DNA of 42,363 bases from Desulfuromonas sp. TF (GTDB taxonomy: Bacteria; Desulfobacterota; Desulfuromonadia; Desulfuromonadales; ATBO01), in NCBI RefSeq assembly GCF_000472285.1, contig NZ_KI421415.1, forward strand, positions 174,582-216,944, read 5' to 3'. Positions 1-42,363 of the stretch are shown piece after piece. The notes under the pieces were generated by a model. The model saw only the letters and a list, made by a program, of their open reading frames with translations. It did not search any database and was not told where the DNA came from. The first letter of the stretch is position 1. The number at the start of each line of letters is the position of its first letter. Position numbers and translations under genes: made by a program.

Positions 1-2498
1 TCCGCGGCTCCCGCGGGGTCGTGCATGATCATGCTTTCGGTCAGTTCCAGGATCAGTTTCTGAGGATCCATGCCGGCATCCTCGATGGTTTGCTGAACCT
101 TCTCGACCAGATCGTCCTGCCTGAATTGACGGGCGGAAAGATTCACCGAGATAGTGATCACTGGAACCCCGGCCTTGCGCCACTCACGGAATTGCCGGCA
201 CGTCTCCCGCAGCACCCAGTCTCCCAGGGGAACAATCAGCCCCGTTTCCTCAGCCAGTGGGATAAAAGCGCCCGGAGGCACGAGCCCCTTCTCCGGATGG
301 CGCCAGCGGAGCAGGGCTTCACAGCCGCTGATCCGGCCGCTGGCCAGATCGACCATCGGTTGGTAATACAGGAGAAACTCATCCCTCTCCAGGGCTCGGC
401 GCAGATCGGCCTCCATCTCCAGTGTTTCCATCACCCGCAGGTTCATTTCCGGAGCGAAGAAGCGGAACTGGTTTCCTCCTTCCGTCTTTGCCCGGTACAT
501 GGCGACATCGGCGTTGCGGATCAGGGTCTCGCCATCCCCGCCATCCCGGGGATAGAAGCTAATGCCGATGCTGGCGGTGACGAAGAGCTCTCGCCCGGAA
601 AGATGAAAGGGGCGGATCAAGGCCTCCTGGATTTTTCTGCCCATCATCCCCACATCATCCACTTCGGCCACCTCGGCCAGGGCGATGACGAATTCGTCGC
701 CGCCCAGGCGTGCCACCGTATCGCCGGGACGCACGCATCCGGTCAGTCGCTTGGCCACAATCCGCAGCAGTTCGTCTCCCTGACCGTGACCCAGACTTTC
801 ATTGATCACCTTGAACCGGTCGAGATCGAGAAGCAGAACCGCCAGCAGGCGATGGGAGCGCCTCGCGTAGACGATGCTCTGTTCCAGCCGGTCGATCAGC
901 AGGTTGCGGTTCAACAGGTCGGTCAGAGGATCGTGGCCGGCATGGTGCTCGAGCTGCTCCTCATAGCGCTTGCGTTCGGTGATGTCATTGAAGACGCTCA
1001 CGTAATGGCTCACACCACCATCCGCATCACGCACCGGGGCCACCGAGAGCTCGTTCCAGAAAAGGGAACCGTCCTTGCGGTAGTTTCGCACTACCGCCTC
1101 CGTTTCCACGCCACGATGAATGGACTCACGGATATCGATAACCCCTTTCTGGTCCGTATCCTCGCCGGACAGCAAACGGGGATTGCGGCCGACCACCTCT
1201 TCGGCGCCGAAACCGGTGATGCGTTCGAAAGCAGGGTTGACGTACAGAATCGGCATTTCCGGGTCCTTGGCGTCGCAGATCATAATGCCGTTGCTGCTCG
1301 CTTCGATGGCCCGGTTGCGCAATTTCAGCGACTCTTCCGCTTCTTTTCGGGCCACGGCGGTGCGCAGGGAAACGATGCCGTAGGCGAGATCCTCCGCCAG
1401 CTCGGAGAGGAGCTTCACCTCTTCCTGATCAAAAGCCTCAACATCCGTGCTGTAGAGAGTCAGAGCGCCGACGATTTCCTCTCCGGAGCGCAGCGGCAGG
1501 GAAATGGCGGCGGAAATCCCCAAGTCTCCGATCACCGTCCGCATGTGGGAGAAGCGGCGGTCAGTCTGCATGTCCCGGCTCACCACCGTGGTGCCCTCCC
1601 GGATCGCCCTGGCTGTGGGCCCCTGCCCCTGATCGTTGTCCTGCCAGCTCAACTTCAGGCTTCGCAAATGCCCGCCGTCTTCTCCGGCGAAGGCGGACAT
1701 TTCGATCGTTCGGTCTACATCCGGGCCTGGAAAGCCGACCCAGGCGAACAGATACCCGCCCAGGGTAACGAGGTTGTCGCAGACCCCATGCAGAAGCTCC
1801 TTTTCTTCCGTGGCCCGCACAAGCGTTTCATTGCACCGGGACAGGACTCGAAGAGTCCGGTTGAGCCGCCGCAGCCCCTCTTCCGCCTTGACTGTTTCCG
1901 TCACGTCGTGGGCCAGAACCAGCTTCGCCGGACGCCCTTCGAACTCCAGAACATGCGTGGTGATTTCCACGGAGATCAGGGTGCCGTCCTTCTTCCGATG
2001 GCGCCACACCCCCGAGCGGCCCAAGCCATCGGTTGACTCCGTCGTTCTTTTCAGCAATGCCGGGATATCATCGGCGGGACGGATATCCTTGATGGTCAGA
2101 GAGAGAAACTCGTCACGGTCATATCCGTAATGCGCCACGGCGGCACCGTTGACCGCCAGTATAGAGAGGGTCTCGAGGTCGTAGATCCACATGGGGTGGG
2201 GATTTTTATCGAAGAGATACCGATATCGCTCCGCGCTCTCCAGGGCGTCCTGCTCGAAAATTCGCATCCGGGTCAGGGTGCGGCGGACCAGAAGGTGCAG
2301 CAGAGCCGCCGTGAAGAGAACGAAAAGCCATCCCTTGAGGGTCTGAAATCGAGCCAGCTGGGTGGGATCCAGGGAAAGGGCGAGCAGCAGCCGATCGGAA
2401 AAAAAGATCCACAATGCCGATATCGACAGATAGATTCCGGCAATCGAGCGGGATGCCCGATCGATCTTGACAGGTTTAACCGGTCGGCTGTTTTTCAT
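1..2498 (-). CDS. PAS-GAF-PAS-GGDEF-EAL membrane c-di-GMP signalling protein (C-terminus cut by window edge)
   Basis: The reading frame runs without a stop from an ATG at 2498 to the window edge, giving 832 codons. Two hydrophobic segments (about residues 19-40 and 60-77) with an SDR...KGW motif form an N-terminal membrane hairpin. Then follow a PAS domain, a GAF domain, a second PAS domain, a GGDEF domain with intact GGDEF at residue 599 and an RxxD inhibitory site five residues before it, and an EAL domain with CEALLRW (Glu at residue 727). The EAL domain breaks off just after ELTES, so its later catalytic residues cannot be judged. Such proteins make and/or degrade c-di-GMP in response to a sensed signal; the signal is unknown. 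A weak GAGGG lies about 5 bases before the ATG. No partner gene is seen upstream on this strand. Confidence 0.9.
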   Translation of the reverse strand, partial: MKNSRPVKPVKIDRASRSIAGIYLSISALWIFFSDRLLLALSLDPTQLARFQTLKGWLFVLFTAALLHLLVRRTLTRMRIFEQDALESAERYRYLFDKNPHPMWIYDLETLSILAVNGAAVAHYGYDRDEFLSLTIKDIRPADDIPALLKRTTESTDGLGRSGVWRHRKKDGTLISVEITTHVLEFEGRPAKLVLAHDVTETVKAEEGLRRLNRTLRVLSRCNETLVRATEEKELLHGVCDNLVTLGGYLFAWVGFPGPDVDRTIEMSAFAGEDGGHLRSLKLSWQDNDQGQGPTARAIREGTTVVSRDMQTDRRFSHMRTVIGDLGISAAISLPLRSGEEIVGALTLYSTDVEAFDQEEVKLLSELAEDLAYGIVSLRTAVARKEAEESLKLRNRAIEASSNGIMICDAKDPEMPILYVNPAFERITGFGAEEVVGRNPRLLSGEDTDQKGVIDIRESIHRGVETEAVVRNYRKDGSLFWNELSVAPVRDADGGVSHYVSVFNDITERKRYEEQLEHHAGHDPLTDLLNRNLLIDRLEQSIVYARRSHRLLAVLLLDLDRFKVINESLGHGQGDELLRIVAKRLTGCVRPGDTVARLGGDEFVIALAEVAEVDDVGMMGRKIQEALIRPFHLSGRELFVTASIGISFYPRDGGDGETLIRNADVAMYRAKTEGGNQFRFFAPEMNLRVMETLEMEADLRRALERDEFLLYYQPMVDLASGRISGCEALLRWRHPEKGLVPPGAFIPLAEETGLIVPLGDWVLRETCRQFREWRKAGVPVITISVNLSARQFRQDDLVEKVQQTIEDAGMDPQKLILELTESMIMHDPAGAA

Positions 2499-2728
2499 CA
2501 AAATCCCTCAGCACGCCGCATTCGAGATGCTTTGAACTTTATCATCAACATTGTCAAGCTTAACATTTATTCATTACATCCCAAGAGGATTCGCGGGGCG
2601 AAGGATTCAACTCTGCGCTGATCCGGCATTCGGATTCGAGCCGGAGGCCTTTTAGCTTCCAAATCTTAACCGTTATAGTTTTCTTTTACAATGAAGTTGG
2701 GGGAATAATACTCTGCGGCAGATATTTT

Positions 2729-4546
2729 TCAGGGGAGTGAAAAAAAGAAGGTGGTTCCTTTTCCCTTTTCTCCTTTTACCCACAGCGTCCCTCCGTGGCG
2801 ATGGACGATGCGCTGAACGGTCGCAAGGCCGATCCCCGTGCCTGGAAATTCATTTGAATCATGAAGTCGCTGAAAAGGCTGGAAAAGTCGGTCGGCATCC
2901 TTCATGTCGAACCCGACCCCGTTGTCACGGACAAAAATCGCCTTTCTTTCCTGCTGATCAATCATCCCGATTTCGATTTTCGGGTGTTGAACCGGACCGG
3001 TGAACTTCCAGGCGTTCTCCAGAAGATTTCTGAGCGCCACTTTCAGAAGGTGACCATCGCCCCTGACCGCAAAACCCGAGGGGATGACCCACTCGACTCT
3101 TCGCTCCGGTTGAATCAACTGCACCTCGTCTGCAACTTCGCGGGCCAGAAGACTTATATCCACCTTCTCCCTCTGCATCTCGCTCCTGCCGATGCGCGAG
3201 AGCATCAGCAGATCTTCGATCAACTCCTCCATTCCAGCGCTTGCCCTGCAGATTTCCTGTACAAGAAAGTCCCCTGTCGAATCGAGGTTTTCGGAATACC
3301 CGTCCTGCAACAGCTGGGCAGCGGTATAAATCCGTGTGAGCGGCCGCCTCAGATCGTGGGAAACAGAGGAACTGAAAGCCTCAAGTTCCCGGTTGGCCGC
3401 CGCAAGCTCTTCGGCCCTGAGTTCCAGATTGCCCTTCAATTTCCTGATCTCTTCCTTCATCAGGTTGAAATCAGCGACAAGTTCGCCGATCTCATCACAG
3501 GTGTTGCTCTCCAGCGGACAGGAGAGATCCCAGGTTTTGGTTACAGCCTGGATATGGCGTCGCAGTACGTCGAACAGCTTCACGCTTTTTCTGAGCGATA
3601 GGTAGAACAGCGCGGAACAGACGAAGAAGATCGCGGAGAAGACCGTAATGCTGGTCATGATCCCTTTCCACATGGCAGAGTAAAGGGGAGTAAGATCCCG
3701 CTGTGAAAACAATATCCCGCCCGTCGCGCCGAAGGCGTCCTGGAAGGGTCCCATGCCGACGGCGTATTTTTTCCCGTTCAGTTCGACGATCGATACGGAG
3801 AATTTTTCCAGCCCTTCCCTCATGAGTTCGATGGAATTTGCGGCCAACTGCTGGGAAACCTCTCTGTCGGTCGGATAGAGGACGGTAAAACCATCGACCT
3901 GTTTTGTCTGAAAATCCATCTGATAGCTTTGGAGAAACGCCTGGGTCAGGAAAAGGCTGACGTCGTTTCCGGTAATCGCCTTCATCCGCTCGAAAACATG
4001 GTCGATCTCCTCGGCCACCTCCATGTAGCCGATCAGCTCTCCCTGGTGAAAGAGCGGTTCGACACATCGCAAGGAGAAAAAATTCCGCCCCATTTCCAGT
4101 CCGGTGACCGTCTTCCTGCTTTCGGCGGCCTTGAAATAGGTGGCCCTCGTCAGGCTGTCGCCATGCTGCTCCGGGGCGTGGGCCCGGAGAAAAACCGTGC
4201 CATCCGGTTCGACGAAGTACATGTGGGTGATGCTGTGGTTTCGTTTAAGTTCTTCGAAAACAGGGTTTGTTGCAGCCAGGAGCCGGGCTCTGTCTTTTCC
4301 CGCAAAAGGTATCAACAGAGGCTCAAGGCGCGTCAGACCCGTCTGGGCCCTGGCAAGTCCTTCCGCATCGGCCTCCAGAATCGACTGAAACAGCCGGTAC
4401 TGATTTTTTGCCAGATCCTTCACGCTTTCTTCAAGCTGATTGACCTGCCGGCTGTAAGAAAAAAAACCCATGAACGTTGTGCTGGCCAGAAAGATCAATA
4501 AAATCGTCAGAAACAATCGACTCTTGATGGTCAGGTTTTCGGTCAT
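2729..4546 (-). CDS. Sensor histidine kinase with periplasmic double-Cache sensor
   Basis: This is a 605-residue membrane histidine kinase. A transmembrane segment (about 11-30) is followed by a long extracytoplasmic region resembling the double sensory domain of two-component kinases (dCache_3 type), with GYMEVAEEIDHVF as a recognisable stretch. A second transmembrane segment (about 297-317), a weak HAMP-like linker and a coiled coil follow. HisKA is marked by SVSHDLRRP with the phosphorylated His at 397. The ATPase domain shows NLLENAWKFT, DNGVGFD and GTGIGLATV. I chose the ATG at 4546 because GGAG lies nine bases before it and the transmembrane segment follows directly; upstream in-frame ATGs have poorer ribosome sites. 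No response regulator is adjacent, so it is an orphan kinase here. The ligand is unknown. Confidence 0.9.
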   Translation of the reverse strand: MTENLTIKSRLFLTILLIFLASTTFMGFFSYSRQVNQLEESVKDLAKNQYRLFQSILEADAEGLARAQTGLTRLEPLLIPFAGKDRARLLAATNPVFEELKRNHSITHMYFVEPDGTVFLRAHAPEQHGDSLTRATYFKAAESRKTVTGLEMGRNFFSLRCVEPLFHQGELIGYMEVAEEIDHVFERMKAITGNDVSLFLTQAFLQSYQMDFQTKQVDGFTVLYPTDREVSQQLAANSIELMREGLEKFSVSIVELNGKKYAVGMGPFQDAFGATGGILFSQRDLTPLYSAMWKGIMTSITVFSAIFFVCSALFYLSLRKSVKLFDVLRRHIQAVTKTWDLSCPLESNTCDEIGELVADFNLMKEEIRKLKGNLELRAEELAAANRELEAFSSSVSHDLRRPLTRIYTAAQLLQDGYSENLDSTGDFLVQEICRASAGMEELIEDLLMLSRIGRSEMQREKVDISLLAREVADEVQLIQPERRVEWVIPSGFAVRGDGHLLKVALRNLLENAWKFTGPVQHPKIEIGMIDQQERKAIFVRDNGVGFDMKDADRLFQPFQRLHDSNEFPGTGIGLATVQRIVHRHGGTLWVKGEKGKGTTFFFSLP

Positions 4547-4662
4547 CTTTGCAGGCTCCGGCAAATATGGCATCTTCGCAGGCGGGAAAAAGCGTAAGCC
4601 GTTCGGCAAACCCCGGGAATTTCCTGTGATGACGGGTTGTCGTAAGCATTCACTTCCGGCGA

Positions 4663-6072
4663 TTATTTATTCTCTTTGACGAACGCCACCACTCTCGCGG
4701 CGATCTGATTGGAAGAGTTGACACAGTCATTGAGACCGACGCCGGAGAAGGCGTTGCCGGTCAGGAAGAGTCCCGGGGTGCCGCCGAGGCAATCGTCCAG
4801 GGCGAGGAGCCTCTTCCCGTGGCCGACCGTGTACTGGGGGATGGCCTGCCGGTGGCGGAAGATGCGGACGAAGTCCGGCTCGACGTCGATTCCCATGATC
4901 TCCTCCAGATCGGCCATGACCCGCGCCTTGACTTCTCTTTCGGCCAGATCGATGGCGCCGGGGTTGGTCGCCCCTCCCATCATGGAGCGCAGCAGCACAT
5001 GGCCTTCGGGAGCGCGGTGGGGGAAGATGGAGGAGTCCCAGAGGGTGCCGAGGATGCTTTTCCTTTCTTTCCTGGGGATGAGATAGCCGAATCCGTCCAG
5101 GTCTCGAGCGATCTTCTGCCGCTGGTAACCGAAGCAGACCACGTTCATCGGCGCATAGGGGATCTGGTTCAGAATTTCGGCGAGAGAGGGAAGGGTTTCC
5201 GAGGTCATCGCCGCCAGGGCGTGAGCGGGGGCGGCGCTGACCACGATATCGGCGTCGAGCGTTCCGCCGTCCTCCAGATGAAGCTCGAACCCCTCCTTCC
5301 TGGGGAGAATCCCCACCACTCCGGCGTCGGTGCGCACCTCGCCGCCGAGAGCGGCGGCCGTGCCGTCGGTCAGTTCCTGGATGCCGCCGCGAAAGGACGT
5401 AAGAATGCCGCCGGGACCTGCGGCGCTGGCTACCGCCTTCCCTTCCCTTATTTCTGCTTTCTTCTTTCTGGCCAGTTTGACCATGGCCTTGATCAGCCCC
5501 CCGTATTCGCGCTCCAGCTCGTTGATGCGGGGGAAACAGCTTTTGAGGCTCATGGTCTCCGGGTCTCCGGCGAAGATGCCTGCCACCATCGGCGCGATGA
5601 GCTTGTCGAGCGCCTCGCTTCCCAGACGGCGGCGGGCGAAATCGGCCAGGCTTTCGTCGCCTTCGCCTCGGCGGGGCGGAACCAGAATCTCGCCTGCCAG
5701 GCGCGCCTTGCCGGGCCACGAGATGAGGCTGGACTTGAGGAAGCTGGGACCGTTTTCAGGAAGTCGGTGCAGGACCCCTTCCGAATAAATGAAGCGCTTG
5801 CGCGCGTTGTCGCTGGACCGCAACAGGCGATCGCGAATTCCGAGGCGATCGCATAGCTCCAGGGTCATCGGCTTGTTGTCTAGAAAACCGTTGGGCCCCC
5901 ATTCGCAGAGAAAGCCGTTTTCCTTAAGGCTCCAGATTTTGCCCCCAATGCGGTCTTTCTTTTCCAGAAGCACGATCTCGACCGCAATGCCGGCCGCGGC
6001 GGCCTGACGCTGAATGGCATGAGCTGTGGAGAGGCCGGAAATTCCGGCACCGATGATGGCGATTCTAGTCAT
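4663..6072 (-). CDS. hemG: Protoporphyrinogen/coproporphyrinogen oxidase, HemY-type flavoprotein
   Basis: This is a 469-residue FAD-dependent oxidase of the amine-oxidase fold that removes six electrons from a porphyrinogen late in heme synthesis. The N-terminus has the dinucleotide-binding IIGAGISG followed by an acidic LLEKKDRIGGK. The C-terminus has GLFLTGNAFSGVGLNDC, typical of HemY enzymes, where FAD is bound. AAGGAG lies five bases before the ATG at 6072, which decides the start over a longer in-frame extension. The gene follows a MarR regulator at 159 bases, and that gap holds a palindromic repeat. The remaining heme genes lie at 12795-16302 on the same strand but separated by other operons. 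HemY enzymes are usually linked to oxygen, so the physiological electron acceptor in a probable anaerobe is open. Confidence 0.93.
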   Translation of the reverse strand: MTRIAIIGAGISGLSTAHAIQRQAAAAGIAVEIVLLEKKDRIGGKIWSLKENGFLCEWGPNGFLDNKPMTLELCDRLGIRDRLLRSSDNARKRFIYSEGVLHRLPENGPSFLKSSLISWPGKARLAGEILVPPRRGEGDESLADFARRRLGSEALDKLIAPMVAGIFAGDPETMSLKSCFPRINELEREYGGLIKAMVKLARKKKAEIREGKAVASAAGPGGILTSFRGGIQELTDGTAAALGGEVRTDAGVVGILPRKEGFELHLEDGGTLDADIVVSAAPAHALAAMTSETLPSLAEILNQIPYAPMNVVCFGYQRQKIARDLDGFGYLIPRKERKSILGTLWDSSIFPHRAPEGHVLLRSMMGGATNPGAIDLAEREVKARVMADLEEIMGIDVEPDFVRIFRHRQAIPQYTVGHGKRLLALDDCLGGTPGLFLTGNAFSGVGLNDCVNSSNQIAARVVAFVKENK

Positions 6073-6093
6073 TCTCGCTCCTTTCTTGACAGA

Positions 6094-6209
6094 CTGATGA
6101 AAAACGCCCATCTGTTGCGTTGGCTTCATCCTTCGTCAACGACGTACCGTCCAGGTACCCCTCATTCCTCAGGATTTCAGGCGCCTTGCATCTGGACATT
6201 TTTGCTCAG
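6094..6209. repeat. 116-bp imperfect palindromic intergenic element
   Basis: The segment between marR and hemG has related inverted ends: CTGATGAAAAACG at 6094-6106 against CTGAGCAAAAATG read inward from 6209, 10 of 13 matching. A perfect central palindrome, GTACC-N5-GGTAC at 6144-6158, sits exactly at the midpoint. The symmetric design suggests a dispersed palindromic element or the binding/processing site of one. It resembles intergenic repeats I recall from other proteobacterial genomes, but no second copy is in this window. It may also fold in the marR-hemG mRNA. Confidence 0.55.
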
Positions 6210-6231
6210 CCTGAAAACCATTGACATCCTG

Positions 6232-6660
6232 TCAGGTCAGTCTGCCGAGCAGGCGGGCTATGGTTTCAAAGGATCCGACCAACTCCTCCTGCTCCTCATC
6301 GGACATCTTCGCCAGGACTCTTCGGTACCCATCGATAATCCCCTGTCGAAGCTTGGCGATCAGATCCTCGCCGTTGTCGGTGAGACGAATGATTACCTGG
6401 CGCCGGTTGGCCTCATCCAGATTCCTCTCGACCACCCCCTCGCCGACGAGTCGGTCGACCATCTGGCTGGCGCTGCTCATGGCGACCCCCAGTTCCCGGG
6501 CCAGATCCCCCAGCGAACACTCCCTCCGGTCGGCAATGGTCAGCAAAGTCTTGTACTGGTTGTAGGTCAGGTCCATCCCTTCATGGACCAGGCTCCTTAA
6601 TCGCCCCATCCGCCCCATGAGAAGCGGATAGAGGCTGGCAATCCTTTCAATACGTTCCAC
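6232..6660 (-). CDS. MarR-family transcriptional regulator
   Basis: This is a 142-residue winged-helix regulator. Helix-turn-helix sequence LGDLARELGVAMSSASQMVDRL lies about residues 50-71 (shown here by its start and end, core ELGVAMSSASQMV), followed by the wing residues DEANRRQVIIRLT. These are typical of MarR dimers, which usually repress and release DNA on binding a phenolic or other small ligand. The start is GTG at 6660, supported by AGGAG nine bases upstream. It is the first gene before hemG on this strand, so control of porphyrinogen oxidase is plausible. A strong promoter with an inverted repeat over its -10 lies immediately upstream, which suggests autorepression. The effector is unknown. 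Confidence 0.9.
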   Translation of the reverse strand: MERIERIASLYPLLMGRMGRLRSLVHEGMDLTYNQYKTLLTIADRRECSLGDLARELGVAMSSASQMVDRLVGEGVVERNLDEANRRQVIIRLTDNGEDLIAKLRQGIIDGYRRVLAKMSDEEQEELVGSFETIARLLGRLT

Positions 6661-6671
6661 TTTTTAAACTC

Positions 6672-6698
6672 CTAACATTTCGATTGCCGAAATATTAG
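6672..6698. promoter_or_regulatory. Inverted-repeat operator for the MarR regulator
   Basis: A 27-bp near-perfect inverted repeat has 11-base arms with one mismatch (CTAAcATTTCG and its complement) around a 5-base spacer. It covers the -10 element, the expected transcription start and the Shine-Dalgarno sequence of the marR gene. Size and placement are as expected for a MarR dimer site that blocks RNA polymerase. Confidence 0.7.
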
Positions 6699-6720
6699 CC
6701 CGCAGAAATTTTCCGGTCAA
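6692..6720 (-). promoter_or_regulatory. Sigma-70 promoter of marR (and perhaps hemG)
   Basis: On the minus strand TTGACC (6720-6715) is followed after 17 bases by TAATAT (6697-6692). Both boxes are close to consensus and the spacing is optimal. The -10 box lies inside the inverted repeat at 6672-6698. Confidence 0.75.
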
Positions 6721-6803
6721 GGATTATTTCAGGAGTGAGGCGTGAGGAGCGATGAGACGAGAGTGGACGGACCTGTCATCCGTCATCCGGAAATTTCCGA
6801 CCA

Positions 6804-7352
6804 CTACTCGCCCTTCTCATCGAGAAAGGCCTGCTTCTGCTGGAATTCTTCTCGAAGGTGGGGATCGAGTTCGAGGAGAAGAGCACGGGCAAGGGTCAGT
6901 CGGGCGGAGGAATAGTCCTGGCGAGCTATCTGGACCGCAGCCAGGGTGTCGAGAACGGCGCCGTCCCGGGGTGTTTCAACAGCGGCTCTTTCCGCCCATT
7001 CGAGCGCTTTTTCCGCCTCTCCGGACTGAAGGAGAACCCAGGCCAGGTTGTTCATGGCCTCAGCATTATCCGCTTCGCGGCGCAGGGCGAGCAGATAGCT
7101 CTTCCCGGCCTGCCGCAAGTCGCCGCGGGCCGCCAGAACATTTCCCCGATTGATCAACGGCCGGGCCCATTCGTCTGCCATTTCAGCGGCACGTTCATAC
7201 TCGCGCAGGGCCAGATCTATTTCGCCCCGCTGCTGGTACGACACTCCCAGGTCGTTATGCTGTCGGGCGTCCAGCGGATCGTTGAGAACGATGATCCGCG
7301 GCAGGGAGCAGCCGGCAAGAAGAAAAACGATTAGAAGTATCGGAAAACGCAT
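6804..7352 (-). CDS. TPR lipoprotein, last gene of the PA2779/PA2778 operon
   Basis: This is a 182-residue predicted lipoprotein. The signal peptide ends in LLAGC with the lipidated Cys at 15. The rest is made of about four tetratricopeptide repeats (about residues 30-167), with motif rows such as HNDLGVSYQQRGEIDLALRE and AMNNLAWVLLQSGEAEKALE. TPRs are protein-docking scaffolds; here the protein is probably anchored on the periplasmic face of a membrane. It starts three bases after the stop of the C39-like peptidase, so the two are almost certainly co-translated and may act together. In related loci a TPR region can accompany or be fused to the peptidase. No enzymatic motif is seen. Confidence 0.85.
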   Translation of the reverse strand: MRFPILLIVFLLAGCSLPRIIVLNDPLDARQHNDLGVSYQQRGEIDLALREYERAAEMADEWARPLINRGNVLAARGDLRQAGKSYLLALRREADNAEAMNNLAWVLLQSGEAEKALEWAERAAVETPRDGAVLDTLAAVQIARQDYSSARLTLARALLLELDPHLREEFQQKQAFLDEKGE

Positions 7353-7355
7353 GGG

Positions 7356-7889
7356 CTATTCCAGATAGAGGTAAAGATGATTCATCTTCTCCCACCGTGC
7401 AAGAAGGTCGTCGGACTTGACGAAGACCCCCTCTTGAATTCCGGCATGGGCCAGAAAACCTTCGGCTCCGTAACCGAAAACGACGAGGTAATGGGGCCGG
7501 GTCGCCACCCAGAATCCCGTTTCCACAGGGATCAGCACTGGGCGTCCTGCATCGATCTGCCGCCGAAGCAAGGGCAGGTCGCCGCGTCCGGAGCGGGTGA
7601 CGAATCCCTGAGCGCGGGCGAAATTCTCCAGATCGGGCAAAAGGGAGCCTTCCAGGGCTGGAGTATAAACGGCCCGGGTCACTTCTGCAACGGAGAGATG
7701 TCTGCCTCGGTGTTCCAGCAGGGAGGCGAGGGCCGCCGGGCCGCAATCGTCGCGACTCTCCTGAGCCCGGAAAGGGACCTCTTCAACGAGGTGAAGCCCC
7801 GGCTGCCCGGGGCTCCCGGGGTGCGACTGAAAGGGGGAGCAGCCGCACCCGCTCAACAGCATGAAAGCAAAAAGGAACCTTAAAATCAC
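7356..7889 (-). CDS. PA2778-type C39-like cysteine peptidase lipoprotein
   Basis: This is a 177-residue protein with a lipoprotein signal (LLSGC, Cys 15) and a papain-like C39 fold. The oxyanion Gln is Q43, the nucleophile is C49 in DDCGPAAL and the base is H133 in PHYLVVFGY. The Asp-Pro that follows the His in classical C39 bacteriocin-leader peptidases is replaced by AHAG. It matches the family named after Pseudomonas PA2778, whose function is not established. There is no ABC transporter domain, unlike true bacteriocin exporters. The start is GTG, overlapping the stop of the upstream PA2779-type gene by four bases (GTGA), which implies translational coupling. A likely substrate is one of the two small membrane proteins encoded upstream, but this is inference. 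Confidence 0.85.
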   Translation of the reverse strand: MILRFLFAFMLLSGCGCSPFQSHPGSPGQPGLHLVEEVPFRAQESRDDCGPAALASLLEHRGRHLSVAEVTRAVYTPALEGSLLPDLENFARAQGFVTRSGRGDLPLLRRQIDAGRPVLIPVETGFWVATRPHYLVVFGYGAEGFLAHAGIQEGVFVKSDDLLARWEKMNHLYLYLE

Positions 7890-8290
7890 CGGATAACGAT
7901 TTCCCTGTCCATGAGTTTCATGATCACGACCACCAGAAAGACGATCAGCAGCACGGCAATGACCGCCTCGAGGACGCTGCCGGCCGCCACATCCTTGGAC
8001 AGGCCGGCCAGCTGATGAAGCTGTTCATCACTCATCGTCGGAAGTTTGGCGGATACCTCCTCCGGAGACAGACCGAAGTCGGACAGTCGCTGGGCCACCA
8101 CCTGCTGCTCGAGTGCCTGACGAATCATTTCGATCTGCGCCTGTCTTTCGGCGCCGAAGGTACCGTCCGCAAGTCGACTGCCGATCAGAGCCGTATTCCC
8201 GTTGGCCGGAACCAGGGAAAGAAAGCTGAAGGCGATCAGAACCATCCAGCAGATGCGAGCATCCAGTATCCATAGGCGCGGCAACGACAT
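7886..8290 (-). CDS. PA2779-family small membrane protein, copy 2
   Basis: This is a 134-residue protein. An N-terminal hydrophobic segment (about 14-28) ends in the conserved SLVPANG. A charged helical region follows with RQALEQQVVAQRL, GLSPEEVSAKLPTMSDEQL and a C-terminal transmembrane helix (about 104-125) ending in a basic tail. It is homologous along its length to the gene just upstream (8317-8721), so the pair is a tandem duplication. GGAGAG lies six bases before the ATG. The topology suggests a short periplasmic or cytoplasmic loop between two membrane anchors, or a cleaved signal plus a tail anchor. The family has no assigned function; the neighbouring peptidase is its usual partner. 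Confidence 0.85.
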   Translation of the reverse strand: MSLPRLWILDARICWMVLIAFSFLSLVPANGNTALIGSRLADGTFGAERQAQIEMIRQALEQQVVAQRLSDFGLSPEEVSAKLPTMSDEQLHQLAGLSKDVAAGSVLEAVIAVLLIVFLVVVIMKLMDREIVIR

Positions 8291-8316
8291 ATCAGACTCT
8301 CCTTTTTTTCCTTCGA

Positions 8317-8721
8317 CTATTTGACGATCACCTGTTTGTCGGTCACCTTGAGGATGACGATCACCAGCAGAACGATGACCAGAATCGCGATCACCGCTCC
8401 GAGAATGCCGCCCTCCCCCAGGCTTTCCGAGAGGGAGGCCAGCTGGTGAAGCTGCTCATCGCTCAGGGTCGGAAGCTTGGCGGACACCTCTTCGGGGCTC
8501 AAACCGTAATCGGCAAGCCGCTGAACAACCACTTCCCGCTCCAGGGTCTGACGGATCGTTTCGATCTCCGCCTCCCTTTGCATCAGGGACTCCCCGCCGG
8601 AGAGGCGACTTTCGATCAGCGATGCGCTGCCGTTCGCCGGGATCAGGGAAAGACAGCAGAACGCGAAGAGCACCATCCAGCATATGCGGATATCAAGAAC
8701 CCAACGACTTCTGTCGTACAT
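8317..8721 (-). CDS. PA2779-family small membrane protein, copy 1
   Basis: This is a 134-residue protein of the same length and plan as its downstream paralogue: hydrophobic N-terminal segment with SLIPANG, charged middle region with IRQTLEREVVVQRL and PEEVSAKLPTLSDEQL, and a C-terminal transmembrane helix. Unlike the second copy it has GEGG just before that helix, a double-glycine resembling C39 cleavage sites. The start is the ATG at 8721, six bases after GGAGG; an ATG two codons earlier abuts the ribosome site and an even longer in-frame extension crosses the promoter. It is the first gene of the four-gene operon. Function is unknown. Confidence 0.85.
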   Translation of the reverse strand: MYDRSRWVLDIRICWMVLFAFCCLSLIPANGSASLIESRLSGGESLMQREAEIETIRQTLEREVVVQRLADYGLSPEEVSAKLPTLSDEQLHQLASLSESLGEGGILGAVIAILVIVLLVIVILKVTDKQVIVK

Positions 8722-8765
8722 GATCATCCTCCGAATATAGGAATAATGTATAATCGTGTGTTTAC

Positions 8766-8793
8766 ATTCTAGCTGAAAAGAAGCTGCCTGCAA
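8766..8793 (-). promoter_or_regulatory. Sigma-70 promoter of the PA2779/PA2778 operon
   Basis: On the minus strand TTGCAG (8793-8788), 16 bases, then TAGAAT (8771-8766). It would give a leader of roughly 38 bases before the ATG at 8721. It diverges from the dnaJ-like promoter. Confidence 0.6.
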
Positions 8794-8828
8794 GTTCTCC
8801 ATCGGAGAAGCCTTTTTATCCTCCCACC

Positions 8829-8857
8829 TTGACGGGTTCTCCCGCGCTAACTATATT
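8829..8857 (+). promoter_or_regulatory. Sigma-70 promoter of the dnaJ-like gene
   Basis: TTGACG (8829-8834), 17 bases, TATATT (8852-8857). Nearly consensus and optimally spaced, so expression is probably strong and constitutive unless repressed. No heat-shock CIRCE repeat is seen nearby. Confidence 0.7.
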
Positions 8858-8897
8858 GATATCCGAAGATGGATAAATCCGAACTTGAGGAGCATTC

Positions 8898-9794
8898 ATG
8901 GCCAAAGATTATTACGCCGTCCTCGGCGTTCCCCGGGACGCCACCGCCGAGGCCATCAAGAAATCCTATCGAAAACTGGCCCTCAAGTATCACCCGGACA
9001 AGAACCCCGGCGACAAAAAAGCCGAGGAGAAGTTCAAGGAGATTACCGAGGCCTATGCCGTCCTGTCGGACGCGGAGAAGCGTAAGCAGTACGACCAGTT
9101 CGGCGAGACGGGATTTCACCAGAGGTTCTCCCAGGAGGATATTTTCCGCGGCTTCGACGTCGGCGACATCTTTCGAGAATTCGGATTCGGCACCGACGAC
9201 GTTTTCAGCCATGTCTTCGGCGGCGGTTACGGCAGCCGGACGACCTTCCATGGGGCCGGCCAGCCGCGGACCATCAAGGGACAGGATTTCGTCCTCCGCC
9301 TTGCGATCCCCTTTCGCCAGGCGATACTCGGCGGTGAACGGCGCGTCGATTATCGCCGGGACGGACGGGCGGAGCATCTGCAGGTGCGCATCCCGGCAGG
9401 GGTGGAGTCCGGCCAGAAGCTGCGCGTGGGCGGTAAAGGAGGGAAAAGTCCCACCGGCGGCCCTCCCGGAGACCTGTTCCTGGAGATCGAGGTGGATGCC
9501 GACCCGGTTTTTACCCGCGAGGGGAGTGATCTGCTGGTAAGGGTAAAAGTCCCTTTCAGCGGCGTCTGTCTCGGCACGTCCGTCGAAGTCCCCACTCTGG
9601 AGGGCCCCAAAAGGGTCAAGGTCCCCGCCGGAATGGCGGGAGGAGGGAAGATCCGTTTGAAGGGATTCGGGGCTCCTCACCGTAGCAAAGGGGGCAAGGG
9701 GGACCTCTTTGCCATCATCGAAGTGGCGGTGCCGACCACGCTGACCCCGGCGCAGAAGGCTCTGGTGGAAAAGCTGAGAGACGAGGGGCTCTAA
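8898..9794 (+). CDS. DnaJ/CbpA-type co-chaperone without zinc finger
   Basis: This is a 298-residue type II J-protein that would stimulate DnaK ATPase and deliver substrates. The J domain (1-70) has the HPD motif at H32-D34. A Gly/Phe-rich stretch (about 75-115, [16 protein letters not shown]) follows. The C-terminal substrate-binding beta-domains run from about 120 to the end ([47 protein letters not shown]; each shown only as a short landmark). The four CxxCxGxG zinc motifs of DnaJ are missing, so CbpA-like is the better name. GAGGAG precedes the ATG. It has its own promoter and is transcribed away from the PA2779/PA2778 operon. Confidence 0.93.
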
Positions 9795-9981
9795 AAAGAG
9801 GCCGACCACGCTTACCCGGCTCAAATTCCTTTTAAAACTTCGGAATTTACGTTATATTGTCGCGTCGACTATAAGTCGCAATTCCCCAGTTAAATCATTT
9901 TCGAGTCGGCGATCTTTTCCGGCCCCGGCCGTCCAGGCGCTGTGCACAAGCCCGAAGGACTTACTGCCCGGAGAAATTGGC

Positions 9982-12804
9982 TTGCCAATACGATACAGCC
10001 TTAATGCGAAGATGACCGGAGCCGTCTTCCTGCTGGTGGCGAGCCTTCTTCTGGCCGTCGGTTTCAGTGCTCTCCGGTTTTTCGAATCCAGATTCGTAGA
10101 GACCATTTCCAGAAACCAGCTTACCCTGGTGACCAGTGTCGCCGAGCAGATCGACGAACAGATCTCCCTGGCCCAGAACACCATCGTTCGTGCTGCCGCC
10201 GCAATCCCTCCGGAAAGCCTCCGCGATTCCGACTTCGCCCAGGAGATACTGGACACCCGGGTGGAGGTGATCCGAACGATATTCGACAACGGAATCTTCC
10301 TTTTTTCCGCAGACGGAAGACTGGTGGCGGAAACTCCCTACCTGCCGAACCGGCGCGGAAAGGATTATTCCTTCCGGAATTATTTCCGGGATACCGTCGC
10401 CGGCATGGCTCCCATCATCTCCGATCCCTATTTCTCCAGCCAGGCGCACAACCATCCCGCTCTCAACTTCACCGCTCCGATTAAGGATGCCGACGGCCGA
10501 CTCGTCGGCGTCCTGGCCGGCAGTCTGGACCTGACCCGGGAGAACATTCTGGGACGCCTCCGGGATGTCCGTATCGGGGAGACGGGGTATCTCTACCTCT
10601 ATAATACCGACCGGATGATGATCATGCACCCGGACCCGTCCCGCATCCTGCGTCAGGACGTCCCGCCCGGTGCAAATGTTCTTTTCGACCACGCCATCGA
10701 AGGTTTTGAGGGGAGCGGAGAAACGGTCAACAGCCGGGGCCTTCACTTCCTGGCCACCTTCAAGCATCTCAGAAACGTCAACTGGATTCTCGCCGCCAAC
10801 TATCCCTGGTCAGAGGCTTTCGCCGCCGTTCAGAGGGCCCGCCTTCTGTTTGCTGCGGGCATGGTACTAGCGCTGGGGTTTTCCACCCTGCTTGTCTGGC
10901 TGACAATGCGACGGTTGACCCACCCTCTTCGAGAGTTCATCGGCCATGTCCGCAAAATATCCACCGGCGAGAACACCCGGGAGCCGCTCCGGGTCAGGAC
11001 CCGGGACGAGATCGCCCTTCTGGCGGAAGCGTTCAATCAGCTGATGGTTGAAACCGATGAGCAAAAGCGGATCGTTCAGAATCAACTGACTTTTCTCCAG
11101 AACCTGCTCGACACCATACCCAATCCCGTCTACTACAAGAGTACCGAGGGTGTATACCTTGGATGCAACCGCGCCTTCGAACAGGTTCACGGCCGATCCC
11201 GGAATGAGATCGTCGGCCGGACGGTTCACGATGTCGCCGACGCGGCGCAGGCGGCTGCCTACGCGGCCTCCGACCGGGAACTTTTCCACCAGGAGGCGGG
11301 GGATTTCCAGATCTTTGAACATACGATGACTTATGCGGACAGCTCACGACGCAATGTTCTTTTTTACAAGGCCGTATTCCATAATGCCTCCGGCGAGCCT
11401 GCTGGGATGGTCGGAACTATCCTCGATATCACCCAGCGAAAGGCGATCGAGCTTGCCCTGAACGAGCAGCGGGAATTCACTGAAAATCTGCTGCAGAATT
11501 CGGCGGTCCCCTGTTTCGTGCTCGACAGAAACCACACGGTCCTCAACTGGACGCGCGCCTGCGAAGAGCTCACCGGCATTTCCATCACCGAGGTCCTTGG
11601 TACCAGTCAGCACTGGAAGGCTTTCTATCCGGTGAAGCGCCCCTGCCTTGCCGACCTGATTCTTGACGACCGCCTTGAGCAGACGCTCGATCTTTACGAA
11701 AGCTATGCCAACTCGCCTCTGATACCAGACGGTCTGCAGGCGGAAGGATGGTTCCCGAATATCGGCGGCAAGCGCCGCTACCTTCTCTTCGAGGCGGCGC
11801 CGATCCGTAACCAGAAGGGCGAAATCATCGCCGTCATTGAAACCCTGCACGACCTGACCCACGTCAAGCAGGTAGAGGAGGCCCTCCAGGAAAGCGAAGC
11901 CAGCTATCGGACCCTTATCGAACGCCTGCCTGATGCCATTCTTGTCCACCGGGGGGGCACAATCGTCTTCGGAAATCACGAGGCGAGCCGGCTTTTCGCA
12001 TCCTCAACACCGGAAGATCTGGAAGGGGCGGAGATCCAGGACCTCGTTCATCCCGATTTCCGCGAGACCTTTGGGGAAGGCATCACTCTTGTTGAAGATC
12101 AGCGGGAAAACAAGGAATACACGGAAGGGAAAATCATGCGCCTGGACGGCACGGCCATCGACATCGAAGCGGCTTCCACACCCGTCTTTTACGAAGGCCG
12201 CTGGTCAGTGCAGACTATTCTACGGGACATCACCGAGCGAAAGGAGCTGCAGGAGAAAATCTGGCGCCAGGCCAACTTCGACCCCCTGACGGGGATTCCC
12301 AACCGCCTGCTCTTCCAGGACCGCCTGCAGCAGAATCTGGACCGGGCCGAACGGGAAAAGTACCATGTCGCCCTTCTTTTCATCGACCTCGATCATTTCA
12401 AGGAAATTAATGACACCCTGGGGCATGATGCGGGGGATGAACTGCTCCGGCAGACGGCTTCAAGGCTCTGCGGTCTGTTGCGCAAAACCGATACGATCGC
12501 CCGCATGGGAGGGGATGAATTCACAGTCATCATGCCCCGGGTTGTCGAGCCTCCGCACGTCAGCGCCGTGGCGCAGCGCATCCTGGCCGTGCTGGACGAT
12601 CCGTTTCAGCTCCCCGGCGGCGAAGGACGTATCTCCGCCTCCATCGGCATTGCTTTTTATCCCGAGGACGGCACCGATACCGCCACCTTGATGAAAAAGG
12701 CCGACCTGGCCATGTACCGGGCCAAGGAGAGCGGCCGGAAAGCCTTCAGCTTCTACTCTTCAGAAATAATTATCCAGGATGAGCCGGCCCCTTCCTACCC
12801 GTAA
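9982..12804 (+). CDS. dCache-HAMP-PAS(x3)-GGDEF diguanylate cyclase
   Basis: This is a 940-residue membrane sensor. A transmembrane segment (about 12-30), a periplasmic double-Cache domain (about 35-280, with YFRDTVAGMAPIISDPYF), a second transmembrane segment (about 286-305) and a HAMP domain come first. Three PAS-like segments (about 370-485, 495-625, 635-745) and a GGDEF domain with GGDEF at residue 843 and RxxD five residues earlier follow. It should make c-di-GMP from GTP with product feedback. There is no EAL domain. The TTG start at 9982 is supported by GGAG eight bases before it; the next candidate is an ATG ten codons later. The 3' end overlaps the convergent small gene by ten bases. 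The signal is unknown. Confidence 0.92.
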   Translation: MPIRYSLNAKMTGAVFLLVASLLLAVGFSALRFFESRFVETISRNQLTLVTSVAEQIDEQISLAQNTIVRAAAAIPPESLRDSDFAQEILDTRVEVIRTIFDNGIFLFSADGRLVAETPYLPNRRGKDYSFRNYFRDTVAGMAPIISDPYFSSQAHNHPALNFTAPIKDADGRLVGVLAGSLDLTRENILGRLRDVRIGETGYLYLYNTDRMMIMHPDPSRILRQDVPPGANVLFDHAIEGFEGSGETVNSRGLHFLATFKHLRNVNWILAANYPWSEAFAAVQRARLLFAAGMVLALGFSTLLVWLTMRRLTHPLREFIGHVRKISTGENTREPLRVRTRDEIALLAEAFNQLMVETDEQKRIVQNQLTFLQNLLDTIPNPVYYKSTEGVYLGCNRAFEQVHGRSRNEIVGRTVHDVADAAQAAAYAASDRELFHQEAGDFQIFEHTMTYADSSRRNVLFYKAVFHNASGEPAGMVGTILDITQRKAIELALNEQREFTENLLQNSAVPCFVLDRNHTVLNWTRACEELTGISITEVLGTSQHWKAFYPVKRPCLADLILDDRLEQTLDLYESYANSPLIPDGLQAEGWFPNIGGKRRYLLFEAAPIRNQKGEIIAVIETLHDLTHVKQVEEALQESEASYRTLIERLPDAILVHRGGTIVFGNHEASRLFASSTPEDLEGAEIQDLVHPDFRETFGEGITLVEDQRENKEYTEGKIMRLDGTAIDIEAASTPVFYEGRWSVQTILRDITERKELQEKIWRQANFDPLTGIPNRLLFQDRLQQNLDRAEREKYHVALLFIDLDHFKEINDTLGHDAGDELLRQTASRLCGLLRKTDTIARMGGDEFTVIMPRVVEPPHVSAVAQRILAVLDDPFQLPGGEGRISASIGIAFYPEDGTDTATLMKKADLAMYRAKESGRKAFSFYSSEIIIQDEPAPSYP

Positions 12805-12980
12805 AACTCCCGACAGTACATCATCCCCAGAGTTCCCCGGCTTGCCAGACACCGCTGACACAGCTCGCCGGCATCCTCATAAAGTTCCCGGGCCAGAAAT
12901 GCACCGGCCTCCTGGGCCGGGTCGGCAGCGGCTGCTTCCGGATCAAAGGGCTGAGCGCAGACCTTGCACTCTTTCTTCAT
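12795..12980 (-). CDS. Small four-cysteine protein in the heme cluster
   Basis: This is a 61-residue protein with two CxxC pairs (C5/C8 and C41/C44) plus C56, separated by an acidic, alanine-rich helix. The arrangement suggests a zinc ribbon or a small metal or redox centre. GAGG lies eight bases before the ATG, and it starts only 24 bases after the hemH stop on the same strand, so it is likely co-transcribed with hemE and hemH. I do not recognise a named family. Its 3' end overlaps the end of the convergent diguanylate cyclase gene by ten bases. Confidence 0.75.
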   Translation of the reverse strand: MKKECKVCAQPFDPEAAAADPAQEAGAFLARELYEDAGELCQRCLASRGTLGMMYCREFYG

Positions 12981-13004
12981 TCTGAAAACCTCAATTTTCC
13001 GGAT

Positions 13005-13982
13005 TCATTTGTTTCGATCCAGATGGTCGGTCACCAGCGCCGCCATGGCGCCGATGAAATCGGGATGGTCATTGAGAGAGGGCATCCGATGAAAGTGGCG
13101 GATTCCCTGTTTGCGTGCATGATCCAGGTATTCGATGTCGATCTCGTGAAGAGTTTCGATGTGATCGGAGACAAAGGAGATGGGAACCATCAGAACCGCT
13201 TCGACTCCGTCGGTGGCCAGACGGTCCAGCACCTCGACCGTATCCGGCTCCATCCAGCGAACCGGCCCGCTGCGACTCTGGAATCCGAGGTGCCAGTTTC
13301 GCTCCCCGACCCTCTGCATCGTCCCCTTGACCGTGGACAGAACATGTTCCAGATAGGGATCGCCGCGGTCGATGAACTTCTGCGGCAGGGCATGTGCGGA
13401 AAAAAGGATCTGCACCCGGTCGTGCATTTCGGCGGGAAATTTCGCCAGACCTTCCCGCACCCGTCTCGCCAGCGCATCGAGATATCCGGGCCAGTCATAC
13501 CAGTGCTCGATCACCGAGTACTTCAGCGAAGGATGCACCGAGGCGACGGCGCGGCGAAAATCATTGAGGCTGCTCCCTGTCGTGGCGCCGGTAAAATGAG
13601 GATACATGGAGAGGACTACGGCCCGTTCCACGCCGTCGGCGGCCATCCGGCGCAGAGTCTCCCGGGCATCGGGATGCCAGTAGCGCATGGCAACATAGGG
13701 GCGGAAAGCCGGGCCCATCTCCGTCGCAATCGCCCGGGCCTGCAGATTCGTCCATTTCAGCAGGGGTGAGCTGCCGCCGATGATCCGGTAGTTTTCCCGA
13801 ACACGCCTGGCTCGAAAATGTGAGATCAGACGGGCAAAGGGACGCTGCAGCATCGCGCCGAGGGGCAGATGGATCAGATCTCGATCCGAGAAAAGATTGT
13901 ACAGGAAAGGTTCGATGGAATCGAGCGAATCGGGGCCGCCCATATTGAGCAGCACCAGCCCGGTAGAGTTTTCAGGGTCCAT
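13005..13982 (-). CDS. hemH: Ferrochelatase
   Basis: This is a 325-residue enzyme that inserts ferrous iron into a porphyrin at the end of heme synthesis. The N-terminal GLVLLNMGGPDSLD and FSDRDLIHLP stretches are very like protoporphyrin ferrochelatases of the human type rather than the Gram-positive coproporphyrin type. The catalytic His lies in MYPHFTGATTGSS, and the conserved acidic residue lies in FVSDHIETLHEID. The ATG at 13982 has only a weak ribosome site (CGGAT). It follows hemE by 89 bases that hold an 18-base inverted repeat. It probably is cytoplasmic or peripheral at the inner membrane. Confidence 0.95.
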   Translation of the reverse strand: MDPENSTGLVLLNMGGPDSLDSIEPFLYNLFSDRDLIHLPLGAMLQRPFARLISHFRARRVRENYRIIGGSSPLLKWTNLQARAIATEMGPAFRPYVAMRYWHPDARETLRRMAADGVERAVVLSMYPHFTGATTGSSLNDFRRAVASVHPSLKYSVIEHWYDWPGYLDALARRVREGLAKFPAEMHDRVQILFSAHALPQKFIDRGDPYLEHVLSTVKGTMQRVGERNWHLGFQSRSGPVRWMEPDTVEVLDRLATDGVEAVLMVPISFVSDHIETLHEIDIEYLDHARKQGIRHFHRMPSLNDHPDFIGAMAALVTDHLDRNK

Positions 13983-14003
13983 AAAATCCGTTAGACGTTA
14001 GAA

Positions 14004-14067
14004 GTGAGAGGTGAGAGGTAAAAACCCGAGAGAGGTCACATCTTGCGTCTTACCTCTCACCTCTCAC
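14004..14067. repeat. 18-base inverted repeat between hemE and hemH
   Basis: GTGAGAGGTGAGAGGTAA at 14004-14021 and its exact complement at 14050-14067 flank a 28-base loop. Each arm is itself a tandem repeat of GTGAGAG words. It sits directly after the hemE stop and could fold strongly in the hemE-hemH mRNA. There is no T-run as in an intrinsic terminator, so I class it as an intergenic repeat that may affect mRNA processing or stability. Confidence 0.75.
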
Positions 14068-14071
14068 CTTG

Positions 14072-15100
14072 TTACTTGCTGCTCAAGCGGTGCACGCACT
14101 CGACCATGAACCGGGCGTGCTCGGGATCGACGGTGGGAAGAATGCCGTGGCCGAGATTGAAAATATGCCCCGGGCGGCCGGCGTTCTCGTCGAGAATCCG
14201 CTTCACCTCTTTCTCGATGTGCGCCTTGGGAGCATAGAGGACCGTCGGATCGAGGTTCCCCTGGACGGCGATTTCGGCACCGAGAATATCCCGCGCTTTT
14301 CCCAGGGAGATGTGCCAGTCGAGTCCAACAACGTCGCTGCCGGCTTTCCTGACCACATCGAGCATGGTGCCGGCCCCTTTGACGAAATGGATGACGGGGA
14401 TACCGTCGCGGTCAAGGCCGTCGATAAGTTTCCTGGTATAGGGAAGGATGTACCTTTCGTAATCCAAAGGAGAAACGATCCCTCCCCAAGTGTCGAAAAT
14501 CTGGATTGCCTGGGCGCCCGCCGCGATCTGAGCGTTGAGGTACTGGCGGTCCATTTCGGTGATCTTGTCCATGAGCGCCGCGTAGAGCTCCGGCTCTCCG
14601 TACATCATGCGCTTGATCTGGGCGAAGTCCTTGCTCCCCTTCCCTTCGACCATGTAGCAGGCCAGAGTAAAAGGGGCCCCGCCGAAGCCGATCAGCGGAA
14701 CGCGCCCTTCGAACTCGCGGCGCAGGATCCTGATCGTCTCCAGGACGTAGGGGACGTCCTCCTCCATTACCGGAATGCGCAGCGCATCGATATCGGCTTT
14801 GGTGCGCACCGGATTTTCAAAGACCGGCCCGGGAACGAAATCGAGCTTGAGCCCCATCGGCTCCACCGGGGTAAGGATGTCGGAGAAGAGGATGGCGGCA
14901 TCGGCGCCGAGATAGTCGATCGGCTGGATGGTGACTTCGGCGGCCAGCTCGGGGGTCTTGCACAGCTCGAGAAAGCTGACTTTCCTGCGCACTTCCATGT
15001 ACTGGGGAAGATAGCGGCCGGCCTGGCGCATCAGCCAGACGGGAGTGCGATCGACGGGCTGGCCCCAACAGGCCTTGATGAAATCGTATTCGGTGGTCAT
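14072..15100 (-). CDS. hemE: Uroporphyrinogen decarboxylase
   Basis: This is a 342-residue enzyme, the usual family length, that removes four carboxyl groups from uroporphyrinogen III to give coproporphyrinogen III. The signature MRQAGRYLPQY is near residue 24, FSDILTP near residue 73, and GFGGAPFTLACYM in the middle. AGGAGG lies nine bases before the ATG. It lies between the radical-SAM gene and hemH on the same strand. The 92-base gap upstream is largely filled by a REP-like twin hairpin. Confidence 0.96.
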   Translation of the reverse strand: MTTEYDFIKACWGQPVDRTPVWLMRQAGRYLPQYMEVRRKVSFLELCKTPELAAEVTIQPIDYLGADAAILFSDILTPVEPMGLKLDFVPGPVFENPVRTKADIDALRIPVMEEDVPYVLETIRILRREFEGRVPLIGFGGAPFTLACYMVEGKGSKDFAQIKRMMYGEPELYAALMDKITEMDRQYLNAQIAAGAQAIQIFDTWGGIVSPLDYERYILPYTRKLIDGLDRDGIPVIHFVKGAGTMLDVVRKAGSDVVGLDWHISLGKARDILGAEIAVQGNLDPTVLYAPKAHIEKEVKRILDENAGRPGHIFNLGHGILPTVDPEHARFMVECVHRLSSK

Positions 15101-15138
15101 TTAAAAAATCCTCCTGTGGGAATTGATGGCAATAATCT

Positions 15139-15186
15139 GTAGGGGCAGGGTTCCCCTGCCCTGGGGCGGGGCGACCCCGCCCCTAC
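15139..15186. repeat. REP-like twin-hairpin element
   Basis: Perfect 8-base outer ends (GTAGGGGC at 15139-15146 and its complement at 15179-15186) enclose two GC-rich hairpins: GGGCAGGG-TTC-CCCTGCCC (15143-15161) and GGGGCGGGG-CGA-CCCCGCCCC (15163-15183). This is the plan of dispersed REP/BIME-type elements. It lies in the leader region between the radical-SAM gene and hemE. No cognate transposase is in the window. Confidence 0.7.
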
Positions 15187-15192
15187 GTCAAA

Positions 15193-16302
15193 TCATTTCG
15201 CCGCGTTTTCCGCCGCTTCCTTCTCCATCCGTTTGCGGGTGCGCTCCGGAATGTAATTGCAGAAAGGCTCCTCGGCCATGTAGTCGCCGTAGACCGCGTC
15301 GGCCCGTGCCCGACAGCCGCCGCAGACGTTGACGAATTCGCACTCGCCGCACTTGCCGCTGTACTTCTTGAAGTCACGCAGATCGTTGAAGACCTTGGAG
15401 TTGAACCAGAGATCGCGGAAAGGGACCTGCTTAACGTTGCCGACGGAGGAGTGAAAATAGGAACAGGGCTTGAGATTGCCGAAGCAGTCGATAAGACAGA
15501 TGGTCTGCGCGGCGATGCACCCCTTACCGCCTCCGGTGGAGAAGGTGAGCGAGCGACGCTCGAAGGCGACCCCTTCGGCCTTGGCCATCTGCGGCACGAT
15601 CCGGTAGTAGTGAGGCGCGCAGGTGGGGCGCATGAGAATCTCGCTCTCCTCCTTCTCCTGCCTGTAGTGCCAGGCCAGGATCTCCTCGTAGTCCTCTTTG
15701 GAGATGAGCTCGTTCATGATCTCCTCGCCACGGCCGGTGGGGACGATCATGAACATGTACCAGGCGGTCGCCCCCAGCCCCTTGGCCGTCCGGAAGGTGG
15801 CACCGATATCGTGCTGGTTGCGCCTGGTGAAGGAGGAGTTGACGAGGAACTTGATGCCGTTGCGTTTGAGGGTCTCGGCGCCGCGCACCACCCCGTCGAA
15901 AGCGCCGGGGCAGCTGCGGAAATCGTCGTGCACGGCGGCGTTTGAGCCATCGAGGGAGAGGGAGACCATCTTGATGTCGGCCTCCTTCATCTGCCGGCAT
16001 ACCTCTTCGGTGATGAGGGTCCCGTTGGTGGCCATGCACATGCGCAGCCCCTTGGAGGTTCCATAGCGGGCGATCTCGAAAATATCCTTGCGCATCAGCG
16101 GTTCGCCGCCGGAGAGAACCATGACAGGCTTGGAGATTTCGCAGATGTCGTCGATCAGCTTGAAGGCTTCATCGGTGGTGAAATCCCCTTCCGAGGAATC
16201 CAAGTCGGAGGAGCAGCGGCAGTGCACGCAATTGAGATTACAACGCTGGGTGGTTTCCCAGGCAAGCCACTTGGGAATATACTGTTCAGTATTTGCGGAC
16301 AT
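15193..16302 (-). CDS. Radical SAM/SPASM protein of the heme (AhbD/NirJ-like) group
   Basis: This is a 369-residue radical-SAM enzyme. The 4Fe-4S site that cleaves S-adenosylmethionine is CNLNCVHC (C21, C25, C28), followed by the SAM-binding VLSGGEPLM. The C-terminal SPASM region (about 260-350) is rich in cysteines ([29 protein letters not shown]), consistent with a further Fe-S cluster. Length, SPASM plan and position directly upstream of hemE and hemH suggest a tetrapyrrole-modifying enzyme such as heme synthase AhbD or its relative NirJ, but a peptide-modifying SPASM enzyme cannot be excluded by motif alone. AAGGAG lies five bases before the ATG. No precursor peptide gene is seen next to it. 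Confidence 0.85.
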
Positions 16303-16335
16303 TTCAACTCCTTGGCGAGGGTTGCGCCGTTTGAT

Positions 16336-16349
16336 GCAAGAAACTTACC
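16336..16349 (-). promoter_or_regulatory. Possible sigma-54 promoter of the radical-SAM gene
   Basis: On the minus strand CGGTAAG-N4-TTGCA has the essential GG-N10-GC spacing (GG at 16349-16348, GC at 16337-16336). The -12 box is perfect; the -24 box is only partly like TGGCACG. It would start transcription near 16324, about 20 bases before the ATG, with the ribosome site between. Confidence 0.35.
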
Positions 16350-16503
16350 GGGGCCACTTTACACCAGAACGAGCCGAAAAGACAAGGATTCACGCCCTCC
16401 GCAGCCCCGATTTTCCGGCCATATGGCCGACCCCCTCCCCGTAAGGGCTACATCACGGCCCCCGAACAGGTGCGACATCCCCGTTTGTTGCTATTCTTTC
16501 CCC

Positions 16504-17859
16504 ATGAGAACCAAACTTCTCAACTTGTGGGAAAAACTTCGTTCCAGCTACTGGTTCATTCCCAGCCTGATGGCGATCGGAGCGGTGGCCCTCTCTTTCG
16601 GCGCACTGACGATGGATCGCCGGCTGGGTGCCAAATTGATTGAAAACCTGCGATGGTTTCCCGCCCAACAGGCCGAAGGCTCCCGCCTCATCCTGTCAAC
16701 CGTCGCCGGCGCCACGATCACGGTCACCGGCGTCGTCTTCTCGGTGACCATCGTCGCCCTCTCTCTCGCCTCCCAGCAATTCGGGCCGCGGCTGCTCAGC
16801 AATTTCATGCGCGACCGCAGCAACCAGTTCGTCTTCGGGACCTTTATTGCGACGTATCTCTATTGCCTGCTGGTGCTGCGCACCATCCACGGCAGCGGGC
16901 AGAACCTGTTCATCCCCCAGATCTCCATTCTGATTGCGTTCCTCCTGGCGGTCTTCAGCGTGGGCATCCTCATCTTCTTCATTCATCACGCCGCCGACTC
17001 GATTCAGGCCATGACGGTGATCTCCAACGTCAGCGGTTCCCTGCACCACGCCATCGAAAGACAGTTTTCGGATCGGGCCGGTGAACTGGACGAAAGATGG
17101 CAGGATGAACTGGCGGGAGCAAAAATCCCCGGGGATTTCGAGGAAGATTCGGTTTCGCTGCGGAGCGACCGGTATGGGTACATCCAGGCGATCGACGAAA
17201 AAGGCCTTTTCGAAATGGCGAGGGAGAAAAAAATACTACTTCGCCTCGAATGCCGTCCGGGACATTTCGTCGTCCGGGGAGAAACACTTGCCAAGGCGTG
17301 GCCGGCTGAAAAGGGCAACTTGACGGACCTCTCGAAGAGCGTTGGCAAAGCCTTCATCTTCGGCTCCCGGCGAAGCCCGGAACAGGATATCGAGTTCCTG
17401 ATCAAGGAGCTGGTCGAAGTCGCTGTCCGCGCCCTCTCGCCGGGCATCAATGACCCCTTTACCGCCATCAGCTGCATCGACCATCTCGGTTCGGCACTGC
17501 GCGAAATGGTTGAAAGAGTCCCTCTTTCATCCTACCGCTTCGATGGCGAAGACAATCTTCGTCTCATCGCCATGCGTCCCGATATCGCCGGCATCGTGGA
17601 TGCCGCTTTCGACCAGATACGTCAGCACGGCAGGACCTACGCCTCCGTTGTCATCCGGCTTCTGGAGACGATCGCGGCAATTCTTCCCTACACCCACGGC
17701 GAGGAACAGCGCCAGCCGCTCCTGCGCCAGGCGGTGATGATCGAAAGAGGAAGCGAAAGCCTGCCCGAGGCGGAAGACCGCAAGACCGTCCACGCCCGGT
17801 TTCTGAGAATTTTTCAGGTGATGGAGGAAAGGTTCGGATTGAGCGGGGAGGCAGGCTGA
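16504..17859 (+). CDS. DUF2254 predicted membrane protein
   Basis: This is a 451-residue protein with about four transmembrane helices in the first 175 residues (for example FIPSLMAIGAVALSFGALTM, TVTGVVFSVTIVALSLAS, ISILIAFLLAVFSVGILIFF), then a soluble C-terminal half with the conserved ALSPGINDPFTAISCIDHL. This matches the DUF2254 family of inner-membrane proteins of unknown function. The ATG at 16504 has no clear ribosome site. A longer in-frame extension back to 16222 overlaps the 5' end of the divergent radical-SAM gene and reads as low-quality protein, so I rejected it. It is transcribed convergently with the nitronate monooxygenase gene. Confidence 0.85.
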   Translation: MRTKLLNLWEKLRSSYWFIPSLMAIGAVALSFGALTMDRRLGAKLIENLRWFPAQQAEGSRLILSTVAGATITVTGVVFSVTIVALSLASQQFGPRLLSNFMRDRSNQFVFGTFIATYLYCLLVLRTIHGSGQNLFIPQISILIAFLLAVFSVGILIFFIHHAADSIQAMTVISNVSGSLHHAIERQFSDRAGELDERWQDELAGAKIPGDFEEDSVSLRSDRYGYIQAIDEKGLFEMAREKKILLRLECRPGHFVVRGETLAKAWPAEKGNLTDLSKSVGKAFIFGSRRSPEQDIEFLIKELVEVAVRALSPGINDPFTAISCIDHLGSALREMVERVPLSSYRFDGEDNLRLIAMRPDIAGIVDAAFDQIRQHGRTYASVVIRLLETIAAILPYTHGEEQRQPLLRQAVMIERGSESLPEAEDRKTVHARFLRIFQVMEERFGLSGEAG

Positions 17860-17897
17860 ATGCGCGGCCATCGCGATCGGTCTTCCCCCTTCCCCAA

Positions 17898-17930
17898 AAG
17901 AAAAGGCGGGCATTCAGCTCGCCTTTCTTA
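17898..17930. terminator. Bidirectional terminator between DUF2254 and nitronate monooxygenase genes
   Basis: AAAGGCG (17902-17908) pairs with CGCCTTT (17920-17926), with additional GC pairs inside. A-rich sequence precedes and T-rich sequence follows, so it can work in both directions between the convergent genes. Confidence 0.7.
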
Positions 17931-17954
17931 CACTCAATCAGTTGGATCGGTCGC

Positions 17955-19052
17955 TCAGGAATTGGCCGTATCTCCCCGGGACCTCCCTTGATCCAGGTCG
18001 AAGAGCTCATCGAATATCGCCTGTACCGTGGTGATCCGATCGGCCTTCCAGGCATTGGTGCCGCAGAAAACCAGACCGGTTTCCACATCGCCGCGCTGGG
18101 CCCGATCCAGGGCGTGAACGATGCAGAAGCGTTCCTGCCCGGTTTTATAGGTGCATTTCTTGAGACAACCCGAGGGGCAGCGGATTCCGAGATCGACATC
18201 GCGCTGACGGACGGCCTCGATGTTCCGGCTGATGGCCCGTCCGGGGAGCCCCGCCGGGCTCATGATCAAGCCGATATCCTCCGGGGTACAGTCGAGATAC
18301 ATCTGTTTGAAGGCGTCGGAGGCATCGCACTCCTCGGTGCAGACGAAACGACTGGCCATCTGGACTCCGTCGGCGCCTTCGTCCAGGGCATGCAGCAGAT
18401 CGCCGCGGTCCCAGATGCCGCCGGCTGCGATCACCGGAATTTCGATCTGCCAGTTTTCCCGAAAATAGTCCTTTACACCTCGCACCGTGGCGTACTGATC
18501 GTACTCTCCCGTGCCTATATTCTCCAGTTTTTCGCCGAGGTGGCCCCCGGCGGTGTCGGGGTCCTCCACCACGACGGCATCCGGAAACCGCCCATAGCCT
18601 CTTTGCCATTTGCGGACAATGAGCTCGGCGGCCTTGACGGAGGAAACGATGGGGATGAGGGCCACGTGGGGAAAATCCGCCGTCAGTTCGGGAAGGTTCA
18701 GGGGAAGGCCGGCGCCGCTGACGATGACCTTGGCGCCCCCCTCGCAGGAGGCCCGCACCATTTCGTCATAGTTGGTCACCGCCACCATGCAGTTGGTTCC
18801 GATGACCCCCTTGGGAGCGATTTTATAGGCTTTGCGAATTTCATCCTTGAGCGCCATCGGATCGGCGGTAAAGAAATTCTTGCCGTCGAAATGAGGGCTG
18901 TTGAGACCGATTCCGGCCGTAGCCACCAGGCCGATTCCGCCGCAGCGGGCGACGTGTCCGGCCAGGTTGCCGCCGGAGATGCGCACGCCCATCCCTCCCT
19001 GAATCAGGGGGAAAGGAACGGTGTATCGGCCGATCGTCAAGGGTTTCATCAT
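17955..19052 (-). CDS. Nitronate monooxygenase / 2-nitropropane dioxygenase-like FMN protein
   Basis: This is a 365-residue TIM-barrel flavoprotein. PLIQGGMGVRISGGNLAG at the N-terminus, AGGIWDRGDLLHALDEGADGV (landmarks AGGI and GADGVQMASRF) and SGAGLPLNLP are typical of the nitronate monooxygenase superfamily, which includes propionate-3-nitronate detoxifying enzymes and enoyl reductases of the FabK type. The C-terminal part has a cysteine-rich stretch (CPSGCLKKCTYKTGQERFC), unusual for plain nitronate monooxygenases and perhaps a metal site. GAGGAG precedes two adjacent ATGs (19052 and 19049); either may be used. It is divergent from a two-component system. The true substrate cannot be read from sequence. 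Confidence 0.85.
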   Translation of the reverse strand: MMKPLTIGRYTVPFPLIQGGMGVRISGGNLAGHVARCGGIGLVATAGIGLNSPHFDGKNFFTADPMALKDEIRKAYKIAPKGVIGTNCMVAVTNYDEMVRASCEGGAKVIVSGAGLPLNLPELTADFPHVALIPIVSSVKAAELIVRKWQRGYGRFPDAVVVEDPDTAGGHLGEKLENIGTGEYDQYATVRGVKDYFRENWQIEIPVIAAGGIWDRGDLLHALDEGADGVQMASRFVCTEECDASDAFKQMYLDCTPEDIGLIMSPAGLPGRAISRNIEAVRQRDVDLGIRCPSGCLKKCTYKTGQERFCIVHALDRAQRGDVETGLVFCGTNAWKADRITTVQAIFDELFDLDQGRSRGDTANS

Positions 19053-19123
19053 GTTTACTCCTCAGGTACCTGTTAATTAAAAAGGAAATACGGCTGGATT
19101 TTACCAGACGGATTTAATCGGGA

Positions 19124-19145
19124 TTGTAATACTTCTGTAAAACCA
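19124..19145 (+). promoter_or_regulatory. 11-bp direct repeat upstream of the two-component pair
   Basis: TTGTAATACTT at 19124-19134 is followed directly by CTGTAAAACCA at 19135-19145, matching at 7 of 11 positions and resembling the half-sites of PhoB-type OmpR-family boxes. It lies 28-43 bases upstream of the kinase start, so it could be an autoregulatory site for the encoded regulator. Confidence 0.35.
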
Positions 19146-19187
19146 GAAACCTCTTGTCCCAAGCACCGGCGAATGCTAAAGAGAAGC

Positions 19188-20150
19188 ATGAAATTTTTCC
19201 GCCGCATCGTCAATCCTCTCTTCGCCTTTATCGGCATCCAACTGGCCTGGATCCTGGTGGTTATCTTCTGGATCTACTGGTTCATGGGCAAACATCAACA
19301 ACTGCGCACACTTGCCGAAAAGTACAGTCCCGAACTGCTGCAGGGGGGCATCGACTGGTTCATCCTGGTGGAAGGTCTTCTTCTGCTGGTCGCCATCCTG
19401 GCAGGGGTGTACGTCATTTTTCTCTTCTGGCGCCGCCAGGCCGCGCTCTACCGCGCTCAGAGAAATTTCATCGCCCAGGTCAGTCATGAACTCAAATCAC
19501 CCGTGGCTTCTCTTCAACTTCACCTGGAAACAATTCGCCGCCGCCGACCGTCACCGGCGAAGATGGACACCTTCATCGACACCATGCTGGCCGATACCGA
19601 CCGGCTCGACACCTTGATCGACAATCTGCTGGCCGCCAGCCGCCTGGAGCAGAAGGGCTTGAAGCTAACCCTTGCCCCCTGCAATCTTTCAGAGCTGGTC
19701 TCTAATTATTTCCGCCCGCGCCAGTATGCCCTGCCCAAGGCGGGAAAAATGGAGCTGGACATCGATCCGGACCTTTGCGCCCGGATCGATGCCGAAGCGA
19801 TCGAAACCGTCCTGCGCAACCTCCTGGAAAATGCCCTCCTTTATTCCTTGGGGCCACCCTCCATCCGCGTCCTTCTGAAGAGAGAGGGGGAGCGCGCGCA
19901 CCTTATCTTCGCGGACCGGGGGAAGGGAATCGAAAGGAAGGAGCAGAAGAAAGTATTCCAGATGTTTTACCGCGTAAGACACACCGGCGAGACCATCCGC
20001 GGTTCGGGTCTGGGGCTGTTCATCGTCCGGGCGGTTGTCCGGCTTCATCGGGGCAAGGTCTGGCTGGAGAGTGAAGGAAGAGACAAAGGGACGACTTTTC
20101 ACATCCTTCTTCCCCTCTGTCGGAATACGGTTGGAGAGGACGCCTCATGA
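19188..20150 (+). CDS. Sensor histidine kinase of an OmpR-type pair
   Basis: This is a roughly 320-residue kinase with two transmembrane segments (about 10-30 and 57-80) and only a short extracytoplasmic loop between them, so it may sense the membrane or a partner protein. HisKA has VSHELKSPVASLQ with the phosphorylated His at about 100. The ATPase domain shows NLLENALLYS, FADRGKGI and GSGLGLFIVRAVV. No PAS or HAMP domain is obvious. I list the ATG at 19188; an ATG at 19173 would add five residues and neither has a strong ribosome site. Its stop overlaps the next start by four bases (ATGA), so kinase and regulator are translationally coupled. Confidence 0.9.
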   Translation: MKFFRRIVNPLFAFIGIQLAWILVVIFWIYWFMGKHQQLRTLAEKYSPELLQGGIDWFILVEGLLLLVAILAGVYVIFLFWRRQAALYRAQRNFIAQVSHELKSPVASLQLHLETIRRRRPSPAKMDTFIDTMLADTDRLDTLIDNLLAASRLEQKGLKLTLAPCNLSELVSNYFRPRQYALPKAGKMELDIDPDLCARIDAEAIETVLRNLLENALLYSLGPPSIRVLLKREGERAHLIFADRGKGIERKEQKKVFQMFYRVRHTGETIRGSGLGLFIVRAVVRLHRGKVWLESEGRDKGTTFHILLPLCRNTVGEDAS

Positions 20151-20854
20151 GAAAGGCCCGCATACTTCTGGTGGAAGACGAACCGAGCATCGCCCGCGGC
20201 ATCGTGTTCAATCTGCAGGAGGAAGGCTATGACGTGGTCCATGTGGAAACCGGAGAAGCGGCCCTTCAGCAGGCCTGGGAGGAGCCCTTCGCCCTGGTGG
20301 TGCTCGATCTCATGCTCCCGGGCATCAATGGGCTGGAAGTCTGCCGTCAGTTGCGGAACCAGGACCCCCGCCTGCCGATTCTGATGCTGACGGCCAAGTC
20401 GGAGGAGAAGGACCGGGTGGAAGGGTTGGCCCAGGGGGCCGACGACTACCTGACCAAACCGTTCAGCCTCGATGAGTTTCTGCTGCGGGTAGAGGGGATG
20501 CTGCGCCGTTCCAAGTGGTACCGGCCGGCATTCAGCCATGCGGAACGTTATGCCTTCGGAGCCAACGAAGTCAGCCTGAGGGAACAGAAAGCCGATACGC
20601 CGCGGGGGAAAATCATGCTTACCGATCTGGAAGTCCGCATGCTGCGCATTTTTTTTCAGAGGGAAGGAGAAGTCCTCTCAAGGGCCGAACTCCTGAAGTC
20701 GGTATGGGGAATGTCGCCGGATACCGAAACCCGCACCCTGGACAACTTCATCGTCCGCATGCGAAAATATTTCGAACAGGATCCCGCCCGCCCGGTCCAT
20801 TTCCTCACCATCCGCGGCCGCGGTTATCAGTTCGTTCGTGAGGGCAAGTCCTGA
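20147..20854 (+). CDS. OmpR/PhoB-family response regulator
   Basis: This is a 235-residue regulator. The receiver domain (1-120) has acidic VEDEP, the phosphoryl-accepting Asp at 54 in VVLDLMLPG, the conserved Thr in MLTAKS and Lys in YLTKPF. A winged-helix DNA-binding domain (about 135-232) ends in ETRTLDNFIVRMRKYF and TIRGRGYQF. It is the cognate partner of the overlapping kinase gene. Targets are unknown; an 11-bp direct repeat upstream of the pair is a candidate site. Confidence 0.93.
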   Translation: MRKARILLVEDEPSIARGIVFNLQEEGYDVVHVETGEAALQQAWEEPFALVVLDLMLPGINGLEVCRQLRNQDPRLPILMLTAKSEEKDRVEGLAQGADDYLTKPFSLDEFLLRVEGMLRRSKWYRPAFSHAERYAFGANEVSLREQKADTPRGKIMLTDLEVRMLRIFFQREGEVLSRAELLKSVWGMSPDTETRTLDNFIVRMRKYFEQDPARPVHFLTIRGRGYQFVREGKS

Positions 20855-21041
20855 ATCCCGGCCGATTGGCCGCCCTTTCAACCCCTTCGGCGCCTGCCGA
20901 CCTCCCTTTCGAAATATGCCGCTCCGGGTCTGATAGCATGCAGCGGGCCCATTGACTTTCCCTTCCGGCAAGGTCAAATAGATGTATGCATCTTTGACTT
21001 TCCTTGTCGAGTCCTGGTCACCGTCACCCCAAGGGATTCTC

Positions 21042-22778
21042 ATGAAGATTCGCAGCAGAAGGCGCTCCAATCGAGAGAGAATATACCGCGAACTCTTTCG
21101 GAAAACCCCGGTCATGATGCATTCCATCGACCGCCAGGGACGCCTTCTGGAGGTCAGCAACCAGTGGCTGAAGACCCTCGGCTATACGCGGCACGAAGTG
21201 ATCGGCACCCCCCTGGTCCGTTTTTTCAGCCATGATTCCCGGCAGAGGGCGGAGGAATCCGTCCTCCCTCTCTTTTTCCGCCAGGGATACGTCAGAGATG
21301 TGCCCTACCAGATGATCACAAAAAGCGGAGAACCGATTGATGTTCTTATCTCCGCCGTCGCCGAGCGCGACCGGCATGGCCGCGTTGCCCGGAGTATGGC
21401 CGGTATCGTCGATATCACGGCACACAAGAAAATGGACGAGGAGATCCAGCGGCTCGCCCACTACGACCACCTGACCGGTCAGCCCAACCGGCTGCTCTTC
21501 CACGACCGCCTGAAGCAGGCTCTGGCCCAGGCACACCGCGAGCACCGCAAGGTCGGTGTCGTCTTCATCGACCTGGATCGTTTCAAATGGGTCAACGACA
21601 CCCTTGGCCACGCCATGGGTGACAAGCTGCTGCAGATCGTCGCCCAGCGCCTGACCGAGTGCGTACGCGACTGCGACACCGTCGCCAGGGTCGGCGGAGA
21701 CGAGTTCGTCATCATTCTCTACGGATTCGATACGGCGAGCGAGCCGACGATTTTCGCCAAAAGGTTTCTGCAGGTCCTCGCGCAGCCCGCCAAGCTTAAT
21801 GGAAAGGAATTTTACAGCACCGTCAGTATCGGGGTAGCCATTTATCCGCTGGACGGCGAGGACGACGAGACCCTCCTGCGCAATGCCGATATCGCCATGT
21901 ATGCCGCCAAGGAGATGGGGCGGAACAATTTCCAGTTTTACTCGGCTGAGATGAATATCCAGGCCAAGGAAAAGCTCGATCTGGAAACCCGCCTGCGCCG
22001 GGCCATTGAGAACAATGAGCTTTCATTGGCCTATCAGCCCCAGCTCAACCTGACCACCGGGCAGATCGCCGGGGTAGAAGCCCTTCTGCGCTGGCACGAT
22101 CCCGAGGTGGGGATGATTCCCCCCAGTCAATTCATTCCCGTGGCCGAAGAGACGGGCCTTATCATCCCGTTGGGAGAATGGGTGCTCAAGACCGCCTGCA
22201 GCCAGGCAAAGGAGTGGCAAAAGAGGGGATTTTCACCCGCGCGCCTGGCGGTCAACGTCTCGAGTCTTCAGTTCAAACGGATTGATTTCGTCGAGATGGT
22301 TGAAGCCGTGTTGAAGGAGACGGGGCTCGATCCCGGTTTTCTCGAGATCGAACTCACCGAAAGCATCATCATGGAAGACGTCAAGGACGCCATCATGACC
22401 CTTGCCGACCTCAAAGTCAGGGGCATCCATCTGGCCATCGATGATTTCGGCACCGGCTACTCGTCTCTCATCTACCTGAAGCATTTCCCTTTCGACCGTA
22501 TCAAGATCGCCCAGGAATTCGTCCAGGCCATCGCCAGGGATCGGGACCAGGAGGCCATCGTCGAAGCCATCATCTTCATGGCCAGCAGTCTTGAGCTGAA
22601 CGTGATCGCCGAAGGGGTCGAAACCAAGGCTCAACTCGATTTTCTGCGCAAGCGGAAGTGCCAGGACATGCAGGGATTCTACTTCTCTCACCCTATTGAG
22701 GCGCTTGCCTGGAACCCGCGCTTCGAAGAATCCCTGGCCCGAAAAGGAAGTTCCCTTATCAGTCGTCATGTGCAATAG
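21042..22778 (+). CDS. PAS-GGDEF-EAL protein with altered EAL motif
   Basis: This is a 578-residue soluble protein: PAS (about 15-130), GGDEF (about 145-300, GGDEF at 218 with RxxD inhibitory site five residues before) and EAL (about 320-570, VEALLRW near 344, ELTES, DDFGTGYSSL). The catalytic KxD motif that follows DDFGTGYS in active phosphodiesterases reads K488-I-A490, so the metal-binding Asp is lost. The cyclase site looks intact, so net c-di-GMP synthesis or c-di-GMP sensing is likelier than hydrolysis. The ATG at 21042 follows AAGGGA; an in-frame ATG 20 codons upstream has no ribosome site and adds unlikely sequence. No transmembrane helix is seen. Confidence 0.9.
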   Translation: MKIRSRRRSNRERIYRELFRKTPVMMHSIDRQGRLLEVSNQWLKTLGYTRHEVIGTPLVRFFSHDSRQRAEESVLPLFFRQGYVRDVPYQMITKSGEPIDVLISAVAERDRHGRVARSMAGIVDITAHKKMDEEIQRLAHYDHLTGQPNRLLFHDRLKQALAQAHREHRKVGVVFIDLDRFKWVNDTLGHAMGDKLLQIVAQRLTECVRDCDTVARVGGDEFVIILYGFDTASEPTIFAKRFLQVLAQPAKLNGKEFYSTVSIGVAIYPLDGEDDETLLRNADIAMYAAKEMGRNNFQFYSAEMNIQAKEKLDLETRLRRAIENNELSLAYQPQLNLTTGQIAGVEALLRWHDPEVGMIPPSQFIPVAEETGLIIPLGEWVLKTACSQAKEWQKRGFSPARLAVNVSSLQFKRIDFVEMVEAVLKETGLDPGFLEIELTESIIMEDVKDAIMTLADLKVRGIHLAIDDFGTGYSSLIYLKHFPFDRIKIAQEFVQAIARDRDQEAIVEAIIFMASSLELNVIAEGVETKAQLDFLRKRKCQDMQGFYFSHPIEALAWNPRFEESLARKGSSLISRHVQ

Positions 22779-22813
22779 AATAATAGATAGATCATCCTCA
22801 CATCTCCTTCAGG

Positions 22814-22841
22814 TTGACATGGCAAGGTGATCGGTTAAAGA
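22814..22841 (+). promoter_or_regulatory. Sigma-70 promoter of the hemerythrin gene
   Basis: TTGACA (22814-22819, perfect), 16 bases, TAAAGA (22836-22841). The leader to the ATG at 22892 is about 45 bases and ends in GGGAGG. Confidence 0.65.
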
Positions 22842-22891
22842 TTTGACCGGAGACAGTGCTTTTTACCAGCCACCTAAGAAGGGAGGCGGAC

Positions 22892-23359
22892 ATGAGAAAC
22901 TCCAACCTGTTTGAAACGCTTCGCCAGGACCACGAAAAAATTGCCGATGTTTTTTCCCGGCTGGCCGGATCCCGAAAGGAAGAAGACCGCCTGCGCCGGG
23001 TCTTCGATCTGCAGAATACCCTGACTCCCCACTTGCTGGCCGAGGATCGGGAGGTCCTTTCCCATCTTGAGGACGTCGAAGGAGAAGTTGCCCCCGCGCA
23101 GATCCGCCATGAGCATGATGAAATCCGCGGGGAGTTGGAAAAACTCTCCCGGACCCCGGTCAACGAGGAGGTTTTCGGCCGTCAGGTCGATCTCCTGTAC
23201 GATTTCTGGCAGCGCCATACCGAGGCGGAGGAAAAAACGCTCCGCGCCGCTCTCGACCGAATCACCAGCGCGGAGGCTGCCGGGATTCTCCACGGCTACA
23301 AGACGGAGCGCGACCGCCACACCCGATCCGGCCCGGAAGGCGGACGCAACTGGCTATAG
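22892..23359 (+). CDS. Hemerythrin (HHE domain) protein
   Basis: This is a 155-residue four-helix protein with the ligands expected of a non-heme diiron site: H14, H47-x3-E51, H73 or H75, and H109-x3-E113. Such single-domain hemerythrins bind O2 or NO or take part in iron-sulfur repair; which applies here cannot be told. GGGAGG lies about six bases before the ATG. It has its own promoter and a strong terminator downstream, so it is probably transcribed alone. There is no signal peptide, so it is cytoplasmic. Confidence 0.88.
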   Translation: MRNSNLFETLRQDHEKIADVFSRLAGSRKEEDRLRRVFDLQNTLTPHLLAEDREVLSHLEDVEGEVAPAQIRHEHDEIRGELEKLSRTPVNEEVFGRQVDLLYDFWQRHTEAEEKTLRAALDRITSAEAAGILHGYKTERDRHTRSGPEGGRNWL

Positions 23360-23463
23360 CCGACTCGGCATGAACACACTTCGGAACCGGTGGCCATGTC
23401 CTGTTGTGGCAGCCGGGACGGAGAAACCTTCTTCATTTATCTCCTTCTTTCAGTTTCGGAAAT

Positions 23464-23503
23464 AGCCGGTTCAGGGATGCCTTCTCCCCGAACCGGCTTT
23501 TCT
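23464..23503 (+). terminator. Intrinsic terminator after the hemerythrin gene
   Basis: AGCCGGTTC (23464-23472) pairs perfectly with GAACCGGCT (23490-23498), followed by a T-rich tail. Loop of 17 bases. It separates hemerythrin from the next cyclase gene. Confidence 0.85.
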
Positions 23504-23540
23504 CGTTTCGAACCCCGACATCCTCCGGCCGTTTTTCTTT

Positions 23541-23568
23541 TTGCAGCCGGGCAAATTTCGCCTATTAT
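23541..23568 (+). promoter_or_regulatory. Sigma-70 promoter of the GAF-GGEEF gene
   Basis: TTGCAG (23541-23546), 16 bases, TATTAT (23563-23568), about 90 bases upstream of the ATG at 23657. Confidence 0.55.
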
Positions 23569-23656
23569 AAGGCAATTTTCAGCGGTGTCTGTCCCTGCGT
23601 CTGACCGGATAATTCCGAACCATTCCGGTTTTCCTTTGAAGTAAAATGGGTGGATT

Positions 23657-25465
23657 ATGGGTAGCGGCCCTCGAGTTGGAGTCGGTAGAAACAGCCCCCG
23701 CAGGTCCTTTGCGGCAGCCTCTTATGTCGCACTGGGCGCGGGGACGGCTCTCTGGCTGGCGCATAAGGGATCCCCCCTCGCCGCCGGCCTGCTGCTCAGT
23801 GCGCTGACAGCGGTCGCCGCCTGGGCGGGATTCCACTTTCGGGACTGGCACCGGGAAGAAGACCGCATGGCGGAAGATCTCGGCCTTGCGCCTGCGTCGG
23901 CGGCGCGAAAAACAGGCGGTCCCCTTCAGGGCTTCAAGAAACCCGGCGTGCCTGTCCGGCCCACGGCGGCAGCCCTGGGAGACTCCTTCCGTCTTCAGCT
24001 GGACCTTTTGCGCACCGCTCTGGGCCTTACCGGAGTGGCCCTGCTCTGGCCCGACTCCTCCGGAGCCGCTCTGCGACTTCGGGGACTGTCCTCAAGTCGC
24101 ACCGATCTTCGCCCGGGACCCTACCCCGTGGGCTGCGGCATTACCGGCATTCTAGAAAAGGACCGGGACGAGATCGCCATGGCGCCCGTGGGCGCCGCGT
24201 TCAGCGGTCTACCCTATTACCGCGGCCGCGGACGCACCGGAGGCGTGTTCGCCATCCGCATTCGCGTGGAAGGTGAAAATCGGGGAGGCATCCTCTGCGT
24301 CGACCGGGAGGCGGCCCATCCCTGGAATTCCCTGGAGGTGGAGACCCTGCGCACGGCCGCCCGGCGCCTGGCTTTCGACGTGTCCATGGGGCGCCGCTTT
24401 CTGGAGATGCACCGGGAGCGCGGACTTTACCAGCGGGTATCCATCGGCCTGCGTGAACTTACCGAAGGACTGGGGCTGGAATCGACGATCGATGCCGCCC
24501 TCAAGGCCGTGCGCACCGTCATCGCTCCCGACTTCTTCGCTCTCACCCTGACCGAAGGGGTTGCCTACCGGGTTCTCCATGCCGAAGGACCGAGGGCGGA
24601 AAAACTCCTTTCCAGCACTTTTCCTCTGGATGAAGGTCTGGTCGGACAGTCGCTTCGCTATGACTGCTCCCTTCCGGAAGGCGCTGAATACCTGGGCGCC
24701 TCGCCGGTCTTCGGCTCATTGACTCTTCCAGGCGATTTGCGCTCTCTGCTGATTCTCCCTCTACGCAAGGAAAAGAGCGCTCCCCTGGGCACCCTGGTGC
24801 TGGCTGCCCGAAAACCCGGCGTTTTCAATCTTCTCCACCGCGAACTCCTGGAACTGATCGCAAAACAGGTGGCGATCAGGATCGACCTGGCTCTCGCCCA
24901 TGAACAGATCAATCGCCTGGCGACCACGGACGGCCTTACCGGGCTGGCCAACCACCGGGCCTTCCAGCAGGCCTTCAGGACCATGCTCCAGCGCGCCCGC
25001 CGCAATTCGACCTCCCTGTGCCTGCTGCTCTGCGACGTCGACCATTTCAAGGGGGTCAACGACACCTTCGGCCACCCCTTCGGGGACACCGTGCTCAAAG
25101 CCGTCGCCGGCGCACTGGCTCAAAGCGTGCGGGGGATCGACCTCGCCGCCCGTTACGGAGGCGAGGAATTCACCCTGCTGCTGGAAGACTCGAAAAGGGA
25201 GGGCGGCCGGAAAATGGCCGAACGGGCGCGCCGCGCCGTCGAAGCGCTTGAACTCGATCATGAAGGCCAGCAGGTTTCGGTGACCATGTCCATAGGACTG
25301 GCCGTCTTCCCCGACGATGGAGACGAAATCCCGATGCTCATACAGCGCGCCGACCAGGCCCTCTACCAGGCCAAGCGCCAGGGGCGCAACCGCACCGTGG
25401 CGTGGACGGGGAAGATGGAGGGGGAGGATACTGAGCAGGCGGGTGGAGGGGTAAAACAGGCTTGA
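23657..25465 (+). CDS. Membrane GAF-GGEEF diguanylate cyclase
   Basis: This is a 602-residue protein. Two short transmembrane helices (about 19-36 and 42-62) form a membrane hairpin with almost no exposed loop. Two GAF-like segments (about 100-250 and 255-410) precede the cyclase domain (about 425-585), which has GGEEF at residue 501 and RxxD five residues earlier. The GAF segments should bind a small intracellular ligand and control c-di-GMP synthesis. The ribosome site is poor (GGGTGG). The C-terminal 20 residues after the cyclase are low-complexity and acidic/glycine-rich. No EAL domain is present. Confidence 0.9.
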   Translation: MGSGPRVGVGRNSPRRSFAAASYVALGAGTALWLAHKGSPLAAGLLLSALTAVAAWAGFHFRDWHREEDRMAEDLGLAPASAARKTGGPLQGFKKPGVPVRPTAAALGDSFRLQLDLLRTALGLTGVALLWPDSSGAALRLRGLSSSRTDLRPGPYPVGCGITGILEKDRDEIAMAPVGAAFSGLPYYRGRGRTGGVFAIRIRVEGENRGGILCVDREAAHPWNSLEVETLRTAARRLAFDVSMGRRFLEMHRERGLYQRVSIGLRELTEGLGLESTIDAALKAVRTVIAPDFFALTLTEGVAYRVLHAEGPRAEKLLSSTFPLDEGLVGQSLRYDCSLPEGAEYLGASPVFGSLTLPGDLRSLLILPLRKEKSAPLGTLVLAARKPGVFNLLHRELLELIAKQVAIRIDLALAHEQINRLATTDGLTGLANHRAFQQAFRTMLQRARRNSTSLCLLLCDVDHFKGVNDTFGHPFGDTVLKAVAGALAQSVRGIDLAARYGGEEFTLLLEDSKREGGRKMAERARRAVEALELDHEGQQVSVTMSIGLAVFPDDGDEIPMLIQRADQALYQAKRQGRNRTVAWTGKMEGEDTEQAGGGVKQA

Positions 25466-25781
25466 TGACCGGGACAATGACCGGGTCGGGAAGGGGTCAA
25501 TTTTCGCCGCGCCTTTCAGGTTTGCCCTTCTCGACCCCTGGCGTCCCCCGCATGGCCTCCTGAGTGCACCACACGACCCCCTGATGCTTTTCGCCCAAAA
25601 ACCCCTCAGACCATAAATTTAGAACGTTTTCAGGCCAACTGTTCAGGCTCATCTCATGTTAGAAACACGAGGTGCGCTTCAGACTCATTTCATTTTGGAA
25701 GAGGCTCGACCTTGTCTTTCCCGAGGAATCATGCCATGATGTCGCGTTGAACCCAACGGCCTTTTCGGGGAGTGTTGCTCT
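25466..25781. other. 316-base intergenic region before glpX
   Basis: No credible gene was found. Near its start AGGGGTC (25492-25498) pairs with GACCCCT (25533-25539) around a 34-base loop, which may help end the upstream transcript. The glpX promoter lies at 25712-25740. The middle part (about 25545-25700) shows nothing recognisable. Confidence 0.6.
25712..25740 (+). promoter_or_regulatory. Candidate sigma-70 promoter of glpX
   Basis: TTGTCT (25712-25717), 17 bases, CATGAT (25735-25740). It would leave a leader of about 35 bases before the GTG at 25782. Confidence 0.5.
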
Positions 25782-26735
25782 GTGGATCGTAATCTGGCAA
25801 TGGAACTGGCAAGAGTCACCGAGGCTGCGGCCTTGGCCAGCGGACGCTGGGTCGGCAAGGGCGACAAGATGGCTGCCGACGAGGCCGCCACCAATGCGAT
25901 GCGCCGGACTCTGGATTCCATGGATATCGATGGCACCGTGGTTATAGGCGAAGGGGAGATGGATGAAGCTCCCATGCTCTATATCGGTGAAAAAGTCGGC
26001 ACCGGCTCCGCTGCCGAAGTGGATATCGCCGTAGATCCCCTGGAGGGAACGAATATCTGCGCCAAGGGAATGAACGGGAGCATTGCCACGATTGCCATGG
26101 CACCCCGCGGCGGATTTCTCCACGCCCCCGACATGTACATGGAAAAGATCGCCGTCGGTCCTTCGGCCCGTGGCGCCATCGACATCAATGCTTCGCCTGC
26201 GGAGAATCTCAAGCGGGTTGCCGAGGCCAAGAGATGTTATATCGAGGACCTTACAGTCGTCATCCTCGACCGTCCCCGCCACGACAAGATCGTCCAGGAA
26301 ATCCGCAAGGCCGGCGCGCGCATCCATCTCATTCCCGACGGGGACGTGGCCCCGGCCATTGCTGCAGCTGTCGAGGGAAGCGGCGTCGACCTGCTCATGG
26401 GCATCGGCGGAGCCCCCGAGGGAGTGCTCGCGGCTGCGGCCCTCAAATGCATGGGAGGGGACATGCAGGGGCGTCTGGTCTTCATGACCATGGAGGAGCG
26501 CGACCGGGCAAAGGGAATGGGAATTGACGATTTCGAAAAAGTTTACACCACCGAGGAAATGGCCAAGGGGGATGTCTTCTTTGCCGCCACCGGGGTCACC
26601 AACGGCGAGCTTCTGCGCGGCGTCCGCTATTTTTCCGGAGGAGCCGAAACCCACTCTATCGTCATGCGTTCGAAGAGCCGGACTGTGCGCTTTATCACGT
26701 CTCAGCATTTTTTCGATTACAAGCCGGTCTACTGA
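25782..26735 (+). CDS. glpX: Class II fructose-1,6-bisphosphatase
   Basis: This is a 317-residue metal-dependent phosphatase of the lithium-sensitive superfamily that makes fructose 6-phosphate in gluconeogenesis. Landmarks are the metal-binding GEGEMDEAPML, DPLEGTN, and GIGGAPEGVLAAAAL. The length is normal for GlpX. GTG at 25782 is chosen because GGGGAG lies nine bases upstream and the protein N-terminus DRNLAMELARVTEAAAL matches the family. It is transcribed from its own promoter and followed by an unrelated gene with another promoter. Confidence 0.95.
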   Translation: MDRNLAMELARVTEAAALASGRWVGKGDKMAADEAATNAMRRTLDSMDIDGTVVIGEGEMDEAPMLYIGEKVGTGSAAEVDIAVDPLEGTNICAKGMNGSIATIAMAPRGGFLHAPDMYMEKIAVGPSARGAIDINASPAENLKRVAEAKRCYIEDLTVVILDRPRHDKIVQEIRKAGARIHLIPDGDVAPAIAAAVEGSGVDLLMGIGGAPEGVLAAAALKCMGGDMQGRLVFMTMEERDRAKGMGIDDFEKVYTTEEMAKGDVFFAATGVTNGELLRGVRYFSGGAETHSIVMRSKSRTVRFITSQHFFDYKPVY

Positions 26736-26795
26736 CCGACCATAGGGCAGCGGCGCCTCCATCCAATCGTGTCGCGGGAGGAGACGATTTATCCC

Positions 26796-26824
26796 TTGTC
26801 AATCCGCTGACGAATTGCTAGAAT
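26796..26824 (+). promoter_or_regulatory. Sigma-70 promoter of the kinase-BON fusion gene
   Basis: TTGTCA (26796-26801), 17 bases, TAGAAT (26819-26824). Five of six bases match consensus in each box with ideal spacing. Confidence 0.7.
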
Positions 26825-26873
26825 CCACCCTGTTTTTAACGACATATATCCAATCATCCTATAGGGGAGAGAC

Positions 26874-27701
26874 ATGGCGATTATAACCATCTCACGGGAA
26901 ATGGGCAGCGGGGGCATTCCTATCTCTCACAAGGCGGCTGAAAAACTGGGGTACACCCTGCTGGACGGGGAGACACTCAAAAAAGCCGCTCCGGCATACG
27001 GCCTGACTCCCGAAGCCCTTGAGAAGGCTGACGAGAAACCGCCCGCCTTCGTAGAGAGCCTGGATGAACAGATGGAAGTCGATCTTCACCAGATCGAACT
27101 GATCGTTCTGGAATACGCCCTCAAGGGCAATGTCATCATCTACGGCCGGGGGGGCCAGGATCTTCTGAAGGACATCGGCAGCGTCTTTCGGGTCCGGATC
27201 ATAGCGCCTTTTGAAGAGCGGGTGGAACGCTGGGCCGAACGCGAATGGCTCGACCCCGACCTGGCCCGGATACTCGTCCGCAAGAGCGACCAGCAGCGTG
27301 CAGGCTTCATCAAGTATTATTTCGACCGCGACTGGGAGGATCCTCTACACTACGATCTCGTCATCAATACATCTCGTCTGTCCGAGGAAATGGCGGTCAG
27401 CCTGATCTGCAATGGGGTGCGGGACCAGAATCTCATGGAGCAGAAGGGGACGTCAAAAAAGATCCTTTCAGACCTGATCCTGCGCAAGAAGGCCGAGATT
27501 GCGATCTTCTCATCTTCGGCAGTCGAAGGGCACCATCTCAACATAGAGACGAAGAACGGCATCATCACTCTCTCGGGGCATGTCCATGGCGAAGAAGACC
27601 GTCGCACTGTGCTTGCTGCGGTCCGCGCCGTTGAAGGCGCACGGGACCTTGTGGATAAGCTCAAAGTGATTGAATACCGCACGTACCCTAAGGAACACTG
27701 A
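26874..27701 (+). CDS. Cytidylate kinase-like domain fused to a BON domain
   Basis: This is a 275-residue cytoplasmic protein without signal peptide. Residues 1 to about 190 match the cytidylate-kinase-like P-loop family: ITISREMGSGG with a modified P-loop, a catalytic-lid region with GRGGQDLL, and R-rich FEERVERWAEREW. Residues about 205-270 form a BON domain (LNIETKNGIITLSGHV, AVRAVEGARDLVDKLKVIEY; landmarks only), normally found in periplasmic or membrane-associated proteins such as OsmY. The combination is unusual. GGGGAGAG precedes the ATG. It has its own promoter and a hairpin terminator. A role as a nucleotide or small-molecule kinase with a ligand-sensing tail is inference. Confidence 0.85.
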   Translation: MAIITISREMGSGGIPISHKAAEKLGYTLLDGETLKKAAPAYGLTPEALEKADEKPPAFVESLDEQMEVDLHQIELIVLEYALKGNVIIYGRGGQDLLKDIGSVFRVRIIAPFEERVERWAEREWLDPDLARILVRKSDQQRAGFIKYYFDRDWEDPLHYDLVINTSRLSEEMAVSLICNGVRDQNLMEQKGTSKKILSDLILRKKAEIAIFSSSAVEGHHLNIETKNGIITLSGHVHGEEDRRTVLAAVRAVEGARDLVDKLKVIEYRTYPKEH

Positions 27702-27728
27702 GGTTCCCCTCAGCATTGCGTGGGGACG

Positions 27729-27760
27729 GAAAGCCGGCCGGCAGGTCGGCTTTCTGCGTT
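27729..27760 (+). terminator. Terminator after the kinase-BON gene
   Basis: GAAAGCCG (27729-27736) pairs with CGGCTTTC (27747-27754), with three more pairs inside (stem about 11). The following tract is only moderately T-rich. Confidence 0.6.
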
Positions 27761-27780
27761 TCTGAGGTGAAAAATGCCCC

Positions 27781-27810
27781 TTGTCCGGGAGAAGCCCTTC
27801 ATGCTACCAT
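27781..27810 (+). promoter_or_regulatory. Candidate sigma-70 promoter of yebC-ruvCAB
   Basis: TTGTCC (27781-27786), 18 bases, TACCAT (27805-27810), about 45 bases upstream of the yebC ATG. Confidence 0.5.
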
Positions 27811-27861
27811 AACTCGCTTTCCGGGCAAGCCGGCAGATCAGACCAAGGAGTAATTCGGAAC

Positions 27862-28608
27862 ATGGCTGGACACAGCAAGTGGGCAAACATCAAACATCGC
27901 AAAGGCGCCCAGGACGCCAGGCGCGGCAAGATATTCACCAAACTCATCAAGGAAATCACGATTGCGGCCAAGATCGGCGGCGGTGATCCTCTGGCCAATC
28001 CCCGGTTGCGACAGGCGATCGATAAAGCCAAGGGTGAGAACATGCCCAAGGACACTATCGAGCGGGCCGTGAAAAAGGGGACCGGGGATCTCGATGGAGT
28101 TAATTACGAAGAGGGGATTTTCGAAGGATACGGCCCGGGCGGCGTGGCGGTCATCGTCGAATTCATGACCGACAACCGCACCCGTACCGTCGCCGATGTC
28201 CGCCATATCTTCACCAAGCACAACGGCAGCCTCGGGGTAAGCGGCTCCGTCTCCTTCCTTTTCGACCGGAAGGGACTCATCTCCTTCGGGCCAGACCAGG
28301 ATTTCGACACCATCTTCGAAGCGGCCCTGGAATCAGGAGCGGAAGACGTCAAGGACGAAGGGGATGCCTTCGAGGTGATCACCGATCCTTCTTCATTCAT
28401 CGAAGTCAGGGATTCTATTGCCGCCAAGGGCCTTCAGTGGGACACGGCCGAAGTCACGATGATCCCCCAGACCATGGTGAACCTGGAGGGAAAACAGGCG
28501 GAACAGATGCTTAAGATGATGGACAAACTCGAGGATAACGACGACGTCCAGAACGTCTATGCCAATTTCGACATCTCTGATGAAGAGATAGGCAACATCA
28601 TGGGTTAA
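27862..28608 (+). CDS. yebC: YebC/PmpR-family protein
   Basis: This is a 248-residue protein of the YebC/TACO1 family; the opening [19 protein letters not shown] is diagnostic, as is [19 protein letters not shown]. Family members are reported as transcription regulators or as factors that help ribosomes through proline stretches. AAGGAG lies 11 bases before the ATG at 27862. It is the first gene of the yebC-ruvC-ruvA-ruvB group, a common bacterial arrangement. Confidence 0.96.
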
Positions 28609-28614
28609 ACCCAC

Positions 28615-28685
28615 GTTCGACGTTCAAAGTTCGATGTGCGGTGTTCACGGGTTGAATGCTTTGAACGTTGAACTCGAACACCGAA
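28615..28685. repeat. Nested inverted repeat between yebC and ruvC
   Basis: GTTCGACGTTCAAAG (28615-28629) is complementary at 14 of 15 positions to 28659-28673. A second pair, around GTGCGGTGTTC (28637-28647) and GAACACCGAAC (28675-28685), overlaps it. The segment is built from short GTTCGA/TTGAAC-like words and can fold in two alternative ways. It fills the yebC-ruvC gap. Confidence 0.65.
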
Positions 28686-28701
28686 CCTTGAGCCGGCATT
28701 T

Positions 28702-29202
28702 ATGAGAATTTTAGGGATCGACCCCGGTAGCCGGATCACGGGCTATGGCATCGTGGAGAAAAAGGGCAACCGGCTGCTGCACATAGACAACGGCGCCATT
28801 CACACCCGTTCCGGCGACGCCCTGTCGCTGCGGCTCAAGACCATTCACGACGCCCTTGGCAGGATCATCGCCCAATATTCTCCCGAAGCGGTGGCGGTGG
28901 AAGAGATCTTCCTTTCGCGAAACGTTCTTTCGGCCCTCAAACTGGGACACGCCCGTGGAGCTGCACTGCTGGCCGGGGCAAATCACCATCTGCCGGTCTT
29001 CGAATATTCGGCCCTGCAGGTGAAAAGCGCCGTGGTCGGTTACGGAAGGGCCGGTAAAGATCAGGTCCAACAGATGGTCAAGTCCCTTCTCGGCCTTCCG
29101 GAAATCGCCCAGGAGGATGCCTCAGACGCACTGGCTGTCGCCATCTGCCATGCCCATAGTCACAACCTGAACAGTCGGCTCCAGGCCCTGGCGGCCAAAT
29201 AG
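28702..29202 (+). CDS. ruvC: Holliday junction endodeoxyribonuclease RuvC
   Basis: This is a 166-residue RNase H-fold resolvase that nicks Holliday junctions symmetrically. [16 protein letters not shown] carries the first catalytic Asp (D7); VAVEEIF carries the Glu near 67; and [15 protein letters not shown] supplies the C-terminal acidic pair. All four acidic residues are present. The length is standard. The ribosome site is weak and the leader is a repeat-rich segment. It works with RuvA and RuvB encoded just downstream. Confidence 0.96.
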
Positions 29203-29246
29203 CCGCTGAAAAATCCAGCCGTTCCCCCTTTCCTGCACGGATTGCC

Positions 29247-29843
29247 ATGATCGCTATGCTGACCGGGAAAATCGCGTACAGATCGATTGATCATCTGATC
29301 GTCGATGTAGGAGGGGTCGGCTACCGCCTGATGATTCCCCTCTCCACTTTTTACGCCCTGCCGGAAGAAGGCGAAATCCGCCTTCATGTCCATACCCACG
29401 TAAAAGAAGACGCGATCCATCTCTACGGTTTCCTGACTCCGCCGGAGAAGGAGATGTTCGCCCTGCTCCTCTCCGTCTCCGGAGTGGGGCCCCGGCTGGC
29501 CCTCAATATCCTGTCCAATATCCCTTCGGCCGAACTTAAAGCCGCCCTCTGGGAGGGAAACAGCAAACGGCTCTCAGCCATTCCGGGGATCGGCAAAAAA
29601 ACCGCCGAACGACTGGTGCTGGAACTCAGGGAAAAGGTTCAGCGGCTCGGTCCTCTCTCTCTTCCCGCCCGGCCGGAAACCGGCCAGCCCCCAGCCAACT
29701 CTCTCGACGATACCCTCTCGGCCCTGGTCAACCTCGGATACAAGGAAAGCCTGGCAAAAAAGGTGCTGGAATCGATGGAAATTTCAAAGGAAACGTCCTT
29801 GGAGGAGATCCTCAAGGGAGCCCTGAAAGTCCTCGTTCGCTAA
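29247..29843 (+). CDS. ruvA: Holliday junction branch-migration protein RuvA
   Basis: This is a 198-residue protein that binds four-way junctions as a tetramer and recruits RuvB. The N-terminal OB-fold starts MIAMLTGKIAY. Two helix-hairpin-helix motifs are visible (LSVSGVGPRLALNIL and LSAIPGIGKKTAERLV). The C-terminal RuvB-binding helices follow a proline-rich linker (DTLSALVNLGYKE). The start could also be the ATG three codons in, but homologues begin MIA. It lies 44 bases after ruvC. Confidence 0.96.
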   Translation: MIAMLTGKIAYRSIDHLIVDVGGVGYRLMIPLSTFYALPEEGEIRLHVHTHVKEDAIHLYGFLTPPEKEMFALLLSVSGVGPRLALNILSNIPSAELKAALWEGNSKRLSAIPGIGKKTAERLVLELREKVQRLGPLSLPARPETGQPPANSLDDTLSALVNLGYKESLAKKVLESMEISKETSLEEILKGALKVLVR

Positions 29844-29881
29844 ATGGTCCTTGAACCTTGAACCCTGGAACTAGTCTTCAT

Positions 29882-30919
29882 ATGACTGACCGCATAATAA
29901 CCGCCGACCAGGTTGACGGCGACGACAATTTTGAAACGAGCCTCAGACCGCGGACCCTCAAGGAATACATCGGCCAGGGCAAAGCCAAGGAGAACCTGCA
30001 GATCTTCATCGAGGCCGCCCGGGGCCGTGGGGAGGCTCTGGACCATGTGCTGTTCTACGGCCCTCCGGGACTTGGGAAGACCACCCTTGCCAACATCGTC
30101 GCCAATGAGATGGGCGTCAATATCAAGAGCACCTCCGGCCCGGTCATCGAAAAACCCGGCGACCTGGCAGCAATTCTCACCAACCTGGAGGGCGGCGACG
30201 TTCTATTTATCGATGAAATCCATCGCCTCTCACCTGTTGTCGAGGAGATCCTCTACCCTGCCATGGAGGATTACCAGCTCGACATCATCATCGGTCAGGG
30301 ACCCTCGGCGCGCACCATCAAACTCGACCTTCCCCGCTTCACGCTCGTCGGAGCGACCACCCGGGCCGGACTCCTGTCTTCGCCCCTGCGGGATCGTTTC
30401 GGTGTGATCTCCCGACTTGAATTCTATACGGCGGAGGAGTTGGCCACCATCGTTGCGCGCAGCGCCGAAATTCTCGATATCCCTTCAGAAGAGGACGGGA
30501 CCACGGAAATCGCCCGACGCAGCCGCGGCACCCCCCGAATCGCCAACCGCCTGCTGCGCCGGGTAAGAGACTTTGCCCAGGTGAAGGGGGACGGCATCAT
30601 CACCCGGGAACTTGCCGATCTCGCGCTGGGCAAGCTGGAAGTGGACCGAAGCGGCTTCGACCATATGGACCGCCTGCTCCTGATGACCATAATCGACAAG
30701 TTCTCCGGCGGCCCCGTGGGGCTGGAAACTTTAGCCGCGGCCATCGGAGAGGAGAAGGATACGATTGAGGATGTCATCGAGCCCTTCCTCATCCAGCAGG
30801 GCTTTCTCAACCGGACGCCGAGGGGGAGGACCGCCACTCCCCTGGCCTATGGGCATTTTCAACGCCGGCCGCCGACAAATGGAGTGATGCCCGACCTTTT
30901 TGCGCCGACAGACGGTTAA
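29882..30919 (+). CDS. ruvB: Holliday junction branch-migration ATPase RuvB
   Basis: This is a 345-residue AAA+ motor. Walker A is GPPGLGKTT, Walker B with the RuvB-specific follow-up is FIDEIHRL, sensor 1 lies in [18 protein letters not shown] and the arginine finger region follows. A C-terminal winged helix contains FLNRTPRGR. The ATG at 29882 has no strong ribosome site and sits 38 bases after ruvA in a gap containing tandem CCTTGAA words. A longer in-frame start at 29858 would add poorly conserved residues. It is the last gene of the ruvCAB set; a terminator lies 134 bases downstream. Confidence 0.96.
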
Positions 30920-31007
30920 TATTCCTGCGAAGGGCCGCTGCCTACGGATTTTACCGCTTTTCTATCAAAAAAACTTTTGCCCGGGTCTTTATCTGTGTTA
31001 ACGTTTT

Positions 31008-31056
31008 GCCCAAGGGGGAAAGGAAGCTCTAGCCCTGCTGAATTCGCCCCCTGGGC
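31008..31056 (+). promoter_or_regulatory. Candidate attenuator leader: hairpin that competes with a terminator
   Basis: GCCCA-A-GGGGG (31008-31018) pairs with CCCCC-TGGGC (31047-31056), ten pairs with one bulged A. The right arm shares GGGC (31053-31056) with the terminator stem that follows, so only one structure can form. This is the arrangement of transcription attenuators and some riboswitches. No known riboswitch consensus was matched. Confidence 0.4.
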
Positions 31057-31078
31057 CGTCGTGGTGACGGCCCTTTTA
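31053..31078 (+). terminator. Strong intrinsic terminator between ruvB and the 783-residue gene
   Basis: GGGCCGTC (31053-31060) and GACGGCCC (31066-31073) form a perfect 8-bp GC-rich stem with a 5-base loop, followed by TTTTAT. It may end the ruvCAB transcript or act as an attenuator, since the next gene starts only 45 bases further on and no good promoter lies between. Confidence 0.85.
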
Positions 31079-31122
31079 TCTTGTCGATCTGCGGCGTCTC
31101 CGTCAGCGTCTGGCTTTTCTTA

Positions 31123-33474
31123 ATGAGTATGGATCAGCAGACCCTCCAGCTTTTCAGTCGTCAACTTGCCCATTGGGCTGAGAACGCCATCTCTCAGGGA
31201 CGTTTCCCCTTCCGCAAAGTGGAAACCTTTCCGTCGCTGCTCACGGAAAAGGGCGAAATGCACCCTCCCCTGGTATTCTGGATCAACCGTGCCAGCTGCA
31301 TGGCCGCCGGAATTCTCATCCTGCCTCCACAGGATGCCGAAGAGGGGGTGGCCATGGGTCGGGAGTGCGCCCGATCTCTCGGACTTCGACATTTCGTAAC
31401 CTGGGCGCCGCATGAAATCGTCTTCTGGGAAGAGCGCGGAGAGACGCTCGCGCGAAGTAAGACCCTGCCGTTGTCCGGTACCGAAAATGCCGCTGCCGGA
31501 TTCCGCCGGGCCCTGTTGTCTCTAATGAATGAGTTGAAAGTCCTCTCTGTTCTGGGCGCCGTTCCGCCCGGCCGGCTATCGCCTTATTATCTCGCCAATC
31601 TCTGCCGCGGCACGCTGCTATCCGTCCTCCCGGGCCTGGCCGAAGACTGTCGCGCGGCCCGCGGGGAAAACCGTCTTGAGCGGGGGCAGACGCCGGAAAT
31701 TCTGGCTCTGCAAAAGGGAATGATGACCCTGTTGCGCCTCGTCGGCCTGACAGCCCACGACCTTCTGCTGCCGACCGTTCAGCCTGAAGGGCTTGAACGG
31801 GCCATGCGCTTCGCTCTTGACAACCTCCCGCCTGGCCCCCGAAGAGCGCTATTGATGCCGGAGGAAGAGTGGCCACTTCCTGCTGAAGAGGCAGTGGCGT
31901 TCCATCATCTCTTCCGGAGGCTAGTTCAGTTGGGGCCTGGGGAGGACCTGACGCGGTATCCCCGTTTTCTCGAAATTTTACTGGACCACGAAACGGAGGC
32001 GCTGGGGGGCTTCCCCCTCCCAGTTCATCCCACTTTGGCGGAAGGATCTGCAACCCTGCTCATCAATCCCGACCGTCTCCATCGGGTCGGCGGGGAGGTC
32101 CTTGAAACGGCGTCTATTCCCTTGCTGGCCTTTACCTCTCTGCTGAGGGACCTGCACGGTCTGCCCCCGGCAAGGATGCAGTCCGAGAGCGTTCTGACCC
32201 TCTCCCCCGAAATCCGGCCCGGGTCTGTCTCAGGGACCCTGAAGGATACCGACGTTCCTCAGGTTCGCGAGCATCAGGCGCTTGCCGCTCAGCTGCGCAG
32301 TTCCTGGCCAACTCGGCGATTCCCCCTCCCACCCCGCACCCCCCGATGGACCTGGGAATTTCTCCATCTGCTCGGCTTGGCCGAGGACGGCGCGATCATC
32401 GATCTGCACCTTCCGGACGCTTGGCTTACTGCTGATTTCGGCGCTCCGCTGATCGAACTGATCAAGGAACAGTTCACGCTGAACCGGCTGGAGGTGAATG
32501 CCGAAGCGCCCTTGAGGATTCGCCTCATCAAGAGCATGGACAAGGAAGCAACAGCGAGGCTGATCGGCCCCCAAGGGTCCAAAGAACTTTCCTGGCAGCG
32601 AATCTGTTCAGAACATCGAGCCTTTCTTCCCTTGGGCCTGCATCTTCCCGCCTCGCTTTTCTCCCTGCTGGAAGAGGGGTTTCTGCACCTTCCCTGCGCC
32701 TCTTCCTGGCCCGACGGCAACGAAAGAGAGCTGTACCTCTTCAGCCGCTCTCCACTCGGTCGCCTTCTCTGGGAGACGGTCAGCGGCTGTCGTCCACTGC
32801 CGCCGCGCGACCAGGTCCGGGAAGAAGCCGTGCTGCGGGGGCTACCGATCCCGACTGGGGAAATCCTGGAGAATCTTCGCCTTCTCCCGGGAACAGACGA
32901 CACAGGACTTCCCCGACAAACGGATTTCGATAAGGAACTGGCGCTCTGGCTGGAAACGGATTTCAAGAACCCTGAAGCCTCCAGATCGCCAGCACGGCGG
33001 CAGCCTTTGCGCCGGGCGCAGAAAATCCCCATCAGCGAAGAGCTGGCCGAAGAGATCGCCAGGAGCGTTTTTGTCGACGGGCTGCCCCGATTTCCGGAGC
33101 AGTACATGTACGGATATTACCGTCCGCGGCTCGTAGAATATAGCTTTTCAGGACCGTTGATCGCCGAAGAAGAATTTTTCGACCGTTTCACGCTTCGTGA
33201 CCGGAAGGGACGCCTTCTGGATGTGGAAGGAACGGAAACGGCGCAGGCACTGCTGCTGGCCTCCTGTGATGGCCGCACTACCGTGGCCTTGCCGGAGGAC
33301 CGGCACCTTACGGCAACTATCGTCGAGCGGTATCGCAGCGACCTTAAGGCTATGCATCGCAACCTGGTCCAGCAGGCTCATGTCCGCTTGACGGACCCTC
33401 AAGCCGCCGATTCCCTGGCATCCATGGTCTGGCGCTCTGCCTTACTGCCCCCCTGGAAGCTGGTGGACATTTAG
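31123..33474 (+). CDS. Large conserved-looking protein of unknown function (783 aa)
   Basis: I do not recognise this protein. It is soluble, with no signal peptide or transmembrane helix, leucine/arginine-rich, and free of obvious internal repeats. An N-terminal region (about 15-130: KGEMHPPLVFW, ILILPP, LRHFVTWAPHEIVFW) has the rhythm of a nuclease-like or type I restriction N-terminal domain but lacks its acidic and lysine residues. A later region (about 440-600: LPDAWLTADFGAPLIELIKE) faintly recalls the target-recognition side of adenine DNA methylases, but no NPPY or glycine-rich SAM motif is found. These resemblances are weak. The ATG at 31123 has no clear ribosome site; a TTG 14 codons earlier directly follows the terminator. 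Codon use and GC look like the neighbours. Confidence 0.8.
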   Translation: MSMDQQTLQLFSRQLAHWAENAISQGRFPFRKVETFPSLLTEKGEMHPPLVFWINRASCMAAGILILPPQDAEEGVAMGRECARSLGLRHFVTWAPHEIVFWEERGETLARSKTLPLSGTENAAAGFRRALLSLMNELKVLSVLGAVPPGRLSPYYLANLCRGTLLSVLPGLAEDCRAARGENRLERGQTPEILALQKGMMTLLRLVGLTAHDLLLPTVQPEGLERAMRFALDNLPPGPRRALLMPEEEWPLPAEEAVAFHHLFRRLVQLGPGEDLTRYPRFLEILLDHETEALGGFPLPVHPTLAEGSATLLINPDRLHRVGGEVLETASIPLLAFTSLLRDLHGLPPARMQSESVLTLSPEIRPGSVSGTLKDTDVPQVREHQALAAQLRSSWPTRRFPLPPRTPRWTWEFLHLLGLAEDGAIIDLHLPDAWLTADFGAPLIELIKEQFTLNRLEVNAEAPLRIRLIKSMDKEATARLIGPQGSKELSWQRICSEHRAFLPLGLHLPASLFSLLEEGFLHLPCASSWPDGNERELYLFSRSPLGRLLWETVSGCRPLPPRDQVREEAVLRGLPIPTGEILENLRLLPGTDDTGLPRQTDFDKELALWLETDFKNPEASRSPARRQPLRRAQKIPISEELAEEIARSVFVDGLPRFPEQYMYGYYRPRLVEYSFSGPLIAEEEFFDRFTLRDRKGRLLDVEGTETAQALLLASCDGRTTVALPEDRHLTATIVERYRSDLKAMHRNLVQQAHVRLTDPQAADSLASMVWRSALLPPWKLVDI

Positions 33475-33560
33475 GGAAAATCCCTTATAGTAGGTAATCT
33501 GAATTGAAGGTCCTCACTTTTACCCCTCGTTCAGGAGGGGATTTCCCAGAAGGGATGTCT

Positions 33561-34100
33561 ATGAACGTTCTTCTCCATATCTGTTGCGCCAACTGTGCCA
33601 TTTATCCGGTAAAAGTTCTTCGCGAGAGAAACTTCGGGGTGACTGGCCTCTTCTATAACCCGAATATTCATCCCTATCAGGAATTTCGTAAACGAATCGA
33701 GGCTGTTCGGGAATATGCCTCCCAAGTGGAGTTGGAAATCCTCTTTCGGGAGGAATACCTGATGGAGCAATTTCTCTCCCGGGTCGCTCAGGACTCCCGC
33801 AACCGATGCGACTACTGCTACCGGTCCCGTTTGGAAGAAACCGCCAGAACGGCATCGAAAAACGGATTCGAAGCATTTTCCACGACCCTGCTTTATTCCC
33901 GCTATCAGCAGCATGAACCGATTCGGGAGTTCGGAGAGGACCTGGCCCGGCAGTACGGAATCACCTTTCTCTATCGGGACTTCCGACAAGGCTGGCGCGA
34001 AGGGATCGACACCTCCAAGGCCATGGGACTCTATCGCCAGCAGTACTGCGGATGTATCTACTCGGAAATGGAACGCTATTGTCCCCAGAGCAGAAACTGA
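33561..34100 (+). CDS. queH: Epoxyqueuosine reductase QueH
   Basis: This is a 179-residue enzyme of the DUF208/QueH family, which reduces epoxyqueuosine in tRNA to queuosine using an Fe-S centre and a second metal. The cysteines are in place: HICCANC (C8, C9, C12), CDYCYRSR and the C-terminal QQYCGCIYS. YNPNIHPYQEF is another family landmark. The ATG at 33561 is spaced properly from AAGGG; an ATG six bases earlier abuts it and a longer extension to 33504 lacks conservation. It is followed closely by the DUF2905 gene. Confidence 0.93.
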   Translation: MNVLLHICCANCAIYPVKVLRERNFGVTGLFYNPNIHPYQEFRKRIEAVREYASQVELEILFREEYLMEQFLSRVAQDSRNRCDYCYRSRLEETARTASKNGFEAFSTTLLYSRYQQHEPIREFGEDLARQYGITFLYRDFRQGWREGIDTSKAMGLYRQQYCGCIYSEMERYCPQSRN

Positions 34101-34106
34101 AACTCC

Positions 34107-34316
34107 GTGCATCCGGGCAAGATTCTCATCATCCTCGGTCTGCTGCTGATCATAGCCGGGGTTCTGTTTCTCCACGGCGGTAAGATCCCATTTATCGGCC
34201 GTCTGCCCGGCGACATCCGCATCGAGCGGGGAAATTTCACCTTTTTCTTTCCCTTGGGCTCCTGCCTGCTTCTTTCGATTCTGCTCTCTCTTATCCTCTG
34301 GCTCTTCCGCCGCTGA
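34107..34316 (+). CDS. DUF2905 small membrane protein
   Basis: This is a 69-residue protein with two transmembrane helices (about 6-24 and 48-66) flanking the conserved loop KIPFIGRLPGDIRIERG. This is the DUF2905 family, function unknown. It starts with GTG six bases after the queH stop, so it is in the same transcript; the ribosome site is weak. In many genomes this small protein accompanies queuosine or ruv genes, which fits the surroundings. Confidence 0.88.
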   Translation: MHPGKILIILGLLLIIAGVLFLHGGKIPFIGRLPGDIRIERGNFTFFFPLGSCLLLSILLSLILWLFRR

Positions 34317-34337
34317 CCGCGAAAAACTCCTAGATTC

Positions 34338-34364
34338 TTGCAACCCACAGTGTCATTCTATAAT
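34338..34364 (+). promoter_or_regulatory. Possible promoter before the patatin-like gene
   Basis: A perfect TATAAT (34359-34364) lies 15 bases after TTGCAA (34338-34343). The spacer is short, so activity is uncertain. Confidence 0.35.
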
Positions 34365-34412
34365 AACGGGATTTTTCATCACAGCTCCAATCTCCTTTCC
34401 CCCTGGCCCGAA

Positions 34413-35399
34413 ATGATGACTCCGCACAAAACGAAAAAGATAGGTCTCGCACTGGGCAGCGGCGCCGCCAGAGGTCTGGCTCATATCGGGGTGCTGAAGG
34501 TTCTGGAGGAAGAAGAGATCGGGATCGACGTTATCGCGGGGACTTCCATCGGGGCCTTTATCGGCGCGCTTTACGCGGCAGGGGTTTCCGTTGCCCAGAT
34601 GGAGGAGGTGGCGTTGAATGTCGACTGGCGACGCCTAGCCCGGCTGATTGATCCGACATTTCCCTCTGCCGGACTCATCGACGGCAAGAAGGTTTCCCTT
34701 TTCATGTCCGAACTGCTTCCCGTGCGCACATTTGAGGAACTGCAGATCCCTCTGGCGGTGATCGCCACAGACCTCGAAACCGGGGAACCCCTCATTATCA
34801 AAAAGGGACAACTGCTGAAGGCATTGCAGGCCGCGGTCGCATTTCCGGGCATTTTCCCTCCCATCCGATTCGGGGACCGTTTTCTCATTGACGGCGGTCT
34901 CTGCAATCCCGTCCCGGCAGATGTGGCCCTTGACCTGGGAGCCGAGGTGGTTATCGGAGTCTGCGCCATTCCTGCGATAAGAAAACCTCGAACCGAGGCT
35001 TTTCTTCCCGAAAAAAAGAACGAAAGACAGCCTAAAAGACGTTTTCTCGATTTTTTCAATTCACGGAATGTGGAGAACGTTGTAAAGGACCTCTGGCGTC
35101 AGAACAACCATGAGGAATCGGAAGTCGCAGCGATGAAGATAAAACTCAAGGCTCCCGGCATTTTCAAAGTCTGCGCCCAGAGCATCGCCATAATGGAAAA
35201 TGAAATCAATGCCCTGCGACTGGAGCGCAACCATCTTGACATTTTGATCCGGCCCGACTTGAATGATATCACTCTGCTGGAGTTCCATCGTGCCGCCGAA
35301 GCCATACAGGCTGGAGAAAATGCAACGCGCCTGGCCATCGACAAGATAAAGGCCCTGGCCCGACCGATTGAAAGCTCTCCCTTTTATGATAATGTTTAA
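34413..35399 (+). CDS. Patatin-like phospholipase (RssA/YchK type)
   Basis: This is a 328-residue putative lipid acyl hydrolase. It shows the oxyanion loop GSGAARG, the nucleophile elbow GTSIG with Ser at 45, and the catalytic dyad Asp in DGG at 160. The first ~190 residues are the patatin domain; the rest is a charged, probably helical tail. There is no signal peptide, so it is cytoplasmic or membrane-peripheral. Two adjacent ATGs (34413 and 34416) are possible; neither has a clear ribosome site. An upstream TTG would add 25 residues that overlap the putative promoter. The lipid substrate is unknown. Confidence 0.88.
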   Translation: MMTPHKTKKIGLALGSGAARGLAHIGVLKVLEEEEIGIDVIAGTSIGAFIGALYAAGVSVAQMEEVALNVDWRRLARLIDPTFPSAGLIDGKKVSLFMSELLPVRTFEELQIPLAVIATDLETGEPLIIKKGQLLKALQAAVAFPGIFPPIRFGDRFLIDGGLCNPVPADVALDLGAEVVIGVCAIPAIRKPRTEAFLPEKKNERQPKRRFLDFFNSRNVENVVKDLWRQNNHEESEVAAMKIKLKAPGIFKVCAQSIAIMENEINALRLERNHLDILIRPDLNDITLLEFHRAAEAIQAGENATRLAIDKIKALARPIESSPFYDNV

Positions 35400-35434
35400 G
35401 TATTTAGAATCACACCAAACTTACGGAGGATATC

Positions 35435-35740
35435 ATGCTGGAGATGCTTGAGAAAACCATTCTCGCCGGGATGGGCGCCATTTCCCTCAGCCAGAAGAAA
35501 GCCGAAGAATTCATTCAGGAACTCAAACAGCGATTCAATGTCAGCGAGGAAGAGGGTAAGGCGCTGCTCGAAAAACTCCAGGACGCGGCCCGGGAAAATC
35601 AAAAAAAATTGGAAGAACTGGCCAGGGAAGAGGTTCGCAAGACCTGTGAACGGATGGGTGTCGTCACCGCCGACGAATTCGAACGGCTGCAGAAAAGGGT
35701 GCAAAAGCTGGAAAAGCAGCTCAAGGAGTCGGGGCAATAA
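35435..35740 (+). CDS. Phasin-like coiled-coil protein
   Basis: This is a 101-residue acidic protein. A short hydrophobic N-terminus (MLEMLEKTILAGMGAISLSQ) is followed by a long amphipathic coiled coil with heptads (KLQDAARENQKKLEELARE, LQKRVQKLEKQLKE). It resembles the small phasin/PhaF-like proteins that often precede ubiB. GGAGG lies six bases before the ATG, the best ribosome site in this stretch. It is 21 bases upstream of ubiB on the same strand, so they are probably co-transcribed. Its function may be to coat a surface or bridge the UbiB kinase to a partner; this is inference. Confidence 0.82.
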   Translation: MLEMLEKTILAGMGAISLSQKKAEEFIQELKQRFNVSEEEGKALLEKLQDAARENQKKLEELAREEVRKTCERMGVVTADEFERLQKRVQKLEKQLKESGQ

Positions 35741-35761
35741 CATCGCTCCGACCTCCATCTC

Positions 35762-37453
35762 ATGCTGATATTCTCGCGGATCAACCGAAATATCCGTTCC
35801 ATCCGGCGCTACCGGACCATCCTTGGGATTCTGATCAAATACGGCTTCGGTCATATTGTTGAACAGCTCAATATCAATTACTATCTCGAACTGGGTAGGC
35901 GGCTGGTCACCCTGGGTGCAACCCCCAAGGAGATCGAACGCCTGACTCAACCTGAAAGGCTGCGGCTGGCAATGGAGGAGCTCGGCCCGACCTTCATCAA
36001 GCTGGGGCAGATTCTTTCCACCCGCCCCGATATCGTCTCCCATGAATACGCCGAGGAATTCAGCAGGCTACAGGACCGGGTCCCTTCGATCCCGCTTGAA
36101 CAACTGCAGGAACAGATCCAGAAGGATCTCGGCTATCCTCTGACCGAGATGTTCGCCGAATTCTCTCCTATTCCCATTGCCGCCGCTTCCATCGCCCAGG
36201 TTCATCGCGGTCTCCTGAAAAGCGGTGAGGAGGTGGTGATCAAGGTCCGCCGTCCCGGGATCAAGGAGGTGGTGGAAACGGATCTGGACATCCTCATGGG
36301 CCTGGCTTACCTCATCGAGCGTCATCTTCCCACCGGCGATCTCCTCGATCCGATCAAAATCGTCAAAGAATTTCGCCGAACCATCAGCCGGGAAATGGAT
36401 TTCGCCCGGGAAGGCTATACCATAGATCGGTTTGCCGCCAACTTCGCCGATGATCCCACCATGCACGTCCCCCATGTCTTCTGGGATTACACGGGCGAAT
36501 CGGTCCTGACCATGGAATTCATCGACGGGATCAAGGTCTCGGATTCTTTACGGCTGGCCTCCGCCGGCGCCGACCCCAAGATCATCGCTCGCTACGGGGC
36601 GGATGCGTTTCTCAAACAGGTGCTGGTCCACGGCTTTTTCCATGGAGACCCGCACCCTGGCAACATTTTCGTCCTGGAGAACAATACTATATGCATGCTC
36701 GACTTCGGCATGGTCGGGCGACTTGACGAGACGCTCAAATTTCAGCTCGTCGACTTGCTCATGGCGGTGCTGCACCGGGACGTTGAGCTCATCATCTCCC
36801 AACTCCTTTTCTCCGGGGAGCTCTCCGACGAGACAAGAGCCAAGGATCTTCAGCGCGATCTCAGCGAAATGATCGACGACTACTACGACCTCCCTCTGCA
36901 GGAAGTCAATGCCGGAAAACTGCTGGCCGATTTTGTCGAAATTCTTGTTGAGTACCGGATCAAATTTCCCGCCGACCTGATGCTCCTGGCCAAGGCCCTG
37001 GTCACCATGGAAGGAGTCGGACGCCAGCTTGATCCCGAATTCAACATGATTGTCCACCTCAGACCCTTTATGGAAAAATTGTTCCGCGAGCGGAAAGCGC
37101 CCGCCAGTATAACCCGGGAATTCACCCGCACGTTTATCGCATATGGCGCCCTCGCCAGGAGTTTCCCACGGGATTTCAAGGAATTCATAAATCGCATCAA
37201 TCGCAACAAATTCAAGATCGACCTTGAGCACCGGGGACTTGAGAGGCTGATTTCCGACCTGGACAAATCGAGTAACCGACTCTCCTTCAGCCTGCTCATT
37301 GCCGCTCTCATCGTCGGTTCCTCCCTCATCATGCAGACCGAAAAAGGCCCCCTCCTTTTCGGATTCCCCATCCTGGGATTTCTCGGTTATTCCATTGCCG
37401 GCTTTCTCGGACTCTGGCTTGCCATCGCCATTCTCCGCTCCGGACGCCTGTAA
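35762..37453 (+). CDS. ubiB: UbiB/ABC1/ADCK atypical kinase-like protein
   Basis: This is a 563-residue protein of the UbiB family, membrane-bound through two C-terminal helices (about 515-560). The signature KxGQ motif is FIKLGQILSTRPD; the Ala-rich nucleotide loop is AAASIAQVHRG; the catalytic Lys is in VIKVRRP; and HGFFHGDPHPGN with LDFGMVGRL gives the metal-binding motifs. Family members support quinone biosynthesis by an unusual ATPase activity. In this probable anaerobe the quinone is likely menaquinone. No strong ribosome site precedes the ATG at 35762. The gene lies after the phasin-like gene and before lpxC, which has its own promoter. Confidence 0.95.
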   Translation: MLIFSRINRNIRSIRRYRTILGILIKYGFGHIVEQLNINYYLELGRRLVTLGATPKEIERLTQPERLRLAMEELGPTFIKLGQILSTRPDIVSHEYAEEFSRLQDRVPSIPLEQLQEQIQKDLGYPLTEMFAEFSPIPIAAASIAQVHRGLLKSGEEVVIKVRRPGIKEVVETDLDILMGLAYLIERHLPTGDLLDPIKIVKEFRRTISREMDFAREGYTIDRFAANFADDPTMHVPHVFWDYTGESVLTMEFIDGIKVSDSLRLASAGADPKIIARYGADAFLKQVLVHGFFHGDPHPGNIFVLENNTICMLDFGMVGRLDETLKFQLVDLLMAVLHRDVELIISQLLFSGELSDETRAKDLQRDLSEMIDDYYDLPLQEVNAGKLLADFVEILVEYRIKFPADLMLLAKALVTMEGVGRQLDPEFNMIVHLRPFMEKLFRERKAPASITREFTRTFIAYGALARSFPRDFKEFINRINRNKFKIDLEHRGLERLISDLDKSSNRLSFSLLIAALIVGSSLIMQTEKGPLLFGFPILGFLGYSIAGFLGLWLAIAILRSGRL

Positions 37454-37455
37454 AG

Positions 37456-37492
37456 TGTGGTGCCACAAACACACGTTCTTGCATATTTGCAA
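37456..37492. promoter_or_regulatory. Two palindromes upstream of lpxC, candidate enhancer sites
   Basis: TGTGG-TG-CCACA (37456-37467) and TTGCA-N4-TGCAA (37479-37492) lie about 75-110 bases before a sigma-54 promoter, the place where an enhancer-binding regulator of the NtrC class would bind. Which regulator is not known; ntrX is 3.4 kb downstream. Confidence 0.45.
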
Positions 37493-37567
37493 CAAATACC
37501 CCTTTCCACTCTCTTCATCGGTAAAGTTTCCTCTGTATTTTCAAAGGATTGAAAATTTCAAACTCAA

Positions 37568-37583
37568 TGGCAGGATCCTTGCA
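37568..37583 (+). promoter_or_regulatory. Sigma-54 promoter of lpxC
   Basis: TGGCAGG-N4-TTGCA has the essential GG-N10-GC and differs from the consensus TGGCACG-N4-TTGCW at one base. Transcription would start near 37594, about 43 bases before the lpxC ATG at 37637, with AAGGAGG between. Confidence 0.7.
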
Positions 37584-37636
37584 AGCATCCAGCACAGATG
37601 CTCTATGTGATTAATTGAAGGAGGATGTACCTTTCT

Positions 37637-38566
37637 ATGATTTACCAATGCACCATAGCACACCCGTTAATGATTTCCGGGATCGGCCTACACTCAGGCC
37701 ACCGGATCAGCATGACCCTGCGTCCAGCGGAAGCAGGAACCGGCGTTGTTTTCCATCGCACCGAAGGCGAGCGGACCGTCAGCATCGAAGCCGTTTCAGC
37801 CAACGTGGTCGATACTCGCCTTGCCACCGTACTCGGCAAGGGAGGATTGAGCGTCTCGACGGTGGAACATCTTCTGGCCGCTCTGTCTGCCTTCGGCATC
37901 GATAATCTTCATATCGATATCGACGGTCCCGAAGTACCCGTCATGGACGGCAGCGCCGCTCCTTTCTGCGACCTGCTTCGCAATGCCGGCATTCGAAGCC
38001 TTCCCCGCAGCCGTAAGTACCTTGCCATCCGCAAACCGATCACGCTGATCGACGGTGAAAAGCGGGTCACGTTGATTCCTTCACGCTTTTTCCGCATAAC
38101 TTTTGACATTGCTTTCGACCATCCCTGCATCTCCCTGCAGCAGCGATCCATTAAATTCTCACAGGAACTCTTCTGCCGGGACATCGCTCCGGCCAGAACC
38201 TTCGGATTTCTCAAGGAGGTGGAGTACCTGAAGGCTAACGGGCTGGCCCGTGGAGGTTCGCTCGACAATGCCGTTGTCATAGGCGAAGACAGCATTCTCA
38301 ATCCCGAAGGTCTTCGTTTCCAGGATGAATTCGTCCGCCATAAAATTCTTGATTCAATTGGGGATTTCAGTCTCCTGGGTCATCCCATCCTAGGGCACAT
38401 CAAGGCTTTCAAGGCCGGCCACGACATCAATCACCAGATGGTGGGGAAAATTCTGGCCTCTCCAGAATGCTGGAAACTCGTCGAGTTTTCCGAGGAGGAT
38501 CTTCGTTCGGCACTACATACCGGGGCTCCGGTCTTCTCCTCCGAACTGGCTTTCTCCAAAATCTGA
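37637..38566 (+). CDS. lpxC: UDP-3-O-acyl-N-acetylglucosamine deacetylase
   Basis: This is a 309-residue zinc deacetylase, the committed step of lipid A synthesis in the cytoplasm. The zinc and catalytic motifs are intact: TVEHLLAALSA with H78, HKILDSIGDF with H235 and D239, and KAGHDINHQ with the general-acid His. The N-terminus MIYQCTI matches the family, so the ATG at 37637 is preferred even though the AAGGAGG ends 12 bases upstream; an ATG at 37625 abuts that site. It is followed by a terminator, so it is probably a single-gene transcript from the sigma-54 promoter. Confidence 0.96.
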   Translation: MIYQCTIAHPLMISGIGLHSGHRISMTLRPAEAGTGVVFHRTEGERTVSIEAVSANVVDTRLATVLGKGGLSVSTVEHLLAALSAFGIDNLHIDIDGPEVPVMDGSAAPFCDLLRNAGIRSLPRSRKYLAIRKPITLIDGEKRVTLIPSRFFRITFDIAFDHPCISLQQRSIKFSQELFCRDIAPARTFGFLKEVEYLKANGLARGGSLDNAVVIGEDSILNPEGLRFQDEFVRHKILDSIGDFSLLGHPILGHIKAFKAGHDINHQMVGKILASPECWKLVEFSEEDLRSALHTGAPVFSSELAFSKI

Positions 38567-38597
38567 CCTCCTAATTTTCCCTGATTCCATCGATTTC

Positions 38598-38624
38598 AAA
38601 GGCAGCCTGACGGCTGCCTTTTTG
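38598..38624 (+). terminator. Intrinsic terminator after lpxC
   Basis: AAAGGCAGCC (38598-38607) pairs perfectly with GGCTGCCTTT (38612-38621) around a 4-base loop, followed by T-rich sequence. Very strong. Confidence 0.92.
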
Positions 38625-38636
38625 TCTTATTGGGCC

Positions 38637-38666
38637 TTGCATTTAGGCCTGTTATTGGCCTAAAAT
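38637..38666 (+). promoter_or_regulatory. Promoter of ntrYX with a palindrome filling the spacer
   Basis: TTGCAT (38637-38642), 18 bases, TAAAAT (38661-38666). A perfect inverted repeat TTTAGGCC-N7-GGCCTAAA (38642-38664) fills the spacer and overlaps both boxes. A second palindrome, TAAACGTTTA (38667-38676), lies directly downstream. This layout suggests control by a repressor or MerR-like activator. Confidence 0.65.
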
Positions 38667-38699
38667 TAAACGTTTAGACTTTAGCCTGCGAGGAGCCGC

Positions 38700-40949
38700 A
38701 TGAAATTCTTCCCCGCCAGCCGGGATCCTAAAACTGCTGAAAAAAGAAAACGCCGCAGGGAATGGGTTCTGACTCTTCTGATCGTCATACTGGTCATTTT
38801 CCTCTCCGGTTTTGAAACCAGGCTGTTCGAGCTCACTTCCAAGATTCCGGTAGCCAACAGCATTCTGGTCCTGGCGCTCATCAATATCAATATTCTGCTC
38901 ATCATTCTCTTCCTCTTTCTGGTTTTCCGAAATTTCTTCAAACTGATCATCGAGAGGAAACGAAACGTACCAGGTGCCCGCCTGCGCACCAAGCTGGTCG
39001 TGGCCTTCGTCGCCCTTTCTCTTGTTCCCACCATGTTGCTCTTCTTCGTCTCCGCCGGTTTTATCACCAACTCGATCGAAAACTGGTTCAATACCCAGAT
39101 TGAGTCCTCTTTGCAAGAGTCTCTGGAAGTGGCCCAGACATACTACAAGAACTCGGCTGCTAATGCTCTATACTATGCCGAGCAGGTGGCTCGAATTGTC
39201 AAAGAAGAGAAGTTGCTCAATCAGGAAAATCTTCCAGCGCTTGCAGAGGTGATTAAACAGAAACAGCAGGAATATAACCTTGGGATAGTTGAAGTTTTTT
39301 CCTCCACCTATGAAGAGCTGGTCCGGGCCGCCAATCCCCAGGTCCCGACGGCCGAATTCACCGATCCAGGCTCGGATAACATTCGCGAAGCACTGCAGGG
39401 CAACCGGTTCTCCCGAATCACCCCTATCGGCAAGGCCGATCTCATTCGGGGCATCGTTCCAGTCTATTCGAACTGGAACCCGAAGGATGTCGTAGGGGTG
39501 GTGGTGGTTAATTATTATGTCCCCTATTCGCTGGTGAACAAGATGAAGGAAATCTCCAGTTCCTTCGAGCAATATAAAAGCACCAAACTGCTTAAAGGCA
39601 AAATACAAAAAGGATACGTCATCGTCCTTCTCCTGATCGCCCTGGTTATCATATTTCTGGCGACATGGTTCGGCTTTCATCTCGCCCGGGAGATCACAGT
39701 GCCTATTCAGCGGCTGGCTGAAGCCACCAATCAGGTGGCCGGAGGGGATCTGGACGTCCGGATCGACGTCCAAAGCGATGATGAAATAGGCACCTTGGTC
39801 TATGCTTTCAACATGATGACCGCCGATCTCCGCCATGGACAGAGGGAGATCAGGGAAGCGAACAATGAGCTAAAAATTTCCAACCTGGAATTGGAACGGC
39901 GTCGCCGATATATGGAGATCGTTTTGAAAAACGTTACCGCCGGGGTCATTTCGATGGACAAACAGGGAAACCTGACCACCATCAACAACTCGGCGGAAAA
40001 ACTCCTCAAGATCAAAACGGGGAACGTCCTGGGAAAAAATTTCAGAGAAGTCGTCGGCACCGAACACCTACCGCTGATCAAGGATTTCCTCAGAGAATTG
40101 CTCAACTCAGGGAAAAACTCCATTCGCAAACAGATCACCCTTCCTGTTCAGGACAGTAAGGTCACCCTTTTGGTCAACGTCACCACCTTACGCGATGAAA
40201 ATGGTGAATTCATGGGCACCGTGGTGGTATTCGATGATCTCAGCCATTTGATAAAGGCCCAACGCATGGCGGCCTGGCGCGAAGTGGCGCGCCGCATCGC
40301 CCACGAGATCAAGAACCCTCTGACTCCCATCCAGCTTTCGGCTCAACGCCTTCGTCGCCGCTATCTGGAGCGTTTCGCCGAAGATGATACCGTCTTTGAC
40401 GAATGCACCATGATGATCATCAAACAGGTGGATGAACTTAAAAACCTGGTCAACGAGTTTTCGAGCTTCGCCCGGATGCCTGCCGGCCATCCATCGCCCA
40501 ACGACCTGAATGCCATTCTTGCCGAAGCGCTGGTACTGTTTCAGGAGGGACACAAGGAAATCGAGTTTTCCTTTCACCCCGATCGCCGAATTCCCATCTT
40601 CAGTCTTGACCGGGAGCAGATCAAGCGTGTGCTCATCAATCTTCTGGACAACGCGGTCAGCGCCAATGAGGGGCAAGGCTCCATTGTAGTTGCATCCAGT
40701 TTCAATCCGGCTCTACAAATGGTAACCTTCACCGTAGCCGATACCGGGTGCGGTATCCCGCCGGAAGATAAGCCACGACTTTTCGAACCATATTTTTCCA
40801 CCAAAAAGTCAGGGACCGGACTCGGTTTGGCCATTGTTTCCACCATCATCTCCGACCATAACGGCTACATACGGGTCAAGGACAATACCCCCCGAGGCAC
40901 TCGGTTCATCGTTGAATTTCCGCTCAACGGCAACAATCTGCCAGCCTGA
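38700..40949 (+). CDS. ntrY: NtrY-type sensor histidine kinase
   Basis: This is a 749-residue membrane kinase. Three N-terminal transmembrane helices (about 23-42, 53-77, 98-118) with the NtrY-typical LVFRNFFKL and WFNTQIESSL, an extracytoplasmic region (about 120-300) and a fourth helix (about 304-325) form the sensor part. HAMP (about 325-380), PAS (about 395-500), HisKA with RRIAHEIKNPLTPI (His 535) and an ATPase domain (NLLDNAVSANEG, VADTGCGIP, GTGLGLAIV) follow. GAGGAG precedes the ATG. The ntrX gene starts 24 bases after it. NtrYX systems respond to nitrogen, redox or envelope cues; which applies here is unknown. Confidence 0.9.
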   Translation: MKFFPASRDPKTAEKRKRRREWVLTLLIVILVIFLSGFETRLFELTSKIPVANSILVLALININILLIILFLFLVFRNFFKLIIERKRNVPGARLRTKLVVAFVALSLVPTMLLFFVSAGFITNSIENWFNTQIESSLQESLEVAQTYYKNSAANALYYAEQVARIVKEEKLLNQENLPALAEVIKQKQQEYNLGIVEVFSSTYEELVRAANPQVPTAEFTDPGSDNIREALQGNRFSRITPIGKADLIRGIVPVYSNWNPKDVVGVVVVNYYVPYSLVNKMKEISSSFEQYKSTKLLKGKIQKGYVIVLLLIALVIIFLATWFGFHLAREITVPIQRLAEATNQVAGGDLDVRIDVQSDDEIGTLVYAFNMMTADLRHGQREIREANNELKISNLELERRRRYMEIVLKNVTAGVISMDKQGNLTTINNSAEKLLKIKTGNVLGKNFREVVGTEHLPLIKDFLRELLNSGKNSIRKQITLPVQDSKVTLLVNVTTLRDENGEFMGTVVVFDDLSHLIKAQRMAAWREVARRIAHEIKNPLTPIQLSAQRLRRRYLERFAEDDTVFDECTMMIIKQVDELKNLVNEFSSFARMPAGHPSPNDLNAILAEALVLFQEGHKEIEFSFHPDRRIPIFSLDREQIKRVLINLLDNAVSANEGQGSIVVASSFNPALQMVTFTVADTGCGIPPEDKPRLFEPYFSTKKSGTGLGLAIVSTIISDHNGYIRVKDNTPRGTRFIVEFPLNGNNLPA

Positions 40950-40973
40950 GATACTCTAGGAGTCGTTTGCGAC

Positions 40974-42341
40974 ATGAAAACCATACTCATTGTTGATGAC
41001 GAACAAAGCATTCGCGAGAGCCTGAAGGGGATCCTTCAGGATGAGGGATTCCGGACCCTTTTCGCCCCGAACGGGGAAGAGGGTCTGAATCTGGTCAAGG
41101 AGGACAATCCCGATCTCGTTCTCCTCGACATATGGATGCCTGGAATGGACGGTCTGGAAACCCTTCAACGCATCCGGGAGGGACATCCCGAGCAATTGGT
41201 GATCATGATGAGCGGGCATGGCACCATAGAGACGGCGGTCAAGGCAACCAAACTGGGCGCCTACGATTTCATTGAGAAACCTCTTTCCCTTGAAAAGGTT
41301 CTTCTCGGCGTGCAGAACGCCATGAAGATCGGTCAGTTGGTGGAGGAAAACCGCTCTCTGAGAGCCAGACTCGCCAAAGATTATGAGATGATAGGCGACA
41401 GTCCGGCCATTAGGCACTTGAAGGAACAAATTTCCATCGCCGCCCCGACATCGGGATGGGTCCTGATCACAGGAGAGAACGGAACCGGCAAGGAGTTGGT
41501 GGCCAGGGCCATCCATCACCAGTCCCACCGCCGGGAGAAACCATTCATCGAAGTGAACTGTGCCGCAATTCCCGAGGAGTTGATAGAATCAGAGCTCTTC
41601 GGACATGAGAAGGGAGCCTTCACCGGAGCTACGGCCCAGCGCAAGGGGAAGTTCGATCAGGCACACGAAGGAACTCTGTTTTTGGATGAGATTGGAGACA
41701 TGAGTCTCAAAACCCAGGCCAAGGTGCTGCGGATCCTCCAGGAGCGCAAATTCGAAAGGGTCGGAGGACATCGGACCATCGAGGTGGATGTCCGGGTGAT
41801 CGCCGCAACCAACAAAGATCTGGACGAGGAAATCCGAACCGGGAATTTCCGAGAAGACCTCTATTATCGCCTCAATGTTCTGCCATTCCACGTTCCTCCC
41901 CTGCGTCACCGGATAGAGGACATCCCTAAACTGACCCACCATTTTCTCGAATTTTTTTGCAGCAAGGAGAGTCGGGAGACAAAATCCCTGACTGCCGAAG
42001 CACTGGATGCCATGGTCAGTTACTCCTGGCCGGGAAATGTGCGTGAGCTAAAAAACATTATCGAACGCCTGGCTATCATGACCCCCGAAACGATCATATC
42101 AGAGAGAAATCTGCCGGTAGCCATTACCGGCAGACGCCAAGGGGCTAAAGGGCAAGGCACTCCATCGGCGGGCCAGACCTTTACCTTCCGGGAAGCACGG
42201 GAAGAGTTCGAAAAGGATTTCCTCATTCAGAAACTGGAAGAAAACGACTGGAACGTTTCCCGCACCGCCGAAGCCATTGAAATCGAGCGATCCAACCTGC
42301 ACCGCAAAATCAAGTCATTCGGGATTGAACTGAAGAAATAG
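40974..42341 (+). CDS. ntrX: NtrX-type sigma-54 enhancer-binding response regulator
   Basis: This is a 455-residue regulator. The receiver domain (1-120) has the phosphoryl-accepting Asp at 52 in LVLLDIWMPG. The AAA+ domain (about 138-375) has Walker A GENGTGKE, the sigma-54-contacting GAFTGA loop and Walker B LFLDEIGD, so it should drive sigma-54 open-complex formation. A FIS-type helix-turn-helix ends the protein (NVSRTAEAIEIERSNLHRKI). It is coupled to the upstream ntrY kinase at 24 bases. The window ends 22 bases after its stop in a tandem GGGAGTC repeat. Confidence 0.93.
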   Translation: MKTILIVDDEQSIRESLKGILQDEGFRTLFAPNGEEGLNLVKEDNPDLVLLDIWMPGMDGLETLQRIREGHPEQLVIMMSGHGTIETAVKATKLGAYDFIEKPLSLEKVLLGVQNAMKIGQLVEENRSLRARLAKDYEMIGDSPAIRHLKEQISIAAPTSGWVLITGENGTGKELVARAIHHQSHRREKPFIEVNCAAIPEELIESELFGHEKGAFTGATAQRKGKFDQAHEGTLFLDEIGDMSLKTQAKVLRILQERKFERVGGHRTIEVDVRVIAATNKDLDEEIRTGNFREDLYYRLNVLPFHVPPLRHRIEDIPKLTHHFLEFFCSKESRETKSLTAEALDAMVSYSWPGNVRELKNIIERLAIMTPETIISERNLPVAITGRRQGAKGQGTPSAGQTFTFREAREEFEKDFLIQKLEENDWNVSRTAEAIEIERSNLHRKIKSFGIELKK

Positions 42342-42342
42342 T

Positions 42343-42363
42343 TTAGGAGTCGGGAGTCGGGAG
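42343..42363. repeat. Tandem GGGAGTC-type heptad repeat at window end
   Basis: Immediately after ntrX the sequence becomes a tandem of about seven-base words (GGAGTCG repeated) that runs off the window edge. It is of the same style as the word-built repeats at 14004-14067 and 28615-28685. Confidence 0.55.

Follow-up and report, generated by a model that had tools for sequence, protein, structure and literature searches.

The cleavage motif of the C39 (double-glycine) peptidases is GG, GA or GS, with hydrophobic residues at positions -4, -7 and -12 (PMC10885120), and the active site of these enzymes is completed by an Asp that is followed by a Pro; in CvaB, the D121A, D121S and D121N variants are all inactive, and the Pro is also essential (PMC3335142). 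The C39 domains of ComA, PCAT1 and LahT are cytoplasmic, fused to transporters, retain the catalytic Asp and cut leader peptides before export. A C39 peptidase of the periplasm, FapD, is encoded in the Fap amyloid operon of Pseudomonas, and amyloid secretion requires its active Cys; the 2017 paper on this enzyme sought GG and GA motifs in the partner proteins and called its target unclear (PMC5557850). The locus analyzed here encodes a C39-type peptidase, a TPR lipoprotein and two small proteins of the PA2779 family. A comparable plan is seen in LapG- and sortase-type processing, where an envelope cysteine enzyme targets a small-residue motif in an exported protein associated with the membrane, although the enzyme families and the substrates are different.

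Searches of the open-licence PMC literature yielded no function for either DUF6627/PA2779 or PA2778. The effect of a transposon located between PA2779 and PA2780 has been traced to PA2780 (bswR), and the account of a changed start codon in PA2778, as far as its description of this gene goes, gives no function for PA2778. In Pseudomonas stutzeri, the promoter of a PA2779-family gene was one of those selected from RNA-seq data for strong, constitutive expression, and it was subsequently placed in the group equal to a reference promoter (PMC10155442). The PA2779-family protein may therefore be abundant in this species.

Gene content and family assignment

The window, i.e., the entire analyzed stretch of 42,363 nucleotides from Desulfuromonas sp. 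TF, contains, on the minus strand between positions 8721 and 6804, four tightly packed ORFs, all of which were recovered as described in the sequence-only reading, where they were considered a four-gene envelope set. The first two genes (8317..8721 and 7886..8290, minus strand) each encode a 134 aa protein of the PA2779 family, with matches to NF033919 (84 and 82 bits; cut-off 40) and to Pfam DUF6627 (PF20332; 39 bits each, cut-off 27), the two copies being 62% identical to each other. Protein 1 comprises a signal peptide, a helical outer domain, a C-terminal membrane helix and a short basic tail. The next two genes encode a C39-type peptidase of 177 aa that starts with GTG (7356..7889, minus strand) and a TPR lipoprotein of 182 aa (6804..7352, minus strand); the signal sequences of these proteins end in the lipobox-like motifs LSGC and LAGC, respectively, in agreement with the lipid anchors previously assigned to both.

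The spacing of the genes is about as tight as originally read: the second PA2779 gene and the peptidase gene overlap by 4 bases (GTGA), and the peptidase and TPR genes are 3 bases apart, but the gap between the two PA2779 genes is 26 bases, not 27. A single promoter had also been proposed to serve all four genes; a scan with the sigma-70 consensus gave no minus-strand site upstream of position 8721, and this proposal is accordingly left without backing from the scan, although such a promoter could still exist. The divergent neighbour of the module (8898-9794, plus strand) reads by eye as a DnaJ/CbpA-type chaperone, and the small gene downstream (6232-6660, minus strand), also named by eye, as a MarR-type regulator. 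A defence system was considered and rejected, as none of the four proteins is matched by PADLOC.

The window peptidase scores above the gathering cut-off of the Pfam C39 family (PF03412; 34 bits, cut-off 22) and also above the cut-off of Pfam C39_2. Against the PA2778 model (NF033920; 255 positions, cut-off 150 bits), it scores 77 bits over positions 2-138 and stays below the cut-off because half of this model is TPR; the TPR half is matched by the product of the adjacent gene (32 bits over positions 166-251). Judged by these model matches, the peptidase and TPR genes of the window are a split, divergent relative of PA2778. The window thus shares its gene pair with the PA2778 and PA2779 families but differs in that the peptidase and the TPR protein are separate and PA2779 is duplicated.

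Both forms of PA2778 are present in the window's phylum, for which a sample of 297 genomes was searched: NF033920 matches are full-length in some genomes, whereas in others they are peptidase-only, often followed by a TPR-only match. Among the 71 peptidase genes with a score of at least 60 bits in the phylum loci that were read (window excluded), 16 encode a fusion with the TPR part and 50 are directly followed by a TPR gene; for 4 no TPR was found, and 1 lies at a contig end. Because the peptidase and the TPR protein are fused in a single polypeptide in other genomes, the usual gene-fusion inference is that they act together, which bears out the role of peptidase partner originally suggested for the TPR protein. 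In one genome of the window's order (G178, locus L004), a fused peptidase-TPR gene is accompanied by one PA2779 gene of another subtype, in contrast to the window, where the former is split and the latter duplicated; this PA2779 and the one of Pelovirga terrestris (L140; Desulfuromonadia at NCBI) do not differ over the aligned stretch.

Conservation of the module across genomes

PA2779 is present in 73 of the 297 phylum genomes, i.e., the module is common in this phylum. A strong peptidase match was detected in 70 of these 73 genomes vs. 4 of the 224 genomes without PA2779, and 3 of the latter 4 matches begin within the first 130 bases of a contig. The Fisher p value for this co-occurrence is 5e-59, a number that ignores the relatedness of the genomes and depends on a score limit chosen after the list had been seen. 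The peptidase gene is located no more than 1 kb downstream of PA2779 on the same strand in 63 of the 70 genomes; the remaining seven include five with the two genes on different contigs, one with a longer gap and one in which the peptidase is upstream.

Named genomes were searched with patterns derived from the peptidase and TPR parts only, independently of PA2779. This search produced 80 loci, 78 of which carry PA2779 (77 directly upstream and one, L184, nearby on the opposite strand), and in the other two the match starts close to a contig end (at 61 and 109 bases). The named and phylum sets share four PA2779 proteins. The titles of the named loci include delta-, gamma- and betaproteobacteria and Bdellovibrionales, among others. 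In family f44, PA2779 is found in 36 of 199 genomes, and all 30 loci that were read carry peptidase and TPR matches as well. Given that it recurs both in the phylum-wide sample and in the named genomes, the four-gene arrangement is more than chance, and PA2779, the C39 peptidase and the TPR protein form a conserved module. The sequence-only reading, which took these genes to belong together, had named rare co-occurrence in other genomes as its refutation; the neighbourhood survey found the opposite (70/73, 78/80 and 30/30).

Clustering of the gene calls from 140 loci revealed recurrence of the PA2779-C39-TPR module alone, along with its shadow ORFs. The sole other large cluster, from 30 loci, was rejected as a source of additional partners: it consists mostly of sensor kinases and response regulators, unrelated genes that share domains. 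All other gene groups are found in at most 7 loci. In particular, genes for export, modification or immunity do not recur next to the module in these 140 loci, which argues against a bacteriocin-like system with the outer domain of PA2779 as the leader and the hydrophobic C-terminal segment as the active peptide; a double-glycine site followed by a hydrophobic segment would fit such a system, but we consider it extremely improbable. Unlike PCAT/AMS transporters, in which a C39 domain is fused to an ABC exporter or encoded next to one, the window peptidase lacks a transporter domain, and no exporter recurs next to the module in the 140 loci.

Fold, active site and location of the peptidase

The structural model of the window peptidase (mean pLDDT 87) is most similar to ComA (Z 19.0, rmsd 1.8 over 132 residues), followed by 3erv, a putative C39-like peptidase (18.4), LahT with its leader (18.1) and PCAT1 (17.9), where matches within 1 Z are counted as tied; Foldseek likewise matched the model to double-glycine peptidases. 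The sequence search of solved structures, for which peptidase-only input was used after the whole alignment drew mainly TPR proteins, gave ComA as the best match of the window peptidase (E 6e-6), and 3erv (6e-7), ComA (1e-4) and LahT (8e-4) as the matches of the family profile. The peptidase model thus fits the double-glycine peptidases best.

The Gln-Cys-His set, previously read as intact, is indeed in place (Gln43, Cys49 and His133 in the window), and across 152 peptidases, the Cys is present in 152, the His in 150 and the Gln in 147. At the Asp-Pro position of the C39 enzymes, in contrast, most relatives have Ser, Thr or Ala followed by Gly, with Ala149 in the window, so that of the Cys-His-Asp triad and its Gln, the window peptidase has the Gln, Cys and His but not the Asp. 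Given this loss, either another residue assists the His, or a dyad suffices, or the protein does not cut. A column that is Asn or Asp in 147 of the 152 peptidases, ten residues before the His, corresponds to Glu123 in the window and maps to the end of the neighbouring strand in the model; ComA has Ile at this position. This column may stand in for the lost Asp, but it is a candidate only, as 3erv has Asn there in addition to Asp-Pro.

The replacement of the third catalytic Asp and the next Pro, both of which are essential in CvaB (PMC3335142), is what would be expected if the peptidase were dead and only bound its partner, like the C39-like domain of HlyB, the TPR and C39 proteins being a chaperone or scaffold for PA2779. 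In the dead HlyB-type domain, however, the Cys itself is lost (PMC8277102), unlike in the present family, which keeps the Cys without exception and the His and Gln nearly so; we therefore regard a purely binding role as quite improbable.

With a loose pattern, a Cys before the peptidase domain was found in 63 of the 71 phylum peptidases and in all 80 named ones, and the strict lipobox pattern in 46 of 71 and 74 of 80, respectively. Eight phylum peptidases lack the Cys: one is cut by a contig end, and seven (L018, L020-L023, L026 and L027) have a plain signal sequence. Because these seven peptidases have no lipobox Cys, the lipid anchor is not universal. C39 activity in the periplasm has a precedent in the published FapD (PMC5557850), which resembles the present enzyme in being a C39 Cys peptidase that is exported to the periplasm and is separate from any ABC transporter. 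As far as the published description of FapD allows comparison, the two differ in that FapD belongs to an amyloid secretion operon (fapABCDEF), whereas the peptidase described here is accompanied by a TPR protein and linked to a membrane protein that carries an explicit doublet. With the C39 domains of ComA, PCAT1 and LahT, the module shares the fold, the Gln-Cys-His set and, in a linked protein, an amphipathic helix followed by GG, GA or GS, but here both the enzyme and the site are predicted to be outside the cytoplasm, there is no transporter, and the Asp is replaced.

The PA2779 doublet and its possible cleavage

In all 83 PA2779 proteins of the named set, the C-terminal membrane helix is immediately preceded by GG (64 proteins), GA (10) or GS (9). 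The same doublets are found in 72 of the 85 proteins of the phylum set, including the two from the window, the others being AG (8), GT (3), GK (1) and GQ (1), and in 25 of the 31 proteins of the f44 set, along with AG (5) and GE (1). The first residue of the doublet is Gly or Ala in all 168 proteins of the named and phylum sets combined, and the only invariant columns of alignment A7 are Gly73 and Gly104. Elsewhere in the outer domain, GG, GA or GS reaches no more than 12.5% at any one place. The conserved GG/GA/GS doublet beside the PA2779 membrane helix is a new observation of this work. In the window, the predicted cleavage doublets are Gly104-Gly105 in protein 1 (codons 8407..8412, minus strand) and Gly104-Ser105 in protein 2 (codons 7976..7981, minus strand).

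Upstream of the doublet, PA2779 proteins have mostly large hydrophobic residues at positions -5, -8, -12 and -15, so that the helix is of the same kind as that of the C39 motif, except for a shift of one residue at two positions. In the AlphaFold model of PA2779, which is of middling quality (pLDDT 73, pTM 0.50), the doublet falls within loop 101-105, which connects helix 88-100 to the membrane helix (106-131); comparison of this model with the PDB gave no fold match at E<3. Sequence matches of PA2779 to solved structures are weak, and the best of them, a lysozyme entry (E 1.5e-4), was judged to be a chance hit. The signal peptide ends with a conserved Ala in 83 of 85 PA2779 proteins. The tail after the membrane helix has mean charges of +1.5 and +1.2, and the 25 residues before the helix have mean charges of -2.6 and -2.8; by the positive-inside rule, the doublet is therefore predicted to be outside the cytoplasm, on the side expected for the exported peptidase.

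A natural exception is found in G256 (L111:2876-3421), a genome listed as 100% complete, which has a PA2779-like gene, directly followed by the TPR gene (E 7e-30), but no strong peptidase match. The PA2779-like protein has Asn-Ser-Gly-Asp before the helix in place of the doublet. In this one case, loss of the doublet seems to go with absence of the peptidase. Two other genomes with PA2779 and no strong peptidase match provide little information: G152 is interrupted by contig ends, and G093, in 710 contigs, keeps GG.

Taken together, these observations incline us to the view that an exported C39-type peptidase with a TPR partner cuts the membrane-anchored PA2779 at GG, GA or GS and frees its helical outer domain. 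Under this scheme, PA2779 would be exported by Sec, with the signal peptide removed at the conserved Ala, and held in the inner membrane by the C-terminal helix, which would leave the helical domain in the periplasm and the short basic tail inside. The peptidase, exported and apparently lipid-anchored in most genomes, would act with its TPR partner: as co-conservation, fold and site suggest, it would bind the amphipathic helix near the membrane and cut after GG, GA or GS, similarly to the action of the cytoplasmic C39 enzymes on leader peptides. The products would be a soluble helical protein of approximately 70 residues with Gly-Gly or Gly-Ser at its C-terminus, and a membrane stub of approximately 30 residues. 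Of the two activities originally suggested for the peptidase, trimming or tethering of the PA2779 proteins, trimming gains a predicted site beside the membrane helix, whereas tethering finds no support.

Co-conservation suits a complex as well as an enzyme and its substrate, and PA2779 might instead be a partner of the peptidase in the membrane, or its regulator, with the Gly pair as a flexible hinge and other envelope proteins as the targets. In a crude control of 14 other ORFs that have a C-terminal helix, 6 also had GG, GA or GS near it, compared to 75 of 81 PA2779 proteins, and the 13 deviating doublets among the 85 phylum proteins also are compatible with a hinge. A hinge, however, would not require the exclusive use of GG, GA and GS, the published C39 preference, that is seen in 83 of 83 named proteins, and the doublet is gone in the one case, G256, where the peptidase is missing; we consider the partner role unlikely.

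The C-terminus of PA2779 resembles the sortase and GlyGly-CTERM tags. This tripartite organization (small-residue motif, membrane helix and basic tail), combined with a dedicated Cys enzyme, raises the prospect that cutting is coupled to transfer, such that PA2779 would carry a C-terminal sorting tag and the enzyme would join the freed end to another molecule in a sortase-like manner. The fold is that of the C39 hydrolases, and in a search with 26 PA2779 members (E up to 10), no GlyGly-CTERM or bacteriocin-leader model of NCBIfam was among the 25 of 29 families listed, with the HMMER filters hiding weak matches; coupled transfer appears very unlikely.

As to cleavage of PA2779 itself, several features may be held against it: the Asp-Pro pair is replaced; 13 of 85 phylum and 6 of 31 f44 doublets deviate; the hydrophobic pattern is shifted; the Gly pair may be a mere hinge; some genomes encode additional PA2779 copies away from the peptidase gene; and none of the 25 of 29 families listed for PA2779 is a known double-glycine leader family. 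The broader proposal, a widespread extracytoplasmic double-glycine pathway in which a transporterless C39 peptidase, altered at the third catalytic residue and assisted by a TPR adaptor, sheds the small helical domain of PA2779, is put forward as tentative, with a likelihood somewhat short of even. If PA2779 is indeed cut at the conserved doublet, two orphan families would gain a joint biochemical role at once, a periplasmic C39 peptidase would get a clear substrate and site, and periplasmic C39 enzymes would gain a simple test system.

Additional PA2779 copies, for which the stretch that was read gave no peptidase match, are found in family f24 at loci L078, L092, L093 and L095 (G150, G057, G175 and G199) and at loci L098, L100, L102 and L103 (G222, G122, G222 and G019). 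These copies retain GG or AG before the helix, and several PA2779 substrates could possibly share one peptidase.
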